A stretch of 64,000 bases of DNA from contig NZ_FCNV02000010.1 of the NCBI RefSeq assembly GCF_001544615.1, positions 168,792 through 232,791 on the forward strand, in the 5' to 3' direction. Positions 1 through 64,000 of the stretch are shown piece by piece. The DNA is from Caballeronia concitans. GTDB lineage: Bacteria > Pseudomonadota > Gammaproteobacteria > Burkholderiales > Burkholderiaceae. Every line of letters begins with the position of its first letter. Within the stretch, counting starts at the first letter, position 1. Below the pieces are notes generated by a model. The model saw only the letters and a program-made list of their open reading frames with translations. It was not told where the DNA came from and did no database searches. A program made the translations under genes and the position numbers.

Positions 1-113
1 GACAGGAGCGTGGTCCTCGTTTCGATCAGGAGGCTGCCGCGCGACATCGCGGGCATCGGCACGTCCCACAGCGCGGTGCTGCCGTCCTTGAGGTTTTGCA
101 ATACTTGTTTCAC
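1..113 (-). CDS. 5' end of a bi-domain oxidoreductase (partial)
   Basis: The minus strand from a GTG at 113 reads MKQVLQNLKDGSTALWDVP followed by SRGSLLIETRTTLLS, 37 residues up to the window edge. This is the typical N-terminus of the oxidoreductases that fuse a zinc-type alcohol dehydrogenase domain to a Gfo/Idh/MocA domain and sit in surface polysaccharide clusters. The GTG overlaps the TGA of the upstream glycosyltransferase (GTGA), so the two are translationally coupled in one operon. The start and operon position are seen directly. The family call rests on the N-terminal pattern alone, so the substrate is unknown. Confidence 0.7.
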   Translation of the reverse strand, partial: MKQVLQNLKDGSTALWDVPMPAMSRGSLLIETRTTLL

Positions 114-1399
114 AAAATGTCCTGATGGGATTGCTTCGAAACGGCAAGGGGATCGGAAGACGGTGCGCAGGGCACGGGCGCGCCACGCGCACGAAGGACG
201 CATGCAGCCGCGACGCGCGGCGCGATCGGCGCGCCAAGGGACGCGTAATGCGCCTCATAACGAGCCGCGCAAAGATCGATGGAAAACTCGCGTTCGATAT
301 GTTCCGCAGTACGGACGGCTCGCGATCGGGCGGCGTCCGGATCCTGCAAACAGTCCAGCATGACGGCCGCGAGGCCGTGCGCGTCATCGACGGGCGCCGC
401 CGGATGCGTGCCTTCACCGAAGACTTCGGCGATTTCCGGCAACGCGGACGTGATGGTTGGCAGGCCGGCGAGACACGCTTCGATAAGCGCGACCGGCAAG
501 CCTTCGTATCGCGACGGAAACACGAACGCATCGCAGGCGGCCAGATAGCGCGGGACGTTGTCGAGCACGCCGGCGAACGTCACGTGATCGTGGATGCGCA
601 ACGTTCGCGCGAGTTGCTGCGCCGCATCGCGCAGTTCACCGTCGCCGATCAGCAGCAGATGCGCGCGCGAGGCCCATGCGTGAGCGCGAAGCTGCGCGAA
701 AGCCGTGAGCAACACGTCATGCGCCTTTGGCGCGCTCGCGAGCGTGCGGCCGTGAAACGACCCCACATGAACGTACATGAACGCATCGGGGGCGATGCCG
801 AGCGATGCGCGCACATCGATGCGTTGCGCTTCGGCGTCGGCGGGGCCGGTGTGGTCGCTCTTTGCAAGCGCAGGGTCGGTCGCGTGCGCCACGCCGTTGC
901 GCACCGTGACGATCGCGGACTTCTGCGCGCCCTGAAAATAGTCGGCATAGGCATCGGCCACGCGCGCGCCGCATGCCACCGAGGTCGCATAGAGCCGGTC
1001 GAGCAGCCATGTTCCCGCGCGCGACCGCGTCCCCTGGATCGACGTGCTGTGGATCGTGCGGATCAGACGCTGACGGACTGTCAATGCGTTCACGCCTGCG
1101 AGCACGACATCCGCTGCGTAGAGATGGGAATGCATGACGTCGGGCTTGAACGCGCGGACCGTGCGCGCGAGCGACAGCGCGCCGTGCGGGCGCCGCATCG
1201 AAAGCAGGGCGCGTCCGCTGACCGCGATGCCTGCCTGTTCGAGTCTATCGGCCAGCTCCGCGCCGCGCGGGCCTCGCGCGCCGGCAAGCAGCGCGACCGC
1301 GACCTGATGTCCGCGTCGTTCGAGCGCGAGCGCGAGTTCCGCGGCGAGCGTTTCGGCGCCGCCTGCCGTCAACGTCGGCACGACCTGGAGCACTCTCAT
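110..1399 (-). CDS. Glycosyltransferase family 4/1 (GT-B fold)
   Basis: This 429-residue cytoplasmic glycosyltransferase should add one sugar to the lipid-linked repeat unit of the exopolysaccharide. The N-terminus MRVLQVVPTLTAGGAETLA is the glycine-rich acceptor-side loop of GT-B enzymes. The C-terminal half has LLIGDGELRD, VTFAGVLDNVPRYLAACDAFVFPSR (abridged here) and EGLPVALIEACLAGLPTI. The last contains the EGLPxxxxEA nucleotide-sugar motif with its EX7E glutamates. Its ATG overlaps the TGA of the preceding glycosyltransferase (ATGA), and its own stop overlaps the next GTG start, so it is an internal gene of the left arm. Donor and acceptor sugars cannot be read from the sequence. Confidence 0.9.
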   Translation of the reverse strand: MRVLQVVPTLTAGGAETLAAELALALERRGHQVAVALLAGARGPRGAELADRLEQAGIAVSGRALLSMRRPHGALSLARTVRAFKPDVMHSHLYAADVVLAGVNALTVRQRLIRTIHSTSIQGTRSRAGTWLLDRLYATSVACGARVADAYADYFQGAQKSAIVTVRNGVAHATDPALAKSDHTGPADAEAQRIDVRASLGIAPDAFMYVHVGSFHGRTLASAPKAHDVLLTAFAQLRAHAWASRAHLLLIGDGELRDAAQQLARTLRIHDHVTFAGVLDNVPRYLAACDAFVFPSRYEGLPVALIEACLAGLPTITSALPEIAEVFGEGTHPAAPVDDAHGLAAVMLDCLQDPDAARSRAVRTAEHIEREFSIDLCAARYEAHYASLGAPIAPRVAAACVLRARGAPVPCAPSSDPLAVSKQSHQDIL

Positions 1400-2661
1400 C
1401 GCGAAGCCTCACGCGCCGCCTGGACCGTGCGCATGTGCGCGAGCCAGGTGTCGAAGCGCTTCTCCCAGCCGCCTTCCTGCTTCAGATAGTGGCAAGCCGC
1501 GTGCTCGACGAGGCGCGGCGCGGCGCGGCGCTTGCGCACGATCTCCACGACGTCGTGCGCGATGGCCGGCCACGCGTCGATGGCGGGCTTCGCTTCGACC
1601 ACGAGCGCGGCGTCGAGTGCGCCGGCTGCTTCCGCCGCGTTGCCGGCGGCGCGATTGCAGATCACATGCAGGCCGGACAACAGGTACTCCCAGATTTTCG
1701 TGGGCGATGCGACGCGATTGATCACGTGATCGTCGCGAAAGATGATGCCGAAGTCGGCAATACGCAGATGCGCGCGAAGTTCCGACGGTTCCACGCTCGC
1801 GATGAGCACGCGCATTTTCTCGGCAGCCGCGCCGAGTTCCTTGCGCGCGGCATCGGGATCCGCCGTGAAAATGACGAACTTGAGCCGCTCGACGTGCGCG
1901 CCGAGCGCGGCGACGAAGCCCGCTATTTCCGACAGCCGCTGGTACGCCTGAGTGCCGCCCGAATAAACGATGACGACCTCGTCTGCGCGGATGCCATAGT
2001 CCTGCCGCGTGACCTGCGCCGTCGCGCGCATGAAGCGAGGCGAGGACTTGACGTCGAGGAGATAGGCTTTGTCGTGGAAAGCCGCTTGGCCGAGCTTCTC
2101 GCGCAGATGGCCGATCATGCCATTGGACACGACGAGATAAGCATCGCAGACGCGTAACGCGCGCGCTTCATGGCGATGAAACCAGCGCGGCGCGCGGGCC
2201 GAGGGTGAGTGTCGACGCCGCCGATATTCGGTTTCCTCCGGCAACGCGCCGTGCAGATCCGCCACTTGCAGCGCATGTGCGCCGCGCCACAGCGTGACGG
2301 CTGCCGCTTCATGCCCTTCAGCCTGCACGACGGCAGGTCGCAAGCACAGACGAACCGCGAGCGCGAGTGGTCGGCACCACGCGATGGCAAGGCGTCGGCC
2401 GAGTTCGTAGCGGGAGATCGGCGGGGCGATACATTCGAAGACGCGGCGCGCGCCGCGCTCGCGCAGCGCCTCGCGCCAGCTTGGCGAAGCATGCGCCGCC
2501 GGTATGAAGCGCAGGACGTTGACGTCGAAGCCGCGCGCCGTATAACTCTCCACCATCTGCAGCACGCGCGTGGCGTAGCCGGACGTCGGCGCGTCTGCGT
2601 TGAAGCAGGTGATCAGCACGACGGAACGGCCCGGGCGGGAAGAGGGCGGCGTCAGCGTCAT
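1396..2661 (-). CDS. Glycosyltransferase (GT-B fold)
   Basis: A 421-residue protein is read from the ATG at 2661, which overlaps the stop of wecB (ATGA). An upstream in-frame start at 2820 would put 53 arginine-rich residues inside wecB and is not credible. The N-terminus GRSVVLITCFNADAPTSGYA and the C-terminal segment with HLRIADFGIIFRDDHVINRVA and SPTKIWEYLLSGLHVI match the family 4 glycosyltransferase plan of an N-terminal acceptor domain and a C-terminal nucleotide-sugar domain. It has no signal peptide. It lies between wecB and another glycosyltransferase, so it probably transfers a sugar, possibly ManNAc or ManNAcA, during repeat-unit assembly. Substrate is inferred only from context. 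Confidence 0.8.
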   Translation of the reverse strand: MTLTPPSSRPGRSVVLITCFNADAPTSGYATRVLQMVESYTARGFDVNVLRFIPAAHASPSWREALRERGARRVFECIAPPISRYELGRRLAIAWCRPLALAVRLCLRPAVVQAEGHEAAAVTLWRGAHALQVADLHGALPEETEYRRRRHSPSARAPRWFHRHEARALRVCDAYLVVSNGMIGHLREKLGQAAFHDKAYLLDVKSSPRFMRATAQVTRQDYGIRADEVVIVYSGGTQAYQRLSEIAGFVAALGAHVERLKFVIFTADPDAARKELGAAAEKMRVLIASVEPSELRAHLRIADFGIIFRDDHVINRVASPTKIWEYLLSGLHVICNRAAGNAAEAAGALDAALVVEAKPAIDAWPAIAHDVVEIVRKRRAAPRLVEHAACHYLKQEGGWEKRFDTWLAHMRTVQAAREASR

Positions 2662-3830
2662 GACAACTCTGGCGCGAAGAGCGAGGCGGTGTGTTGGTGC
2701 GGCGCATAGTGCTCGCGCAGAAACGACACGATGCGCTCGCTGGCGCGTCCGTCGCCGAACGGATTCGTGCGCGTCGAGCGGTCGCGATAGTACGCATCGT
2801 CGGTGAGCAGCCGCGTGCATTCGCTGACGATACGGTTTTCGTCGGTGCCGACGAGCGTGACCGTACCGGCCTCGAGCGCTTCCGGCCGCTCGGTCACGTC
2901 GCGAAGCACGAGCACGGGCTTGCCGAGAGACGGCGCTTCTTCCTGGATGCCGCCCGAGTCCGTCAGGATGATGGATGAGCGTTGCATCAGCCAGACGAAC
3001 TCGGGATAGTCGAGCGGTGAAATCAGATGAACGTTCTGCACGTCGCCCAGCACCGACGATGCGATCCGCTGCACATTCGGATTCGGATGGACGGGATAGA
3101 CGACCTGTACGCCGGTTTCGCGCGCAATCTGCTTGAGGGCGCGGCAGAGCGACGCGAGACCGTGCTCATGATTCTCGCGGCGATGGCCGGTGACGAGCAC
3201 GAGCTTGCCGTCATGACGCAGGAACGGATAGCGCGCATGCAATCCGGCCGCAATGCCGCCTTGCCGGCGCGTATGCGCGACGGTCATCAGCAGCGCATCG
3301 ATCACGGTGTTGCCCGTCACGAGAATGGATTCGCCTCGCACGCCTTCGGCGAGAAGATTGTGCTGCGTCCGGTTCGTCGGTGCGAAGTAATGCTTCGCCA
3401 CCACATCGACCACGCGCCGGTTGAACTCTTCCGGCCACGGCTGCGCGAGATCGCCGGTGCGCAGTCCCGCTTCGACGTGTCCGACATCGACGTTCGCATA
3501 GAACGCGGCCAGGGACGCCGCCATCGCCGTCGTGGTATCGCCGTGCACGAGCACGCAGGCCGGTTTGATGTCCGCGAGCACGTCGGCCGTGCGGGTGAGC
3601 ACGTTCGCCGTCAGGCCGACGAGATTCTGATTGGCGCGCATCAGATCGAGGTCGATGTCCGCCTTGATTTCGAAATTGGCGAACACCTGATCGAGCATGT
3701 CCCGGTGTTGCGCGGTGGCGCATACCACGGTGCGAAGATGCGGCTCGCGCCGCAGCCGATGGATCACCGGCGCCATCTTGATGGCTTCCGGCCGGGTGCC
3801 GACGACAATGAGAATGGTGGGCTGGGTCAT
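2658..3830 (-). CDS. wecB: UDP-N-acetylglucosamine 2-epimerase (non-hydrolysing)
   Basis: This 390-residue enzyme interconverts UDP-GlcNAc and UDP-ManNAc in the cytoplasm. Family hallmarks are in order: GTRPEAIKMAPVI near residue 11, HGDTTTAMAASLAAFY, VGHVEAGLRTGD, VTGHRRENHEHG and LTDSGGIQEEAPSLGKPVLV. Together they contain the expected UDP-binding and catalytic acidic and histidine residues. The length is normal for bacterial WecB/MnaA (about 375-390). It is the first metabolic gene of the left arm and overlaps the next glycosyltransferase by 4 bp. Its natural partner, a UDP-ManNAc dehydrogenase, is encoded on the opposite arm at 10731-12050, so the pair should supply UDP-ManNAcA to the polymer. 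Confidence 0.95.
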   Translation of the reverse strand: MTQPTILIVVGTRPEAIKMAPVIHRLRREPHLRTVVCATAQHRDMLDQVFANFEIKADIDLDLMRANQNLVGLTANVLTRTADVLADIKPACVLVHGDTTTAMAASLAAFYANVDVGHVEAGLRTGDLAQPWPEEFNRRVVDVVAKHYFAPTNRTQHNLLAEGVRGESILVTGNTVIDALLMTVAHTRRQGGIAAGLHARYPFLRHDGKLVLVTGHRRENHEHGLASLCRALKQIARETGVQVVYPVHPNPNVQRIASSVLGDVQNVHLISPLDYPEFVWLMQRSSIILTDSGGIQEEAPSLGKPVLVLRDVTERPEALEAGTVTLVGTDENRIVSECTRLLTDDAYYRDRSTRTNPFGDGRASERIVSFLREHYAPHQHTASLFAPELS

Positions 3831-3921
3831 GACGGCTCAACGGGTGGGGCGACGCAGGCAACGCGCGATGCCCGATTGGCGGAACTTCGATCGATGCAAA
3901 ATGATCCGGAACCCGAAATGT

Positions 3922-4635
3922 TCAGGAAACGAGTCCCGACGCGGTGAACGCATAGCCGAAACCGTGTGCGACGCGAATCGGCACCTCCTCCGGATGCCGG
4001 CCGAGCTTGCGGCGCAAACGGCTGACCAGCGCTTCCAGCCTGCGCTCGTCGTAGTGCCGATAGTCGTGTCCCAGTGCCGTGACGATCTCGCGGCGCGACA
4101 CCGGCTTGCCTGCATGTGCGAGCAGCAGCGAGAGCAGCGAGCATTCGGTGGCGGTCAACTGCACCTGCTCGCCATCGGGCGATAGAAGCAGCCACTTGCG
4201 CGACACGAGCAGCCACGCATCCGACGGCTTCGCGCTGTCGTCGACCTCGTCTTCGAGACGATGATGTTCTTGCGCATCGCGGATACGGCGCGCGAGGCTT
4301 TCGACGCTGGCCGCAAGCTCGCGCGAATCGTAAGGGCGGGTCACGCAGACATCGGCGCCGCTTTCGAGCGCGGCAATACGCGCCTCGTGCTGCTCTTCGT
4401 CCACCAGCGCCACGATGCCGAGCAGCCGGCGCGCTCGCAGTCTCGCGATCGTCGCATCGCTTTCTTCATGCGGCTCGTGACCGCTGACCACGACGATGTC
4501 GCATCGATGCGCAGCCAGATGGCGAGTAAGCGCAGACGCATGAGGAAGCTCGGTGACGTGATGCCCGGCCTTGCGCAATGGGGCGGCGAGCTGCGCGCGC
4601 TCGGCGGCATCCCGTTCAAGAACGGCGACGAACAT
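3922..4635 (-). CDS. OmpR-type response regulator with degenerate receiver domain
   Basis: A 237-residue protein from the ATG at 4635 (a GTG lies one codon earlier). Residues 1-120 fold-match a receiver domain, but the position that should hold the phosphoacceptor Asp is Ser51 in CDIVVVSGHEP. The usual Lys of the switch region is Arg in VTRPYD, and the switch Thr/Ser position reads Val in IVALVDEE. The C-terminus (about residues 140-237) is an OmpR/PhoB winged helix, seen as LTATECSLLSLLLAHAGKPVSRREIV and RRLEALVSRLRRKLG (both abridged or short). No sensor kinase is nearby. It lies upstream of wecB on the same strand with a 91-bp gap and faces the divergent control region. It is probably the local regulator of exopolysaccharide expression, working without classical phosphorylation. 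Fold assignment is strong and the target is inferred. Confidence 0.85.
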   Translation of the reverse strand: MFVAVLERDAAERAQLAAPLRKAGHHVTELPHASALTRHLAAHRCDIVVVSGHEPHEESDATIARLRARRLLGIVALVDEEQHEARIAALESGADVCVTRPYDSRELAASVESLARRIRDAQEHHRLEDEVDDSAKPSDAWLLVSRKWLLLSPDGEQVQLTATECSLLSLLLAHAGKPVSRREIVTALGHDYRHYDERRLEALVSRLRRKLGRHPEEVPIRVAHGFGYAFTASGLVS

Positions 4636-4840
4636 CACTGCACGCTAATGAGTAAGCAGGCGCGTGAAAGTGCAATGCATGTCGCCGCCTATTCACGCTC
4701 GTGTTACGCCGTTCAGGCGCTCGCTCATTGCTCGTCATTCAATGCCCCGTAATTAGGCTATGACATTTCGTTATCAGGCAGCGCACGCCGGTGCTAAAAA
4801 TCTGTGATTGCGTTTGACGTTTGCTTTATCCCGCGTATGA

Positions 4841-4856
4841 CGGCATTCGAATGCCG
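4841..4856. repeat. 16-bp perfect palindrome, possible operator
   Basis: CGGCATTCGAATGCCG is its own reverse complement over all 16 bases. It begins at the last base of the candidate -10 element (4836-4841), which is where a repressor would block initiation. What binds it is unknown; the winged-helix regulator next door is one candidate, although OmpR-type proteins usually prefer direct repeats. Confidence 0.5.
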
Positions 4857-4889
4857 CGGTGAATTATTCCTCGCGGCAACAAAAAGAGA

Positions 4890-4905
4890 AGTGACGGCTG
4901 TCACA
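4890..4905. promoter_or_regulatory. CRP/FNR-family binding site
   Basis: AGTGACGGCTGTCACA matches the CRP consensus TGTGA-N6-TCACA at 9 of 10 fixed positions. It lies 298 bp before the start of the right arm and 254 bp before the start of the left arm. In Burkholderia cenocepacia, exopolysaccharide genes are activated by BerA (Bcam1349), a CRP/FNR-family protein that binds cyclic di-GMP, so such a site is expected biology here. The match is seen; the identity of the regulator is inference. Confidence 0.55.
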
Positions 4906-5203
4906 CATCGATGCGGATAAAACTTACTGTTTTCGTGCGTTGCGCCGCGACCGCGATTCAGTCGGTTTAGCCGCCTCGCGCCGCACAGGAGCGAAGTTTC
5001 GCAACGGAAAGTGGTGGCCGGTGAGCCGAAATGGCGAACGGCATTGCGTGCGATTTCTGACAAATTCCGACCATTGATGACGTGTCGAACTGCCCGACAA
5101 AATACGCCATTACACTGGCGCCGGTCTGACGTAGGTAAGGTTTTTATATCTGTTTTTCTTTATTCGATAAAACGGATTCGCGACGTAGTCAATGAGGTCG
5201 AAC

Positions 5204-6310
5204 ATGAAACCTGTAGCGGTTCTTGCACTGGCCTTCTTATTGACCGCCATGCTGATAAAGACTCGCAGTTGGCATTTGAAGCTGACCGGCGATAGCGACT
5301 TAGGCGGCGTGCAGAAGGTACATGCCGTGTCGGTGCCGCGCATTGGCGGCGTCGCGGTGTTCGGCAGTCTCGTGCTGTTCGTCATGATCGGGTCTTTGAT
5401 CGGTGAACATAACGCCTCGATCGATCTGCTCTCCTTGCTTTTGGTGAGCTCGGTGCCGGCGTTCGGATCGGGACTCGTCGAGGACATGACCAAGGCCGTT
5501 TCACCGGCGATGCGTCTCGTGATGACGATGGTGTCGGCGCTGCTCGGCTACCTTCTGCTTGCAACGAGCGTGACGCAGACCGGCATTCCGCCGATCGACC
5601 AATTCTTGCAGTTCGCGGAGGTCGCGGTGCCTGTGACGCTGATCGCGGTGGCCGGCGTGTCGAACTCGGTCAACCTGATCGATGGCTATAACGGACTCGC
5701 GTCGGGTGTGTGTTGCGCCGTGCTGCTCGGAATCGGCGCGCTGGGCTTCATCGGGGGCGACGTGGTGATGTTCGAAGTGTCGCTCTTTTGCGTCGCCGCG
5801 ATCGTCGGCTTCATGATATGGAACTTTCCGTTCGGAAGAATATTTCTTGGCGACGGCGGCGCGTATTTCGCGGGCTTCCTCGTCGCTGAACTTGCGCTCC
5901 TGCTGGTGAGCCGCCATCACACCGTGAGTCCGTGGTCGATGGTGTTGCTCATGGGTTATCCGGTCACCGAGACACTGTTCTCCATTGCACGCCGCCGTTT
6001 CGTGACGCGCACGCGCGCAGCCGAACCGGATGCACAGCACTTGCATCATCTGGTCTACCGCTGGATTGCGATGCAGCCGTGGTCGACCGACACGCGGCTC
6101 GGCGATCTGCGCAATCCACTGACGACGGTCGCGTTGTGGCTGCTGAATGCGGCCGCCGTTCTGCCGGCGGTGTACCTGCGCGATGACGAAATCGGCACGA
6201 TGCTGTGGCTTGGCGGCTTCGTGGTGGTCTATTGCGCGCTCTATGGCTCGCTGTACCGCGCAGGCTCGCTGGGTGCCGGGTTCGTGCAACGTCCGTGGAT
6301 CGAGTTGTGA
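5204..6310 (+). CDS. Undecaprenyl-phosphate sugar-1-phosphate transferase (MraY/WecA family)
   Basis: This 368-residue polytopic inner membrane protein should start repeat-unit synthesis by moving a HexNAc-1-phosphate from UDP-sugar to undecaprenyl phosphate. Family motifs are NLIDGYNGLASG (Mg-binding aspartate), GRIFLGDGGAYF and, in a late cytoplasmic loop, EPDAQHLHHL, the HIH-type substrate motif of WecA/WbpL-like proteins. About ten hydrophobic segments are visible. I chose the ATG at 5204 because a GAGG lies just upstream; an ATG four codons earlier has no such site. Its TGA overlaps the next ATG. It is first in the right-arm operon, as expected for an initiating transferase. Confidence 0.9.
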   Translation: MKPVAVLALAFLLTAMLIKTRSWHLKLTGDSDLGGVQKVHAVSVPRIGGVAVFGSLVLFVMIGSLIGEHNASIDLLSLLLVSSVPAFGSGLVEDMTKAVSPAMRLVMTMVSALLGYLLLATSVTQTGIPPIDQFLQFAEVAVPVTLIAVAGVSNSVNLIDGYNGLASGVCCAVLLGIGALGFIGGDVVMFEVSLFCVAAIVGFMIWNFPFGRIFLGDGGAYFAGFLVAELALLLVSRHHTVSPWSMVLLMGYPVTETLFSIARRRFVTRTRAAEPDAQHLHHLVYRWIAMQPWSTDTRLGDLRNPLTTVALWLLNAAAVLPAVYLRDDEIGTMLWLGGFVVVYCALYGSLYRAGSLGAGFVQRPWIEL

Positions 6311-7488
6311 TGGCAAGCGCGATCCGCGCAGGCGTCGCGAGACCGGTCACGCCGGGCATCCTGTTCGATTTCTCCGGTATTCGGACGGGCGGCGGCGTGC
6401 AACTCGCGCTGAATTTTCTCGACAGGGTGTTCGCGCGCGAATGGCCGGGCGTTCGCCTGTTCGTGTTGCTGCCCGACTCGGGCGAACTCGCGCGTTATCC
6501 GTTGAAGATTCCGGCTTCGCATCAGTTGCATTGCCCGTCGCAGGCGCTGAGGCGTTTGTGGTTCGAGCGCACGACGTTGCAGTGGTTCATTCGCGCGAAT
6601 GACATCGTCGTCATCAAGACGCTGTTCGGCGCGGGCCTGCCGCATGGTCCGAATGTCACGAGCGTGGTCGGGGTCGCCTATCCGATCATCTGCTACCCGG
6701 ACTCACCGTACTGGCATTATCTGCCGTGGCGCGCTGCCGTGCTTCAGCGGATCAAGAACGCGGCACGCCGACGGCGTCTTCTCGCAGCCGACGAAGTGAT
6801 CGTCGAAACGCTGGTGATGCAACGTCGCATCGCCGCGCATTGCCGGCTCGAGAAGAGCCGGGTCCATGTGCTGCCGCCCGCGCCGTCGGATTACCTGAGT
6901 CCGCCGCCGCGCGAACGTGCCGGCGCTGCGCCGCTCACTTTCCTTTTTCTGAGCGGAACGTCGCCACACAAGAACCTGTGGCGTCTGCCGGCCGTGGCGA
7001 ATCATCTGCTAAACGCGGGCATGTCAGGGCGATTCCGCTTTCTGGTTAGCTGCGACGCGCGCGCGTTTGCAACGCAACTCACTGGTCATGCATCGGCGGC
7101 TGCGCATTTCGACTTTCGCGGCGCGGTGGCTTCGCGCGATATCCAGTCGCTGTACGACGAGTCGCATGTGCTCGTGAATCTGAGCGACCTCGAAAGTTTC
7201 AGCAACAACTATATGGAAGCGTGGAAGGCGAACGTACCGCTTCTCGTCAGCGACCGCGATTTCGCACGCGGGATCTGCGGCGAGAGCGCGATCTACTGCG
7301 AACCTCACGATGCCGCTCAGATCGCGAAGTGCATGCTCGAATTCATACACGGAAATATCGATACCGCGCGTCTGGTGGCGAACGGCGCAGAGCGTCTGCG
7401 TCGCCTGGGAAGCCAGGACATGCGCATGGACAGGATTCACGCGAAGCTGCTGTCGTATGCCGCAGGCCGCGAGGCATGGTGCTCATGA
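6310..7488 (+). CDS. Glycosyltransferase (GT-B fold)
   Basis: A 392-residue cytoplasmic protein from the ATG at 6310, which overlaps the upstream TGA. An in-frame ATG at 6205 lies inside the previous gene and is rejected. The N-terminus reads [19 protein letters not shown], a GT-B type glycine-rich loop. The C-terminal half has [19 protein letters not shown] and [20 protein letters not shown], the latter occupying the place of the ESF-x-x-x-x-EA motif of GT4 enzymes. It presumably adds the second or a later sugar to the lipid-linked intermediate. The stop overlaps the next start (ATGA), so it is tightly coupled with the acyltransferase gene. Confidence 0.85.
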
Positions 7489-8009
7489 TGCGCGCCTGTC
7501 GGTATGCGTTGGTGGTGAGCGTCGAGACGGTGCTGGTGCTGTTGTTCGCACTGCCGCGCCTGCGTAGCTGCAATGCGTTGAAGGCGCTCGCGTTGCGCGT
7601 GCTCGGCGCGCGCATCGGACGGCGGACGGTGTTTTACCCGGGCGTGTGGATAGCGCCGGGACGCAACCTCACTGTCGGCGACGACGTCGATTTCGCGCTC
7701 GGCGTCGTGGTGACGACAGCCGGCGGTGTGGAGATCGGGGATCGTGTGCTGATCGGGTATCGCACGCAGATCCTGTCGACCAATCACGTAATTCCGCCTC
7801 TGCCGGGCACGGTGTTTTCGAGCGGACACGTGGGCCGGCGCGTGACGATCGGTGCGGATGCGTGGATCGGTGCGAATTGCATCCTGCTGCCGGGCGTGAC
7901 GGTCGGTGCGGGCGCGGTGGTCGCTGCGGGAAGTGTTGTTACTAAGGATGTCGAAGTAAATGCGATCGTCGGCGGAAACCCCGCGCGCGTCATCCGCATG
8001 AGGAGCTGA
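7485..8009 (+). CDS. Left-handed beta-helix acyltransferase (WcaF/LacA type)
   Basis: A 174-residue hexapeptide-repeat transferase. The middle and C-terminus show repeated [LIV]-G-x4 units, for example [46 protein letters not shown] and [18 protein letters not shown], then the family ending [10 protein letters not shown]. The conserved histidine is in STNHVIP. The N-terminal 30 residues are hydrophobic and may attach it to the membrane. It probably acetylates a sugar of the repeat unit using acetyl-CoA. Starts at 7485 and 7488 are both possible; both overlap the stop of the preceding glycosyltransferase. Confidence 0.85.
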
Positions 8010-8078
8010 TTCGCGCATGGCGGCGCTAGGTCATTCAACGTAAAGCCCGTTGTTGTTCAACCTGTCGGACGAGTATCG

Positions 8079-8534
8079 ATGATCAGGAATATTTTGGTCG
8101 TATGCACGGGCAATCTCTATCGCAGCCCGATTGCCGAGGCGTTGCTGCAAGCGTCATTGCCGGATTGCGAAGTGCGTTCGGCCGGGCTGCACGCCGCGCT
8201 CGGCACGCTCGCGCCGGCCGTTCTCAAGGACATGTTCGCGGCGCAAGGTTTGTCCCGTCCGCATTGGGCGCCGTGGCAGATCGGCGCTGCGGACGTAGCG
8301 CGCGCGGATCTGCTGCTTGTCATGGAGGCAGCGCAAAAGCGTGAGCTCGAAAAGCGCTTTCCGGCTGCGTCGGGGAAGACGTTCCTTTATGGCGCGTCGG
8401 CGGGCGGGGATATCGAGGATCCGCACGGCGGCAGTGTCGAGATGCTCCGAAACTGTTTCGAGCAGATCAGGTCGTGTGTGCCCGGCTGGGTGAAGCGCGT
8501 CGATGCGCTCAATGGAGCGCGCCAGCATGACTGA
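8079..8534 (+). CDS. wzb: Low molecular weight protein tyrosine phosphatase
   Basis: This 151-residue cytoplasmic phosphatase should dephosphorylate the neighbouring Wzc kinase and so control cycling of polysaccharide chain assembly. The N-terminal P-loop VVCTGNLYRSPIAEAL has the catalytic Cys9 and Arg15 of the CX5R(S/T) signature. The general acid aspartate lies in IEDPHGG near residue 112. The length is standard. The first 69 bases upstream have no gene, so the ATG at 8079 has its own ribosome site. The 3' end overlaps the wzc start by 8 bp, the usual wzb-wzc arrangement. Confidence 0.95.
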   Translation: MIRNILVVCTGNLYRSPIAEALLQASLPDCEVRSAGLHAALGTLAPAVLKDMFAAQGLSRPHWAPWQIGAADVARADLLLVMEAAQKRELEKRFPAASGKTFLYGASAGGDIEDPHGGSVEMLRNCFEQIRSCVPGWVKRVDALNGARQHD

Positions 8535-10734
8535 GCCGAAAGTCGAACGCTTTTTCCTGCCGACCGAACAAGGACTCAAGCTCTCCTATTATCTGGACCT
8601 CGTGCTGTCCAACAAGGCGCTGATCCTCGTCACGACGGCGGTGGTCGTGCTGTTCGGCGCCGTCTATCTGCTGATCGCGCCGCCGACCTACGAATCCAAC
8701 CTCGTGATACAGGTGGAAGACAAGTCGGGTGGATCGAGCAACCTGCTCGGCGATTTGTCATCGGCGCTGCAACTGAAGGCGGGCGCGCCGGCCGAAATGG
8801 AGATCATCAAGTCGCGGCTCGTGGTCTCGGCGGCCGTCGATAAGCTGCGGCTCTACATCGACGCGCGCCCGGACATGTTGCCCGTGGTCGGCCGCTGGCT
8901 GCAGGCGCGGCCGGGTGCGAACGCAACGCTGAGCGAGCCGCGTTTCGGTTTGCCGGGCTATGCATGGGGCGGCGAGACGATCGATGTGGACCGCTTCAAC
9001 GTGCCCGGCGAACTGGAGGGCAAGCGCTTCACGCTGACGAGTCTCGGCGCGGGACGCTATCGGTTGAGGAGCGAGGGCGGCGACATCGACGCCACGGGCG
9101 AGGTCGGCACGCCGCTCGTCGTCGCCGGCGATCTCGGCACGGTGGAACTGAGCGTGACGAAGCTCGTTGCCCGCGCCGGCGAGCGATTCGAATTGCATCG
9201 CTATTCGCGGCTCGACGTCATCGACAGGTTGCAGCGCGATCTGACGGTGCAGGAGCTTGGCCGCGAGTCCGACGTGATCGGCGTCACGCTGACTGGACGC
9301 GACCGGCGCAGGACCGCCGAGGTGCTCAACGCCATCGCCGACGAATATCTCGCGCAGAACCTTGCGTACCACGCGCTCGAAACACGCAGGACCATCGACT
9401 TCCTGAACGGACAACTGCCGCGCCTGAAGCAGCAGCTTCAGCATTCCGAAACAGCCTTCAACACGTATCGCAACCGTTACGGCACGATCGACCTGGCCGA
9501 GCAGACCAAGCTGCTGCTCGAGCAATCGGTGGATGCGCAGACCAAGCTGCTCGAATTGAGGCAAAAGCGCAGCGAACTCGATCAGCGCTTCACCGGGCTG
9601 AATCCGGCGATGGGTGCGCTCGACAAGCAGATTTCCACGCTCGACCGACAACTCGCCGGTTTCCAGCAACGCATTGCCGATCTGCCCGCGCTCGAGCAGC
9701 AGCAGGTCACGCTGGTGCGCAACCTGCAGGTCGACACGGACCTGTACATGAATCTGCTCAACGCGTCGCAGCAGCTCAACATCGCTCACGCGGGCAAGAT
9801 CGGCAGTGTGCGCGTGGTCGATTACGCGGTCGCGGCGGAGCGTCCCGTCAAGCCGAAGAAGATGCTCGTGATGGTATTCGCGGTCATCGGCGGTCTTGGA
9901 ATCGGCATGGCGCTGGCCTTCCTCAGATGGGCCGTGTTCGACGGTGTGCGCGATCCCGGCTCGCTCGAAGAATCGGTCGGCCTGCCGGTCATCGCGCAGA
10001 TTCCGCGCTCGACGAAACAGCGCGCGCTCGATCGCACGTCGGAGGGCAGTGCGGTTCTGGCCCAGCGCTATCCGAACGAACCGGCCATCGAGAGCGTGCG
10101 CAGTCTTCAGGTCGCGCTTCAGATCATGATGCTCGAACCCGGCAAGGGGCTGATCCTGGTCACGGGACCGAGTCCGGGCGTGGGCAAGTCGTTCGTATCG
10201 CTCAATCTGGCGGCGCTGCTGGCTGCCTCGGGCGAGTCGGTGGCGCTCGTCGATTGCGATCTGCGGCGCGGACGTCTGCACAAGGCGCTCAGTCTGGACA
10301 AAGGCCCGGGCCTTTCCGAACTCTTGCGCGGCAAGGCCGAACTGGATCGCGTCATCCGCAAGGGCGGCACTGTGCTGCCTGACTTCATCGCCTGTGGCGA
10401 CTATCCGGACGGACCGGCCTATCTGCTGATGTCGCCGCGCTTCGCAGAAGTGCTCGCGACTTTGCGCGCGCGCTATCGGTACGTGATCGTCGATACGCCG
10501 CCCGTGCTCGCGGTCGCGGATTCCGCGATCGTCGGCGGCCACGCGGACCTGTCGCTCATGGTGGCGCGCGAAGGCGCAACGTCGTTGAGCGAACTCGAGC
10601 ATTCGATTGCTGCCCTGAAGCAAGGCGGCATTACTCCGCACGGCATCGTCTACAACGACATGGACATGCGGCGCGGCCAATACGGCGGCCGGCGACGTTA
10701 CGTCGGCTACTACAACTACGGAGAGCAGAAGTGA
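8527..10734 (+). CDS. wzc: Polysaccharide copolymerase and tyrosine autokinase (Wzc/BY-kinase)
   Basis: A 735-residue inner membrane protein that sets chain length and, through its cytoplasmic kinase, drives polymerisation and export with Wza and Wzb. The N-terminus has a first membrane segment (about residues 30-50), a long periplasmic coiled region including LNGQLPRLKQQLQHSETAF, and a second membrane segment near residue 450. The kinase follows: Walker A GPSPGVGKSF (about 547), Walker A' VALVDCDLRRG and Walker B YVIVDTPPVLAVAD. The last 20 residues form a tyrosine cluster (YGGRRRYVGYYNYG), the autophosphorylation tail. The ATG at 8527 is preferred over one at 8503 because MTEPKVERF is the usual beginning of the Wzz domain and overlaps the wzb stop. 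Confidence 0.95.
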   Translation: MTEPKVERFFLPTEQGLKLSYYLDLVLSNKALILVTTAVVVLFGAVYLLIAPPTYESNLVIQVEDKSGGSSNLLGDLSSALQLKAGAPAEMEIIKSRLVVSAAVDKLRLYIDARPDMLPVVGRWLQARPGANATLSEPRFGLPGYAWGGETIDVDRFNVPGELEGKRFTLTSLGAGRYRLRSEGGDIDATGEVGTPLVVAGDLGTVELSVTKLVARAGERFELHRYSRLDVIDRLQRDLTVQELGRESDVIGVTLTGRDRRRTAEVLNAIADEYLAQNLAYHALETRRTIDFLNGQLPRLKQQLQHSETAFNTYRNRYGTIDLAEQTKLLLEQSVDAQTKLLELRQKRSELDQRFTGLNPAMGALDKQISTLDRQLAGFQQRIADLPALEQQQVTLVRNLQVDTDLYMNLLNASQQLNIAHAGKIGSVRVVDYAVAAERPVKPKKMLVMVFAVIGGLGIGMALAFLRWAVFDGVRDPGSLEESVGLPVIAQIPRSTKQRALDRTSEGSAVLAQRYPNEPAIESVRSLQVALQIMMLEPGKGLILVTGPSPGVGKSFVSLNLAALLAASGESVALVDCDLRRGRLHKALSLDKGPGLSELLRGKAELDRVIRKGGTVLPDFIACGDYPDGPAYLLMSPRFAEVLATLRARYRYVIVDTPPVLAVADSAIVGGHADLSLMVAREGATSLSELEHSIAALKQGGITPHGIVYNDMDMRRGQYGGRRRYVGYYNYGEQK

Positions 10735-12050
10735 CTACTCTGGATCTCATTCCTGATGCTTCGGAAGATGCGGTGTCGAGCACCGAAACATCGACTTACG
10801 ACGCCTGTGTGATCGGGCTCGGCTATATCGGACTGCCGACGGCGGCCATCGCGGCACAGCGGTCCATCCGCGTGCTCGGTGTCGATATCGATGCCCGCGT
10901 GGTCGATGCGGTGTCGCGCGGGACCATCCACATCGAGGAGCCTGGACTCGCGGAGCAGGTGGCGCGCGCGGTCGAACGCAAGATGCTGGACGTGGCGCGT
11001 GCGCCGCAGCCTGCCTCGGTATTCCTGATCGCGGTGCCCACGCCGTTCAAGGACGACCACTCGCCCGACCTCCGTTACGTAGAGAGCGCCGCGCTGTCCG
11101 TCGCGCCCGTGCTCAAGAAGGGCGATCTCGTGGTGCTCGAATCGACGTGTCCCGTCGGCGCGACCGAGCAGATGTGCGAATCGCTCGCGCGGGCGAGGCC
11201 CGATCTCACGTTCCCGAAGAAGGGGGACAGTGCGACTCCGGACGTGTTCGTCGCTTACTGCCCCGAGCGCGTGCTGCCGGGCCGGACGTGCATCGAGCTG
11301 GTGAAGAACGATCGCGTCATCGGCGGCATCACGCCCGCGTGCGCGCATCGCGCGGCGGCTTTCTATCGGCGCTTCGTGGAGGGCGATTGCGCCGTGACGG
11401 ACGCGCGCACGGCCGAACTGTGCAAGCTGTCGGAGAACAGTTTTCGCGACGTCAATATCGCTTTCGCCAACGAGCTTTCGCTGGTCGCGGCACGTTTCGG
11501 CGTGGACGTCTGGTCGCTGATCCGCCTGGCGAACCGGCACCCGCGCGTGAATATTCTCGAACCGGGGCCGGGCGTGGGCGGACACTGCATCGCGGTCGAT
11601 CCGTGGTTCATCGTGAGCGGCGCGCCCGACGAGTCGCGCCTGATTCGCACCGCGCGCGAAGTCAACGACTACAAGCCGCAATGGGTGCTGGAAAAGGTGC
11701 GTCGCGCGATCTCGGGTCATCGCGTGAAACACGGCGGCGAGACTGCACGCATCGCGGTGCTGGGTCTCACGTTCAAGCCGGATGTCGATGATCTGCGTGA
11801 AAGCCCGGCCGTCGCAATCGCGGACGCGTTGATGCGTGAACCCGGCTGTGAGTTGCTGATTGCCGAGCCGCATATCGAAACGCTGCCCGACGAGTTGCAG
11901 GGGCCGAACGCATGGCTCGTCCAGCCCGAGGCGGCAATCGCGATGGCGGACGTGTGCGTCGTGCTGGTCAAGCATCGTGCGTTCCAGTCTATCGAGCTTG
12001 CTGCGTTGACGGGCAAGACGATCGTCGATACCAAAGGCCTGTGGCAATAA
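10731..12050 (+). CDS. wecC: UDP-N-acetyl-D-mannosamine dehydrogenase
   Basis: A 439-residue UDP-sugar 6-dehydrogenase that oxidises UDP-ManNAc to UDP-ManNAcA with two NAD+. The N-terminal Rossmann motif is VIGLGYIGLPTAA (about residue 27). The catalytic cysteine is in GPGVGGHCIAVDPWF (about residue 285), and the C-terminal UDP-binding domain shows VLGLTFKPDVDDLRESPA. PTPFKDDHSPDL and the VDPWF variant point to the WecC branch rather than UDP-glucose dehydrogenase. ATG overlaps the wzc stop. The substrate would be made by wecB on the opposite arm, which supports the ManNAc assignment over GlcNAc or GalNAc alternatives. Confidence 0.85.
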   Translation: MTTLDLIPDASEDAVSSTETSTYDACVIGLGYIGLPTAAIAAQRSIRVLGVDIDARVVDAVSRGTIHIEEPGLAEQVARAVERKMLDVARAPQPASVFLIAVPTPFKDDHSPDLRYVESAALSVAPVLKKGDLVVLESTCPVGATEQMCESLARARPDLTFPKKGDSATPDVFVAYCPERVLPGRTCIELVKNDRVIGGITPACAHRAAAFYRRFVEGDCAVTDARTAELCKLSENSFRDVNIAFANELSLVAARFGVDVWSLIRLANRHPRVNILEPGPGVGGHCIAVDPWFIVSGAPDESRLIRTAREVNDYKPQWVLEKVRRAISGHRVKHGGETARIAVLGLTFKPDVDDLRESPAVAIADALMREPGCELLIAEPHIETLPDELQGPNAWLVQPEAAIAMADVCVVLVKHRAFQSIELAALTGKTIVDTKGLWQ

Positions 12051-12051
12051 C

Positions 12052-13389
12052 GTGCGAAGCATTCGAGTCCCCACTCTCGTGCGTGCGGTGATCGCGCGCG
12101 CCGCGCCGCTCGGGAGGATTGCCGGCTGGAGCGTGGGCGGCGCGCTCGCCAGCCGCGTGGCGGCGCTCGTTTCGGCGGTGCTGCTGGCACGTATCCTGGG
12201 GCCGGCGCACTACGGCGAATACGCGCTCGTCATCACCACGGTCACGGCGGTGGCGAGTCTCTCGACGAGCGGCCTCGGCGTGGCCGCGAGCAAGTATCTC
12301 GGCGACTTTCATGGTTCGATGGCGAGTCGCCGCGACTGCGGCGTCGCGGTCGTGGCGGTCTATTCATCGGGCTATGCGGTGCTCGCCTGCGCTTTGCTTG
12401 CATGGGCCGCGCCGTGGCTGGCGAGGGAGCATTTTCATCATGAGAGACTGGCCGGCGCGCTTTTGCTCGGCGCATTGGCCGTGGTGCCGGCCATCGTGCA
12501 GGGCGCGGTGCAGGGCACGTTATATGGGCTCGAACGCTTTCGCACGAACGCGTGGATCGCGAGCGCCTGCGCGTTGTCGCTCGCCTGCACGATGCCGTGG
12601 TGCGCGTGGCTCGCGGGCATCCCGGGTGCGCTCGGCGCGCTGGTAGTCGTGACGGCCGCCTGGAGCTGCTACGGCGCACGCGTCGCATGCGCGGGGATCG
12701 ATTGGCGCGGCGCATGGCGAGCGGGCTGGCGAAACAGCGAGACGTGCCGTTTTGCGACCGTGAGCACGCCGATCGTGCTGAGCGCGCTGGTGATGGCGCC
12801 CGTGAACTGGCTCGCGCTCTCGCTGCTCGCGCGCACGCCCGCTGGTCTCGCTCAGGTCGGGCAGTTCAATGCGGCGTATCAATGGTATATCGGTCTGACA
12901 TTCATCCCGGCGGTGATCTCCGGCACGGTGCTCCCGGCACTCGCTCGCATGCGGGCGTCGGGCGATGGGCACGGTTTTGCGTCACTCACGCGACACAGCA
13001 TCGTCACGAACGGAATCGTCGCGTGTGTGTCGTCCCTCGTTGTCTGGCTCGCCGCTCATCGGCTGATGACAGTGTATGGTCCGGCTTATAGCGAGGCTGC
13101 GCCGCTGTTGCGCTGGCTGGCAGTCGCGGCCGCGGCCAACGGACTGAACGCGGCAGTCGGCCAGATCATGACGGCGAGCAACCGGCTGTGGTTCGGCCTT
13201 CTCGTCAACCTGCTATGGGCTTGCACCTATCTCGGCTTTGCCTGGTGGCAGGTGCCGCGAACGGGCGCATTGGGACTCGCGCAGGGGCTCGTGGTCGCCT
13301 ACATATTGCACACGCTGATTCATCTCGGCTGCCTGCGCAGGCATCTGCGTGAAGCGGTATCTCCCCGGCACGAAGGACGCCCGGCATGA
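12052..13389 (+). CDS. wzx: Polysaccharide repeat-unit flippase (Wzx)
   Basis: A 445-residue polytopic inner membrane protein of the polysaccharide transport family within the MOP superfamily. It should flip the undecaprenyl-linked repeat unit to the periplasm. About 12 to 14 hydrophobic segments are visible, starting with AGWSVGGALASRVAALVSAV and the family pattern ILGPAHYGEYALVITT. The start is a GTG one base after the wecC stop; no closer ATG is available. The 3' end overlaps the polymerase gene (ATGA). The position between wecC and wzy supports the call. Individual flippases cannot be assigned a substrate from sequence. Confidence 0.85.
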   Translation: MRSIRVPTLVRAVIARAAPLGRIAGWSVGGALASRVAALVSAVLLARILGPAHYGEYALVITTVTAVASLSTSGLGVAASKYLGDFHGSMASRRDCGVAVVAVYSSGYAVLACALLAWAAPWLAREHFHHERLAGALLLGALAVVPAIVQGAVQGTLYGLERFRTNAWIASACALSLACTMPWCAWLAGIPGALGALVVVTAAWSCYGARVACAGIDWRGAWRAGWRNSETCRFATVSTPIVLSALVMAPVNWLALSLLARTPAGLAQVGQFNAAYQWYIGLTFIPAVISGTVLPALARMRASGDGHGFASLTRHSIVTNGIVACVSSLVVWLAAHRLMTVYGPAYSEAAPLLRWLAVAAAANGLNAAVGQIMTASNRLWFGLLVNLLWACTYLGFAWWQVPRTGALGLAQGLVVAYILHTLIHLGCLRRHLREAVSPRHEGRPA

Positions 13390-14579
13390 GCGGCGCTGTT
13401 CTTATCGACGCAATCAGTCTCGCTTGCACGCTCCCGTGGTCGGTATGGCTCTTCAAGCGCGACCGATTCTGCGGCTTCTTCGCGCTGGTGGCGATCTACT
13501 ATGCGTTCCTGATCCTCACGTTCCATCTCGGCGGCGTCTTCATTCATCAGGAAGGCTTCACCGGCAAGATCTATCAGATCGACGAACGCACCTTCGTCCA
13601 AGTGAGTCTGTATGCAGCCGCATTCAACGTCCTATTTCTCGCGGTGCTTTCGGTGCGTGTGCGGCCGTTCGCGATGGCGCGCAGCGACACGGCAATCGAT
13701 CCGAGCCTGCTGACCAACATCTATTTCGGCGTCTTCATGCTCGGCGCGGTGGTTTATTTCTTCGAATCGAGTTCATTCGATTACGCGGGCTACGTGTCTT
13801 TTCGCGGTGTCGCTTATGGATGGGTATTGCTGATCGTCGGGACATCGTGTCTCGTCACGGCCTACATGCGCCGCAATTACGTCTATCTGGTGACCGTGCT
13901 GCTAATTTACGGCTACTTTTGCGTGAAAACCGGCGTGCGCTCGTTCCTGCTCATGCCGCTGATGCCGCTCGCCATCCTTGCGCTCGCCAATTCGGAGCGC
14001 AATCTCGGAAGGAAACTCGCGGTATACGGCGGCGGTCTGCTGGCGGCCGCGCTCGCGCTACTGCTGCTGCGCTCGAGCGGCGAACTCGCGCTGCCCGAGA
14101 TCTTCCTCGTACACGGCTTGCACGTGGTGTTTTATTCCTATGCCGGCAATGGCCAGCATACGGTGTCGCCGCTTGTCGGTTTCGCAATGGGATTCATCAA
14201 TTTCTTCGCGAAGGCCGATCTCGAATCGTACGATCCCGCGATCCGGTTCGCGCAGGACTTCTTCGGTTTCACGACACCCGACGGTTTCTATCACATGCCG
14301 TTCACCTGGTATGCCGATTCATTCGCCGCGCAAGGCCAAATGGGGGTCCTATACGGCGTCGTATGGGCATTAGTGATTCGTGGGCTCAAATGGATCGTCT
14401 CGCGCGATCCGCTCACGTTGACCGCGTTTCTTCCGCAAGCGTGCTGGGTGGCCTTCTTCGTGATTCGCGGCGCAGCTGCCAATTCGACCAACTCGATCAC
14501 CACCGCGCTTTGGCTCTCGATCACACTGTATGGATTTCTAAAGATCGCGTCCGCCGGTGCGATGCAACGCGCGCGTTAG
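13386..14579 (+). CDS. wzy: Polysaccharide polymerase (Wzy-like membrane protein)
   Basis: A 397-residue protein with roughly ten membrane segments and a large periplasmic loop around residues 230-320 that contains GLHVVFYSYAGNGQHTVSPL and TPDGFYHMPFTWYADSFAAQG. Large loops with such aromatic, charged stretches are typical of O-antigen or capsule polymerases, which are otherwise poorly conserved. It is coupled to wzx by a 4-bp overlap and followed closely by wza. The assignment relies on topology and context rather than on a clear signature. Confidence 0.75.
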   Translation: MSGAVLIDAISLACTLPWSVWLFKRDRFCGFFALVAIYYAFLILTFHLGGVFIHQEGFTGKIYQIDERTFVQVSLYAAAFNVLFLAVLSVRVRPFAMARSDTAIDPSLLTNIYFGVFMLGAVVYFFESSSFDYAGYVSFRGVAYGWVLLIVGTSCLVTAYMRRNYVYLVTVLLIYGYFCVKTGVRSFLLMPLMPLAILALANSERNLGRKLAVYGGGLLAAALALLLLRSSGELALPEIFLVHGLHVVFYSYAGNGQHTVSPLVGFAMGFINFFAKADLESYDPAIRFAQDFFGFTTPDGFYHMPFTWYADSFAAQGQMGVLYGVVWALVIRGLKWIVSRDPLTLTAFLPQACWVAFFVIRGAAANSTNSITTALWLSITLYGFLKIASAGAMQRAR

Positions 14580-14632
14580 CAAAGCGGTCCCATGACGTCG
14601 CTTCCTCTATACCCTGAACGGCTCTGGCTTTC

Positions 14633-15814
14633 ATGAAACGAATCGCTGTCATTCTTGCTTCGTCGATCTACCTCGCCCTCGCCGGCTGTGCGCTCGCGCC
14701 GGGCATGCGTTTCGATCCCGATCCGGCTACCGGGACAACGGCGCAAACCAGCGAGGTCGATGTGAACGGACAGCACTACGTGTTGCTGCCGCTCACGGTG
14801 GCGGGCGCGAACGCCGTGATCGCACCGCCACCGCGCCCGGCTGCGAGCGAGTCGGCAGAAGACGTCGCTCAGACGGGCGGCGGATATCAATACCGAGTCG
14901 GCGTCGGCGATGTGTTGCATGTCGTCGTTTGGGATCATCCCGAGTTGAATAATCCCGGTATCGGCGTGCAGTCCGGGTCCGCGAGTCAGTTCGGGAGCGC
15001 GCAATCGCTCGCCGCGCAGACGGTGGCGACGTCCAATGGCGGCGATGCGCTCGGCCGGGTCGTCCAGGCGGACGGCACGATTTACTACCCGTACATCGGT
15101 GCGCTGCATGTGGCGGGCAAGTCGGTGCCGGATATTCGCCGCAAGCTGACATCGGGCATTGCGCGGTACGTGCGCTCACCGCAGCTCGATGTGCGCGTAG
15201 TGAGTTTTCGCAGCCAGAAGGTGTACGTGACGGGCGAAGTCAAGCAGCCCGAAGTGGTGCCGCTCACCGATGTGCCCATGAACGTCGCCGATGTGATCGG
15301 GCTCGCCGGAGGCGTGACGCCCGAGGCGGACCTGTCCGGTGCGACGCTCACCCGGGGCCAGCGGCAGATTTCGATCGACCTTTACCGCCTGCTTTATCGC
15401 GGCGACATGCGCAACAACGTTCGGCTCGTCGATGGCGATATCGTCGACGTTCCGAACCGCCGCATCAAGAAGGTGTTCGTCATGGGCGAGGTCGCCAAAC
15501 CCGCCTCGATACCGATGCCCACCGATGGACCCTACACGCTCGCCGAAGCGCTCAACGACGCGGGCGGGATGAACCCGCTGACGTCGAACGCGCGGCAGTT
15601 GTATCTCGTGCGCGCGAGCGGGCCGGGCACGACGACGGTGTTTCATCTCGACTGTTCGTCTCCCGTTGCGGTGGCGCTGGCCGATCAGATCGCGCTCTCG
15701 CCGCGCGACATCATCTATGTCGACGCGGCGAGCGTGACGCGCTTCAGTCGCGTGGTGTCGCAGTTGCTGCCGTTCGCAGGCGGTCTCGCCGACATCAAGA
15801 CGCTCGGCATGTAA
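14633..15814 (+). CDS. wza: Outer membrane polysaccharide export lipoprotein
   Basis: A 393-residue export channel protein. The signal peptide ends in a lipobox (LALAGC, Cys20), so the mature protein is lipid-anchored in the outer membrane. The Poly_export domain begins near residue 85 with YQYRVGVGDVLHVVVWDHPE. SLBB-type repeats follow: QKVYVTGEVKQPEVVPLT and KKVFVMGEVAKPASIPMP. In the family these octamerise and connect to Wzc in the inner membrane. The gene lies 53 bp after wzy and is the last of the core export genes. Confidence 0.93.
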   Translation: MKRIAVILASSIYLALAGCALAPGMRFDPDPATGTTAQTSEVDVNGQHYVLLPLTVAGANAVIAPPPRPAASESAEDVAQTGGGYQYRVGVGDVLHVVVWDHPELNNPGIGVQSGSASQFGSAQSLAAQTVATSNGGDALGRVVQADGTIYYPYIGALHVAGKSVPDIRRKLTSGIARYVRSPQLDVRVVSFRSQKVYVTGEVKQPEVVPLTDVPMNVADVIGLAGGVTPEADLSGATLTRGQRQISIDLYRLLYRGDMRNNVRLVDGDIVDVPNRRIKKVFVMGEVAKPASIPMPTDGPYTLAEALNDAGGMNPLTSNARQLYLVRASGPGTTTVFHLDCSSPVAVALADQIALSPRDIIYVDAASVTRFSRVVSQLLPFAGGLADIKTLGM

Positions 15815-15854
15815 ACCACACGACGTATCGTCGACATTCGCAAGGGAACACGTC

Positions 15855-17081
15855 ATGGGACTCATGCGCCGTCGCTTTCTGTTCGGCTCGCTGGCGGGCG
15901 CGGTAAGCGCATCGGCTGTACCGGCCGTTGCGGATGCGCCGAAGACCGACGCGCTGTCGGGCGATGCGCTGTCGGTGTACCGCTTCGGCGCCGTGGGCGA
16001 CGGCGTGACCGACGATACACAGGCGGTCCAGCGCTGCCTCGCCTATGCGGCGCGCGCACGCTGCCGGCGTGTGATCATCGGCGCGAATCATGTGATTACC
16101 GATCTCGACCTGACGTGCCTTTATTACGGTGGTCTCATCATCGAAGGAACCAACACCACGCATCAGCCGGGGCCGAACCATGCCAACTTCATCGTTCGGG
16201 GCAGCACGTCGCAGGGACTCGACATCTCCGGCACGTCGGGACTCGTATTGCGCAACCTGACCTTCGCGGGCCTGCGGTCGGACGCACCGCGCTGCGCGAT
16301 CTTCGCGTCGCGTGTCGCCGGTTCCAACGAAAGCTATGGGCATTCGTTCGAAAACGTGCGTTGTTATGGCAGCTACACGCGCGCGGCGGTGTACAACTAT
16401 GCGGGCGAGGTGTGGAGCTTTCGACAGGGCGACTTCCGCAACGATAAAGGTGCGGCGACCCTGTACTTCACGACAAGCAATTCGCTCGGGCTCGTGTCGA
16501 AGTTCCGCGAGACCGATGCGCGCGTGCGTCCGCTGACGGTGACTTCCATCAGCAACCTGACCGTCTATCACAGCGCGCGCGATGGTTCGGCGATCTGGTT
16601 CGAGCAGGATCGTGGCACGCCGCCCGATGCCACCGTGCAACAGATTGCGATCGAGCATTGCTACGTCGTCGCGCGCGGACATGCACGTGCCACTTTCAGG
16701 TTCTCCGACATCGTGGGTAATGTGCGTATCGTCGCCTGTACCGACGAATCGTTCGCGCGTGCAGACGCGGACGCGGCAGCGACTTGCATATTAATCGACG
16801 GCACGCGCACGTTACGTGGCATGGCGCTAGAGGACAACGTGTTCTTTCCGCGCATTGCCGTGATCGAGGCGCGCGCGCCGGTGCGAGACTATCGCGCGGC
16901 GCAGAACTACGTCTGGAACAAGCCGCGCTTCTGGCGTTTTGCGCAACTGTCGAACGCAACGCACGCGACGCTGTTCGGCAATGAGTTATTCATCGTCACC
17001 GGCCGCGCAGAGCGAGTCGTAGTGAGTTCCGCCGATCGCGAAACCGACGCGAACAACGTGCACGTGCAGCGGACGCGTTGA
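15855..17081 (+). CDS. Parallel beta-helix protein with Tat-type signal
   Basis: A 408-residue protein. The N-terminus MRRRFLFGSLAGAVSASAVP resembles a twin-arginine signal, so the folded protein is probably exported to the periplasm. The mature part starts with VYRFGAVGDGVTDDTQAVQRC, the opening of pectate lyase superfamily (Pectate_lyase_3) beta-helix proteins. Short rungs follow, such as GLDISGTSGLVLRNLTF and SISNLTVYHSARDGSAIWF. Such proteins in exopolysaccharide clusters act as lyases, epimerases or polymer-binding factors. It lies 40 bp after wza and is probably cotranscribed. The fold is well supported; the reaction is not. Confidence 0.75.
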   Translation: MGLMRRRFLFGSLAGAVSASAVPAVADAPKTDALSGDALSVYRFGAVGDGVTDDTQAVQRCLAYAARARCRRVIIGANHVITDLDLTCLYYGGLIIEGTNTTHQPGPNHANFIVRGSTSQGLDISGTSGLVLRNLTFAGLRSDAPRCAIFASRVAGSNESYGHSFENVRCYGSYTRAAVYNYAGEVWSFRQGDFRNDKGAATLYFTTSNSLGLVSKFRETDARVRPLTVTSISNLTVYHSARDGSAIWFEQDRGTPPDATVQQIAIEHCYVVARGHARATFRFSDIVGNVRIVACTDESFARADADAAATCILIDGTRTLRGMALEDNVFFPRIAVIEARAPVRDYRAAQNYVWNKPRFWRFAQLSNATHATLFGNELFIVTGRAERVVVSSADRETDANNVHVQRTR

Positions 17082-17277
17082 ACTGATGCCGCCACGTTTT
17101 GCGGAGTGGGGCGCAATTGGTGTTCAGATATAGCTATTAATTGAGTCAGTTTGTGCTTGTCACTTACTCGGCAGAAACTCACTCTCCTGACGTTTGCTGA
17201 CCGATTCTGACGCGTCACACGGCGTGTCCGAGACCCGCACTTACACTTGCGATGCCCAGTCTGGAGACCATCGCAGC

Positions 17278-19584
17278 GTGCACGCAAGTTATCGAATATT
17301 CCCGGCAAACGCGACAGCGCTCGCAGTGGGAGTGATATTCATCAACTCCGCTCAGGCGGCCGCCGGCCCCGCGCTGAGTCCGCTCGGTCAGGCAGGCGGC
17401 CTCGTCATTCCCTATGCGTTCGCGTTGCCCGAAGGAACCGTAGAGGCGCAGTACAACAACTATCTCGATCCTCGTTACGGGAAGCAGGCGACCGGCGCGC
17501 AAATGTACTGGGGGGCAGTCGGCCTGCTGCCTTATGTCGAAGTGTCCGGTGGTCTCGCCAACTATACGGGCAACGAGCCCGCGCCATTTTCCGGCGCCGA
17601 TCACTTCGTGTTCCGGCATCTGATGGCGGATATAAAAGTGCAGGTGCCACAGTTCTTTCGTTATCAACCGGCGATCGCATTCGGCATGACGGATGTCGGC
17701 GGGCAGACGCATCATTTTCGTTCGAAGTACGGCGCCGTGTCGCAGAGCTTCGGACCGGCGACGCTCACCATCGGTTACGGGCAGGGCGAGCGACTCAACG
17801 GGTTGTTCGGCGGTGTGCAAGTGGAGCTCGGGCAAACCGGCCTTTCGCTGCTGGCGGAAGATGATTCGAAGACGCCGTATGCGGGACTTCGATATCAGTC
17901 TCCGGGTATTACGTGGCTCGGCGGCGCGAGCATGGTGGGCACCGTGTTGCGCTCGCTGCGTTCGACGAATGGCGTCGCGCCGCGCACGTCCTTTTCTGTC
18001 GGCGTACAGATTCCGCTCGGGCATCGTTTCGATCCGACGCCTGCCGCGCAGGGAACGTCGAGCGACGCGCCCATGCCTGAGAACGCGCATGCGTTCGCTG
18101 ACGTGAGTCCTTCTGAGGCAGTGACGCAGCCGTTCCATGCAACATCGCGCTCGCGTGTGCGCGGTGAATCGGACGGGCCGTTGAAGACGACCGCCGCGCC
18201 ATCCAATGAGTCTCTCGCCGAACCGGCTGCGCTCGATGCGATTGCCGCGCAGTTGTTCGCGAGCGGACTCGAGCGCGTGCGCGTGGGCGTCAGTGGTCAG
18301 GATCTGATCGTCGAATATGAAAATCATCGCTATAACCAGAATGAAGCCGATGCAGTCGGCATCGTTCTCGGCGTGGCGAGCGAGCACGCACCGGCAGGCG
18401 TGCAGCGCATTCGTGCGGTAATCAAGAAAGGCAACCAGGTCATGGGCGAACTGGCTGTCGATCTCGATGCCTATGCGCGGTTTCTCGCGAGCGGCGCACC
18501 CGGTAGCGTGCCCGCGACCATGACCATGCGAACCCGTCCCGGCTACGACGCGGACGCCATCGCATGGCATGGCGATGAACACCGGCATGGACTGACACGT
18601 ATAGAAATCCAGCCGGTCGCGAACTACCTGTATGGCACGGAGTACGGCAACTTCGATGCATCGATCGGGGCGAAGGTTATCGGCTATGTGCCGCTATGGA
18701 AGGGCGCGGAACTCGTCGCCAGCTATCTCGCGCCGCTCTATCACACGGCGAACATGGATAACGGCCGCGCATACGGGGCTTATCGCCTGCGCGGCGGCGT
18801 GACCGATGTGGCGTTAGCTCAAAGCTTCTGGATTGCGCCGCAAGTATTCAATGTGCTTGCTTTGGGTAAGTTCGATCGTCATTACGTGGGCGCGGAAAAC
18901 GAAACGACCATGTTCGTGCCGGGTCGTCCCGACATCGTGCGCTTGCGCCTCGCGTATCTGCATCAGCAGCCGGGTGAAGACCAGTTGGGACGCGCAGTCA
19001 ACGCTGCGCTCACGTACCGGTGGATTCAGCCCGCCTGGAAACTGTGGATCGAAGCGGGTGCCGCGCGATACGTCGGCAGTGACAAAGGGCCCCTTATCAC
19101 GTTCACGCGATGGTTCGACGATGTGTCGTTCAGCGTGCATGCCGAGCATAGCGGCAAGGGCAGCTATGCAGGCGCCGCAATCAGTTTCCCGCTCACGCCG
19201 CGCCAGGGCATGAAGCCCGGAATGACGCAGATCGATGGCGCTTCCCAGTTCGCGCTCGATTTCCGCACGCGAGTAGGTGGCATCAATTACGTGAACGCCA
19301 ATGCGCCGACGAATCTCGACTTTGCCTATAGCACGCAGGGGTTGTTGTTGAATGGGGGCCGCTTCAGCGCGGAATACTTCGCGACGCAACTCACTCGAAT
19401 GCGCGACGCGTATCGGCGGTTTGGCATCGATGCGACCGGCAAACCGGCTGCGCCACAAGCACGCGTGGATGCGCGATCGCAACGCAACGTATCTGCGCCC
19501 GGCGCGACAGGGCCGCGAACGGTGTGCGCAAATTTCTATCGGGCAGTGGGCGATAAGCCTCGACAGCTCGATGCTTGCAAGTGA
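17278..19584 (+). CDS. YjbH/GfcD-like exopolysaccharide-associated outer membrane protein
   Basis: From the in-frame GTG at 17278 the protein has 768 residues, starting with a signal-like segment (SYRIFPANATALAVGVIFIN then SAQAAAGPA). A TTG at 17194 would add 28 polar residues and looks too long. The body has LGQAGGLVIPYAFALPEGTV, FVFRHLMADIKVQVPQFFRY, a central region and C-terminal GKGSYAGAAISFPLTPRQGM, all patterns of the YjbH/GfcD family of predicted beta-barrel proteins linked to polymer secretion. The usual YjbEFG partners are absent. About 195 bp separate it from the beta-helix gene, enough for its own promoter. The role in secretion is inferred from the family. Confidence 0.75.
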   Translation: MHASYRIFPANATALAVGVIFINSAQAAAGPALSPLGQAGGLVIPYAFALPEGTVEAQYNNYLDPRYGKQATGAQMYWGAVGLLPYVEVSGGLANYTGNEPAPFSGADHFVFRHLMADIKVQVPQFFRYQPAIAFGMTDVGGQTHHFRSKYGAVSQSFGPATLTIGYGQGERLNGLFGGVQVELGQTGLSLLAEDDSKTPYAGLRYQSPGITWLGGASMVGTVLRSLRSTNGVAPRTSFSVGVQIPLGHRFDPTPAAQGTSSDAPMPENAHAFADVSPSEAVTQPFHATSRSRVRGESDGPLKTTAAPSNESLAEPAALDAIAAQLFASGLERVRVGVSGQDLIVEYENHRYNQNEADAVGIVLGVASEHAPAGVQRIRAVIKKGNQVMGELAVDLDAYARFLASGAPGSVPATMTMRTRPGYDADAIAWHGDEHRHGLTRIEIQPVANYLYGTEYGNFDASIGAKVIGYVPLWKGAELVASYLAPLYHTANMDNGRAYGAYRLRGGVTDVALAQSFWIAPQVFNVLALGKFDRHYVGAENETTMFVPGRPDIVRLRLAYLHQQPGEDQLGRAVNAALTYRWIQPAWKLWIEAGAARYVGSDKGPLITFTRWFDDVSFSVHAEHSGKGSYAGAAISFPLTPRQGMKPGMTQIDGASQFALDFRTRVGGINYVNANAPTNLDFAYSTQGLLLNGGRFSAEYFATQLTRMRDAYRRFGIDATGKPAAPQARVDARSQRNVSAPGATGPRTVCANFYRAVGDKPRQLDACK

Positions 19585-19603
19585 CTTCTTTTTGGAGGGA
19601 TCG

Positions 19604-20317
19604 ATGAAATTGTTTTGCCTGCGCGCAAGACGCGCTTTTTGCCTCGGGTCGATTGCCGTCGCCATCAACGTATTGACGGCTTGCGGCGGTGACAGTGGTT
19701 CATCGCCGAGCGGAAATATCAACGGCACCGCCGCGATTGGTGCGCCGCTCGGCGGCGCTGCGATTCAGGCTACGTGCAAGAACGGATCGGGGACGACGAC
19801 GGCGAACGCCGCGGGCGTCTACAGCGTGACCTTCCGGTTCGACGGGCCTTGCACGTTGACGGCGACAAGTGGCAGTGTCGTTATTCACTCGGTGGCGGCG
19901 GGACCCGGCACATACAACCTGACGCCGCTGACGGAACTGTTGGTCGCCTATCTGGCCGCGCAACTGGGTACGACGGTCAACGGGCTGCTAACGGGGATTC
20001 AGAACAATACGTCGTTTCAGAGTGCGCTCAGCAATCGCACGGTGTTGACCAACGCCGAAGCGGCCGTCGCGCAGATCATCAAGAAGCTGTACGGTGTGAA
20101 TCTGTCGTCCACGGCGTTCCTGTCTACTGCGTTCGTGACGGGGCAGCCGGGCATCGATGCTGATCTCGACAAGTTCGCAAGCATGGGCGCGATCGATGCC
20201 ACCGGCAAGCCATCCACCGCGCTGCTGAATGCCGCGATCGCTGCAGGCGCAGCGGCGCCCATTCGGGGAACCGGAGGCAATCCTACTGGCGGAACCGGTG
20301 GCACTGGCGCGACGTGA
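19604..20317 (+). CDS. Predicted lipoprotein with C-terminal Gly/Thr tail
   Basis: A 237-residue protein from the ATG at 19604, preceded by a strong GGAGGG ribosome site. The first 25 residues form a signal with lipobox (NVLTACGG), so it should be lipidated. A carboxypeptidase-like beta segment follows (GNINGTAAIGAPLGGAAIQA and AAGVYSVTFRF), then a helical part, and it ends in a low-complexity tail (RGTGGNPTGGTGGTGAT). It starts 19 bp after the YjbH-like gene and is likely cotranscribed. I do not recognise a precise family; similar proteins are annotated only as hypothetical surface lipoproteins. Confidence 0.75.
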   Translation: MKLFCLRARRAFCLGSIAVAINVLTACGGDSGSSPSGNINGTAAIGAPLGGAAIQATCKNGSGTTTANAAGVYSVTFRFDGPCTLTATSGSVVIHSVAAGPGTYNLTPLTELLVAYLAAQLGTTVNGLLTGIQNNTSFQSALSNRTVLTNAEAAVAQIIKKLYGVNLSSTAFLSTAFVTGQPGIDADLDKFASMGAIDATGKPSTALLNAAIAAGAAAPIRGTGGNPTGGTGGTGAT

Positions 20318-20345
20318 TCGGTGGCGATGACCCTTCGCTTCATCG

Positions 20346-20388
20346 CGGCATGGCGTCGGATCGAATAGTGCGGTTCGACGCCATGCCG
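20346..20388 (+). terminator. Long stem-loop after the exopolysaccharide operon
   Basis: CGGCATGGCGTCG at 20346-20358 pairs perfectly with 20376-20388, and the stem can be extended inward by five more pairs including G-U pairs, leaving a 7-nt loop (20364-20370). It starts 29 bp after the lipoprotein stop, between convergent genes. There is no clear T-run on either side, so it may be a Rho-assisted or bidirectional terminator rather than a simple intrinsic one. Confidence 0.55.
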
Positions 20389-20601
20389 TTGAACGGCCCG
20401 CGCCTTTAGAGAGCGCTGCGGTTCGACTGGCCAGGCATTCTGACGATACTTGACCGGTCAGGGACCTTAGAATCGTCGCAGTTCTTCGACGAGGAGAGGA
20501 ACGATATTCCGGCGCGCCACAGCGCTACACATGTCGTTGAATAATGATGTAGCGCTGAATCATTCTTCCACGAAGAGCATCGGATGGCTTTCCGTTAAAA
20601 C

Positions 20602-21675
20602 TCAGAAAGACGTCCTTGCTGAGTGCGCAGATGCGATCGTGCTCGCGGCGACGAGATCGTTGTTCGAATGCTCGATGGTGGCCGGAACTGTCTCTGCTGC
20701 TTCATTGCGCTTTCGATATTCCGTCGGCGTTGTCGAAAGATGCTTGCGGAACAGCTTGGCCAGATGGCCTCCGCTCCCGATACCGCAGTGACGCGCGATC
20801 TTGTCTATCGGCAGGCGCGTCTCGACAAGCATTCGGCAACTCATATTCAGTCGGGCGTACAACAGATAGTCGGACGGAGTCACGCCCATTTCGCTTTTGA
20901 AACGCCGCAAGAAGTTCCGTTCGCTCATCGACGCGATCTTCGCCGCATGTTCCATCGAGACGGATCGGCCAGCGTTCTCTTCGAGCCATCGCGCAGAGGC
21001 GTTGATCTTTTCGCTGACGTTGGTGTCCGGTCTGGTCGGGAAGAAAGCGTCAGAGGGTGTTTCGCCTTGTGGCGTCATGGATCTTACGATGCACTGCGCC
21101 AGGTCTGCGCCCAGATCTTCGGTGACGATATCCAACGCCGCACGCACGGGTCTCATGCTCTCGTCCAACAGCCGAGGGGCTGTCTCGCGTTTGACGGTGT
21201 CGACGCGGCCTGCATGGTCGACGCGGCTTTCGTTTGCCTCGGCGGCGTCGCACAAGAGGCGGCCCTCGGCAATAGGGTGAACAGTCGTGCTGACACGGCA
21301 TGCCTCGCGCAACCAGAGAAGCAGACGGTCGTCATGCAGGGCGCGATGAGCGCCGATTCCACCGGCGATAAACAGCCTGTCCATCTGACGCTGCGCGCGA
21401 TGTGACTCGACGCCTTCCGTCCACACATACACTGCGGAGGAACTCGCGATACGTCCGCCGGAAGTCGAGATCAGAGAGACATCGTATTCCGGCAGGGAAC
21501 CGCGGTATCGTGCCGTCAACGCATTGGCTTTGTGAAATATCTCTATGACTGCGGCCATGTCCGGAAGCGAAAATCCATCGAACAGCACGATGTCGACGAG
21601 GTTGATATTTTCTCTTTTTGTAAGTGTTCCCCGCTCAAACACGTCTGGCCGCGGCATGGTGCAAGTCAACTCCAT
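20602..21675 (-). CDS. GlxA-type regulator: DJ-1/PfpI domain plus AraC DNA-binding domain
   Basis: A 357-residue transcription factor from the ATG at 21675, which has GGGGAAG just upstream; an alternative start at 21747 adds 24 residues. The N-terminal half is a DJ-1/PfpI-like domain (NLVDIVLFDGFSLPDMAAVIE, abridged, and RLFIAGGIGAHRAL). The nucleophile-elbow cysteine of active amidotransferases is not present in GGIGAH, so it is a ligand-sensing domain. The C-terminus has two AraC helix-turn-helix motifs: AAKIASMSERNFLRRFKSE and IDKIARHCGIGSGGHLAKLF. It is convergent with the exopolysaccharide operon and adjacent to a paralogue. It may regulate that operon, but no target is shown. Confidence 0.85.
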   Translation of the reverse strand: MELTCTMPRPDVFERGTLTKRENINLVDIVLFDGFSLPDMAAVIEIFHKANALTARYRGSLPEYDVSLISTSGGRIASSSAVYVWTEGVESHRAQRQMDRLFIAGGIGAHRALHDDRLLLWLREACRVSTTVHPIAEGRLLCDAAEANESRVDHAGRVDTVKRETAPRLLDESMRPVRAALDIVTEDLGADLAQCIVRSMTPQGETPSDAFFPTRPDTNVSEKINASARWLEENAGRSVSMEHAAKIASMSERNFLRRFKSEMGVTPSDYLLYARLNMSCRMLVETRLPIDKIARHCGIGSGGHLAKLFRKHLSTTPTEYRKRNEAAETVPATIEHSNNDLVAASTIASAHSARTSF

Positions 21676-21900
21676 CGTGCTTCCCCGAAAGTATGTTTGG
21701 GCGCGTAGTAAGGCACTTTCTTCGTAATTATGAGGTTCATTGCACACATTCAGCAGCGAGCGATTCGTGAATGGCTGAATGAGCCAACATATTGACTGCG
21801 GAAGTCAATCGTGGCGGTGTTCGAGCCGATTGCTATGAATCAAGAGCGTATGCGCAGTGAATGCGGACACTGACACAGTCCTGACGAGGCTCCAGAAACG

Positions 21901-22887
21901 CTATGCGTCAGGAGGAAGACTTGCCGCCGACGCTTCCTTGTGTGTGCCACGGTACGCTGTAGGCGTCGTCGAAATGAATTTGCGGAAGAGTATGGACAGT
22001 TGTCTTCCACCGCTAAAGCCACATCGCCGTGCGATCTCATCGACGGGCAAACGCGTCTCGCGCAACAGCCTGCAAGAGAGATTGAACCGGGCGCGCAACA
22101 GATAGTCCGATGGCGTCATGCCGGTCTCACTCCTGAAGCGTCGCAAGAAGTTGCGTTCGCTCATTGCCGCAGCTTCCGCTACGGCATCAATAGAGATTCG
22201 TGACGCGACGTTTGCGTCCATCCAACGCACCGCAAGCTTGATGTTGTCGCTTGAGGGCCGGTCGGAGAGTGGGTCGGGCAATAACCCAGAAGCCGCGGGG
22301 CGATGGGTAGAAAGCGAAAGCGAGATCAGTTTAACGATGCTCGCGCCGACATCTTCCTCGACGATACGTAATGCGGTGAGCGCTGCGGGCGGTGCTTGCG
22401 CAAGGGCAGTATAGGTTTGTCGGAGCGATGCATCGCCGCTGATAGCTGAAGGGCCTGCAATCGAAATGCCAGTCGCTTCCAGCAGGCATCGTCCCTCTGC
22501 GATAGGTTCTATCCGCGTGCTGCACGATTGTTGATGTCGTAACCAATCGACAATGCGCACGTCCGTGCATGCTTCGTGCGCCTTTGGGCCTCCGGCGATG
22601 AAGATGACCTCTCTGTCATCCGCGGGCCGGTGAACATCCAGGCCTTCCGTGGACACGAACACTGATGATGAACTTGCAATGCGCCCGCCCGCGGCCGAGC
22701 GCAATGTGACTTCATAGAGCGGAGGGCGTTCCGGAAGGCTCGCAATGAGCGAATTCGCTTTATGAAATACTTCAACCACTACCGAAACGTCCGGCAACGC
22801 AAAGCCGTCGAACACCAGAATATTTGCATGCGTTAGCGGTCGTATAGCCTTGCTCTGCTGCAGCGAGGCGCAATTATGAGCTTCCAT
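21901..22887 (-). CDS. GlxA-type regulator: DJ-1/PfpI domain plus AraC domain (paralogue)
   Basis: A 328-residue regulator closely related to the gene downstream of it on the same strand: ILVFDGFALPDVSVVVEVFH here against IVLFDGFSLPDMAAVIEIFH there, and AEAAAMSERNFLRRFRSETG against AAKIASMSERNFLRRFKSEM. The domain order is the same, a DJ-1-like sensor (VIFIAGGPKAHEA, no catalytic Cys) followed by the two-HTH AraC domain ending with VDEIARRCGFSGGRQLSILF. The 225-bp gap to the next gene means each may have its own promoter. The pair looks like a tandem duplication with divergence. Ligand and targets are unknown. Confidence 0.85.
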   Translation of the reverse strand: MEAHNCASLQQSKAIRPLTHANILVFDGFALPDVSVVVEVFHKANSLIASLPERPPLYEVTLRSAAGGRIASSSSVFVSTEGLDVHRPADDREVIFIAGGPKAHEACTDVRIVDWLRHQQSCSTRIEPIAEGRCLLEATGISIAGPSAISGDASLRQTYTALAQAPPAALTALRIVEEDVGASIVKLISLSLSTHRPAASGLLPDPLSDRPSSDNIKLAVRWMDANVASRISIDAVAEAAAMSERNFLRRFRSETGMTPSDYLLRARFNLSCRLLRETRLPVDEIARRCGFSGGRQLSILFRKFISTTPTAYRGTHKEASAASLPPDA

Positions 22888-23294
22888 TGCACGTTTGCTT
22901 CCGACACCTCGAAAGCGTCGAAACTGATTATTTCAACAGTGAGTTCTGCGCGCCATTCACAGCACGACAGCGAAATGATCGAAGGAACCGGACGTGAACA
23001 ATGCAGCGGCCGGCAAGATCAACTGACAGGAATCGCGATTCTATAGGAACATTTGCCCGGTGATCGCCGTTGCGTTTCGTTTTCATGCAGAATTTATTGC
23101 CACGTTGATCCCGAGGAAAGATGCGTTGGGAAAAGAGAACATTCGTACCATTGTCGATGCTGCGTGCGAGACAACAGGCTCGAACGTGGGCGCGAGAAGC
23201 AGGAAGAGCGAAGAAGACGCCAACGCAATGAACGACGTGATTTTCTGGGACTATGAACAACAGACATCGGTACTAGGGCGTGACATCGCTCTTA
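22888..23294. other. Intergenic region without a convincing gene
   Basis: This 407-bp stretch separates the second AraC-type gene from the end of the GT87-like gene. An ORF at 23060-23335 (plus, 91 codons) overlaps the neighbour and shows no recognisable domain, so I do not call it. The region before 22887 is relatively AT-rich and probably carries the promoter of the regulator. Confidence 0.4.
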
Positions 23295-24560
23295 CTAAGG
23301 AACCGTTGCCGCCATGCGACGATTACTTCGACTAGCGGAATACCGCATGGCGCATAGAAAATAGACAAGCAAAACCGCCACCGTATAAGTCACTGACCGC
23401 GCCGAAAACATGAGTAGCACAATGGCAAGCCCGCATAAGCTCAATTCCACGGATGCTGGCACAGCGTAACCCGCATTCGGCCGATACTCTTCCATTCGCG
23501 TACCGATCAATATCAGCAACGGAATCAGCACGACCACCATATGGACCGATTCGATGACAGGCGAAGCCGCCAGCATCGTCGCGGTTGATAGCGCGTAATC
23601 GATACGACTGTCTCTGGCACGACGCCAGACGAGATAGCAAGCAAGAAGACAAATTGCCAAGCCGAACAGCGTCGAAACCAGATTGATCGCCTCGGCGGAC
23701 ATTGGCGCAATTCGCCTCGAGTATGTTTGCAACACGCCTTTTATCGCGCTATTGAATGGTGCGCCGCCTATACGAGCGAATACAGCGTTCAGGCGCGGAA
23801 GATCATGCACGTAGTATCCGATAACGACTTGCCAGCCCGTCTGTAAGGCCGTGTACCACGCGAGCACGATCGAGACTACAAACGTAGATATCAGAACGCG
23901 CCACTCTTTGCGCACTAGTAACAAGCCGGCGACAGCAAGCGGCGTGATCTTGAAAGCGATCGCCATTGCAAGAAAGAATCCGGCGGCGTAGCGGTTGCCT
24001 CGCTCGATGAGGAAAAACGTGGCGGCAAGCATCAGAAACAGCAGAGAATTGGATTGTCCCCAGTAGATATCATCGACGATAGGACGGCATAAAAGCACGA
24101 TTGCGACGAGCAGCACATAAACGCTTCGGCTGTGCCCACGATAGGCGATGCTGAGCGTCAACGCACATGCGATCACGAACGAGCACATCGATATGAGCGA
24201 CCAAATTGTCCGCGCTGTCGACATATCCCAGAAGGCCAACCATTGGAAAACCGCCGCGAACTGAGGCGGATAGCCATAGAAATTGGCGAGGGTGAAATGC
24301 GTGACTCCGGCGTCGCGAAGGAAAGCGACGAGGTGTCCCCGTTCATAAAGCGCCCACGACTCTGCCGGGTGCTTGAGAAGCACGAAGAAGGCGTAGTAGT
24401 AGTTCTGAAAATCGCCGACCCATTCGACACCGCGCGCGACCGAGTCCCTGACAAGATGCGGGACGCGAGCGATCAACATTGTCATGCTTAATACGATTAG
24501 CGCGACCGCTAGAAGGGACAGATTTGGAGTACGGAATTTCCGGGCCGGCATCGACTTCAT
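23295..24560 (-). CDS. GT87/DUF2029-like polytopic membrane glycosyltransferase
   Basis: A 421-residue protein with about ten to twelve membrane segments. The ATG at 24560 follows a near-ideal GGAGGA ribosome site, so the upstream ATG at 24587 is rejected. Early in the chain it has VGDFQNYYYAFFVLLKHPAE then YERGHLVAFLRD, and later NFYGYPPQFAAVF and YWGQSNSLLFLMLAATF, which are characteristic of DUF2029/GT87 polyprenyl-phosphate-dependent mannosyltransferase-like proteins (GT-C fold). The Asp in GDFQNYY may be the catalytic acidic residue. It stands alone between regulators and the EgtB-like gene, and its role in the nearby polymer is speculative. Confidence 0.75.
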   Translation of the reverse strand: MKSMPARKFRTPNLSLLAVALIVLSMTMLIARVPHLVRDSVARGVEWVGDFQNYYYAFFVLLKHPAESWALYERGHLVAFLRDAGVTHFTLANFYGYPPQFAAVFQWLAFWDMSTARTIWSLISMCSFVIACALTLSIAYRGHSRSVYVLLVAIVLLCRPIVDDIYWGQSNSLLFLMLAATFFLIERGNRYAAGFFLAMAIAFKITPLAVAGLLLVRKEWRVLISTFVVSIVLAWYTALQTGWQVVIGYYVHDLPRLNAVFARIGGAPFNSAIKGVLQTYSRRIAPMSAEAINLVSTLFGLAICLLACYLVWRRARDSRIDYALSTATMLAASPVIESVHMVVVLIPLLILIGTRMEEYRPNAGYAVPASVELSLCGLAIVLLMFSARSVTYTVAVLLVYFLCAMRYSASRSNRRMAATVP

Positions 24561-24823
24561 GACTTGTCCTCCGATGTGGCGTTGCACAAAGACGGAGTGT
24601 AGTCATGCGAAACAAGACGAAAACGGTTTTTACAATTTATTTGCGCGTAGGAAAATACGTCAGTGTAGTGAATGCAATGCTTGCTTGAGAACGCCTGTTC
24701 AGAAAGTCATGGCGCGCGGCGGATCCTAGTAAGTAAGTTCGGACACCAAACCAGCACGAATTTCGCGAAACGCGACTCCGCGTAGCCTTTACGAAAAACG
24801 CGAGACCCAGCGCTTCAAAGACG

Positions 24824-26131
24824 TCATTCTTCGACGCTCACGCAGCGAAACCCGGCATAAACATACTGATAATGCGCTTGAAACCAGTTACGGAAACTCG
24901 GCCTTAGCATGCACGCCGCCGTGCGCGGCGAACCGCCCTTCATGACGAAGTGCTTGCCGTCGAAGAAATTCGCCGAATAGCCGAGATAAAAGGGGAACGG
25001 TTTGAAACCATCGAGCGGACCGAATTCCGTCGATGTCCATTCCCAGCCGTTGCCGAACTGTCCTTCTACGCCGAACGCGCTGCGATTCTCGGGATGCGCC
25101 TGCACCGGCGTCGGGTCCCAGCGGCGAAAATCGAAGTTGCCCTCCGCGACGTGCGGCGCGCCGATTGCCGCGCGTTGCCACTGCGCTTCGGTCGGCAGCG
25201 CCTTGCCGGCCCATCGCGCGTAGGCGCTGGCTTCCGCGTAGCTCACGTACACCGGCCAATCCAGCGGAAGCGCGATCTCTTCGAACATCGTGCGCAGCTT
25301 CCAGCCGGAATCGTCGGCAGCATCGTCGCCGGGAATCCAGAACGCCGGATGCGCAATGCGATGCCGCTCTTTCCACGCCCAGTCGTCATCGTTCCAATGA
25401 GCGCGATTCCAGTAACCGCCGGCGTCGATGAAGCGCAGAAAATCGCGGTTCGTGACCATGTAACGGTCGATCTCGAACGCCGGCACGTCCACCCGCATCT
25501 CGCCAAACTCGTTGTCCCAGCCGAATCGTCCGCTCTCGCGCGCGAGGCCCAGCGTGGCCGTTCCAGCCGGCACGCGCACCGTTTCATGCGCGAGCGCGCG
25601 CGCCGATGTCCGCTCGGATGCCGCGTCGACCGGCGCGATTTTTCGATCGATCGGCAATTGATGCAGCATGTACGCGAGCGTTTCCGCATGCATCAGCCGA
25701 TGCTCGATCGCCACTTCGAGCAGCTTCGCGGCCGGTTCATCGGCGGAAACAGGCTGTGCGACGAGCTTGATCGGATCGAAACGCGCGTCGATATCCGCGC
25801 GCACTTGCGCCTTGTAGGCACACACTTCGTCGAGCGAAGGCCAGTCGGCGGGCTGATCCGTCGGCAGTCCGCCGTCGACGGGATCGATGCCGAACGCGAA
25901 AAGCCGATCGTAGGCGGGATTGATGTCCGGCAAGTCGAACAGGCGCTTGTCGAACAGATTGCGGTCGAACGCCTCGAGATGCCCGATATAGAAAACGATG
26001 CGATGCCGCTCGGCAATCGGCCGATCGTAAAGATGCTCGGGTTTGACGATATCGAAGAGTTCGTCGGTCACGCGGCGCGCTTCCGCGAGACGGTCGAGCA
26101 GAGGATGACGCAGGGAAGGTTCGCGATTCAT
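24824..26131 (-). CDS. EgtB/SUMF1-family non-heme iron enzyme
   Basis: A 435-residue protein with an N-terminal DinB_2-like helical domain and a C-terminal formylglycine-generating-enzyme-like domain. The iron-binding pattern is present: an early His in FYIGHLEAF and the HX3HXE motif in AIEHRLMHAETL. The C-terminus has GNGWEWTSTEF, VMKGGSPRTA and RNWFQAHYQYVYAGFR, as in EgtB sulfoxide synthases of ergothioneine synthesis. The methyltransferase partner EgtD is not adjacent. SenA of selenoneine synthesis has the same architecture but normally sits with senB and senC, which are also absent. Substrate therefore remains open. It is on the same strand as fnr, 162 bp downstream. Confidence 0.8.
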   Translation of the reverse strand: MNREPSLRHPLLDRLAEARRVTDELFDIVKPEHLYDRPIAERHRIVFYIGHLEAFDRNLFDKRLFDLPDINPAYDRLFAFGIDPVDGGLPTDQPADWPSLDEVCAYKAQVRADIDARFDPIKLVAQPVSADEPAAKLLEVAIEHRLMHAETLAYMLHQLPIDRKIAPVDAASERTSARALAHETVRVPAGTATLGLARESGRFGWDNEFGEMRVDVPAFEIDRYMVTNRDFLRFIDAGGYWNRAHWNDDDWAWKERHRIAHPAFWIPGDDAADDSGWKLRTMFEEIALPLDWPVYVSYAEASAYARWAGKALPTEAQWQRAAIGAPHVAEGNFDFRRWDPTPVQAHPENRSAFGVEGQFGNGWEWTSTEFGPLDGFKPFPFYLGYSANFFDGKHFVMKGGSPRTAACMLRPSFRNWFQAHYQYVYAGFRCVSVEE

Positions 26132-26293
26132 TTCGCTCTATCTCCGGTGCAAGCCGAAAGCATTGCATATCACCGGAGCCGGCGTCAAAGCGCCCGCGCC
26201 GGTGCATGAAAAAGAGCGAGAGAGTAGCGAAGTCCGTGCCAAGCGGCGTTTGTTCATGCACGGCGAACAAACGACCGCGTGTTCAGGTGAAAG

Positions 26294-27016
26294 TCAAATG
26301 CCGCGCAAGCCGTCGAAATCGCAGATTCGGATGGACTTGCCCTGCGCCTTGATGAGGCCGAGCTTGTCGAAGCGCGACAGCGTGCGGCTCACCGTTTCGA
26401 GCGTCATGCCGAGATAGCTGCCGATGTCGTCGCGCGTCATGCGCATCGTGAATTCCGCGGTGGCGTAGCCGCGCCGTGCGAGCCGCGCCGACATGTCGAG
26501 CAGCAGGCGCGCCACGCGCTCGTCCGCGCGCAGCATGCCGAGCCGCACGACGTGGTCCGCCTCGCGATTGATCGCCTGACTCATCATGCGATGCATGCGC
26601 CGCTGAAGCGCGTCCGTTTCGCGGCACATGCGCTCGAACAGCGCGTAAGGCACGACGCACACGGAGCTGTCTTCGAGCGCGACGGCGTCGCAGGTGTGAT
26701 GCCCGTCGCCGATGCCATCGAGACCGAGCGCATCGCCCGCAAGCAAAAGACCGGTGACGCGCTCGCGTCCGCCGTCGCGGGTGCCGTCGTGCGTGACGAC
26801 CGTCTTCAGCGAGCCGGAGCGCACGGCGTAGAGCGAATCGAACGTGTCGCCGGTGCGGAACAGCGCATCGCCGCGCCGGATCTTGCGCGTGACGGAGATG
26901 ATGTGTTCCAGCTTGGAGACGTCTCTGGCGCACAGACCTTCGGGCATGCACAGATGGCGCATTGCACAGCTGGAGCAGTGTGCCGCTTGCCGCCGGGTGG
27001 GAGTCGGATCAGACAT
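26294..27016 (-). CDS. fnr: FNR-type oxygen-sensing transcriptional regulator
   Basis: A 240-residue CRP/FNR regulator. The N-terminus has Cys14, Cys17 and Cys23 (CX2CX5C in HCSSCAMRHLC), and an internal Cys109 is in GHHTCDAV. These are the four ligands expected for an oxygen-labile 4Fe-4S cluster. A cyclic-nucleotide-type beta-roll follows (GDALFRTGDTFDSLYAVRSG), then the DNA-binding helix TLETVSRTLSRF with the E--SR residues that read TTGAT half-sites. The ATG at 27016 was chosen because MSDPTPTRRQ is the usual beginning; the 32 residues upstream lack family similarity. A divergence-free neighbour upstream is a universal stress protein, often FNR-controlled. Confidence 0.93.
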   Translation of the reverse strand: MSDPTPTRRQAAHCSSCAMRHLCMPEGLCARDVSKLEHIISVTRKIRRGDALFRTGDTFDSLYAVRSGSLKTVVTHDGTRDGGRERVTGLLLAGDALGLDGIGDGHHTCDAVALEDSSVCVVPYALFERMCRETDALQRRMHRMMSQAINREADHVVRLGMLRADERVARLLLDMSARLARRGYATAEFTMRMTRDDIGSYLGMTLETVSRTLSRFDKLGLIKAQGKSIRICDFDGLRGI

Positions 27017-27031
27017 GGCGAGCTCGGTTTC

Positions 27032-27045
27032 TTGATGAATGACAA
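27032..27045. promoter_or_regulatory. FNR-box-like sequence before fnr
   Basis: On the plus strand the sequence is TTGAT-GAAT-GACAA, which matches TTGAT-N4-ATCAA at 8 of 10 positions. It lies 15 bp upstream of the fnr start codon, where binding would be expected to repress transcription. Autoregulation is known for FNR in other bacteria. Weak half-site on one side, so moderate confidence only. Confidence 0.35.
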
Positions 27046-27120
27046 ATTGATTGTCCCATAGCCCGCGACACCGACCGCGCGAAAAAATGCCGCGCCCCCG
27101 GCGCTTGCACAACTTTTACA

Positions 27121-27594
27121 TCACGCGGTAATAGCGTCGCCTTCGATGGCTGCCGCCGATGGCACCAACAGCACCGGCAAGGTGGCCTGACGCAGACAAC
27201 GCTCCGCAACGCTGCCGAGAATCAGCCGCTTGAAGCCCTTGCGGCCGTGCGTGCCCATGACGAGCAGATCGGCGTTGAACGCGCGCGCGGCGCCGATGAC
27301 GAGCGACGCGACGTCGTCGCTGGCGGTGGCATCGACGGTCACGACATCGCCCGCGACGCCGCGCGCCTTCATCGCGTCGGCGGCTTCGCGCGCGACCATC
27401 GCGCCCTGTTCGCTGAGGCCTTTTTGCAGCACGGACGGATCGTAGCCGGGGACGTCCAAGAACATCGGCCCGCTTTCGACGACGTAATACGCCTGGACGA
27501 CGGCCTGATGCGTGACGGCGAGATCGAGCGCGGCTTCGAAGGCGCCTTGCGACGTGCGGCTGCCGTCGATGGCGACGATGATGCGTTTGAACAT
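27121..27594 (-). CDS. Universal stress protein (UspA family)
   Basis: A 157-residue cytoplasmic protein. MFKRIIVAIDGSRTSQGAFE is the standard Usp start. The C-terminal ATP-binding motif is LVMGTHGRKGFKRLILGSVA followed by VLLVPS, matching G-X2-G-X9-G(S/T). The ATG at 27594 lies right after a GGAGAGGAAC-type ribosome site; the in-frame ATG at 27723 would add 43 unrelated residues. It is transcribed toward fnr with about 100 bp between. The neighbouring FNR gene makes a role in low-oxygen stress likely, but that is inference. Confidence 0.92.
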   Translation of the reverse strand: MFKRIIVAIDGSRTSQGAFEAALDLAVTHQAVVQAYYVVESGPMFLDVPGYDPSVLQKGLSEQGAMVAREAADAMKARGVAGDVVTVDATASDDVASLVIGAARAFNADLLVMGTHGRKGFKRLILGSVAERCLRQATLPVLLVPSAAAIEGDAITA

Positions 27595-27751
27595 GGCGTG
27601 TTCCTCTCCGGGTGGAATGGTCGAGCATATCGCGGCGATGCGGCCTGAACGCACATCCACGATGCGGCAATTTTGCGATGAGTCGATCTGTCGCAGGCGA
27701 CGCCGTACAATCCGTGTTTCCACTGACTCAGCGCCCGCTTAAGACAGCCGC

Positions 27752-29335
27752 ATGACCGACGACCGCATGACCGAACCCCAGCCGCACGCGCTCGCGTTCC
27801 GGACCGCCCTTTACGCGATGCTCGGCATCGGACTCGTCAACATGCTGGTCGCGCTGGATCAGACCGTGGTGAGCACGGCGCTGCCGTCGATCGTCGCGGA
27901 ATTGCACGGTTTCGAGTATTACGCGTGGATCGCGAGCGCTTACTTGCTGGCGTCGGTCGTCACGGTGCCGGTGTTCGGGCGGCTCGGCGATTACTTCGGC
28001 CGCAAGCGGTTTGTCATCGCGGCGGTCGTGACGTTCACGGTCGCGTCCGTTCTGTGCGGGCTCGCGCCCAACATGCTGTTCTTGGTGCTGGCGCGCGGAC
28101 TGCAGGGCGTCGGCGGCGGGATGATGGTCGGCACCGCGTTCGCCGCGATTCCCGATCTTTTCCCGGATCCGCGCACGCGCGTGCGATGGCAGGTCGTGCT
28201 CGCGGCGGCGTACGGCATCGGCACGGCGGCGGGGCCGTCGCTCGGCGGATGGATGAGCCAGCATTGGGGCTGGCGCTCGACGTTTCTCATCAACCTGCCG
28301 GTCGGCGCGGCGGCGCTGTATTTCATCTGGTCGCATCTGCCGAACCTGCACCGGCCGCGCGAGGGCGGCGTGAAAATCGACTGGCTCGGCGCCGCGCTCG
28401 TCGCGCTGGTGCTCGGCGGCTTTCAGGCGCTGATCGAGTCCGTGCCGAAGACGGGTTTGTCTGCCGGAAACATCGGGCTCGGCTGCGCGGTGATCGTCGG
28501 CGCCGCGGCGCTTCTCGTCTGCGAGCGGCGCGCGACGCATCCGATCATTCCGCTCGACATCTTCCGCGATCCGCATCTCGTCACGCTGTTCACACTGTCG
28601 TTTCTCGCGGGCTTCGTCATGTTCTCGCTGATCTTCTTCGCGCCGCTCCTGCTGCAAGGCGGCTTCGGGCTGTCGCCGCAGGACGCGGGTCTGCTCGCGA
28701 CGCCGATCGCCGCGTGCATCGCGCTCGGCAGCTTCATCAATACGCGCATCGTCATTCATTTGCGCAAGCCGACGCTGATTCTGACCATCGGCTTTTCGCT
28801 CTTGCTCGTGGCGTCGGTGGCGCTGTCGTTCGCGCGCGCATCGACGCCGCATGTGTGGATCGAATTGCCGATGGGCGCCGTCGGCATCGGACTCGGCTTC
28901 GTGCTGAACAACATGAACGTGTTCGGGCAGGAGATCGCGGGGCGCGAGCGCTTCGGCATCACCACCGCGCTCTTGCAATCGACGCGCATGGTGGGCGGGA
29001 TGCTCGGGACGAGCATCGTCGGGACGATCGTCGCGCATCACTACGCGAGCGTGGTCGAGCGGACGATCAGCGTGCTCGGCGCGAGCGCATCGGCGCAATG
29101 GCAGCCGCGTTTCGCGGACCCGCAAATTCTCGTCGATGAAGCGTTGCGCGATACCTTGCTGCGCGATCTCGGCGCGGCGGGCCTCGATGCGTCCGCGCTC
29201 TTCGACGCCGCCCGCGACGCGCTCGTGCAATCGGTGCATATCGGTGTGATGCTGACGGCGGTGGCGGCGCTGGTGGCGACATTGCTGGTGCGGCGGATCG
29301 GGCATATTACGTTCCGGAAGGTCGGGAAGGCGTGA
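27752..29335 (+). CDS. DHA2-family major facilitator drug exporter
   Basis: A 527-residue, 14-segment inner membrane transporter. MLVALDQTVVSTALPSIVAE is the family's motif at the end of the first helix. GRLGDYFGRKRFVIAAVV is MFS motif A, and LQGVGGGMMVG and AAYGIGTAAGPSLGGWMS correspond to motifs B and C of drug/proton antiporters. The second half has LGFVLNNMNVFGQEIAGRER. It is divergent from the Usp gene across about 157 bp. An ATG at 27767 is a possible alternative start. The substrate is unknown; multidrug efflux is the family's usual role. Confidence 0.9.
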   Translation: MTDDRMTEPQPHALAFRTALYAMLGIGLVNMLVALDQTVVSTALPSIVAELHGFEYYAWIASAYLLASVVTVPVFGRLGDYFGRKRFVIAAVVTFTVASVLCGLAPNMLFLVLARGLQGVGGGMMVGTAFAAIPDLFPDPRTRVRWQVVLAAAYGIGTAAGPSLGGWMSQHWGWRSTFLINLPVGAAALYFIWSHLPNLHRPREGGVKIDWLGAALVALVLGGFQALIESVPKTGLSAGNIGLGCAVIVGAAALLVCERRATHPIIPLDIFRDPHLVTLFTLSFLAGFVMFSLIFFAPLLLQGGFGLSPQDAGLLATPIAACIALGSFINTRIVIHLRKPTLILTIGFSLLLVASVALSFARASTPHVWIELPMGAVGIGLGFVLNNMNVFGQEIAGRERFGITTALLQSTRMVGGMLGTSIVGTIVAHHYASVVERTISVLGASASAQWQPRFADPQILVDEALRDTLLRDLGAAGLDASALFDAARDALVQSVHIGVMLTAVAALVATLLVRRIGHITFRKVGKA

Positions 29336-29533
29336 GGCGGAAAGTGCCAGCGTCGTCGCGCGTTCTTGGGGGCTGAAGGCGCGACGCCGGACGCCTCTTT
29401 GCGGAACGCTTCTCCCATCCGCGAGTCACTTCGCAAAAGCGCGCACCGTTGCGGCACACGCAATGCGTCGCCGCTTGCCGCATCCTGCCGCCCGCCGCGC
29501 GGGCAGCGTCACCAGCACGGAGGAGGAGTCACC

Positions 29534-31111
29534 ATGAAGATCACCGGAGAAATGTTGATCGGCGCGTCGGCCGTGCGGGGCGCCGACGCCACGCTCCGCG
29601 CGTTCGATCCGGTTCGCAACGCCGACCTCGATCCCGTGTTCGGCGGGGGCGGCGCGGCGGAAGTGGCGCGGGCCTGCGAACTGGCCGACGCCGCCTTCGA
29701 TCCGTATCGCCACGCGCCACTTGAAACGCGCGCGCAGTTTCTGGAAGCGATCGCGGACAACATCATCGAATTGGGCGATGCGCTCATCGAGCGCGCGCAG
29801 GCCGAATCCGCGCTACCGAAGGCGCGGCTCGAGGGCGAGCGCGCGCGCACCGTCGCGCAGTTGCGCATGTTCGCGTCGCTCGTGCGCGAAGGGCGATGGC
29901 TTTCCGCCACGCTCGATTCCGCGCAGCCGGATCGCAAGCCGCTGCCGCGTCCCGATTTGCGCTTGCAGAAGATTCCGATCGGACCGGTCGCCGTGTTCGG
30001 CGCGAGCAACTTTCCGCTGGCGTTTTCGGTGGCGGGCGGCGATACGGCGGCGGCGTTCGCGGCGGGCTGTCCCGTCGTCGTGAAGTCGCATCTCGCGCAT
30101 CTCGGCACGTCGGAACTCGTCGGGCGCGCGGTGCAGAAAGCCGTCGCCGATAACGCGCTGCCCGAAGGCGTGTTCTCGCTGCTGGTCGGCGCGGGCAACG
30201 CGATCGGTGAGGCGCTCGTCGCGCATCCGGCAATCAAGGCGGTGGGCTTCACCGGCTCGCGGCGCGGCGGCCTCGCGCTCGCCGATATCGCGTCGAAACG
30301 GCGCGAGCCGATTCCCGTCTTCGCCGAAATGAGCAGCGTCAATCCGGTCTTCGCGCTGCCGGGCGCGCTCGCCACGCGCGGCGATGCGCTCGCGGCCGGC
30401 TTTATCGATTCGGTGGCGCTGGGTGTCGGACAGTTCTGCACGAATCCGGGCCTGCTGTTCGCGCTGGCGGACCCGAAGCTCGACGATTTCATCGATCAGG
30501 CGACGGCCGCGCTCGAGAAGAAGGACGCGCAGACGATGCTCACGGCGGGCATCGCGGCGGCGTATGCCGACGGCATCGCGCATCGCGACGGTTCGGGCGC
30601 GCAGCGCATCGCGTCGGGCAAGGAGAACGGGGCGGCGAGCGGCGCGTTGCCGGCGTTGTATCGCGTGAATGCGGCGCAGTTTCTCGCGACGCCGCAACTC
30701 GCCGATGAAATCTTCGGCCCGACATCCGTGATCGTGACCTGCGAGAACGAGGATGAGATGATCGCGGTCGCGCGCCAGCTCGAAGGCCAGTTGACCGCGA
30801 CGCTTTTGATGGACAACGACGACATGGAGCTGGCGCGGCGTCTGATGCCGGTGCTCGAACGCAAGGTCGGGCGGATTCTGGCGAACGGCTTTCCGACGGG
30901 CGTCGAGGTTTCATATGCGATGGTCCACGGCGGCCCGTTCCCGGCGACATCCGATAGCCGTTCGACGTCCGTCGGCGCGATGGCGATCGAACGCTTCCTG
31001 CGGCCGGTCTGTTATCAGGACTTGCCCGCGCCGCTGTTGCCGCAGGCGTTGGCGGATGATAATCCGCTGAATCTGTGGCGGTTGCGGGACGGGGAGCTCG
31101 GCCCTAACTGA
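29534..31111 (+). CDS. 2-oxoglutarate semialdehyde (2,5-dioxovalerate) dehydrogenase
   Basis: A 525-residue aldehyde dehydrogenase that oxidises 2-oxoglutarate semialdehyde to 2-oxoglutarate, the last step of D-glucarate, L-arabinose or hydroxyproline breakdown. The glycine-rich NAD(P) motif is VGFTGSRRGG, the general base Glu is in VFAEMSSVNPVF and the catalytic Cys is in VGQFCTNPGLLF. EMSSVNPVF, GQFCTNPG and the C-terminal FPTGVEVSYAMVHGGPFPAT are typical of the KGSADH branch. A GGAGGAG ribosome site precedes the ATG at 29534; the ORF upstream of it is noise. The downstream lactonase gene fits a sugar-acid pathway. Confidence 0.88.
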   Translation: MKITGEMLIGASAVRGADATLRAFDPVRNADLDPVFGGGGAAEVARACELADAAFDPYRHAPLETRAQFLEAIADNIIELGDALIERAQAESALPKARLEGERARTVAQLRMFASLVREGRWLSATLDSAQPDRKPLPRPDLRLQKIPIGPVAVFGASNFPLAFSVAGGDTAAAFAAGCPVVVKSHLAHLGTSELVGRAVQKAVADNALPEGVFSLLVGAGNAIGEALVAHPAIKAVGFTGSRRGGLALADIASKRREPIPVFAEMSSVNPVFALPGALATRGDALAAGFIDSVALGVGQFCTNPGLLFALADPKLDDFIDQATAALEKKDAQTMLTAGIAAAYADGIAHRDGSGAQRIASGKENGAASGALPALYRVNAAQFLATPQLADEIFGPTSVIVTCENEDEMIAVARQLEGQLTATLLMDNDDMELARRLMPVLERKVGRILANGFPTGVEVSYAMVHGGPFPATSDSRSTSVGAMAIERFLRPVCYQDLPAPLLPQALADDNPLNLWRLRDGELGPN

Positions 31112-31144
31112 GCGCGGGTTTTATCTGCCATGCGAATATGTGAC

Positions 31145-31180
31145 GTTTATTCGTTTCACAAATAAACTGCATTTATTCGT
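31145..31180. promoter_or_regulatory. hipBA operator-like repeats
   Basis: GTTTATT at 31145-31151 and AATAAAC at 31161-31167 form an inverted repeat with a 9-bp spacer. TTTATTCGT occurs at 31146-31154 and again at 31172-31180. These AT-rich repeats sit 17-52 bp before the hipB start in otherwise GC-rich DNA. HipB antitoxins bind such inverted repeats to repress their own operon. The repeats are seen; binding is inferred. Confidence 0.6.
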
Positions 31181-31196
31181 CACGCAGATAATCGCC

Positions 31197-31451
31197 ATGC
31201 AACATGTCATCGCGACTTCAGTTCAGATGGGCAAGCTGCTTGCCGCCGGACGCCGGCGCGCGGGAATGAGTCAGGCACAGGCTGCGGCGCGGCTCGGCAT
31301 CAGCCAGAGCCGCGTCTCCACCTTGGAGCGCACGCCAGGGGCGCTGACCTTCGATCAGCTCCTTGCCATGCTCGGCGCGTACGGGCTTCAACTGGTCGTG
31401 CAGGACCGGCCCGATTCCCCTGAAACCGCGACCACTGCCGATTCATGGTGA
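31197..31451 (+). CDS. hipB: HipB-type antitoxin (Xre helix-turn-helix)
   Basis: An 84-residue DNA-binding protein with a classical Xre/Cro helix-turn-helix: LLAAGRRRAGMSQAQAAARL then GISQSRVSTLERTPGALTF. It is expected to repress the operon and to bind and neutralise the HipA kinase. The ATG at 31197 is better than 31140, because the upstream codons overlap the operator repeats. Its stop overlaps hipA by 7 bp, so the two are coupled as in known hipBA modules. Confidence 0.9.
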   Translation: MQHVIATSVQMGKLLAAGRRRAGMSQAQAAARLGISQSRVSTLERTPGALTFDQLLAMLGAYGLQLVVQDRPDSPETATTADSW

Positions 31452-32791
31452 CGGCCGGCCGAAAGTCGCACGCGCGGGCGCTGTCCGTCTGGGCCAACGG
31501 CGAGCGCGTGGCGACATGGCGATTGCCCGCTCGCGGCGCGCCCGAACTCGAATACGACGCGGCCTGGATCGCCTCGCCGCAAGCGCGTCCGCTTTCCCTG
31601 TCGCTTCCGCTTCCGCTCGATGGCGCGCCCTTGCGCGGGGTCGAAGTCGTCAATTACTTCGACAACCTGCTGCCCGACAGCGACGCGATCCGCCGGCGCA
31701 TTGCGCAACGCTTCCGCACCGAGAGCGTCGACGCGTTCGATCTGTTGCGGGCGGTCGGCCGCGACTGCGTCGGCGCCGTGCAATTGCTGGGCGAAGACGA
31801 ATCGCCGGTGGGCGTCGAGCGCATGGAAGGCACGCCGCTCGACGAGCGCGAGATCGAGACGCTGCTGAATCAGACGTCCGGCGGCGGCCCGCTCGGCTCC
31901 CCAGATGACGACGACTTTCGTATTTCGCTCGCGGGGGCTCAGGAGAAGACGGCGTTGCTGCGGCATCAAGGCCGATGGCTCAGGCCGCACGGCGCCACGC
32001 CGACCACACATATTGTGAAGCTGCCGCTCGGTCTCGTCGGCAATCGGCGCGCGGACCTCACGACATACATCGAAAACGAATGGCTGTGCATGGCGATCCT
32101 CCGCGCTTACGGCTTGCGCGTGGCGAACTGTGAGATCGCGACGTTCGGCGAGCGCCGCGCGTTGGTCGTCGAACGCTTCGACCGCCGGTTGCATGCAAGT
32201 GGCGAGTGGATCGTGCGGCTGCCGCAGGAAGACTTCTGCCAGGTGGCCGGCCTGCCGCCGCACATGAAATATGAACACGATGGCGGCCCCGGCGTGCTGC
32301 AACTGGCGGGTGTGCTGCAGCAATCCGTCGATGCGCGCGGCGACATCGAAACGCTCGTGACAGCTCAGATCCTGTTCTGGCTGCTTGCCGCGCCCGATGG
32401 CCACGCCAAGAACTTCAGCATTCGTCTGCTCCCGGGCGGGCAATACCGTCTCACGCCGCTCTACGATGTGATGTCGATCTGGCCCATCGAAGGCGACGGC
32501 GCGAATCAGTGGTCCTGGCATAAGGCGAAGCTCGCCATGGCGATTCCCGGCAAGAGCCGGCACTATGCGTTCCGCGACATCCAGCGGCGGCACTTCAATG
32601 CGATGGCCGCGCGCTGCGGTCTTTCAGACGATGCGGAATTCATCATCGAACGTATCATCGCAAGCACGCCCCGCGTCATCGACGAGGTTGCCGCGCGACT
32701 GCCGGATGGCTTTCCGTCGCGTGTTGCGGAACGCATTTTCGACGGCATGCGGCGATCCGCAGCCGCGCTCGCATCCATGTCCCGCAATTGA
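31445..32791 (+). CDS. hipA: HipA-type serine/threonine kinase toxin
   Basis: A 448-residue HipA. The N-terminal subdomain has VVNYFDNLLPDSDAIRRRIA. The activation-loop region is LAGAQEKTALLRH, followed by HIVKLP with the ATP-binding lysine. The catalytic segment is PDGHAKNFSIRL (about residue 316), and the metal-binding aspartate is in LYDVMSIWP (about residue 338). In characterised systems the kinase phosphorylates a tRNA synthetase (GltX for the E. coli enzyme) and induces dormancy. It lies between two sugar-acid catabolic genes, an unusual insertion site. All key residues are present, so the toxin should be active. Confidence 0.93.
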   Translation: MVTAGRKSHARALSVWANGERVATWRLPARGAPELEYDAAWIASPQARPLSLSLPLPLDGAPLRGVEVVNYFDNLLPDSDAIRRRIAQRFRTESVDAFDLLRAVGRDCVGAVQLLGEDESPVGVERMEGTPLDEREIETLLNQTSGGGPLGSPDDDDFRISLAGAQEKTALLRHQGRWLRPHGATPTTHIVKLPLGLVGNRRADLTTYIENEWLCMAILRAYGLRVANCEIATFGERRALVVERFDRRLHASGEWIVRLPQEDFCQVAGLPPHMKYEHDGGPGVLQLAGVLQQSVDARGDIETLVTAQILFWLLAAPDGHAKNFSIRLLPGGQYRLTPLYDVMSIWPIEGDGANQWSWHKAKLAMAIPGKSRHYAFRDIQRRHFNAMAARCGLSDDAEFIIERIIASTPRVIDEVAARLPDGFPSRVAERIFDGMRRSAAALASMSRN

Positions 32792-32819
32792 CTTCAACCC
32801 CTTGAAAAGGACCCCGCCC

Positions 32820-33755
32820 ATGCCTTCCGACCGCCGCTACCCCGACCCCGCCATCCGCGTGCTCGATCCGCGCTTCAACGCGCTGCGCATCGCATCGGCG
32901 TCGGTCGAATGTCTCTATCAGGGCGCGCGCTGGTCGGAAGGTCCGGTCTGGTTCGGCGACGGGCGCTATCTCCTCTGGAGCGACATTCCGAACAACCGCA
33001 TCCTGCGCTGGGACGAGGAAAGCGGGCAGGTCGGCGTGTTCCGCAAGCCGTCGAACAACGCGAACGGCAACACGCGCGACCGCGAAGGGCGCCTCGTGAC
33101 CTGCGAGCATCTCACGCGGCGCGTCACGCGCACCGAATACGACGGCTCCATCACCGTGCTCGCCGACCGCTTCGACGGCAAGCCGCTCAATTCGCCGAAC
33201 GATGTCGTCGTGAAGTCGGACGGATCCGTCTGGTTCAGCGATCCCGTGTTCGGCATCGACGGCTACTACGAGGGCGAAAAGCAGGCGCCGGAACTCAAGC
33301 CGTGCGTGTATCGCGTCGATGGCCAGAGCGGCGAAATCGCGATGATGTTCGACGGCTTCGTCGGCCCGAACGGACTCGCGTTTTCGCCGGATGAATCGGT
33401 GCTGTACGTGGTCGAATCGCGTTCGACGCCTCGCAAAATCTACGCGTTCGACGTGCTCGACGGCGGCCGTTCGCTCGGCGAGCCGCGCCTTTTGATCGAT
33501 GCCGGCCCCGGCACGCCCGATGGCTTTCGCGTCGATATCCACGGCAATCTGTGGTGCGGCTGGGGCATGGGCGATGCCGAGCTCGACGGCGTGCGCGTGT
33601 TCACGCCGGAAGGCGAGGCGATCGGCCATATCGATCTGCCCGAGCGATGCGCGAACGTATGTTTCGGCGGACGGCACCGCAACCGGCTCTTCATGGCGGC
33701 GAGCCACGGACTTTATGCGTTGTACGTGAATACGCAGGGCGCGCGGGGCGGCTGA
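32820..33755 (+). CDS. SMP-30/gluconolactonase-family lactonase
   Basis: A 311-residue six-bladed beta-propeller that probably hydrolyses a sugar lactone. Family motifs: ARWSEGPVWFGDGRYLLWSD (metal-binding Glu), PLNSPNDVVVKSDGSVWFSD (Asn/Asp ligands), GPNGLAFSPDESVLYVVES and TPDGFRVDIHGNLWCGWG, the last with the catalytic Asp. It follows hipA by 28 bp and shares the strand with the semialdehyde dehydrogenase, so before the toxin module arrived the two were probably neighbours in one sugar-acid pathway. The specific lactone is not determined. The ATG at 32820 has AAAAGGA upstream. Confidence 0.87.
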   Translation: MPSDRRYPDPAIRVLDPRFNALRIASASVECLYQGARWSEGPVWFGDGRYLLWSDIPNNRILRWDEESGQVGVFRKPSNNANGNTRDREGRLVTCEHLTRRVTRTEYDGSITVLADRFDGKPLNSPNDVVVKSDGSVWFSDPVFGIDGYYEGEKQAPELKPCVYRVDGQSGEIAMMFDGFVGPNGLAFSPDESVLYVVESRSTPRKIYAFDVLDGGRSLGEPRLLIDAGPGTPDGFRVDIHGNLWCGWGMGDAELDGVRVFTPEGEAIGHIDLPERCANVCFGGRHRNRLFMAASHGLYALYVNTQGARGG

Positions 33756-33761
33756 GCGCGG

Positions 33762-34187
33762 CTAGCTTCGCGCGATCCGTTCCATGATCCGCTCGGGATG
33801 CGCGGGCGCCTTGAAGCCGAAATGCGCGTAAAGCCCGTGCGCGTCGGACGTCACGAGCATCATGCGGCGCAATCCCTGCAAGTCGGGATGCGCCATCACG
33901 CACTCGATCATCCATTTGCCGAGGCCCGCGCCCTGATGCTCGGGCAGCACGAAGACATCGGCGAGATAGGCGAAGGTCGCGGTATCGGTGATCATGCGCG
34001 CATAGCCGATCTGCCGCTCCCCCTTGAAAAGCCCGAACGCGAGCGAATGACGCGCCGCGCGTTCCACTTTCGCGCGCGCGATGCCCGGCGACCAGTACGC
34101 CACTTCGCTCAGGTAACGGTGCACGACGCCGAAGTCGAACGCATCGACGTCGGTCGTCACGCGGTAATCGTCACGTGTCCATTGCAT
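33762..34187 (-). CDS. GNAT-family N-acetyltransferase
   Basis: A 141-residue single-domain acetyltransferase. The acetyl-CoA binding motif A is VFVLPEHQGAGLGKWMIECV (Q-x-x-G-x-G), preceded by the strand GYARMITDTATFAYLADV and followed by MMLVTSDAHGLYAHFGFKA. The ATG at 34187 gives the usual short GNAT; the longer reading to 34418 runs over the next gene in the wrong frame. Substrate unknown. It is convergent with the lactonase gene (6 bp apart) and 19 bp downstream of the SDR gene. Confidence 0.88.
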   Translation of the reverse strand: MQWTRDDYRVTTDVDAFDFGVVHRYLSEVAYWSPGIARAKVERAARHSLAFGLFKGERQIGYARMITDTATFAYLADVFVLPEHQGAGLGKWMIECVMAHPDLQGLRRMMLVTSDAHGLYAHFGFKAPAHPERIMERIARS

Positions 34188-34206
34188 TGCGCCGCTCCGT
34201 TCGCGA

Positions 34207-34806
34207 TCAATGCACTTTGTACACGCGCCCCGTCTCCGCACCTTCGACACTTCGGCTATAAGCGAGCGCCACGCGCGCGCCGCTCGCCGCTTCGAAGCCG
34301 CGAAAGTAGGGGGCGTAGCTGTCGAGCGCTTCCACGAGCACCGTCGGGCTGACCGCGTTGATGCGCAAGCCGCGCGGCATTTCGATCGCGGCGCCGCGCA
34401 CGAAGCCTTCGATCGCACCGTTCACGGCGGCCGCGCTCGCGCCCTGACGGATCGGCTCCGCGCCCACGATGCCGCTCGTCAGCGTGAACGAACCGCCATC
34501 GTTCAGATAGTCGCGCGCCGTCAACACGAGATTGATCTGGCCCATCAGCTTGTCGTCGAGACCGACGCGGAATTGCGCGGGCGTCATTTCCACGAGATTG
34601 CCGAAGTGGACGCGCCCCGCCGTGGCGACGATCGCATCGACGCGGCCGATCGCATCGAAGAGGCGCTTGATGCTGTCGGCATCGAGCAGGTTCACGCGAT
34701 GCGTCCCGCGCGTCGCACCGATTTCGATGACTTCGTGACGCGCTTCGAGTTCGGCGCGGACGGCCCGGCCTACCGTGCCGGTCGCGCCGATGACGGCGAT
34801 TTTCAT
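34207..34806 (-). CDS. Short-chain dehydrogenase-like protein without the YxxxK motif
   Basis: A 199-residue Rossmann protein. The N-terminus MKIAVIGATGTVGRAV has the TGxxGxxG-type nucleotide loop, and IVATAGRVHFGN replaces the NNAG strand. The serine of the SDR triad is visible in LTSGIVG, but where YxxxK should follow the sequence reads QGASAAAVNGAIEG, with neither Tyr nor Lys. A subgroup of short SDR proteins is like this, so it may bind NAD(P)H without classical SDR catalysis. The GNAT gene follows 19 bp downstream and is probably cotranscribed. Confidence 0.82.
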   Translation of the reverse strand: MKIAVIGATGTVGRAVRAELEARHEVIEIGATRGTHRVNLLDADSIKRLFDAIGRVDAIVATAGRVHFGNLVEMTPAQFRVGLDDKLMGQINLVLTARDYLNDGGSFTLTSGIVGAEPIRQGASAAAVNGAIEGFVRGAAIEMPRGLRINAVSPTVLVEALDSYAPYFRGFEAASGARVALAYSRSVEGAETGRVYKVH

Positions 34807-34911
34807 GAGCGGCCTCGCTATGCGTTGCGGTTGAGGAGTGGCAACGCATTGTGCACGCGACGCGGCACGAAGAAAAGCCGCGGACGCTGCGAGGATTCGG
34901 AAGGCGTGCGC

Positions 34912-35744
<833 letters not shown>

Positions 35745-35760
35745 CGCGATGCAACGATCC

Positions 35761-35789
35761 AGGCCGCGCTTCAAACGCGGCCTGTTTTT
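35761..35789 (+). terminator. Intrinsic terminator
   Basis: AGGCCGCG pairs with CGCGGCCT around a 7-nt loop (CTTCAAA), followed by G and five T residues. It serves the small protein gene ending at 35744; the next gene is convergent. Confidence 0.9.
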
Positions 35790-35805
35790 CATGCGTTGGC
35801 GAACA

Positions 35806-36399
35806 TCACGAACGCTCGATTTCGATCAGCCGCGATGGCCGCAAATGGTTCATTGCATAGTGCTTACGGCCGCGTAACGTATGACCGCGCGCATCGCGTG
35901 CTTCGAAGCGCAACTGCGCTTCCACTTCCGGCACCGCCGGCGCGACCATTCCACGATCGATCATCCGATAGCCGCGTTCCAGCGCAAGCGCAAGGCCGTT
36001 GCGCGCGGGACGGCTGTCGAAGCCGCCGAGTCCGTCGCCCGGCTCGGCGACGTAGTTCACGAGCGTCGCGTTCGACGAGATGACCGCATCCGGATCGCGC
36101 GCGCGCATTTCCGCTTCGCGCTTCGCATGGACGTTCTTGCCGTCGGTATCGACGGTATCGTCGAGCGTGTCGTCGTTGATCACGTCGATGCCGCGCGGAT
36201 GGCGTGCAGGCCGCGCATCGCCGCGCGCGGACAAGTCGTCGCCTGCACCCGCGGCCGCGTGCGCCTCGCGTCCGGCCTCGGCCTTTCTTGCATCGGACAT
36301 GCTGACGTGCGCGGTCTCGGTGGAAGGCGTCTTGATCGGGCTTTTGGCCGCGCGATCGCTCTGATTGTCTTGCGATTCGTTGGCTTCGGCGTTGTTCAT
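35806..36399 (-). CDS. Hydrophilic conserved hypothetical protein
   Basis: A 197-residue soluble protein with a GGAGGTCACC ribosome site before its ATG. The first 90 residues are low-complexity and rich in Ala, Asp, Glu and Arg (for example HVSMSDARKAEAGREAH), probably disordered. The C-terminal 100 residues look folded: DAVISSNATLVNYVAEPGDG, NGLALALERGYRMIDRG and VPEVEAQLRFEARDARGHTL. No known family recognised. It is convergent with the small protein unit and separated from it by the terminator. Confidence 0.7.
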   Translation of the reverse strand: MNNAEANESQDNQSDRAAKSPIKTPSTETAHVSMSDARKAEAGREAHAAAGAGDDLSARGDARPARHPRGIDVINDDTLDDTVDTDGKNVHAKREAEMRARDPDAVISSNATLVNYVAEPGDGLGGFDSRPARNGLALALERGYRMIDRGMVAPAVPEVEAQLRFEARDARGHTLRGRKHYAMNHLRPSRLIEIERS

Positions 36400-36677
36400 G
36401 GTGACCTCCAGCTAAAAACACGATGGGCGATGCGTTCTCGCAAGACGCGTTCCAAATTTTTGGCGGCCGAGCCGCGAGCCTTGCCCGCCAAGCCCTTCAC
36501 CGACGTAAAAATTCAGAGATTTTTTCGAGGCTCAAGGTTTTTTCTACCAGTATTATTTGTAGCTTGTCCGCAGCAAAGCGCAACATGCGGGACGCGAGCA
36601 ATCAGGAGGGCGCGTCGATACGCCGCTGGATTTACGCAACGCCATTCGAAAGCAGGGCACTGATAGACGGGTGACTC

Positions 36678-36911
36678 ATGCAACACGATGCAGCCTTTTC
36701 ACATCGAGGCTATCTTCTCAACTGCGCGCCCGCCCGGACGGCAGACGGTAAATATCAACCGTATGTCGTGATCTCGCGTTCGAGCGATGGCGAACTCGTC
36801 GCGAACCGCTTTTTCCCTGCGGATCTGCACTTCCGCAGCGAGGCCGACGCGATCGCGCATGCACGCGACTGGGCCGTGCGCTGGATCGATGCCAGCCACG
36901 TCACGGTGTAG
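36678..36911 (+). CDS. Small conserved hypothetical protein
   Basis: A 77-residue soluble protein, MQHDAAFSHRGYLLNCAPAR then a beta-rich part (GKYQPYVVISRSSDGELV) and an amphipathic helix (SEADAIAHARDWAVRWID). The shape beta-beta-beta-alpha with a final DWAVRWID helix recurs in short Burkholderia proteins of unknown role. The upstream 278 bp (36400-36677) are AT-rich for this genome and probably hold its promoter and that of the divergent gene; I see no other gene there. Confidence 0.7.
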   Translation: MQHDAAFSHRGYLLNCAPARTADGKYQPYVVISRSSDGELVANRFFPADLHFRSEADAIAHARDWAVRWIDASHVTV

Positions 36912-37064
36912 CAGGGGTACGACCGTTCGACAAAATGGCGTGAGAATGCGCCAACTTCCTGCCGCGGCGACCCGTGCGAACGCACATCCGGTCGAAACCG
37001 GTTACGCTTGAGCTTGTATCCGTCGTGCGCGCCACGGCGGCCGTTTCCTTTCGATTGTGTTGAT

Positions 37065-38081
37065 ATGCAGAACACGCCTTCGCTCATGACTTCAATGCCA
37101 CGCGACGTTGCGTCCGATTCGCTCGACGACGCGCCGCTTCATACTTCGCGCGAATGGGGCTTGTCGCGCATCGTCGCGGAACTGCGCGAGTCGCGTGAGG
37201 AGTTGCATCGCACGCGGCACCCGCTCGGCATTCGCGAATTACCTTCGCGCGACGCGATCCTGAAGATCGTCAATGGACTGCGTTCCGCACTCTTTCCAAC
37301 GCATTACGGCGCGCCGGATCTAACGGACGAAAGCGTCGATTACTACGTCGGCCAGACGCTCGAAAACACGCTGCGCCTGTTGCACGAGCAGATTCGCCGT
37401 GCATTGCGTTTCCTGCCCGAGCATCGCGATACGAACGAGGCCGAACTCACTGCGCGAGCCTTCGCCATTGCGCGTGAATTCGGCACGCGGTTGCCGGCCA
37501 TCCGCGCGCTGCTCGTGTCGGATATCAAGGCCGCTTTCTCGGGCGATCCCGCCGCGCAGCACATCACCGAGATTCTGTTGTGCTATCCCGGCGTCTGGGC
37601 GATGACGCATCATCGGCTCGCGCATGCGCTGCATGAACTCGGCGTGCCACTGCTCGCGCGTTTCATCAACGAGATCGCGCATTCGCTGACGGGCATCGAT
37701 ATTCACCCCGGCGCGGCGATCGGGCCGAGCTTTTTCATCGACCATGGCACGGGCGTGGTGATCGGCGAGACGGCGGTGATCGGCGAGCGCGTGCGCGTTT
37801 ATCAGGCCGTGACGCTCGGCGCGAAGAGCTTCCCTTCGGGCAACGACGGCATGCTCGTGAAGGGCAACGCACGGCATCCGATTGTCGAGGACGATTGCGT
37901 GATTTACGCCGGCGCGACGATTCTCGGGCGCGTGACCATCGGCAAAGGCTCGGTGATCGGCGGAAACGTGTGGCTCACGCACAGCGTTCCACCGGGCAGC
38001 AACGTCTCGCAAGGCAAGGTGCGCGAAGGCGCCGGCGCCGATGCGCCGCGCAATGGCTTCAACAACGGCAACGGTGCATGA
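37065..38081 (+). CDS. cysE: Serine O-acetyltransferase (EpsC/SrpH-type CysE)
   Basis: A 338-residue enzyme making O-acetylserine from serine and acetyl-CoA for cysteine synthesis. The N-terminal helical part is followed by a left-handed beta-helix: HSLTGIDIHPGAAIGPSFFI, DHGTGVVIGETAVIGERVRV, YQAVTLGAKSF and VIYAGATILGRVTIGKGSVI. The catalytic histidines are in IDIHPGA and FIDHGTG. It is longer than E. coli CysE (273 aa) because of an extended N-terminus, as in the SrpH/EpsC branch. The ATG at 37065 is preferred; the upstream reading to 37008 has no family similarity. A terminator follows directly. Confidence 0.9.
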   Translation: MQNTPSLMTSMPRDVASDSLDDAPLHTSREWGLSRIVAELRESREELHRTRHPLGIRELPSRDAILKIVNGLRSALFPTHYGAPDLTDESVDYYVGQTLENTLRLLHEQIRRALRFLPEHRDTNEAELTARAFAIAREFGTRLPAIRALLVSDIKAAFSGDPAAQHITEILLCYPGVWAMTHHRLAHALHELGVPLLARFINEIAHSLTGIDIHPGAAIGPSFFIDHGTGVVIGETAVIGERVRVYQAVTLGAKSFPSGNDGMLVKGNARHPIVEDDCVIYAGATILGRVTIGKGSVIGGNVWLTHSVPPGSNVSQGKVREGAGADAPRNGFNNGNGA

Positions 38082-38088
38082 ACAAGAA

Positions 38089-38114
38089 AGAGCCTTCGTT
38101 TGAAGGCTCTTTTT
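38089..38114. terminator. Intrinsic terminator between cysE and folE
   Basis: AGAGCCTTC (38089-38097) and GAAGGCTCT (38102-38110) form a 9-bp stem with a GTTT loop, followed by a T-run ending at 38114 on the plus strand. It lies 8 bp after the cysE stop. On the minus strand it lies 10 bp after the folE stop with a weaker TTCTTG tail, so it may serve both convergent genes. Confidence 0.9.
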
Positions 38115-38123
38115 GCGTAGGCC

Positions 38124-38774
38124 TCAGGTGTTCGTCACACTAAAGGCGCTCGACTGACCGACGATGGCAAGGAACTCGCGCCGCGTGGAAGGATCGTCAC
38201 GGAACGATCCGAGCATGCGCGACGTCACCATCGCGACGCCCGCCTTATGCACGCCTCGCGTCGACATGCACTGATGCGCGGCTTCGAGAATCACGCCGAC
38301 GCCGAGCGGTTGAAGCACTTCATCGAGCGTGTCGGCGATCTGCGCGGTCATCTTCTCCTGAATCTGCAGACGCTTGGCGAAGGCATCGACGAGACGCGCG
38401 AGCTTTGAAATGCCGACGACGCGCTTGTTCGGCAGATAAGCGACATGCGCCCGGCCGATGATCGGCACCATGTGATGCTCGCAATAGCTCTCGAAGCGAA
38501 TGTCCTTGAGCACGATCATCTCGTCATAGCCCTGCACTTCGGAAAATGTGCGCGCGAGGATGTCGTGCGGATTTTGCGCATAGCCCGCGAAAAACTCTTC
38601 ATAGGAACGCACGACGCGCGCGGGCGTGTCGAGCAGACCTTCGCGGCGCGGATCGTCGCCGGCCCAGCGCAAGAGCACGCGCACGGCGGCTTCGGCTTCC
38701 TCGCGGGTCGGACGATCGGCTGAATCAGCGGGCATGTCCGAGCCGGTGAGATGATTTTTGCGCGGGCTGCTCAT
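38124..38774 (-). CDS. folE: GTP cyclohydrolase I
   Basis: A 216-residue homodecameric-type enzyme converting GTP to 7,8-dihydroneopterin triphosphate, the first step to folate and pterins. Zinc ligands Cys98 and His101 are in [10 protein letters not shown], and Cys169 is in [26 protein letters not shown] and [13 protein letters not shown] complete the family pattern. This is the zinc-dependent FolE1 type. The ATG at 38774 is preceded by AAGGAG. It is convergent with cysE. Many Burkholderia species carry two folE copies, and I cannot tell which this is. Confidence 0.95.
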
Positions 38775-38895
38775 TGAAAACTCCTTTTGTTTCTGTTCGG
38801 ATTTGCGGATAGCGCCTTATTGTTCCACGTTTTTGAAGGCCCATACGCCTGTCCGGTCTTTCGGAGTCGATGCGCCGCCCGCGCGGCGGCTTGCG

Positions 38896-39348
38896 TCAGG
38901 CCGGCTTGTTCTCCACGCCGCCCAGCACCATCCACGATACGCCGAATCTGTCCTGAACCATGCCGAAGCGCTTGGCGAAGAAAGTTTGCGTCATCGGCAT
39001 TTGCACCTGGCCGCCGTTGCCGAGTGCGTTGAAGTATTTCTCGGCCTGCTGTTCGTCGTTGGCCGTTAGCGAAAGCGATACGCCCGCGAAATTCGGCTTG
39101 CCGCTGCACATGCCGTCGGAGGCCATGAGCATGGAATCGCCGATGGTGAATGCGGTGTGCATGACCTTGTCTTCCGAACCCGCGGGCATGCTGCATCCGC
39201 TCGCCGCTTCGCTCGCGCCTTCTTTCGATGCATCGGGGTTGTCCCTGAAGCGCATCATCATGAGCACTTGCGCGCCGAGATGTTCGCGATAGAACGTGAC
39301 CGCTTCTTCGCAACGGCCTTCGAAAAACAGATAGGGTTGAACTTGCAT
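38896..39348 (-). CDS. VOC-family PhnB-like protein
   Basis: A 150-residue glyoxalase/bleomycin-resistance-like protein of the PhnB/DUF3738-type demethylase-like group. MQVQPYLFFEGRCEEAVTFY is the standard opening. DKVMHTAFTIGDSMLMASD and the C-terminal FGMVQDRFGVSWMV follow. The ATG at 39348 has AAGGAG upstream; the longer reading to 39735 crosses the next gene. The start is 24 bp from the stop of the NTF2-like gene, so the two are an operon. Ligand unknown. Confidence 0.88.
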   Translation of the reverse strand: MQVQPYLFFEGRCEEAVTFYREHLGAQVLMMMRFRDNPDASKEGASEAASGCSMPAGSEDKVMHTAFTIGDSMLMASDGMCSGKPNFAGVSLSLTANDEQQAEKYFNALGNGGQVQMPMTQTFFAKRFGMVQDRFGVSWMVLGGVENKPA

Positions 39349-39371
39349 GTTGGCTCCTTGAAATGGGACTG

Positions 39372-39794
39372 TCAGGACTTCTCGTCGGGGTCCATATCCA
39401 TCATGAGCGGCACCGATGCGTGTTCGTGCACCACGCGCCAGTCGCCCTCGATTCTTCTGAAACACACGGTGGCGCGCACGATGTCGTCGCGCCCGCCCGC
39501 CGTCACGCGATTCAGCACGTGCATGTACGCGAGATCGCCGCTCACCGCGACATGCATGTCCCTGAACTCGAACGAGAACGGACCGCTGATGCTGTCGAAC
39601 CAGCGCTGCCAGTTCTCGCGATAACGCTGCACGCCTGACATCGACGCAGGCGGCACGACGTCGAATACAACCGCATCCGGCGCGTAATGCGCGACGAGCG
39701 CGGCCGTGTCTTTTGCGAGCACCGCTTGCCGCCACGCTTCTGCCAGCTCACGAATGCGCGCTTCGTCATTTGCATCGGGACGAGGGACGGACAT
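39372..39794 (-). CDS. SnoaL/NTF2-like protein (SgcJ/EcaC type)
   Basis: A 140-residue protein with the cystatin-like NTF2 fold: RELAEAWRQAVLAKDTAALV, AHYAPDAVVFDVVPP, FDSISGPFSFEFRD and the C-terminal CFRRIEGDWRVVHEHASVP. Proteins of this group are oxidoreductase- or isomerase-like with no fixed catalytic residues. It starts at 39794, divergent from a TetR gene with two operator copies in between, so that regulator probably controls it and the VOC gene. Reaction unknown. Confidence 0.87.
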   Translation of the reverse strand: MSVPRPDANDEARIRELAEAWRQAVLAKDTAALVAHYAPDAVVFDVVPPASMSGVQRYRENWQRWFDSISGPFSFEFRDMHVAVSGDLAYMHVLNRVTAGGRDDIVRATVCFRRIEGDWRVVHEHASVPLMMDMDPDEKS

Positions 39795-39884
39795 GCTTGC
39801 CTCCACGAATGACCACGTGATTACGATGCGCGCCTGTCGTGACAGCACAACGACAAGCACGAAAGCGAAACTATTCTTCGCTTG

Positions 39885-39929
39885 TGTACACCGTCCACAA
39901 AAAGTAGCAGAGATAATGGACACTGTCCA
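39885..39929. promoter_or_regulatory. Two operator copies upstream of the TetR gene
   Basis: TGGACACTGTCCA at 39917-39929 is a perfect palindrome around a central C. TGTACACCGTCCA at 39885-39897 matches it at 11 of 13 positions. The copies are 32 bp apart, about three helical turns, on one face of the DNA. They lie between the divergent NTF2-like and TetR genes, the typical place for a TetR operator. Binding is inferred. Confidence 0.65.
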
Positions 39930-39954
39930 CATGAGGGATAGCCCGGGCAATAAA

Positions 39955-40617
39955 ATGACGAAACGAAACGTCGCGCATGCGATGAAAGCGACGAAAGCGC
40001 GAAGCACCTACAGACATGGGGATTTACGGCGCGCATTGATCGACGCCGGCCTTGAGCTTGCGCGCGAAGGCGGGCCGGATGCAATCGTGCTGCGCGAAGC
40101 CACGCGTCGAGCGGGCGTGGTGCCTAACGCCGCGTATCGGCACTTCGAGAACAGGCAGGCATTGTTGTCGGCGGTGCGCTCGGCGGCGTTGTCGTCGGTC
40201 GCGCAGGCGATGGAAGATGAACTGGCCGCGCGCCCGAAGAAACGACGCCGTGCCGACGCCGCCCGCTTGGGCCTGCGCGCGATCGGCACTGGTTATTTGC
40301 GATTCGCGCAAGAAGAAACGGGATTGTTTCGCACGGCGTTCGCCGCCCCCCAGGCCGAATGGGCAGAGCACGAAGCGGCTTATGGCGCCGGACCGAGCGG
40401 GCTCGATCCGTTTCAGCTATTGAGCCGCGCGCTCGATGAAATGGTGGAGGCGGGGGCGCTGGAAGCGCGCCGTCGAACGCAGGCGGAGTATCTGGCGTGG
40501 AGCGCGGTGCATGGCTTTGCGCTCCTGTTGATCGAAGGGCCGCTGCAAGCGCTCGGACCTGAAGAAGTCGAGCCGCTTGCAGCGCGTTTGCTCGCGATGG
40601 TCGAGCAAGGGTTATGA
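39955..40617 (+). CDS. TetR/AcrR-family regulator
   Basis: A 220-residue repressor from the ATG at 39955; ATGs at 39916 and 39982 are alternatives, but 39916 lies within the operator. The N-terminal HTH is LREATRRAGVVPNAAYRHFE, following RRALIDAGLELAREGGPDAI. The C-terminus contains the TetR_C_33/WHG-like region (RLGLRAIGTGYLRFAQEETG and FRTAF) and EYLAWSAVHGFALLLIEGPL. It probably represses itself and the divergent NTF2-like/VOC operon. Ligand unknown. Confidence 0.9.
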   Translation: MTKRNVAHAMKATKARSTYRHGDLRRALIDAGLELAREGGPDAIVLREATRRAGVVPNAAYRHFENRQALLSAVRSAALSSVAQAMEDELAARPKKRRRADAARLGLRAIGTGYLRFAQEETGLFRTAFAAPQAEWAEHEAAYGAGPSGLDPFQLLSRALDEMVEAGALEARRRTQAEYLAWSAVHGFALLLIEGPLQALGPEEVEPLAARLLAMVEQGL

Positions 40618-40641
40618 GTTTAGGGCAAAACGCAGGATTGA

Positions 40642-42015
40642 TTACGCGAGTCCGAGCGCGCTTGCGGTGGCATCGATTGCCGCTTTGGCTTTAGCGATCA
40701 TTTCGTCGATTTCCTCATGCGTGACCACGAGCGGCGGCGATAACAACATGCGGTCGCCGCTTGCGCGCATCACGAGATTATTATTGAAGCAGAGATTGCG
40801 GCACATCGTGCCGACGTCATCGCCATTGACGAACCGTTTGCGCGTGACGGGATTCTCCGCGAGTTGAATGCCCGCGACGAGTCCCACGCCCTGAATTTCA
40901 CCGACGATCGGATGACCGCTTAACGCATCGCGTAATCGCATTTGGAAATACGGCCCGGTGTCTTCCTTGACGCGCGCCACGATGCCTTCATCGCGTAACA
41001 GCTTCAAATTGGCGACTGCCACCGCCGCCGCGACCGGATGCCCCGAATATGTGAAGCCATGATTGAACTCACCGCCATTCACGATCGCATCGGCAATGCG
41101 ATCCGAAAGCCCGACCGCGCCCATTGGCACATAGCCGCTCGTCAGCCCCTTCGCCATGGTGATGACATCCGGCTCGAAACCGAAATGGCGATGCGCGAAC
41201 CATTCACCGGTGCGCCCGAATCCGCCGATCACTTCATCGGCGATTAGAAGCACGTCATGCTCGCGACAGATGCGCTGAATTTCCGGCCAATAACTCGATG
41301 GCGGAAAGATCACGCCGCCCGCGCCCTGAAACGGCTCGCCGATAAAAGCCGCAACGTTCTCCGCACCGAGTTCGATGATCCTGGCTTCGAGCTGACGCGC
41401 ACGCGCAAGTCCGAAGGCTTCGACATCCATCTCACCGCCTTCGCCGAACCAGTAAGGTTGATCGATATGCACAACGTGCTCCATCTTCGACGGCATTTGC
41501 TCGTGCATATCACTCATGCCGCCAAGCGTCGCGCCCGCGATGGTCGAGCCGTGATAAGCATTGCTCCGCGCGATGACATAGCGCTTATCCGGCTTGCCTT
41601 GCAAAGCCCAATACCGATGCACCGCGCGCAACGCCGTATCGTTTGCTTCGGAACCGCTGTTGCAATACAGAAAGCGGTTGAAAGTCTGCGGAGTCAGTTG
41701 CGCGAGCAATTCGGATAGTTCGATTACCGGCGGATGCGTCGTTCTGAAGAATGTGTTGTAGTAGGCCAAGGCCTGCATTTGCGCATGGGCGGCATCGGCG
41801 AGTTCGCGGCGTCCATAGCCGAGATTCACGCACCACAAGCCCGCCATGCCGTCGATGATGCACGCGCCTTCCGAGTCCCAAAGATGGACGCCTTCGGCCT
41901 TCACGATTACGCGGCTGCCCGCGCGATTAAGCTCCGCCATATCCGAAAAGGGATGCAGATGATGCGCGGCATCGAGCGCGCGATAGTGCGCCGTCGAGTC
42001 GATACGATCGTTCAT
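40642..42015 (-). CDS. spuC: Putrescine-pyruvate aminotransferase
   Basis: A 457-residue class III aminotransferase that moves the amino group of putrescine to pyruvate, giving 4-aminobutyraldehyde. PLP-lysine lies in VITMAKGLTSGYVPMGAV, and LIADEVIGGFGRTG holds the pyridine-binding Asp. NEWFxHG-type SGSEAND and FMHGFTYSGHP-like FNHGFTYSGHPVAA match SpuC. The ATG at 42015 is chosen; the longer reading runs into the next gene. It follows the glutamate-putrescine ligase gene by 14 bp, so both branches of putrescine breakdown are encoded together. Confidence 0.88.
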   Translation of the reverse strand: MNDRIDSTAHYRALDAAHHLHPFSDMAELNRAGSRVIVKAEGVHLWDSEGACIIDGMAGLWCVNLGYGRRELADAAHAQMQALAYYNTFFRTTHPPVIELSELLAQLTPQTFNRFLYCNSGSEANDTALRAVHRYWALQGKPDKRYVIARSNAYHGSTIAGATLGGMSDMHEQMPSKMEHVVHIDQPYWFGEGGEMDVEAFGLARARQLEARIIELGAENVAAFIGEPFQGAGGVIFPPSSYWPEIQRICREHDVLLIADEVIGGFGRTGEWFAHRHFGFEPDVITMAKGLTSGYVPMGAVGLSDRIADAIVNGGEFNHGFTYSGHPVAAAVAVANLKLLRDEGIVARVKEDTGPYFQMRLRDALSGHPIVGEIQGVGLVAGIQLAENPVTRKRFVNGDDVGTMCRNLCFNNNLVMRASGDRMLLSPPLVVTHEEIDEMIAKAKAAIDATASALGLA

Positions 42016-42029
42016 GTTTGCCTCCGCCT

Positions 42030-43364
42030 TCAAACGTGCAGCAATAAGTGTTTGCGTTCCCACGAACTGATGACACGGAAGAACGCTTCGTATTCGGTTT
42101 CCTTCAATGCCAGATAGGCGCGCACGAATTTCTCGCCGAGCATGTCGGAAAGCGGCTCGCACGCGCCCATCAAGGTGAGCCCTTCGTCGAGATTGCGCGG
42201 CAATTGAAAGGGCAGGCGATAACCATCGCTCGCAAGCGGCGCAGTAGGTTCGAGATGCTGCGTCATGCCGAGATAGCCGGCCGCAAGCGTCGCGGCAATC
42301 GCGAGATACGGATTGCAGTCCACACCCGGTATGCGATTCTCGACGCGCCTTGCCTGCGGCGATGCATGCGGCACGCGAAATCCCACCGTGCGATTGTCAT
42401 AACCCCATTGCACGTTGATCGGCGCGGCCATGAAACGAGAAAGCCTTCGATACGAATTGATATATGGCGCAAAGATAGGCATGAGCGCGGGCGTATACTT
42501 TTGCAGGCCCGCGATATAGCTATAGAAGAGGCCGGTCGCTTCGCCATCGCGCCCGGTGAAGAGATTGCGCCCAGTCTCTTCATCGACGATGCTTTGATGC
42601 ACATGCATGGCCGAGCCCGGCTCGTTCTCCATGGGTTTGGCCATGAACGTTGCGTACATCTTGTGACGCAGCGCGGCCTCGCGCACGGTGCGCTTGAAGA
42701 GAAACACACGGTCCGCGAGATTCAGGGCGTCGCCATGCAGGAAATTGATTTCCATCTGTGCCGCGCCGACCTCGTGAATCAGCGTGTCGACTTCGAGTTC
42801 CTGAACCTCGCAATACTCGTAGATGTCTTCGAAGAGCGGGTCGAACTCATTGACGGCATCGATGGAATAGGCTTGCCGGCCCGTTTCCGCGCGTCCCGTG
42901 CGTCCGACGGGCGGCTGCAATGGCAAGTCCGGATCGCGATTGACATCGACGAGAAAGAACTCGAGTTCCGGCGCGACGACGGGCCGCCATCCTTTCGCCT
43001 CGTATTTCTGAAGCACTTGCCGCAACACGCGCCGCGGTGATATGGCGACCGGCGTGCCGTCGAAATGCACGCAGTCGTGAATGACTTGCGCGGTCGGATC
43101 GGTGGCCCAGGGAATCAGGCGGATCGTCGATGCATCGGGCACGCAGATCATGTCGGGATCGGTGAGGCCGGTGAAGGTCGCGTCGTCGGGATAGTCGCCC
43201 GTGACGGTCTGGATCATCACGGCTTGCGGCAGTCGCATGGATTCGCCCGATTCGAACTTGCTGCGCGGAATGATCTTGCCGCGCGCAGTGCCGGCCATGT
43301 CGGGAATGATGGCTTCTATCTCGGTGATGCGATGCTTGCGCAGAAATTCGTCTATGCGTTCCAT
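42030..43364 (-). CDS. Glutamine synthetase-family ligase (glutamate-putrescine ligase)
   Basis: A 444-residue cytoplasmic enzyme of the glutamine synthetase fold. Features: DMAGTARGKIIPRSKF near the N-terminus, ELEFFLVDVNRDPDLPLQPP in the beta-grasp/active-site part, EVGAAQMEINFLHGDAL, NEPGSAMHVHQSI (the GSGMHxH-like ammonia/substrate loop) and AINVQWGYDNRTVGFRVP. The Gly-Ser-Ala-Met-His variation and the partner spuC gene favour gamma-glutamylation of putrescine (PuuA/SpuI) over ammonia assimilation. It lacks the adenylylation tyrosine context of GlnA. Substrate is inferred from neighbourhood. Confidence 0.85.
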   Translation of the reverse strand: MERIDEFLRKHRITEIEAIIPDMAGTARGKIIPRSKFESGESMRLPQAVMIQTVTGDYPDDATFTGLTDPDMICVPDASTIRLIPWATDPTAQVIHDCVHFDGTPVAISPRRVLRQVLQKYEAKGWRPVVAPELEFFLVDVNRDPDLPLQPPVGRTGRAETGRQAYSIDAVNEFDPLFEDIYEYCEVQELEVDTLIHEVGAAQMEINFLHGDALNLADRVFLFKRTVREAALRHKMYATFMAKPMENEPGSAMHVHQSIVDEETGRNLFTGRDGEATGLFYSYIAGLQKYTPALMPIFAPYINSYRRLSRFMAAPINVQWGYDNRTVGFRVPHASPQARRVENRIPGVDCNPYLAIAATLAAGYLGMTQHLEPTAPLASDGYRLPFQLPRNLDEGLTLMGACEPLSDMLGEKFVRAYLALKETEYEAFFRVISSWERKHLLLHV

Positions 43365-43959
43365 TTCAATCTCTCTCTTTTACAAGCGTTTCGACTGGGC
43401 GCGCGAAGCCCCGGCCGATGCGCGCGAACGAGCCGCGGCGTCAGGCCGCATTGATTACAGGCGAGCACGAGCCGCGCAAATGCGCGCGCTTAGCGGCTGC
43501 CCAAGGAATCGAACGGAAAGAGAGGCGCTACGGCAGCAAGGAAGCCGCGCCGACGCAATGCACGGCGATGAACGCGCGCGCTGAGATGGCGTTACGCCGT
43601 CGCACGGAGCGGCGCGAGAGAATGGTGACGACCGACATGAAGCGGCAATCGGGATGGATGCCGCAGCGATCGGCGAGGGAACGGCTTGCGTTCCTGCTTA
43701 CCAGAGGGCTTTGGACGCTCACGATCATGCTCGTTTGGCGAGTTTGAACTGCGTGAGGGAGGCGGCGCATGCCGACAATTCCCTTTAGCGAGGATATACG
43801 AGCCATTAACGCCGTCAAGCCGTGTTTTCCGCAGACGCAAGCGTGCCGCTTGGCGCACGCTTTTTTTCGCAAAGGCAAACGTCGCGCGCAATTCATCGAT
43901 AATGTCGCCTCGTCGCTCTTTAGCTTCTTTCGGTCTTTATCCGGTCTTTCACGCACCCG
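43365..43959. other. Intergenic region between putrescine and ABC importer genes
   Basis: This 595-bp region separates divergent transcription units. ORFs within it have arginine-rich compositions typical of out-of-frame reading and no domain. It contains a promoter-terminator pair described separately (43772-43867). The segment 43365-43400 just before the ligase gene has CTCTCTC, consistent with a ribosome site read on the minus strand (GAGAGA). Confidence 0.5.
43772..43867 (+). ncRNA. Candidate small RNA or attenuator leader
   Basis: CCGACA at 43772-43777, a 17-bp spacer and TATACG at 43795-43800 form a possible sigma-70 promoter; transcription would begin near 43807. GCGTGC (43841-43846) and GCACGC (43855-43860) make a stem with an 8-nt loop, and seven T residues follow at 43861-43867. 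The transcript would be about 60 nt and end 92 bp before the ABC permease start. No gene upstream needs this terminator. It could be a small RNA or a leader that limits transcription of the importer operon. Confidence 0.4.
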
Positions 43960-45837
43960 ATGCTTGCCAACCTGCTCGTCCAACTCGTCAACGGCCTTGC
44001 CGACGCCTGCGCGCTCTTTCTCGTCGCATCGGGACTGTCGCTGATCTTCGGCGTGACGCGCATCGTCAATTTCGCGCATGGCTCGCTGTACATGCTCGGC
44101 GTGTATGTCGCGTATAGCCTGACGAGCCGCTTCGGTGCGAGCGTGCTGGGCTTCTGGGCGTCGATTGCAGGGGCGGCCGTCGTCATTGGCGCATTGGGCG
44201 CGTTGATCGAAGTGGGCGTGCTTAGACGCATTTATCGCGCGCCCGAGCTCTTTCATTTGCTCGCGACGTTCGCGCTCGTACTGATTCTCCGCGACGCCGC
44301 GCTTTATCTGTGGGGCCCGGAGGATTTGTTCGGTCCGCGCGCGCCGCATCTCGCGGGCGCGGTGCAATTCCTCGGTCATGCGTTGCCGACTTATAACCTC
44401 GTGCTCATCGTGACCGGTCCGCTCGTGCTAGCGGCGCTCTGGTATGCACTGACGCGCACGCGCTGGGGCACGCTGGTTCGCGCGGCGAGTGCGGACCGTG
44501 AGATGCTCGGCGCGCTCGGCGTGAATCAGGCGTGGCTCTTTACCGGCGTGTTTTTTGTCGGCGCATGTCTCGCGGGATTGGGCGGCGCGCTGCAAGGGCC
44601 GCGCATGTCGGCGAATCTCTCGCTCGACATCGCGACCATCGGCGATGCCTTCGTCGTCGTCGTGGTCGGCGGCATGGGGTCGATCCCCGGCGCGTTCGTC
44701 GCCGCATTGCTGATTGCGGAGATCAAGGCGCTGTGCATCGGCATCGGGCATGTTTCGATCATGAACATGGACTTCTCGTTGTCGAAGTTCACGCTGGTCG
44801 CGGAATTCGTGGTGATGGCCGTCGTGCTCGTGTTGCGTCCGTGGGGCCTCTTCGGTCGTCCGCAAGCGATCGCGCGTTCCGCCGCGTCCGCCGACAAGCC
44901 GCTCGTTCCCGCAACACGCCGCATGAAAATGGCGGCGGCTATCGTCGTGCTGCTGCTCGCACTTGCACCGCTCGCAGCCGATGCGTTTCCGTACATGCCG
45001 GTGCTGCTCGTCGAGATATTGATTGCGGTGCTTTTCGCCGCGAGCCTGCATTTCATCATGGGACCGGGCGGCATGCATTCGTTCGGGCATGCGGCTTATT
45101 TCGGGCTGGGCGCATACGGCGCGGCACTATTTTTGAAGGCATTTTCCTTGCCGATGGAAGCCGCGCTCTTCTTGGGACCGGTCATCGCGGTGCTGGGCGC
45201 AATCGTATTCGGCTGGTTTTGCGTGCGGTTATCCGGCGTCTATCTGGCCATGCTGACGCTCGCGTTTGCGCAGATCGTCTGGTCGGTCGTGTATCAGTGG
45301 GATGCCGTGACCGGCGGCAGCAACGGCATATTAGGTCTATGGCCATCGCAATGGCTTTCATCGCCCATCGCGTTTTATTATCTGACGCTCGTGGCCGCGA
45401 TATTGGGCGTATGGATCTTGCGCCGCATGCTCTTCGCGCCGCTTGGCCTGGCGATGCGCGCGGGCCGCGATTCACCGTTACGCGCGGAAGCTATCGGCAT
45501 TGGCGTGGCGCGTGTGCAGTGGGTTGCGTTCGTCGTCGCATCGCTCGTATGCGGGCTTGCGGGTTCGCTCTACGCGTTCTCCAAGGGCAATATCTCGCCG
45601 GAGGTCATTAGCGTTTCGCGTTCCGTCGATGGCCTCGTGATGGTCCTGCTCGGCGGCATTCAAACACTCGCCGGGCCGATTGTCGGCGCTGCGGTATTCA
45701 CGTGGTTGCAGGATGCTGTCGCGCGACAAACCGATTATTGGCAGGCGCTCCTCGGCGCGAGCATTCTCGTGTTGGTGATTGCGTTTCCACAAGGCATCGC
45801 GGGCTTTCTGCGCGATCGATTCACGGAGGCGCAATGA
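43960..45837 (+). CDS. livHM: Fused LivH-LivM branched-chain amino acid/urea-type ABC permease
   Basis: A 625-residue inner membrane protein containing both permease halves. Residues 1-300 are LivH-like (NGLADACALFLVASGLSLIF, NFAHGSLYMLGVYVAY, VVVGGMGSIPGAFVAALLIA). A short linker rich in Ala, Arg and Lys (about residues 305-325) joins a LivM-like half (GMHSFGHAAYFGLGAYGAAL, AEAIGIGVARVQWVAFVVAS and LLGGIQTLAGPIVGAAVFTW). About 16 membrane segments in all. Fusion fixes the 1:1 stoichiometry of the two permeases. It starts a four-gene operon. The substrate may be an amino acid or amide; the adjacent putrescine genes make a nitrogen source plausible. Confidence 0.92.
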   Translation: MLANLLVQLVNGLADACALFLVASGLSLIFGVTRIVNFAHGSLYMLGVYVAYSLTSRFGASVLGFWASIAGAAVVIGALGALIEVGVLRRIYRAPELFHLLATFALVLILRDAALYLWGPEDLFGPRAPHLAGAVQFLGHALPTYNLVLIVTGPLVLAALWYALTRTRWGTLVRAASADREMLGALGVNQAWLFTGVFFVGACLAGLGGALQGPRMSANLSLDIATIGDAFVVVVVGGMGSIPGAFVAALLIAEIKALCIGIGHVSIMNMDFSLSKFTLVAEFVVMAVVLVLRPWGLFGRPQAIARSAASADKPLVPATRRMKMAAAIVVLLLALAPLAADAFPYMPVLLVEILIAVLFAASLHFIMGPGGMHSFGHAAYFGLGAYGAALFLKAFSLPMEAALFLGPVIAVLGAIVFGWFCVRLSGVYLAMLTLAFAQIVWSVVYQWDAVTGGSNGILGLWPSQWLSSPIAFYYLTLVAAILGVWILRRMLFAPLGLAMRAGRDSPLRAEAIGIGVARVQWVAFVVASLVCGLAGSLYAFSKGNISPEVISVSRSVDGLVMVLLGGIQTLAGPIVGAAVFTWLQDAVARQTDYWQALLGASILVLVIAFPQGIAGFLRDRFTEAQ

Positions 45838-46619
45838 CGCTCCTTCGCATCGAACATTTATCGAAGTCATTCGACGGCGTCAAAGCCGTGCATGACGTGT
45901 CGTTCTCACTCGAAGCAGGCCGGTTGCTTGCGCTGATCGGCCCGAACGGCGCGGGTAAGTCGACGTGCTTCAACATGATCAACGGACAACTCAGACCTGA
46001 CGCAGGATCGATTCTTCTGGATGGCAAGTCGATAGCGGGCAAGCATCCTCGCGACATATGGCGGCTCGGCGTGGGCCGCACGTTTCAAGTCGCAGCCACG
46101 TTCAATTCGATGACCGTGCTCGAAAACGTGCAGATGGCATTGCTTTCGCACGAGCGGCGCATATTCAACCTGTTATCACGCGTCGCCTCGTGGCGCGAAG
46201 ACGAAGCCATGATGCTGCTCGATCTCGTCGGCATGAGCATGCACGCGCGGCGCAGTTGCGCGGTGCTCGCTTATGGCGATGTCAAGCGCGTCGAACTGGC
46301 GGTTGCGTTGGCGAATCGCCCTAAATTGCTGCTGATGGACGAACCGACCGCGGGCATGGCGCCCGAAGAACGCAATGCGTTGATGGCACTCACGGCGCGG
46401 CTTGCAAAGGAGCGCAACATCGGTGTGCTCTTCACGGAACACAGCATGGACGTGGTCTTCGAATATGCTGACACGTTGATCGTACTGGCGCGCGGCGAAT
46501 TGATCGCACAAGGCAATGCGAATGCCATTCGCAACGATCCGCACGTGCGCGAAGTGTATCTCGGCACGGGTGCATCGTTCAGTCCGCATGCGGCGCTCGA
46601 GCGAGGAGCAGCACAATGA
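45834..46619 (+). CDS. livG: ABC transporter ATP-binding protein, LivG type
   Basis: A 261-residue ATPase that powers the importer. Walker A is GPNGAGKST, Walker B is LLLMDEPTAGMAP, and the switch His is in LFTEHSMDVV. The signature region reads LAYGDVKRVELAVAL, where LivG normally has SYGxQRRLEIA; Asp replaces the usual Gln. The C-terminal extension after AQGNANAIRNDPHVREVYLG is typical of LivG. The ATG overlaps the permease stop (ATGA), and the stop overlaps livF. Confidence 0.93.
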   Translation: MTLLRIEHLSKSFDGVKAVHDVSFSLEAGRLLALIGPNGAGKSTCFNMINGQLRPDAGSILLDGKSIAGKHPRDIWRLGVGRTFQVAATFNSMTVLENVQMALLSHERRIFNLLSRVASWREDEAMMLLDLVGMSMHARRSCAVLAYGDVKRVELAVALANRPKLLLMDEPTAGMAPEERNALMALTARLAKERNIGVLFTEHSMDVVFEYADTLIVLARGELIAQGNANAIRNDPHVREVYLGTGASFSPHAALERGAAQ

Positions 46620-47323
46620 CGCTTCTCGAGGTCGATGCCCTCAACGCGTTCTATGGCCGCGCGCAAATCCTTTTCGATGTCGGTCTGCACGTGCGTCGCG
46701 GCGAAGTCGTCGCGTTGATGGGCCGCAACGGTGCGGGCAAGTCCACCACGATGAAAGCCATCATGGGATTGCTGCCGCATACTAAGGGCGCGGTCATGTT
46801 CATGAACGAAAGCATCGCGGGCAGGGCGCCTTATCGCATCGCACGCTTGGGGCTAGGTTATGTAGCGGAAGATCGCCGCATATTCGGCGACCTGACCGTG
46901 ATGGAGAATCTCGATGCGGGCCGCCAGCCGCCGCGCGATGGCGCGCCGTTGTGGACGCCGGAAAAGCTCTTTCGCGTGTTTCCCAATCTGGGCGAAATGC
47001 GCAATCGTCGCGCGAGCCGCATGAGCGGCGGCGAGCAGCAAATGCTGACGATTTCTCGCACGCTGATGGGCAATCCGCGCGTGCTGTTGCTGGATGAACC
47101 ATCGGAGGGCGTGGCGCCTGTCATCGTCGAACAGATGGCGGACATGATTGTCGAACTGAAGCGTGAAGGCATCGCCATTTTGCTGTCGGAGCAAAACCTG
47201 CACTTCGCGGCGCTCGTGAGCGACCGCGTCTATGTGCTGGAGAAAGGCCAGATTCGCCATGAAGGCCCGATGAACGAGTTCGTACGTGACGACGCCGCGC
47301 GTCGCGCTTACCTTGGCGTTTGA
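46616..47323 (+). CDS. livF: ABC transporter ATP-binding protein, LivF type
   Basis: A 235-residue ATPase partnering LivG. Walker A is GRNGAGKSTTMKAI, the signature is RMSGGEQQMLTISRTL, Walker B is LLLDEPSEGVAP, and the switch region is LLSEQNLHFA with Gln/His as in LivF. ATG overlaps the livG stop. The ending VRDDAARRAYLGV is the standard LivF C-terminus. Confidence 0.94.
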   Translation: MTLLEVDALNAFYGRAQILFDVGLHVRRGEVVALMGRNGAGKSTTMKAIMGLLPHTKGAVMFMNESIAGRAPYRIARLGLGYVAEDRRIFGDLTVMENLDAGRQPPRDGAPLWTPEKLFRVFPNLGEMRNRRASRMSGGEQQMLTISRTLMGNPRVLLLDEPSEGVAPVIVEQMADMIVELKREGIAILLSEQNLHFAALVSDRVYVLEKGQIRHEGPMNEFVRDDAARRAYLGV

Positions 47324-47370
47324 GCGCTCACGCTCGCGTCTAAAGAATAATCGCTAGAGGAGAGTTGTTC

Positions 47371-48576
47371 ATGAGCATTCGTGCTGGAAAATCGCTGAAG
47401 CTGAGCTTGACCGCGTTCGCGGCCTTTGCTGTTTTCGAGGCGTACGCGGACACGATCAAGATAGGCGAAATCAATAGCTACAAAGCGCAGCCCGCTTTTC
47501 TGATGCCTTATAAAAATGGCTGGAATCTCGCGCTCGATCAGATCAATGCCGCAGGCGGCGTCAACGGCAACAAGCTCGAAGTCGTCTCGCGCGACGACAA
47601 CGGCAATCCCGGCGATACCGTGCGCGTCGCACAGGAACTCGTCACGCGTGAACAGGTAAAGTTGTTGTTCGGCGGATATCTTTCCAACACCGGCCTCGCG
47701 CTCGCGGACTACGCAAAGCAACGGCGCATTTTCTTCCTTGCAGCCGAACCGCTCACGGACAAGATCGTCTGGCAGGACGGCAACAAGTACACGTATCGCT
47801 TGCGGCCATCCACCTATATGCAAGTGGCGATGCTCGTGCCGGAAGCCGCGAAGCTCAAGAAAAAGCGCTGGGCGCTCGTCTATCCTAACTATGAGTACGG
47901 GCAGTCCGCGGTCGCGACATTCAAGCGCCTGCTCAAGGCCGCGCAGCCGGATGTCGAGTTCGTCGCGGAGCAGGCCACGCCGCTCGGCAACGTGGATGCA
48001 GGCGCGGTCACGCAAGCGCTGGCGGACGCGAAGCCCGACGCCATCTTCAACGTGCTCTTCAGCGCGGACCTGGGCAAGTTCGTTCGCGAAGGCAATACGC
48101 GCGGGCTCTTCAAGGATCGCGCGGTGGTGTCCTTATTGACAGGCGAACCGGATTATCTCGATCCGCTCGGCGCGGAAGCACCGGTTGGCTGGATCGTGAC
48201 GGGTTATCCGTGGTATTCCATCGATACCCCCGCGAACAAGCAATTCGTCGCGGCATATCAGGCGAAATATCACGACTATCCGCGTCTTGGCTCGGTCGTC
48301 GGCTATACGGCGATGATGTCGCTTGCCAATGGCCTGAAGAAAGCCGGCAGCACCGATGCAGACAAACTCGCGGCTGCGTTCAAGGGCTTGCCCGTCGATA
48401 CGCCCTTTGGCCCGATCGTTTATCGCAAGCAGGACAATCAATCGACGATGGGCGCTTATGTCGGCGTGACGGCGCTAAAGAACGGCAAAGGCGTGATGAC
48501 TCAGTTCCGTTATATCGACGGCGCGAGCGTGCAGCCATCCGATGACGAAGTGAAAAAGCTGCGCCCCGCTGATTGA
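47371..48576 (+). CDS. livK: Periplasmic substrate-binding protein of the ABC importer
   Basis: A 401-residue secreted protein from the ATG at 47371, with AGAGGAGA before it. The signal peptide is SLKLSLTAFAAFAVFEAYA. The mature domain starts DTIKIGEINSYKAQPAFLMP and continues with NLALDQINAAGGVNGNKLEV (ANF-receptor type I fold) and VKLLFGGYLSNTGLALADYA. It belongs to the LivJ/K-AmiC-UrtA group. The sequence does not say which ligand is bound. Its TGA abuts the convergent glycosylase TGA, giving TGATCA at 48574-48579, with no terminator between them visible. Confidence 0.9.
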   Translation: MSIRAGKSLKLSLTAFAAFAVFEAYADTIKIGEINSYKAQPAFLMPYKNGWNLALDQINAAGGVNGNKLEVVSRDDNGNPGDTVRVAQELVTREQVKLLFGGYLSNTGLALADYAKQRRIFFLAAEPLTDKIVWQDGNKYTYRLRPSTYMQVAMLVPEAAKLKKKRWALVYPNYEYGQSAVATFKRLLKAAQPDVEFVAEQATPLGNVDAGAVTQALADAKPDAIFNVLFSADLGKFVREGNTRGLFKDRAVVSLLTGEPDYLDPLGAEAPVGWIVTGYPWYSIDTPANKQFVAAYQAKYHDYPRLGSVVGYTAMMSLANGLKKAGSTDADKLAAAFKGLPVDTPFGPIVYRKQDNQSTMGAYVGVTALKNGKGVMTQFRYIDGASVQPSDDEVKKLRPAD

Positions 48577-49149
48577 TCAATCTTTGGGAAAGGGCTTGCT
48601 GAAGAATTTCGATCCGGCAAGCCCGAAGCGCCAGGGCACGTCCATCGCCTTGCTAATGCCGATGCGCGGTCCGCAAACAATGTCGAACGCTTCTTCGGGC
48701 GGCTCGACTTGAAACGGCGGCTCCAGCAGCGACATGCCATTGTTCTTGTGCGTGATACCGAGCGCTTGCGCCACGCGCCCCGGTCCCGAGCACAGCAGCT
48801 TGAGCGGTTCGAGACCGCGCCGTTCGCGCATCGCGTCGATGCCGGTCAATGGCTCGATCGCGCGAATCAGCACTCCTGCGCCGTGGCCGGCTTCACGGCA
48901 CACGAAATTCAGGCACCAGTGAATGCCATACGAGCGATAGACATACGCATGCGCGGGCGGCCCGAACATGACCATGTTGCGCGGCGTGGGGCCTGAAAAG
49001 CTGTGCGATGCAGGGTCTTCGCGATCGTACGCTTCGGTTTCGACGATACGTCCGCCCACGCCATCCACGGTCACGATCGCACCGATGAGACGGCGCGCGA
49101 CCTCATCGGATGGCGCGGAGAAATCGAGGGGAGTGAGTTTGGTTTTCAC
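48577..49149 (-). CDS. 3-methyladenine DNA glycosylase (AAG/MPG family)
   Basis: A 190-residue DNA repair enzyme that removes alkylated purines. The family pattern is complete: [20 protein letters not shown] (catalytic Glu in ETEAY), [34 protein letters not shown] and [15 protein letters not shown]. This is the human MPG-type fold, distinct from Tag and AlkA. It is monocistronic, convergent with livK and 52 bp downstream of the end of tadG. Confidence 0.95.
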
Positions 49150-49201
49150 ATCCGCATTCTACGGGCGAATGCGATGCTTCGCCCGCGATCGTATCGCCGT
49201 G

Positions 49202-51058
49202 TCACTGCGTCAAGCGCAGTACGCCCAGCTGGCCCGCGATCTGCTGGAAAATCGTTTTGAGCGTCGCATTGTCCGGTGCATGGTAATAGTCGCCGGGACT
49301 CGCACAGTTCTGCATCGTGACTTGCGCGCTCGAACTCGATGCCGACGCGCCAAAGGTAACCGCATAAATCGTGATGCCTCTTGCCTTGATCGCCGTGCAG
49401 ATGGCCAGCTGGAACGTGTTGGCGTCGTCGGGCCAGCCCGCGTTGTTGCCGCTCGAAGGATCGCGCGGATCGCCGCCATGCAGTTCGGCGGAGTCCGTGC
49501 GCGCATTGCTCATCGAGGTGCCGTCCGCGCGCAGGACCGTCGGCGCGGAAAGGCTGTTCGTCCCCACACCCGAAAGACCGTTGAAGTACAGCGTGTTCGG
49601 AATGGAACCCGCCGCGCCGATCTGATTGAGGCCGTCGGTCAGCACGATCATCACGCGCTGAAGATTTTGCACGCTGCCATCGACAGGCTTGGGCAAGCTC
49701 GTATCCGTCGATATCCAGCCGTTCCCCTTGCCCGCGACGTTCTGCGACCACGCGGGTTCCAGCATGCGCCAGCCCCACAGCAGCCCGACCGGAATGACGG
49801 TGGAACCGGACGCCGTCATCGAATTGACGGCATCGTTGAGCGCAGTCTCGTCTTGCGAGAGAAACGTCACCGGCGTGTTGAGGCATCCGGAGTTCTGCGT
49901 CAGCGTGGTGCCCGAAGACGTGTATTGATCGTAGCGGTAACCGATGCCCGTTCCCTGTCCGGAGCTGGGATAGTCACACAGGTTCGCGCCGCCCGAACCG
50001 AGCGTGACGGGCACGTTCGTAGCGACGGTCGGCGAGTAGTTTCGCGAAACGCTGCAACTGCTGTAGTTGGATCGGCTGCTATAGGTATAGATGTTCAGGC
50101 CGTTCGGCGGGACGTTGTAGTAATAGCGCCCGAACTTGCGCGTGTCCGAAGGCGAGTACGCTTCGGGTGAAAGATTGCCGCCGCTGCGCGGCTCGACGGT
50201 GCAACCGCTCCAGCTTCCCGTCTTGATCGACGACGTCGCGTTATAGACCGGCCATGACGAGCTGAGCCAGCTTCCGCTCGACGACAACGCGCCGTTCACG
50301 TTCACCGTGCTCGCAAAGGGCACGAGCCCGATATAGCTCTTGTTCGACGCGGAAGGCAGTACGCTGTCGATCAGCGTGTTCGCAGCCGTCTTGAGGCCGC
50401 TCATCTTCGTGGCGCCGCTGATGCCGTTCGCGGGCGAACTCATGGACCCGGTGTTGTCCAGCACCATCACGAGTTCGAGCGTGCTTTCAGGCAAGCGCAG
50501 CGCCGTGTTGGTTGCGGAGACCAGGGACGTGCTGGGCATCGGCGAACCCGAGCCGGAGCCTGAACCTGATCCCGAGCCCGAGCCGTTGAAGCCGGCGCTG
50601 AGCACCTTCGGCGCGAAGAGCATCATCGATCCCGATGCGGACAACGAGATCTTCTGACCGCTCGCGGGCGTGCCCGAAACGGTCGCGGCGAAGTTGGCGT
50701 CCGGCATCGTGAAGCCGAGCATGCTGCCCGGCATGTTCGCGTCGTAGTAGGCGCGGGCGTCGGCTTGCCAGGTCGCGAGGTCGGCCCCGGTCGGCGTGTT
50801 CGCGAAGTGCGCAAGGTCCGCGCCGGCCGAAAGCGTGGCCACGTCGAGCGCCATTTGCATGCGGCCCTGCGTCATCGCATAGTCGATCGCGTCGAGCGCC
50901 ATGCACATCGCGCCGACCGTCGAACTTGCGCACATGGCGAAGAGAATCGCGACGGCGCCGCGATCGCCCCGGCGCACGCGGCGTGCAAAGCGTCGCGCGG
51001 CGGGAATCGCCATCAACGTGATGCTTCGTGGTCGCCGTGCATGCGGGTCCATGTTCAT
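49202..51058 (-). CDS. tadG: TadG-like pilus assembly protein with von Willebrand A domain
   Basis: A 618-residue minor pilin-like/assembly protein. The N-terminal transmembrane part (GAVAILFAMCASSTVGAMCM) corresponds to the Tad TadE/G motif region. The von Willebrand A domain opens with LELVMVLDNTGSMSS (MIDAS DxxxS), and a linker of repeated Gly-Ser (GSGSGSGSGSP, about residues 160-172) precedes it. The C-terminus has IVLTDGLNQIG and FQLAICTAIKARGITIYAVT. In Tad systems such proteins act at the cell envelope for pilus assembly or adhesion. It is the last tad gene and overlaps the preceding TadF-like gene by 4 bp. Confidence 0.85.
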   Translation of the reverse strand: MNMDPHARRPRSITLMAIPAARRFARRVRRGDRGAVAILFAMCASSTVGAMCMALDAIDYAMTQGRMQMALDVATLSAGADLAHFANTPTGADLATWQADARAYYDANMPGSMLGFTMPDANFAATVSGTPASGQKISLSASGSMMLFAPKVLSAGFNGSGSGSGSGSGSGSPMPSTSLVSATNTALRLPESTLELVMVLDNTGSMSSPANGISGATKMSGLKTAANTLIDSVLPSASNKSYIGLVPFASTVNVNGALSSSGSWLSSSWPVYNATSSIKTGSWSGCTVEPRSGGNLSPEAYSPSDTRKFGRYYYNVPPNGLNIYTYSSRSNYSSCSVSRNYSPTVATNVPVTLGSGGANLCDYPSSGQGTGIGYRYDQYTSSGTTLTQNSGCLNTPVTFLSQDETALNDAVNSMTASGSTVIPVGLLWGWRMLEPAWSQNVAGKGNGWISTDTSLPKPVDGSVQNLQRVMIVLTDGLNQIGAAGSIPNTLYFNGLSGVGTNSLSAPTVLRADGTSMSNARTDSAELHGGDPRDPSSGNNAGWPDDANTFQLAICTAIKARGITIYAVTFGASASSSSAQVTMQNCASPGDYYHAPDNATLKTIFQQIAGQLGVLRLTQ

Positions 51059-51708
51059 TGCTTGGAAAGCGGACTGTTGGTACGCGTGCGCACATAGACG
51101 CGGCGATAGATGGTCTGCTTGCCCGGCAGCCCCGACATGAAGTTCGACGTCATCGTGAACGGGTTATACGAGAGAAAGACCTCGACGATGACGGCGGAAT
51201 CCCCGGTGCGGAACGGCCATTTCGCCGGCAGCAGATTCGTCTTCGACACTTGCGACACCATGCCCGCGTTCTTCGTCCAGCCGGACGGCGATGCGCTCCA
51301 GGAGATCGTCGGCGTGCCCGCTTTCATGGGACTCGATTTGTCCATGTAGGCGCACGGCAGCGCGTCGCACACGGACGTGACATACACCATGCCGTTGCCG
51401 TTGAGCTGGTAGGGCGCGGCAATCATCGCGGCGGCTCGCCAGATGGACCCGGTGCTGTTGGCATCGGTGGTGTCGGTGTCGTCGACGATCACGCTCGTCA
51501 TCTGTCCCAGCATGTTGGCGACGGTAAAGGCCGTTCGGTCCACCGCGCTCACCGCGCGCATGTACATGTACATCTCGGTGAAGCCGAGCAGCACGAGCAG
51601 CATCAGCGGCACGACGACCACGAACTCGATCGACACGCTGCCGCGATCCGAACGCAGCATCGCGCGCATTGCATCGAACCATTGCGCGATTCGCCGGGCC
51701 ATGTTCAT
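51055..51708 (-). CDS. tadF: TadF-like minor pseudopilin
   Basis: A 217-residue protein. RSDRGSVSIEFVVVVPLMLL contains the TadE-type prepilin motif (G-S/x4-E, cleaved by the prepilin peptidase before a hydrophobic helix). The remainder, with one Cys pair in TSVCDALPCAYMDK, is a predicted periplasmic domain. The ATG at 51708 overlaps the stop of the TadE gene; the longer reading to 51930 is in a neighbouring frame. Assignment between TadF and TadE depends on size and order only. Confidence 0.82.
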   Translation of the reverse strand: MNMARRIAQWFDAMRAMLRSDRGSVSIEFVVVVPLMLLVLLGFTEMYMYMRAVSAVDRTAFTVANMLGQMTSVIVDDTDTTDANSTGSIWRAAAMIAAPYQLNGNGMVYVTSVCDALPCAYMDKSSPMKAGTPTISWSASPSGWTKNAGMVSQVSKTNLLPAKWPFRTGDSAVIVEVFLSYNPFTMTSNFMSGLPGKQTIYRRVYVRTRTNSPLSKQ

Positions 51709-52172
51709 TTCTCGTTCTGCACGATGTAATTGCGCTGGAACGTCAGCTGGTTCACGCCGAACATCTTCGGAATGCCGGTGACGCCCTGCATGGTCAGCTC
51801 GATGTTGTAGACCACGACATCGCCGTAAGCGCCCATGTCGCTCGTCGGCGTGTAGCTCGCGTTCGCCAGGTTGCCGAACGTGCCGTAGTTGGATTCGGCG
51901 ACGACCACCTTCGCGCCGAGCTTCGTCCATCCGCTCAGAATCCTGTTCACGATGGCGAGCGCCTGTTGCTGACGCGTGCCGGTCGCGGGGGACGTCGTGG
52001 TCAGTCCCACGCGTGACGCTTCCTGCGCGGCGACCTGCACGGTCGCATCGACGATCATCTCCAGCGCGAGCTCGATCGTGCCGACGATCAGCACGACCGC
52101 GATCATCAGCACGGCCGCGAACTCGATTGCCGCGATGCCGCTGTCGTCGCGAAGAAAGCGTCTCGCATTCAC
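51705..52172 (-). CDS. tadE: TadE-like minor pseudopilin
   Basis: A 155-residue protein with DDSGIAAIEFAAVLMIAVVL at the N-terminus, the TadE motif with a Glu five residues after the Gly cleavage site and a 20-residue helix. The rest forms a small predicted beta domain (YGDVVVYNIELTMQGV). In Tad loci TadE is needed for fimbriation. It overlaps both neighbours by 4 bp. Confidence 0.88.
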   Translation of the reverse strand: MNARRFLRDDSGIAAIEFAAVLMIAVVLIVGTIELALEMIVDATVQVAAQEASRVGLTTTSPATGTRQQQALAIVNRILSGWTKLGAKVVVAESNYGTFGNLANASYTPTSDMGAYGDVVVYNIELTMQGVTGIPKMFGVNQLTFQRNYIVQNEK

Positions 52173-52999
52173 TTGAGGCTCACGGTTTGCGCGGAGGACG
52201 TCAGTCGTTCCCGCTGAATGTCGTAATAGCGCAGGTTGTCGTCCACCGACGCCTTCGGCAGATCGCGCGACAGGATTTCGGCGGCGGCTTCCTTGTTGCC
52301 GAGCAGCCCGTACGCGAGCGCGAGATCCTGACGCGCTTGCGGCGGCGCGGCGGGGAAGCGCGTCACGTCGAGCAGCACGTTCGCGCCTTCGCGCGGATCG
52401 CCGCCGAGTATCAGCGACAAGCCGAGGTTCACCGACAACATCGGATCGCCGACATGCTTTGCCAGTGCATCGCGCAGGAACGCCTGCGCAGCGGCGTGAT
52501 CGCCTTTCATGTCGATGGCCGCGCCGAGTCCGGCGAGCGCGAGCGTATCGTCGGGCGACATCGCAATCAAACGGCGATACGTCGCGATCGCGTCGTCGAA
52601 GCGGCGCTGGCGCAACGCCACGCGCGCCATGCCGATGAGCGGCGCGGGCGCGTTCGCATCGGTCTTGTTCGCGCGGTCATAAAAGACGCCCGCGCGCGTG
52701 AAGTCGCCGACCGCGTACAGCGTGTTGCCGAGACCGGTCAGTCCCGCGGCCGAATGCGGATCGGCCTGCACGATCTTTTCGTACAGCGACGTCGCGAGTT
52801 CGAGATTGCCGGATTCGAGCGCCGTATCCGCGATGCGCAGTTCGCTCATCGCGCTGGGCGCGGAATTGCGCAGAACCGGGTGCGTATCGGCGACCTGCCG
52901 GGTCGTCGTCGTGCAGGCGCCGAGCGCGATCACGAGCGATGCCGCGCAGGTTTTCATCGCGAGGTTCAGCGCGCCGCGCAGGTTGGGTCGAGTGTTCAT
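52169..52999 (-). CDS. tadD: TadD tetratricopeptide lipoprotein
   Basis: A 276-residue outer membrane lipoprotein. The lipobox is IALGAC (about residue 28), followed by TTTTRQVADTHPV. Four or five TPR units follow, for example GNLELATSLYEKIVQADPHS, ADTALESG and DAIATYRRLIAMSPDDTLAL, and the last 60 residues are helical. TadD is thought to act as a pilotin-like assembly factor for the secretin. It overlaps tadC and tadE. Confidence 0.88.
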   Translation of the reverse strand: MNTRPNLRGALNLAMKTCAASLVIALGACTTTTRQVADTHPVLRNSAPSAMSELRIADTALESGNLELATSLYEKIVQADPHSAAGLTGLGNTLYAVGDFTRAGVFYDRANKTDANAPAPLIGMARVALRQRRFDDAIATYRRLIAMSPDDTLALAGLGAAIDMKGDHAAAQAFLRDALAKHVGDPMLSVNLGLSLILGGDPREGANVLLDVTRFPAAPPQARQDLALAYGLLGNKEAAAEILSRDLPKASVDDNLRYYDIQRERLTSSAQTVSLK

Positions 53000-53955
53000 T
53001 TCTTTGCGAAAACGCTCATGAGTTGAATGACGGCGGGACCGGCGGCAATAAGCATCACCGCGGGGAGAATGAAGACCATCATCGGGACGGCCATCTTGGG
53101 TGCGAGCTTCGCCGCCTTTTCTTCGAGCGACACGATGTGCGCGAGCCGCTCCGTATGCGAAAGCGTGCGCAGCGCCTGCGTGATCGGCGTGCCGTATCGC
53201 ATGGACTGCGTGAGCGTCGAGATGAGCGCGCGGATCGACGGCAGATCGATGCGATCGGCCAACGCCTGCAACGCGCGCGTGCTGTCGCCGGAGAGCTTGA
53301 GTTCGTCGGCGGTCAGCGCGAACTCGCCGGAGAGCGGCGGGCAGATGGTCTTCATTTCATCGGCGACGCGGCGGATGGACACGCCGAGACTGTTGCCCGC
53401 GTTCGTGCAGATGACGAGCAGATCGAGCGCATCGGGCAGGCTCCCGGCCATCGCCTTGCGGCGGCGCGCGGCGAAGAACGCGAGCACGTACTCGGGCACA
53501 ATCATGCCGACCACGAACACGAGCAGCATCATCACGCCGCGCACGGCGGGATACGCGCCGACCACCGGAATGCGCGAGCCGAGCATCACCGTGAACGCGG
53601 CGCAGACGAGACCGACGACGAACTTCACCGCGAGCAGCACGGAGACCGCCGCCTGGCTTCGATAGCCGCTGCGCACCATCTCCTTGCGCAGCTTCTCGCG
53701 ATACTTCGCGTCGAAGAGCGGCAGACGGTCGCCGAGGCGCGCCAGCCGATGCCCGGTGCGCGCGAGCAAGTTGTCGTTGCCGTCGTCGTCTTCCTGCGCG
53801 CTGTCGTTGCGCTGCACTTGCGCCGCCTGACGCACGCGATCCGCAATGCGCCCGCGCTGGCCGCCATGCTTGGTCGCCCACCAGATCGCGATCGCGACCA
53901 CGAGCGTCAGCAGCATCAGCAGGTTGATGAGTGTTTCGACGTTGTTCTGGCTCAT
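52996..53955 (-). CDS. tadC: TadC inner membrane platform protein
   Basis: A 319-residue GspF-family protein from the ATG at 53955. It starts with a membrane segment (INLLMLLTLVVAIAIWWATK), has YREKLRKEMVRSGYRSQAAV and a GspF signature in SLPDALDLLVICTNAGNSLG, and ends with two more helices (MMVFILPAVMLIAAGPAVIQ). Together with TadB it forms the platform that the TadA ATPase drives. The apparently longer reading to 54888 runs across tadB in the wrong frame. 4-bp overlaps on both sides. Confidence 0.93.
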   Translation of the reverse strand: MSQNNVETLINLLMLLTLVVAIAIWWATKHGGQRGRIADRVRQAAQVQRNDSAQEDDDGNDNLLARTGHRLARLGDRLPLFDAKYREKLRKEMVRSGYRSQAAVSVLLAVKFVVGLVCAAFTVMLGSRIPVVGAYPAVRGVMMLLVFVVGMIVPEYVLAFFAARRRKAMAGSLPDALDLLVICTNAGNSLGVSIRRVADEMKTICPPLSGEFALTADELKLSGDSTRALQALADRIDLPSIRALISTLTQSMRYGTPITQALRTLSHTERLAHIVSLEEKAAKLAPKMAVPMMVFILPAVMLIAAGPAVIQLMSVFAKK

Positions 53956-54926
53956 CGTGAGGTATCCAGTTTCGACATCTTGTGAACGACGCTCAGTCCC
54001 ATGACGAGCGTGACCGCCGCGCACGCGAGCACCTTCTGGCCCGTCGGTGTATCGAACAGCACCATCAGATAGGCCTTGTTCAGCAGGTACATGCTGCCGA
54101 GAATGACGAACGGCACCGACGCGAGAATCTTCGTCGTGATGCGCGCTTCGCCCGTCAGCGCACGCGTTTTCTGCCGGATTTCGCGGCGTCTGCGCACGAT
54201 GCCCGCGAGGTTTTCCAGCGTCTCGCCGAGCTGTCCGCCGGTCTCGCGCTGCAGCAGCAGACACACGCAGAAGAACGAGAAATCCGCGATGCCGATGCGC
54301 GCGACCGCCACATCGAGCACTTCTCCGAGGTCGAGGCCGACCTTGAGCGCGTCGCCCATCAGCTTGAACTCGCTTCTGAGCGGCTCGGGACATTCTTCGG
54401 CGGCCGAGCCGATCACATGCGTCACCGGCACGCCCGCACGCACCGCGCGCACGATCAGGTCGATGAGGTCGGGAAAGCCGTCGAGAAAGCGGCGCTTGAA
54501 TCGTTCGATGAGAAAGCGGTACGCCTGCATCACCGCGAGCACGGGCATGCCAATCAGAAGCAACGGCGTGGCGATGGACGGCAACGGCACGAAGCGCGCG
54601 ATCACGAGCGCGATGATCTCGCCGGCGATCGCCGCGCCGATCACCACGCGCATTCCATTCGCGCCGGCCACGGTCTTCAGGCGCGCGATGCGCGGCGCGA
54701 ACCACAGGCTGATCGCGTTGTCGTGGCGGCTCAGCGTGTAGAGATCGGAGTGATCGTGGCGCGTGTCGAGAAAGCGCGTGCCGTCCGACGGAAACGCCTT
54801 CTGGATGCGCGCGCGAATGCGTGCATCGGGACGCTGATTGCGCATGTCCTGCAGGACGAGCGCCATGATGCCGAGCAACAGCGCGCACGCGAACGCGCAG
54901 AACGTGAAGAGATCGATGGAACTCAT
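53952..54926 (-). CDS. tadB: TadB inner membrane platform protein
   Basis: A 324-residue protein from the ATG at 54926, the first codon after a region that overlaps tad[21 protein letters not shown] is the first membrane segment; FLDGFPDLIDLIVRAVRAGV is the GspF-domain signature; ETGGQLGETLENLAGIVRRR and the C-terminal two helices follow. TadB and TadC are paralogous and form a hetero-oligomeric platform. The ATG overlaps the stop of tadA. Confidence 0.93.
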   Translation of the reverse strand: MSSIDLFTFCAFACALLLGIMALVLQDMRNQRPDARIRARIQKAFPSDGTRFLDTRHDHSDLYTLSRHDNAISLWFAPRIARLKTVAGANGMRVVIGAAIAGEIIALVIARFVPLPSIATPLLLIGMPVLAVMQAYRFLIERFKRRFLDGFPDLIDLIVRAVRAGVPVTHVIGSAAEECPEPLRSEFKLMGDALKVGLDLGEVLDVAVARIGIADFSFFCVCLLLQRETGGQLGETLENLAGIVRRRREIRQKTRALTGEARITTKILASVPFVILGSMYLLNKAYLMVLFDTPTGQKVLACAAVTLVMGLSVVHKMSKLDTSR

Positions 54927-56323
54927 GTGCGCATGGCCTCCAGCAGTGCGTCTTCGAGGCCGTAGTACGCGGCGCGCGTGGCGAACGACGGCCGCACCGC
55001 CGAGCATTCGTAGACGCCCTTGACTTCCTCGCTATACGCGCTCGCGTCGTAGCGGAACGTGAAGAGATCCTGCGTGATGATCACGTCGCCTTCCATGCCG
55101 ACGAGTTCGGTAATGCGCGTGACGCGCCGCATGCCGTCGCGCATGCGCTCGATCTGCACGATCATGTGCACCGCGCTCGCAATCTGGCGGCGGATCGAGA
55201 GCAGCGGCAGATTGCCGTTCGCCATCATCACCATGCTTTCCAGACGCGTGATGCCGTCGCGCGGCGTGTTCGCGTGGATGGTGGTCATCGAGCCGTCGTG
55301 GCCGGTGTTCATCGCCTGAAGCACGTCGAACGCTTCCGCGCCGCGCGTTTCACCGAGAATGATGCGGTCCGGGCGCATCCGCAGCGCATTGCGCACGAGA
55401 TCGCGCTGCGTCACCGCGCCGAGTCCTTCGGCGTTCTCGGGCCGCGTTTCGAGACTCACGACATGCGGCTGCACGAGCTGCAGTTCGGCGGCATCCTCGA
55501 TCGTCACCGTGCGTTCGCCATGACCGATGAAGTGCGAAAGCGCATTCAGGAGCGTCGTCTTCCCCGAACCCGTGCCGCCCGACACGATGATGTTGAGCCG
55601 CGACGTGCTCGCGAGCTTGAGCACGGTCGCCATCGCGTGGGACATGTTGCCCTGCTGCGCCATGCGATGCAGCGTGATGTTGCGCTTCGAGAACTTCCGG
55701 ATGGAGATGGACGCGCCGTGAATCGCGAGCGGCGGCAGCACGACGTTGACGCGGCTGCCGTCGGCGAGACGCGCATCGACCATCGGGCTGCTTTCGTCGA
55801 CACGCCGCCCGACGCCCGCCGCGATGCGCTGCGCGACGTTCACCACATGGTTGTTGTCGCGGAACTTGCAGTTGGTCAGCTCGAGCCGTCCGTGACGTTC
55901 TACATAAACTTGATCCGGTCCGTTGACTAGCACGTCGGTGATGGTGTCGTCGGCGAGCAGCGGTTCGATCGGGCCGAGTCCGAACATATCGTTCAGCAAT
56001 TCGCCGACAATCTGCTGCTGCTCCGCGATCGTGATGTTCAGGCGTTCGCGTTCGGCCACGTCGAGCACGAGCGTTTCGACGCCCGGCTTCATCTGCTCGC
56101 GCGTCTTGCCGACGGCGGCGGACGGGTTCATCGCGGTGAACACGCCGTTGCGGATGATTCTGAAGAGGTCGGAGCGCACCAGCACTTCGCTGCCTTCGGG
56201 CGCGTTCGGACGCGCGGGCGCGGCCACGGCCGCCGGAATCTCGACCGGCGCGGCGGGCTCGGCGCCGGGCGCCGCGTCCGTCTCGGGGACGATCCGGGTG
56301 GCCTGCTTTTGCCCGAACATCAT
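54923..56323 (-). CDS. tadA: TadA/CpaF secretion ATPase
   Basis: A 466-residue type IV filament ATPase (VirB11-like) that assembles and, in some species, retracts the pilus. Walker A is [14 protein letters not shown] (about residue 250), the Asp box is [13 protein letters not shown], Walker B is [14 protein letters not shown] and the His box is [19 protein letters not shown]. The N-terminal 70 residues are Pro/Ala-rich. It overlaps tadZ and tadB by 4 bp. Length and motifs are standard. Confidence 0.96.
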
Positions 56324-57537
56324 CCTCTCCGGAGTTTCAGCTTATTGAAGAAGGAACGCTCGGCGCTCGTCTGCTGACCGGTGAGGTCGCCGCCGATGCG
56401 CGTGATCATCTGATTGAAGCCGTTCGCCGCTTTTTCCTTGGGTGCTTCGCCGAGGTTTTCCGCGGTCGCGAGCGCCTTCGCTTCGAACGGAATCTCGTAC
56501 AGCACGGTGCGTCCGACCGCCTGCATGAAGTCACCGGGCTGCACCTTGCCGCTCGTCGCCGCGTTCGGGTTGTTGAGCAGGAGCGAGGTCGGCGGATTGT
56601 TGTCGCGATCCTCGATATGACGCAGCAGGCGAATGGTCGAGCGCGTCGCGTGCACCGAGCGGTCCGCGACCACGTACACGCGCGCGGCGTGATCGAATGC
56701 TTCGGTGGCGAGCGGGTCGCTCACGTTGCCCACGTCGAGAATCACGTAGTGGAAGCTGTCGCACAGCAGTTCGAGCACGCGTTGCAGCGCGCCCGCGGAG
56801 AAGGGCCGCGCCGCGCCCAGCTCCAGTTCCGCCGACAGCATGAAGAGCCGCGTTCCCTTTGCGACGAGCGTGCGCTCCACGTATTGCGGGTCCAGCCGAT
56901 GCACGTTCTGCAGCACATCGACGAGACCGTTGTTGGTTTGCAGGCCGAGCATCGAATTGGCCGCGCTGCCGTACAGGTCCAGATCGACATACGCGACCCG
57001 CCGATGCGTGTCCTCGGAAAGATGCCGCGCCACGTTGAGCGCGAGCGTCGTGACGCCGACGCCGCCGCGCGCGCCGGCAAAGGCGATCGTCTTGCCCGCG
57101 CGCGCGAGCATCACGGGGCTGACCTTGCCTTCCGTCACGCTGATGGTGCGTTTCAGCAGTTCCACCGTCACCGGCTTCACGAGATAGTCGCGCACGCCGA
57201 TCTTGAGCAGGCTGCGGAACAGGCCGACATCGTTGCGCTCGCCGAGCGCGACGACCTGCACCGACGGCTCGCACACTTCCGCGAGACGGCCGAGATCGGA
57301 AAGCGGCATCACCGATTGTTGGAGGTCCACGAGCAGGAACAGCGGCGAGCGGTCGATCTTCGCGAGATAGGCAATGGCGTCGTCCACGTTGCCGACGGCG
57401 ATATGCGCGTGCGGCATCGCCTGTTCGAGCACGAAGCTCTTGACCATCTGCTCGGTCTTGCGGTCCGCGACGAAGGCGATGAAGTCCGCGTTGCGCGTGC
57501 CGGACTTGCTCTTCGAGAAGGAAAACTCTGTGCTCAT
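56320..57537 (-). CDS. cpaE: TadZ/CpaE ParA-like localisation protein
   Basis: A 405-residue protein. Residues 1-135 are receiver-like (SPLFLLVDLQQS, GVRDYLVKPV). The C-terminal part is a MinD/ParA fold: AFAGARGGVGVTTLALNVAR, where the deviant Walker A has Val instead of the second Lys, as commonly seen in CpaE, and YVDLDLYGSAANSML and YVILDVGNVSDPLATEA for the A' and B motifs. CpaE/TadZ places the pilus machine at the pole. It overlaps tadA by 4 bp. Confidence 0.9.
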   Translation of the reverse strand: MSTEFSFSKSKSGTRNADFIAFVADRKTEQMVKSFVLEQAMPHAHIAVGNVDDAIAYLAKIDRSPLFLLVDLQQSVMPLSDLGRLAEVCEPSVQVVALGERNDVGLFRSLLKIGVRDYLVKPVTVELLKRTISVTEGKVSPVMLARAGKTIAFAGARGGVGVTTLALNVARHLSEDTHRRVAYVDLDLYGSAANSMLGLQTNNGLVDVLQNVHRLDPQYVERTLVAKGTRLFMLSAELELGAARPFSAGALQRVLELLCDSFHYVILDVGNVSDPLATEAFDHAARVYVVADRSVHATRSTIRLLRHIEDRDNNPPTSLLLNNPNAATSGKVQPGDFMQAVGRTVLYEIPFEAKALATAENLGEAPKEKAANGFNQMITRIGGDLTGQQTSAERSFFNKLKLRRG

Positions 57538-57574
57538 GGCTGGCCTTGTCTGCCTGTTGCTGCGTTCCGGTAGG

Positions 57575-57949
57575 TCACTGGCTGCTGCGCGACGTCGTCT
57601 TGTCGAGTTCGATCACCCGGCCGGTTTCATATCGATGCACCGCGCTCGCCGCGACGGCGGCATCGGCGGGGCCGAGCGTCCGCGGATTCACGATGTCCTC
57701 GGGGCGCGCGACCTGCGCCGCGAGATTGGTGTACGTGGCGCAGCCCCATTGCATGCCCGGGCGGCGAAACCCGCCGTCCGTCAGCAGCGACGAGCGCGTG
57801 AGGCTCGCGCAATCGGGCGGCACGGCGGACGCGCCGTCGAAGCCGATCACCGACGCTTCCGGCATGGTGCGCGGCGGCTTGAAGCAGCCGGTGGCGCTGA
57901 CCGCGAACGCGACGGCTGCGAGAATCGAAAGAAGTCGTGTCTGTTTCAT
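57575..57949 (-). CDS. CpaD-like pilus biogenesis lipoprotein
   Basis: A 124-residue protein from the ATG at 57949. The signal peptide ends in a lipobox-like SATGCF. The C-terminal half has GMQWGCATYTNLAAQVARPE and DIVNPRTLGPADAA, the typical CpaD signature of GCAxxxNLAAQVAxPxDLxxPR. It is shorter than Caulobacter CpaD (about 220 aa) because the region before the signature is reduced. It sits between cpaC and cpaE, as in other tad loci. Confidence 0.85.
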   Translation of the reverse strand: MKQTRLLSILAAVAFAVSATGCFKPPRTMPEASVIGFDGASAVPPDCASLTRSSLLTDGGFRRPGMQWGCATYTNLAAQVARPEDIVNPRTLGPADAAVAASAVHRYETGRVIELDKTTSRSSQ

Positions 57950-57956
57950 GACGGCC

Positions 57957-59399
57957 TCAATAGACATAGCCGGCCGCGCCGACGAGACGCGGCTGGCCGC
58001 TTTGCGCGGCATCGCCGTTCTTGCGGTGGAAGCCGTATTCGACATCGCTCGAAGGCGAAACCAGCGATTCCAGCGGCGAGCGCAGATTCGCAGGATTCGT
58101 CGGCTCGACGATGTACGGCGTGACCATGATCACCAGTTCGGTCTTGTTGTTTTGATAGTTCGTCGACGAGAACAGCTTGCCGAGCACGGGAATGGAGCCG
58201 AGGCCGGGCACTTGCGAAACGATGTCGCTCGTATTGCTCTGCAAGAGCCCGCCGATGGCGAAGCTCTGTCCGCTCGCGAGTTCGACCGTCGTGTCCGCGC
58301 GGCGCACGGAGAGGCCGGGCACGGTGATGCCGCCGGTCGTCACGCTCGCGGTCGAATCGATCTGGCTGACTTCGGGGCGCACTTTCAGGCTGATGCGGCG
58401 GTCGTTGAGCACGGTCGGCGTGAAATCGAGCTTGACGCCGAACTGCTTGAAGTCGACCGTGATCGCGCCGTTGACCTGCGACACCGGAATCGGAAACTCG
58501 CCGCCCGCGAGAAAGCTCGCCGTCTGTCCGGACAGCGCGACGAGATTCGGCTCGGCCAGCACGGTGAGCAGGCCTTCCTGGTTCAGCGCATCGACGAGCG
58601 CGCGGATATCGACGTTGTTCGTCTTGAAGCCGCCGAAGATGGAGAACGCATTGTTCGTCGCCAGATTCACGGGATACGACACCGAGCCGTTCGCTCCCGT
58701 AATCGGCTGGCTCAGGTTGTAGATCGAGCGGCCGCTGAAAATGCCGCTATAGAAGTTGCCGACCGCATTGCCCATCGCCTGCCAGTTGATGCCGAGCTGC
58801 TGCGTGACATTGCGATCCACTTCCGTGATGCGCACGCGCAATTGCACCTGCAGCGGCCGGTCGATGGTCATGCGGTTGATGAGCACTTCCTTTTCGGCGA
58901 GATACGGCGTGACCGCCTGCACGATGGCGTCGGCGTCGGCGGGCGTCGCGGCCTGGCCGGTAAGCAGCAGCGAGCCCTGGCCCGTGCTGACCTGCACGTT
59001 CGTGCCCGGAAAGCGCGCGGCGAGCGAGGCGCGCAGCGTCAGCATGTCGCGCGTGACGACGACCGTGCGCTGCACGATCGGCTTGTTGTTCGCGCCGAGC
59101 ACGTAGAGCGTCGTCGTGCCGGTTTTCTTGCCGAGCACGAACACCGCTTTCGGCGACGGCACTTGCACGTCGGCGATGCTCGGATCGGCGATGAAGACGG
59201 ACACCGCCGCTTCGCCAAGCGGCAGGAGCGTGCCCTTGCCGGCATCGAGCGCGAGCGGGCCTTGCTGGCCGGCATACGGCGACGGCTGCACCGCGACGGC
59301 TTGCGCTGCTTGCGTGGCTTCGGCGGCGAGCGCGGCGCACATCGCGAGCGCGGCGAGACGCGAGGCGTCGGTACGGATCGAACTGAACTGCATTTTCAT
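57957..59399 (-). CDS. cpaC: RcpA/CpaC outer membrane secretin
   Basis: A 480-residue secretin from the ATG at 59399 (an upstream ATG at 59450 adds 17 residues, no better). After a signal peptide ending near TQAAQA comes a BON-like domain (VQVSTGQGSLLLTGQAATPA) and the secretin core: TVLAEPNLVALSGQTASFLA, GGEFPIPVSQ, VKLDFTPTV and VPGLGSIPVLGKLFSS. It forms the gated pore for the Flp filament. It follows cpaB and its neighbours overlap or nearly overlap. Confidence 0.94.
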   Translation of the reverse strand: MKMQFSSIRTDASRLAALAMCAALAAEATQAAQAVAVQPSPYAGQQGPLALDAGKGTLLPLGEAAVSVFIADPSIADVQVPSPKAVFVLGKKTGTTTLYVLGANNKPIVQRTVVVTRDMLTLRASLAARFPGTNVQVSTGQGSLLLTGQAATPADADAIVQAVTPYLAEKEVLINRMTIDRPLQVQLRVRITEVDRNVTQQLGINWQAMGNAVGNFYSGIFSGRSIYNLSQPITGANGSVSYPVNLATNNAFSIFGGFKTNNVDIRALVDALNQEGLLTVLAEPNLVALSGQTASFLAGGEFPIPVSQVNGAITVDFKQFGVKLDFTPTVLNDRRISLKVRPEVSQIDSTASVTTGGITVPGLSVRRADTTVELASGQSFAIGGLLQSNTSDIVSQVPGLGSIPVLGKLFSSTNYQNNKTELVIMVTPYIVEPTNPANLRSPLESLVSPSSDVEYGFHRKNGDAAQSGQPRLVGAAGYVY

Positions 59400-59446
59400 G
59401 AACCTGAATCCTGGCGATGGCACGCTTTCGGGACGGTGACGCGGTT

Positions 59447-60427
59447 TCAACGCTCGGCGGGAAGCGCGGGCAGCGGAGGCGCGACGCCCGCGACGCCCGG
59501 CGCGCCGCCGCCCGCCAGCGCGACGCTCGACGAGTCGGACTTTTCGGAACCGCGATAGATGGTCACCATGCGCGGTGCGGCCGGCGCGGCCGGTGCCGCG
59601 TTCGCGGCGTTGCTCGACGGCTGGCGGCTGCGCGGCAGATCGCGCACGGCGCGGGAAATGTCGCCGGCCCAGATCGGCTTGCGCTCGTTGGCGGCCGTTG
59701 CCGACGATGCCGGAATGGCCGGATCGCGCGTGACGGTCGCGAAGCTGCGCAGCGCGAGCGACAGGCTGCCGAGCCGCGCCGCGACCGCGACGACTTCGCC
59801 CATGCGCGGCGTGACTTCGAGCGTGACGGTGCGCGCGCGGGCAATCGCGGCGTCCTGCCCGTCGCTGTCGTTTTTCGGGCGGCGGATTTCGGAGCCGACC
59901 GCCAGCACGCGGACATGCTCGACCACCGTTTCGCTCGATACGGCGAGATCCGGCGAATCGGTGCGGCGATCCATCTGTTGCGTGAGCAGCAGATCGACGT
60001 AATCGCCCGGCTGGATGAGGCCCGCGTTGCCGGAGACGTCATCGACGGCAACCGAGACCGCGCGCATTTCCGGCTTCAGCGTCGCGGCGAGGAAGCCGGG
60101 CGCGCTCGGGAGAATGACGTCGTCGGCGATGAGCACCGCGCCGCTTTCCACCGGATGACGCAGGAGCGCGCCCTTCAGTTCGGGCGCTTTCGGGTCGCCG
60201 GACACGATGGCGTTGGGCGGCATCTGCGACTTCTCGATCGGCTTCCACGAGAGATCTTCGTCGCGCAGCAAGAGACCTTGCGGCAGGCTGGCCGCGCTCA
60301 CGAGCACTTTCTCCGTCGTGATGACAGGCTTTTTCGAATGCGAAGCGTTCGCGACGACAACGCGCACGATCATCGCGATCAGAAGCGCGCCGACGAGCAG
60401 AACCGCGAATTTGATGATGTTCGACAT
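59447..60427 (-). CDS. cpaB: RcpC/CpaB pilus assembly protein with SAF domain
   Basis: A 326-residue periplasmic protein with an N-terminal anchor (KFAVLLVGALLIAMIVRVVV). It has a SAF domain (VLVSAASLPQGLLLRDEDLS, SGAVLIADDVI) and the RcpC-type C-terminal region (GDYVDLLLTQQMDRRT; ARTVTLEVTPRMGEVVAVAA). It ends in a Pro/Ala-rich tail. CpaB stabilises the secretin in the envelope. It overlaps the secretin ORF start region and follows the prepilin peptidase gene by 12 bp. Confidence 0.9.
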   Translation of the reverse strand: MSNIIKFAVLLVGALLIAMIVRVVVANASHSKKPVITTEKVLVSAASLPQGLLLRDEDLSWKPIEKSQMPPNAIVSGDPKAPELKGALLRHPVESGAVLIADDVILPSAPGFLAATLKPEMRAVSVAVDDVSGNAGLIQPGDYVDLLLTQQMDRRTDSPDLAVSSETVVEHVRVLAVGSEIRRPKNDSDGQDAAIARARTVTLEVTPRMGEVVAVAARLGSLSLALRSFATVTRDPAIPASSATAANERKPIWAGDISRAVRDLPRSRQPSSNAANAAPAAPAAPRMVTIYRGSEKSDSSSVALAGGGAPGVAGVAPPLPALPAER

Positions 60428-60439
60428 GGGGATGCCGTC

Positions 60440-60988
60440 CTATTGCGTCGAAAGAAGGCGCAGCAAGGCGGGCAGCACGATCACGGCGCCGCCGCCGAAC
60501 GCGAGCGCCACGCCGTACGGCACGCCGCGTTGAGCGGAGAACATCGCCAGCGCGCGCAGCGGCAGCAGCCGTTGCGCCGGATTCATGTTGCGCGTGGCGA
60601 GACTGATGACCGAGACGAGCAGTCCGGTCACGGAAACGAGCGTGAGCGTCGCGAGCGACAGGCCGAAGCCGACCCACAGAAAAATGACGGAAGCGAGCTT
60701 GGCGTCGCCGCCGCCGAGCAGCCGCGCGGCGAACAGCAGCGCGCAGGCGAGAAAGACGATGACCGCAAGCAGAAGATGCGCGATGACGTCGTCGAGCGGC
60801 AGGCCCGCGATCAACGCATCGATGAAAAAGAGGGCGCCGATCGCAAGGACGATGTTCGTCGGCAGACGTCGCGAGCGCACGTCGATGACCGCAAGCCACA
60901 GGAGCCCGCAGACGGCGACAAGACGAATGACCACGGAAAGAGTCGGCACGATGAATCGCTCGGGAAGGGGCAGAGGCGCGTGAGGCAA
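60440..60988 (-). CDS. tadV: TadV/CpaA prepilin peptidase
   Basis: A 182-residue membrane aspartyl protease that cleaves the Flp prepilin and the TadE/F pseudopilins. The two catalytic aspartates are in AVIDVRSRRLPT and GGGDAKLAS (the GxGD motif). About five or six membrane segments. It is short because, like other TadV/CpaA, it lacks the N-methyltransferase domain of PilD. It directly follows the pilin gene, separated by a stem-loop. Confidence 0.94.
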   Translation of the reverse strand: MPHAPLPLPERFIVPTLSVVIRLVAVCGLLWLAVIDVRSRRLPTNIVLAIGALFFIDALIAGLPLDDVIAHLLLAVIVFLACALLFAARLLGGGDAKLASVIFLWVGFGLSLATLTLVSVTGLLVSVISLATRNMNPAQRLLPLRALAMFSAQRGVPYGVALAFGGGAVIVLPALLRLLSTQ

Positions 60989-60991
60989 GAC

Positions 60992-61028
60992 AAGGGAGAT
61001 CCGGCGGGACGCCGCGCGGATCTCCCTT
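60992..61028 (-). repeat. Perfect 12-bp stem-loop between the pilin and tadV genes
   Basis: AAGGGAGATCCG at 60992-61003 pairs perfectly with 61017-61028 around a 13-nt GC-rich loop. It starts 15 bp beyond the pilin stop. There is no T-run, so on its own it is not a strong terminator. Such hairpins between a highly expressed pilin and the assembly genes often act as partial terminators or block 3' degradation of the pilin mRNA. Confidence 0.65.
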
Positions 61029-61043
61029 CCATCACGGCGATGA

Positions 61044-61214
61044 TTAAGACGGTGTCGCCTTGGTGATGGCGCCCGTGATGCCGGCCCACAGGTTGGTGAT
61101 CGTGCTCGAGAACGAGGTGGTGGCCGCGACCAGCGCGATCACGACGATACCTGCCAGAATGGCGTATTCCATCGCGCTGACACCGCGCTCGTCGCGCACG
61201 AAGGCCTTAATGAA
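61044..61214 (-). pseudogene. flp: Flp pilin gene interrupted by an IS1111-type element (3' part)
   Basis: The minus strand encodes 56 codons starting FIKAFVRDERGVSAMEY and ending WAGITGAITKATPS, then TAA. This is the mature Flp pilin with its prepilin cleavage site (ERG before VSAMEY) and hydrophobic helix (AILAGIVVIALVAATT). The codon just upstream is a TAG inside the insertion element. The ATG and first codons (MQN) lie on the far side of the element at 62581-62589, after a GGAAG ribosome site. Joining the two gives MQNFIKAFVRDERGV, a normal Flp start. In this strain no pilin can be made from this copy. Confidence 0.9.
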
Positions 61215-61222
61215 CTAATAGG

Positions 61223-61234
61223 ATGGTCCGCCCC
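61223..61234. repeat. Left subterminal inverted repeat of the IS
   Basis: ATGGTCCGCCCC, the exact reverse complement of 62567-62578. Confidence 0.92.
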
Positions 61235-61289
61235 TCTCGTCACTGAATAGCCAAGTCCGGTGCGATAGGCGTTTCTGAGGAGGTGTGTT

Positions 61290-62339
61290 ATGAATCAATC
61301 TGTTAAGCCCGTGGTGACCCGTATGGGCATCGACATCGGAAAATTCGCGTTTCATGTCGTCGGGCTCGATTTTGCCGGCAAACCGGTGTTCAGAAGCCGC
61401 TTCACCCGGGAACGCCTTATTGAATTTCTGGCGCGTGCTTCACCCACCGTTGTGGGCATGGAAGCCTGCCCGGGTAGCAACTGGCTGGCGCGCAAAGCTG
61501 CCGCGTGTGGTCACGAAGTCAAGATAGTCCCCGCGCAATTCGTCAAACCGTTCGTGAAGTCCAACAAGACAGACATGATCGATGCGGAGGCAATTGCTGA
61601 AGCGATTTCACGTCCTACGATGCGCTTTGCCCAACCGAAAACAGAAGCCCAGCTCGATTTACAAGCGCTACATCGGGTGCGGCAACGACTGGTCTCCAAC
61701 AAGACGTCGATCATCAATCAGGCTCGGGCCTTTCTGCTCGAATACGGTCTCACGATCAGTGCCGGCGCTGCACACTTTGTCCGCCACATCCCGTCGATTC
61801 TCTCTGACGACGAGAATGGGTTGACACCATCCATGCGCAACCTGCTTCAGGAATTGTGGCAGGAATATCGTTCCATCGAGGCTCGCCTGCTTCAACTTCG
61901 ACGTCAAATCGAAGCGATCGCCGCCGCTGACGACGCTGCCACTCGATTGACATCAGTGCCGGGTATCGGTCAACTGACGGCAACGGCCATTACCGCTTTT
62001 GCCGGCACGGGAACCCAGTTCAAATCCGGCAGGCACCTGGCGGCCTGGCTTGGATTGGTGCCGAAGGAGTTCTCGACTGGGGGAAAACAGCGTCTGCTCG
62101 GTATCAGTAAGCGCGGAAATCCTTATTTGCGCAAGCTACTGATTCATGGCGCTCGTTCCTGCGTCCTTCATTTAGATAGGACAAGAGACCATCTTGGCGT
62201 ATGGATAAACCAAATGGAAGCCAAGGGAGTGCACCGAAACAAGGTCATTGTCGCACTTGCCAACAAGCTTGCACGAATTGCCTGGGCCGTTCTTACCCGC
62301 CAAAGCGCGTTCTATCTCCGACAACCGCAGCAACAATAG
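61290..62339 (+). CDS. IS110/IS1111 family DEDD recombinase (transposase)
   Basis: A 349-residue enzyme. The N-terminal RuvC-like domain holds the DEDD residues Asp15 (MGIDIGKFAF), Glu58 (VGMEACPGSN), Asp95 and Asp98 (NKTDMIDAEAI). The C-terminal Transposase_20 domain has LTSVPGIGQLTATAITAFAG and SGRHLAAWLGLVPKEFSTGG with the serine used as nucleophile in this family, then RLLGISKRGNPYLRKLLIHG. These recombinases use a bridge/seeker RNA to choose target sites. The start has GGAGG 10 bp before the ATG. All catalytic residues are intact, so the element should be active. Confidence 0.95.
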   Translation: MNQSVKPVVTRMGIDIGKFAFHVVGLDFAGKPVFRSRFTRERLIEFLARASPTVVGMEACPGSNWLARKAAACGHEVKIVPAQFVKPFVKSNKTDMIDAEAIAEAISRPTMRFAQPKTEAQLDLQALHRVRQRLVSNKTSIINQARAFLLEYGLTISAGAAHFVRHIPSILSDDENGLTPSMRNLLQELWQEYRSIEARLLQLRRQIEAIAAADDAATRLTSVPGIGQLTATAITAFAGTGTQFKSGRHLAAWLGLVPKEFSTGGKQRLLGISKRGNPYLRKLLIHGARSCVLHLDRTRDHLGVWINQMEAKGVHRNKVIVALANKLARIAWAVLTRQSAFYLRQPQQQ

Positions 62340-62566
62340 GCGCTTTTTATAGATCTTCTCGTTTGCTTGTCTGCACTGGTGACGAAACAGCTCGACGGCG
62401 TTCGGTAAACCCGCATGCAAAAACGCGGCCCTCGTGGTCGGTCGAAGTTATTGGGAACTGGGCGCGCTTATCCCATCATGGCCTTGCCGCCAAAAGCGGC
62501 TGACTCGCGAGAGGCCGGATACATTTACGCAAACTGCTTCGCTTGCCTGTGCTCGCTTGCAAACCC
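62340..62566 (+). ncRNA. Predicted guide (bridge/seeker) RNA region of the IS
   Basis: IS1111-group elements encode a noncoding RNA between the transposase stop and the right inverted repeat, and this 227-bp gap is that place. At 62411-62428 CCGC and GCGG frame a 10-nt loop ATGCAAAAAC. Loop plus one flanking base (CATGCAAAA, 62414-62422) is the exact complement of the plus-strand DNA just outside the right end (TTTTGCATG, 62582-62590). That is what is expected of a right-target guide. No left-target or donor match could be recognised by eye. Region is well supported; exact RNA ends are unknown. Confidence 0.6.
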
Positions 62567-62578
62567 GGGGCGGACCAT
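62567..62578. repeat. Right subterminal inverted repeat of the IS
   Basis: GGGGCGGACCAT, the exact reverse complement of 61223-61234. Confidence 0.92.
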
Positions 62579-62580
62579 AC

Positions 62581-62589
62581 ATTTTGCAT
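62581..62589 (-). pseudogene. flp: First three codons of the interrupted flp pilin
   Basis: Read on the minus strand, ATGCAAAAT (MQN) follows AAGGAAGCAACC, a good ribosome site. It is cut by the IS and continues at 61214 with TTC ATT AAG (FIK). The reading resumes in frame if the element is removed. Confidence 0.8.
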
Positions 62590-62955
62590 GGTTGCTTCCT
62601 TGAAAGGGAGTGAGAGGAACGGCTTCAGGCGCTGCAGGGGTTGCAGGGGTTGCTGACGGTTGAAGCATATCCATCACCGCGGCAATCCAATTCGTCGAAC
62701 AGGAGGCGGAAACCGGCCCATTTCCAGACTGCTCGGCGGTGGGGTGGATAGGCCGTTTATCGGCAGAAACCCGCAGGTCTTTAATGCGATTCGTGGTTGC
62801 CTTTCGGCATCGGTCGGAACGACGCTGGCGGGCGCCGCAAGCGTCGAGGAAACGGATTCGCGCAATCGTTTGCGCGGGGCGTTTTCCGTTGAATGGCCAC
62901 GGGCACATCCGTTGCTCAATCGGTCAATGCGACATCTTTCACAAGGAGTACCGAC
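62590..62955. other. Upstream region of the flp-tad operon and of the H1-like gene
   Basis: A 366-bp divergent region. It should hold the promoter of the tad operon (minus) and of the lysine-rich protein gene (plus), but I see no clear -35/-10. A 9-bp tandem repeat TGCAGGGGT occurs at 62633-62641 and 62642-62650. On the minus strand a reading frame ending SATPATPAAPEAVPLTPF leads to the pilin start and, without the IS, would stop at a TAA overlapping the pilin's first codons. Its upstream half looks like noise, so I do not call it as a gene. Confidence 0.4.
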
Positions 62956-63459
62956 ATGCCGGAAAAGAAAACCGTCGAGCGCGCGCACAAGGCGAAGCGC
63001 GAGGGCAAGTCAGCGAGCACGCAGGCGGGCGCGTTCGTGAAGGAGCAGATCGATCACATCCGCGAGGGCAAGCACGGCGCGAAGTCGGCGAAGCAGGCGA
63101 TTGCGATCGGCCTGTCGGAAGCGCGGCGCTCGGGCGTCAAGCTGAAGACGCCGAAGAAGGGCGAGGCCTCCGAAAGCACGCGCAAGAAGGCCGCGCAGGA
63201 TACGAAGGCCGCGCATCGCAAGACGAAGAGCCCCAGCACCGAATCGAAGGCGAAGCGCTCCGCGACGTCGACGCGCGTGCTGAAACGGGAAAGCACGAAG
63301 GCGGCGTCGCACAAGTCGCTGTCGAAGCAGGCGCATGCGAGCGCGAGCCGCCGTTCCGCCGCCGACCGCTCCGCATCGGCGAAGAAGGGCTGGGAGACGC
63401 GTCGCGCGCACGCGGCGGGCAAGAAGGGCGGGTCAGCTTCGCGTCACGCGTCGCGGTGA
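62956..63459 (+). CDS. Lysine-rich histone H1-like protein with N-terminal DUF6496-type domain
   Basis: A 167-residue, highly basic protein from the ATG at 62956, which has AAGGAG upstream; the reading back to 62893 is unsupported. The N-terminal 60 residues (KREGKSASTQAGAFVKEQID then SAKQAIAIGLSEARRSGVKL) match short plasma-membrane or DNA-associated DUF6496 proteins. The rest is a KSxxT/KAAxx low-complexity tail like histone H1 C-termini (KKAAQDTKAAHRKTKS). It probably binds DNA or RNA. It is monocistronic. Confidence 0.8.
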   Translation: MPEKKTVERAHKAKREGKSASTQAGAFVKEQIDHIREGKHGAKSAKQAIAIGLSEARRSGVKLKTPKKGEASESTRKKAAQDTKAAHRKTKSPSTESKAKRSATSTRVLKRESTKAASHKSLSKQAHASASRRSAADRSASAKKGWETRRAHAAGKKGGSASRHASR

Positions 63460-64000
63460 GGTTGGCGTTTCCTGCGTATTGGCCGAGACCAGAATACTGG
63501 CCGCATTATGGAGGAGGTCACGCAGGAAACGTTTCCGATCGCCGCGAGGAGGATCGTATCGACGCATACACTGAAGGTTGTGGCTCGACGCGCCTGAAGC
63601 TTTTTGAAAGCGTGTCGTTGACAGAACGCAGCCCACAGAATGAAAGGCCGCCCCGATATGGTGGCTTGATTGTTTAGCCGGACCGAATCGCTGACCGCGC
63701 CGCAAACAGGCGCGAGCACGACTGCTGCAAGTGGGACTCGACCACCTTCCTGCCCCGATGGCGCTCGCCAATGCGCCAACTTCACCGCCTCGATATGTTG
63801 TTTATGTCTCGCGCTTTGATCGCCGTCAGTAGCACGTATTCGCATCTCAAAAAACCGCGCAATTGTGATTCATCGTTGTTTGACGAATCCGTAGCGGAGA
63901 TCGAACATCGGCCCTTCAGCCTGATTGACGTCTCCCTGTTACAACCCTAAATTCCTACGAAGGTGCGGGGGCGTGGATCGCCTATCGTCCCACCTGTTTC
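63460..64000. other. Terminal region without a convincing gene
   Basis: In 541 bp no ORF has a recognisable domain or a good ribosome site. The composition is less GC-rich than the neighbours. Near the end TTGACG (63925-63930), a 17-bp spacer and TAAATT (63948-63953) form a possible promoter reading out of the window. Confidence 0.4.
63925..63953 (+). promoter_or_regulatory. Candidate sigma-70 promoter reading out of the window
   Basis: TTGACG matches the -35 consensus at 5 of 6, the spacer is 17 bp and TAAATT matches the -10 at 4 of 6. No downstream gene is visible within the 47 remaining bases. Confidence 0.25.

Follow-up and report, generated by a model that had tools for sequence, protein, structure and literature searches.

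A complete insertion sequence of the IS1111 type (61216-62581, 1366 bp) was found to interrupt codon 3 of an flp pilin gene in the window (the whole 64,000-nucleotide stretch of DNA that was analysed). It is considered very probable that this element relies on a guide RNA encoded downstream of its transposase gene, that two guides within this RNA specify the start of flp, and that these guides were naturally re-aimed from a site in IS3-type elements. In such a mechanism the IS1111-type transposase would be steered by the downstream RNA, whose two guides would recognize opposite strands: the 5' guide (CATGCAAAAAC) the top strand on the right side of the cut, and the 3' guide (GAAGTT) the bottom strand on its left side, both guides together specifying GAAG|TTTTTGCATG, the start of the pilin gene. 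The RNA would be transcribed and loaded into the transposase, as for seekRNAs and bridge RNAs, which bind the transposase and are required for transposition. The transposase would then perform the cutting, and the change of guides would have preceded the insertion.

Anatomy of the insertion sequence and the interrupted pilin gene

Features described here lie on the forward strand unless indicated otherwise. The left end of the element begins with the 7-bp terminal extension TAATAGG (61216-61222), the length seen in the IS1111 group, which is identical or nearly identical in most relatives having a left end. It is followed by a subterminal inverted repeat (ATGGTCCGCCCC, 61223-61234), the counterpart of which at the right end (GGGGCGGACCAT, 62567-62578) precedes the 3-bp terminal extension ACA (62579-62581). 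The repeat of 12 bp lies within the 7-17 bp of the IS1111 group, a group whose right extension is 3 bp. Two relatives (L047 and L112) were observed to have an altered-looking left extension, with CACCATTA in place of TAATAGG before the left repeat.

The transposase (61290-62339, 349 aa) possesses the Pfam domains DEDD_Tnp_IS110 (PF01548) and Transposase_20 (PF02371), and the segment GLVPKEFSTGG was judged by eye to fit the IS1111 motif GL-P----S(t)G. Transposases of the group are of the DEDD type and 330-350 aa in length, with PF02371 as the C-terminal domain. Non-coding DNA extends for 242 nt from the transposase stop (ending at 62339) to the end of the element at 62581, or for 227 nt (62340-62566) if counted only as far as the right subterminal repeat, which starts at 62567, and is predicted to encode the seeker/bridge RNA. 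Only 74 nt lie upstream of the transposase, the longer region being downstream as in the IS1111 group. The ends, Pfam domains and 242-nt downstream region together support the identification, made in a first-pass annotation of the window, of an IS1111-type element with an RNA downstream of its transposase. Reading of the sequence further predicts that a promoter, TTGCAA-17-CATAAT, would form at the circle junction. Both ends and the transposase frame are intact.

The body of the interrupted flp gene lies on the reverse strand (61044-61215); it was identified with Pfam (Flp_Fap, E 6.6e-9 over 51 aa) and aligned with intact homologues. The left target half, ATGAAC (61210-61215), reads on the opposite strand as flp from codon 3 onward, and the right half, TTTTGCATG (62582-62590), reads on the opposite strand as the start of flp, giving GAAC|TTTTGCATG at the cut in the host gene. 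Intact flp genes of congeners cross this junction with no bases gained or lost (for example L070, also ATGCAAAA|GTTC), and comparison of the flanks with these genes revealed no target duplication, as is the case for the IS1111 group. Adjoining the interrupted gene, an open frame for a small basic protein rich in lysine and alanine was observed at 62956-63459.

Fold of the RNA and position of the guides

Relatives of the element were sought in plasmids and in genomes representing one strain per species, and 71 raw matches yielded 46 distinct copies, the window copy included. Plasmid loci were taken from 15 of the 94 records of one listing and 3 of the 195 of another. The set excludes L037, which has no right end, and loci lacking the anchor motif (L060/L114, L123 and L139 among them). 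In L123 (G459) the guide region is gone and the copy is split by another insertion of approximately 0.9 kb. An alignment of the RNA region was made from 37 distinct sequences (mean column identity 82%), leaving out copies that lack the 5' anchor (L062, L064, L065, L111, L124), are identical in this region (L131, L140), are chimeric upstream (L051) or have a misplaced start (L135).

RNAalifold, along with pair counts over the 37 RNAs, supports two helices, P1 of 9 bp and P2 of 3 bp, and a hairpin P3 of 4 bp, P2 being separated from P3 by an internal loop. The 5' arm of P1 (62398-62406) pairs with 62457-62465, with 97.3% of cells paired and changes on both sides in five of nine pairs. The 5' arm of P2, CCC (62410-62412), pairs with GGG at 62453-62455, with all cells (100%) paired and changes on both sides in two of three pairs. 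The 3' arms of the two helices together occupy 62453-62465. P3 (62427-62439) is formed by 62427-62430 with 62436-62439 and lies between the two guides. Across the whole fold 90.5% of cells were paired, and the covariation score was 0.366 compared to 0.186 in shuffles (0 of 500 as extreme), these whole-structure figures having been calculated with a helix GGCC (columns 109-112) placed one column off, leaving two of its four pairs unformed, while the RNAalifold register is correct. Versions of the fold slid along the alignment reached at most 47.5% paired, and measures counting pairs or pair types were less extreme (6 and 19 of 500 shuffles). The single-sequence fold of the window RNA differs from the consensus; its stability did not exceed that of shuffles (z -0.14), and it is uninformative. 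No match to Rfam was obtained for the non-coding RNA up to an E value of 1.

The 5' strand of the internal loop reads CATGCAAAAAC in the window (62414-62424) and mostly C-AAAAAA-G or C-AAAAAAA in relatives. On its 3' strand the window has GAAGTT (62444-62449, in the sense of the target's top strand), where relatives have CCATTT, CCACTT, CAGGTT, GAAGCTT and others. A conserved fold with guides in an internal loop is a property of seekRNAs and bridge RNAs, as is complementarity of the guides to both target strands, which was found here as an exact match of 9 nt for the right guide and a match with one mismatch for the left. The first-pass annotation had recognized 62414-62422 as the right-target guide, which stands, but had placed it in the loop of a hairpin, CCGC-ATGCAAAAAC-GCGG (62411-62428). 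The letters of this hairpin are correct; it is not the conserved fold, where its CC is part of the helix formed with 62453-62455, and its last GG part of a separate hairpin formed with 62436-62439. As these bases are split between P2 and P3, the right guide is placed on one strand of the internal loop, namely the 5' side. The left-target guide, not found by eye at that time, was identified as 62444-62449 with backing from the relatives.

Candidates for donor guides, which in seekRNAs and bridge RNAs match the ends of the element, were also noted. The sequence CCCATCATG (62472-62480) agrees at 7 of 9 positions with the CCTATTATG wanted for the left end and is a weak candidate, while the 6-nt ATACAT (62519-62524) may correspond to ATACA|T of the circle junction and so to the right end. 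Relatives offer little useful variation for this comparison.

The match between the right guide and its flank

Segment 62414-62422 (CATGCAAAA) is the exact reverse complement of the 9 nt immediately outside the right end of the element (TTTTGCATG, 62582-62590). Random 9-mers drawn from the window (20,000 draws) and sought on the complementary strand of the non-coding region matched in 0.155% of cases, approximately 1 in 650, and the earlier estimate of once in several hundred was accordingly sound. The chance on either strand was 0.75%, a figure that includes draws out of the non-coding region itself. The match is weaker than it appears, since most relatives share the CAAAA of the guide and have a T-run in their flank, leaving only about four to five of the nine matched bases specific to the window copy; the comparison with relatives is the stronger evidence. 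Among other TTTT sites in the window, 2 of 250 matched 9 bases, both of which would, by their letters, be the other strand of the loop itself. The 9-mer TTTTGCATG occurs 52 times in the 6.17-Mb host genome.

Most relatives lie at IS3-type sites, and guides follow flanks across the family

The right flank begins with at least four T in 39 of the 46 copies, the exceptions being L055, L061, L062, L128, L131, L134 and L138. Flanks were searched using tblastn with seven OrfA-side and three OrfB-side peptides drawn from the same set of copies. Right flanks matched an OrfA-side peptide of another copy in 41 of 46 cases, 36 of these within 5 bases of the junction; L117 matched only its own peptide and L042 (E 0.001) was borderline. 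No match to the seven OrfA-side peptides was found for the right flanks of the window copy, L043, L061 and L065. Left flanks matched an OrfB-side peptide of another copy in 13 of the 20 copies having a left flank, with no match to the three peptides for the window copy, L033, L036, L042, L050, L056 and L127. For ten flank peptides from nine copies, the best Pfam families were HTH_Tnp_1 (six), HTH_21 (three) and HTH_28 (one).

IS3 elements carry a frameshift signal of the A6G type at the junction of OrfA and OrfB. On the coding strand, an A-run followed by G (A6G or A7G) was found at the junction in 6 of 17 distinct two-flank pairs (L034, L045, L056, L059, L117 and L127). Many relatives in Burkholderiaceae and rhizobia (e.g. 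L034, L045, L056 and L136) were observed at the A-run of an IS3-type OrfA/OrfB junction and matching guides.

Agreement between guides and flanks was scored as the longest common stretch, with each copy's own flanks compared to shuffled flanks (5000 shuffles). For the left guide, 17 distinct guide/flank pairs reached a summed match of 78, a value attained by 1 of 5000 shuffles (mean 60.3); when the window copy was left out, the sum was 75 against 57.6 (again 1 of 5000); L042 was retained here despite its atypical left end. For the right guide, 36 pairs gave 246 against 226.1 (3 of 5000), all of these shuffles treating related, non-independent sequences. Clear left-guide matches include TCCATTT of L033 (TCCAT|TT at its site), ACCATTT of L130 and L136, CCACTT of L045 and CAGGTT of L035, and clear right-guide matches include CGAAAGC of L128 and GTCAAAAAAGC of L056. 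Matches of merely 3 nt were seen for the left guides of L034, L042, L056, L058 and L127, and of 3-4 nt for the right guides of L132, L061, L052 and L134. The CGAAA guides of L128 and L138 accompany TTTCG flanks. L132 carries a guide of the CGAAAGC type with a disagreeing TTTTTTG right flank, and is perhaps a recombined or recently changed copy. A guide one A longer than the T-run of its flank also occurs in relatives (A6/T5 in 3 of 37, A7/T6 in 5 of 37). The right guide of the window copy fits its own target best of the 36 (9 nt, followed by 8 nt for L136 and L133), while the contiguous match of its left guide at the host site is 3 nt (GAA, one mismatch, then TT).

The guides of the window copy fit the start of flp

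Read jointly, the two guides give GAAGTTTTTGCATG, the other strand of which is CATGCAAAAACTTC. A scan of the genus (58 genomes, that of the host among them) gave three occurrences of this 14-mer, all of them at the start codon of an flp gene, and two of a reversed control pattern; as the 14-mer was assembled after the congener flp genes had been seen, the count is support and not a blind test. Of 26 rows of intact congener flp genes, eight contain the 11-mer CATGCAAAAAC, equal to the whole right guide, and three (L073, L078 and L082) contain CATGCAAAAACTTC, in which the left guide is matched over 6 nt and the overlap of the guides at the cut agrees. The fit to this part of flp proposed earlier is supported, with the qualification that the guides match three congener flp starts (11 and 6 nt) better than the host's own. 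At the host site neither guide agrees with the C on the left side of the cut, and a run of 4 T faces 5 A in the guide. Elsewhere in the host genome no other exact GAANTTTTGCATG was found; with one mismatch it occurs at 20 sites (control 7). Uninterrupted host-genome sites resembling the 14-mer comprised one with one mismatch (C11) and 19 with two (control 17).

In the 37-row alignment, inspection by eye showed neither CATG before the A-run nor the whole of GAAGTT in any row but that of the window. The left guide is less particular to the window copy than this suggests, since GAAG (although not GAAGTT) is also present in the left guides of L117, L119, L120, L128, L132 and L138.

Direction of the change and search for further copies

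As most relatives have A-run guides and lie at the A-run of an IS3 OrfA/OrfB junction, the guides of the window copy appear to have been changed naturally. A tree was built from 23 transposases, without short or duplicate rows. In it the sister of the window copy is L041/L033 (support 100/97), whose right flank is of the IS3 OrfA type, and the surrounding group of 11 rows consists mostly of elements at IS3 sites (support 90/98, drawn open). With the window copy nested among IS3-site relatives, the simplest reading of the tree would be that IS3 is the older target and flp the new one. On a broader scale, it is considered reasonably likely that a clade of IS1111 elements in Burkholderiaceae, rhizobia and others targets, by means of its guide RNA, the A-run at the OrfA/OrfB junction of IS3 elements, in the region of their frameshift signal, which would be hard for IS3 elements to change, and that one member switched both of its guides to the start codon of flp, fitting the gene of congeners over the host allele.

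The guide type of the window is known from one copy. The host genome contains, besides the window copy, just two short distant matches and no second copy. No copy with the same guides was seen among the best few candidates per genome, whether in the genus (58 genomes, with that of the host), in the family (398 genomes, one per species) or in three further genera (65, 144 and 11 genomes), nor among the plasmid matches listed. The junction pattern GACCATACATTTTN{0,2}GCATG was found in the 398 family genomes for the window copy alone. Viral contigs did not contain the 19-mer of the loop and gave no match in a protein search, and no copy was found in phages and E. coli. A related RNA, with TTTTTTG as its flank, was observed on one viral contig, which is not counted among the 46 copies.

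Alternative explanations

The element may simply prefer T-runs, carrying a generic A-run guide, in which case the fit of CATG and GAA to flp would be coincidental. The prevalence of A-run guides and T-run right flanks among the relatives, the family-wide CAAAA, the presence of GAAG in six other left guides and the guide of L130, with its accidental 8-nt match to the flp site, are all in keeping with this. It is nevertheless judged unlikely, as CATG before the A-run and GAAGTT are each confined to the window row of the alignment and fit three congener flp genes in contiguous matches of 11 and 6 nt in register, and as left guides track left flanks across the family, with the CGAAA guides of L128 and L138 (not that of L132) accompanied by TTTCG flanks. 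An old insertion at an off-target T-run, directed by an IS3-type guide that later drifted by chance toward flp, would account for the imperfect fit at the host cut and for guides that suit some congener flp genes better than that of the host. Random drift would however rarely produce the two contiguous flp matches, and the intact transposase frame and ends also speak against this history, which is regarded as highly improbable.

The CCGC/GCGG hairpin could still be the functional guide structure in the window copy, given that it can form in this sequence. This is very doubtful: the two helices that take up its bases in the family fold are both intact in the window, and its fourth pair was found by eye to be absent from the other 36 aligned rows.

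Comparison with known RNA-guided insertion sequences

Among the listed titles and abstract openings of openly accessible journal papers, none was found to report IS1111 elements in flp or at the frameshift region of IS3. The downstream guide RNA of IS1111 elements is already known (PMC11187229, PMC11208160), and what is new is an example with an apparently changed target, flp. In this example the old target class, the new target and the changed guide bases of an RNA-guided recombinase that appears to have been naturally re-aimed can all be read from sequence, and with the 46 related copies it could be tested how long guides are and how far mismatches at the cut and differences in run length are tolerated.

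Longer right guides, of 7 instead of 4 bp, are reported for bridge RNAs of the IS110 group in a study that includes IS621 (PMC11208160). The window RNA resembles that of IS621 in having an internal loop whose left and right target guides share a core, and possibly in a second loop for the donor ends, for which it offers a candidate only. It differs in that the RNA is encoded downstream, the order of the guides is reversed and the subterminal repeats are long (PMC11208160).

A close likeness is to the IS1111 group with seekRNA, represented by ISEc11, ISXne4, ISKpn4 and ISPa11 (PMC11187229). Shared properties are the downstream non-coding region, subterminal repeats, a 7-bp left extension, the lack of target duplication, a top-strand guide located 5' of the bottom-strand guide, and guides that overlap in the target (PMC11187229). 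Elements of the group form a circular intermediate with a promoter at its junction (PMC11187229), and TTGCAA-17-CATAAT is what the window element would form there. In contrast to that group, the target of the predicted RNA in the window is the flp start codon, and most relatives lie at IS3 OrfA/OrfB junctions. The same study describes natural re-aiming for ISEc11/ISXne4, and a further likeness is to ISEc21 of the IS110 family, the target of which is a conserved spot in transposase genes of the IS3 family (PMC11187229).
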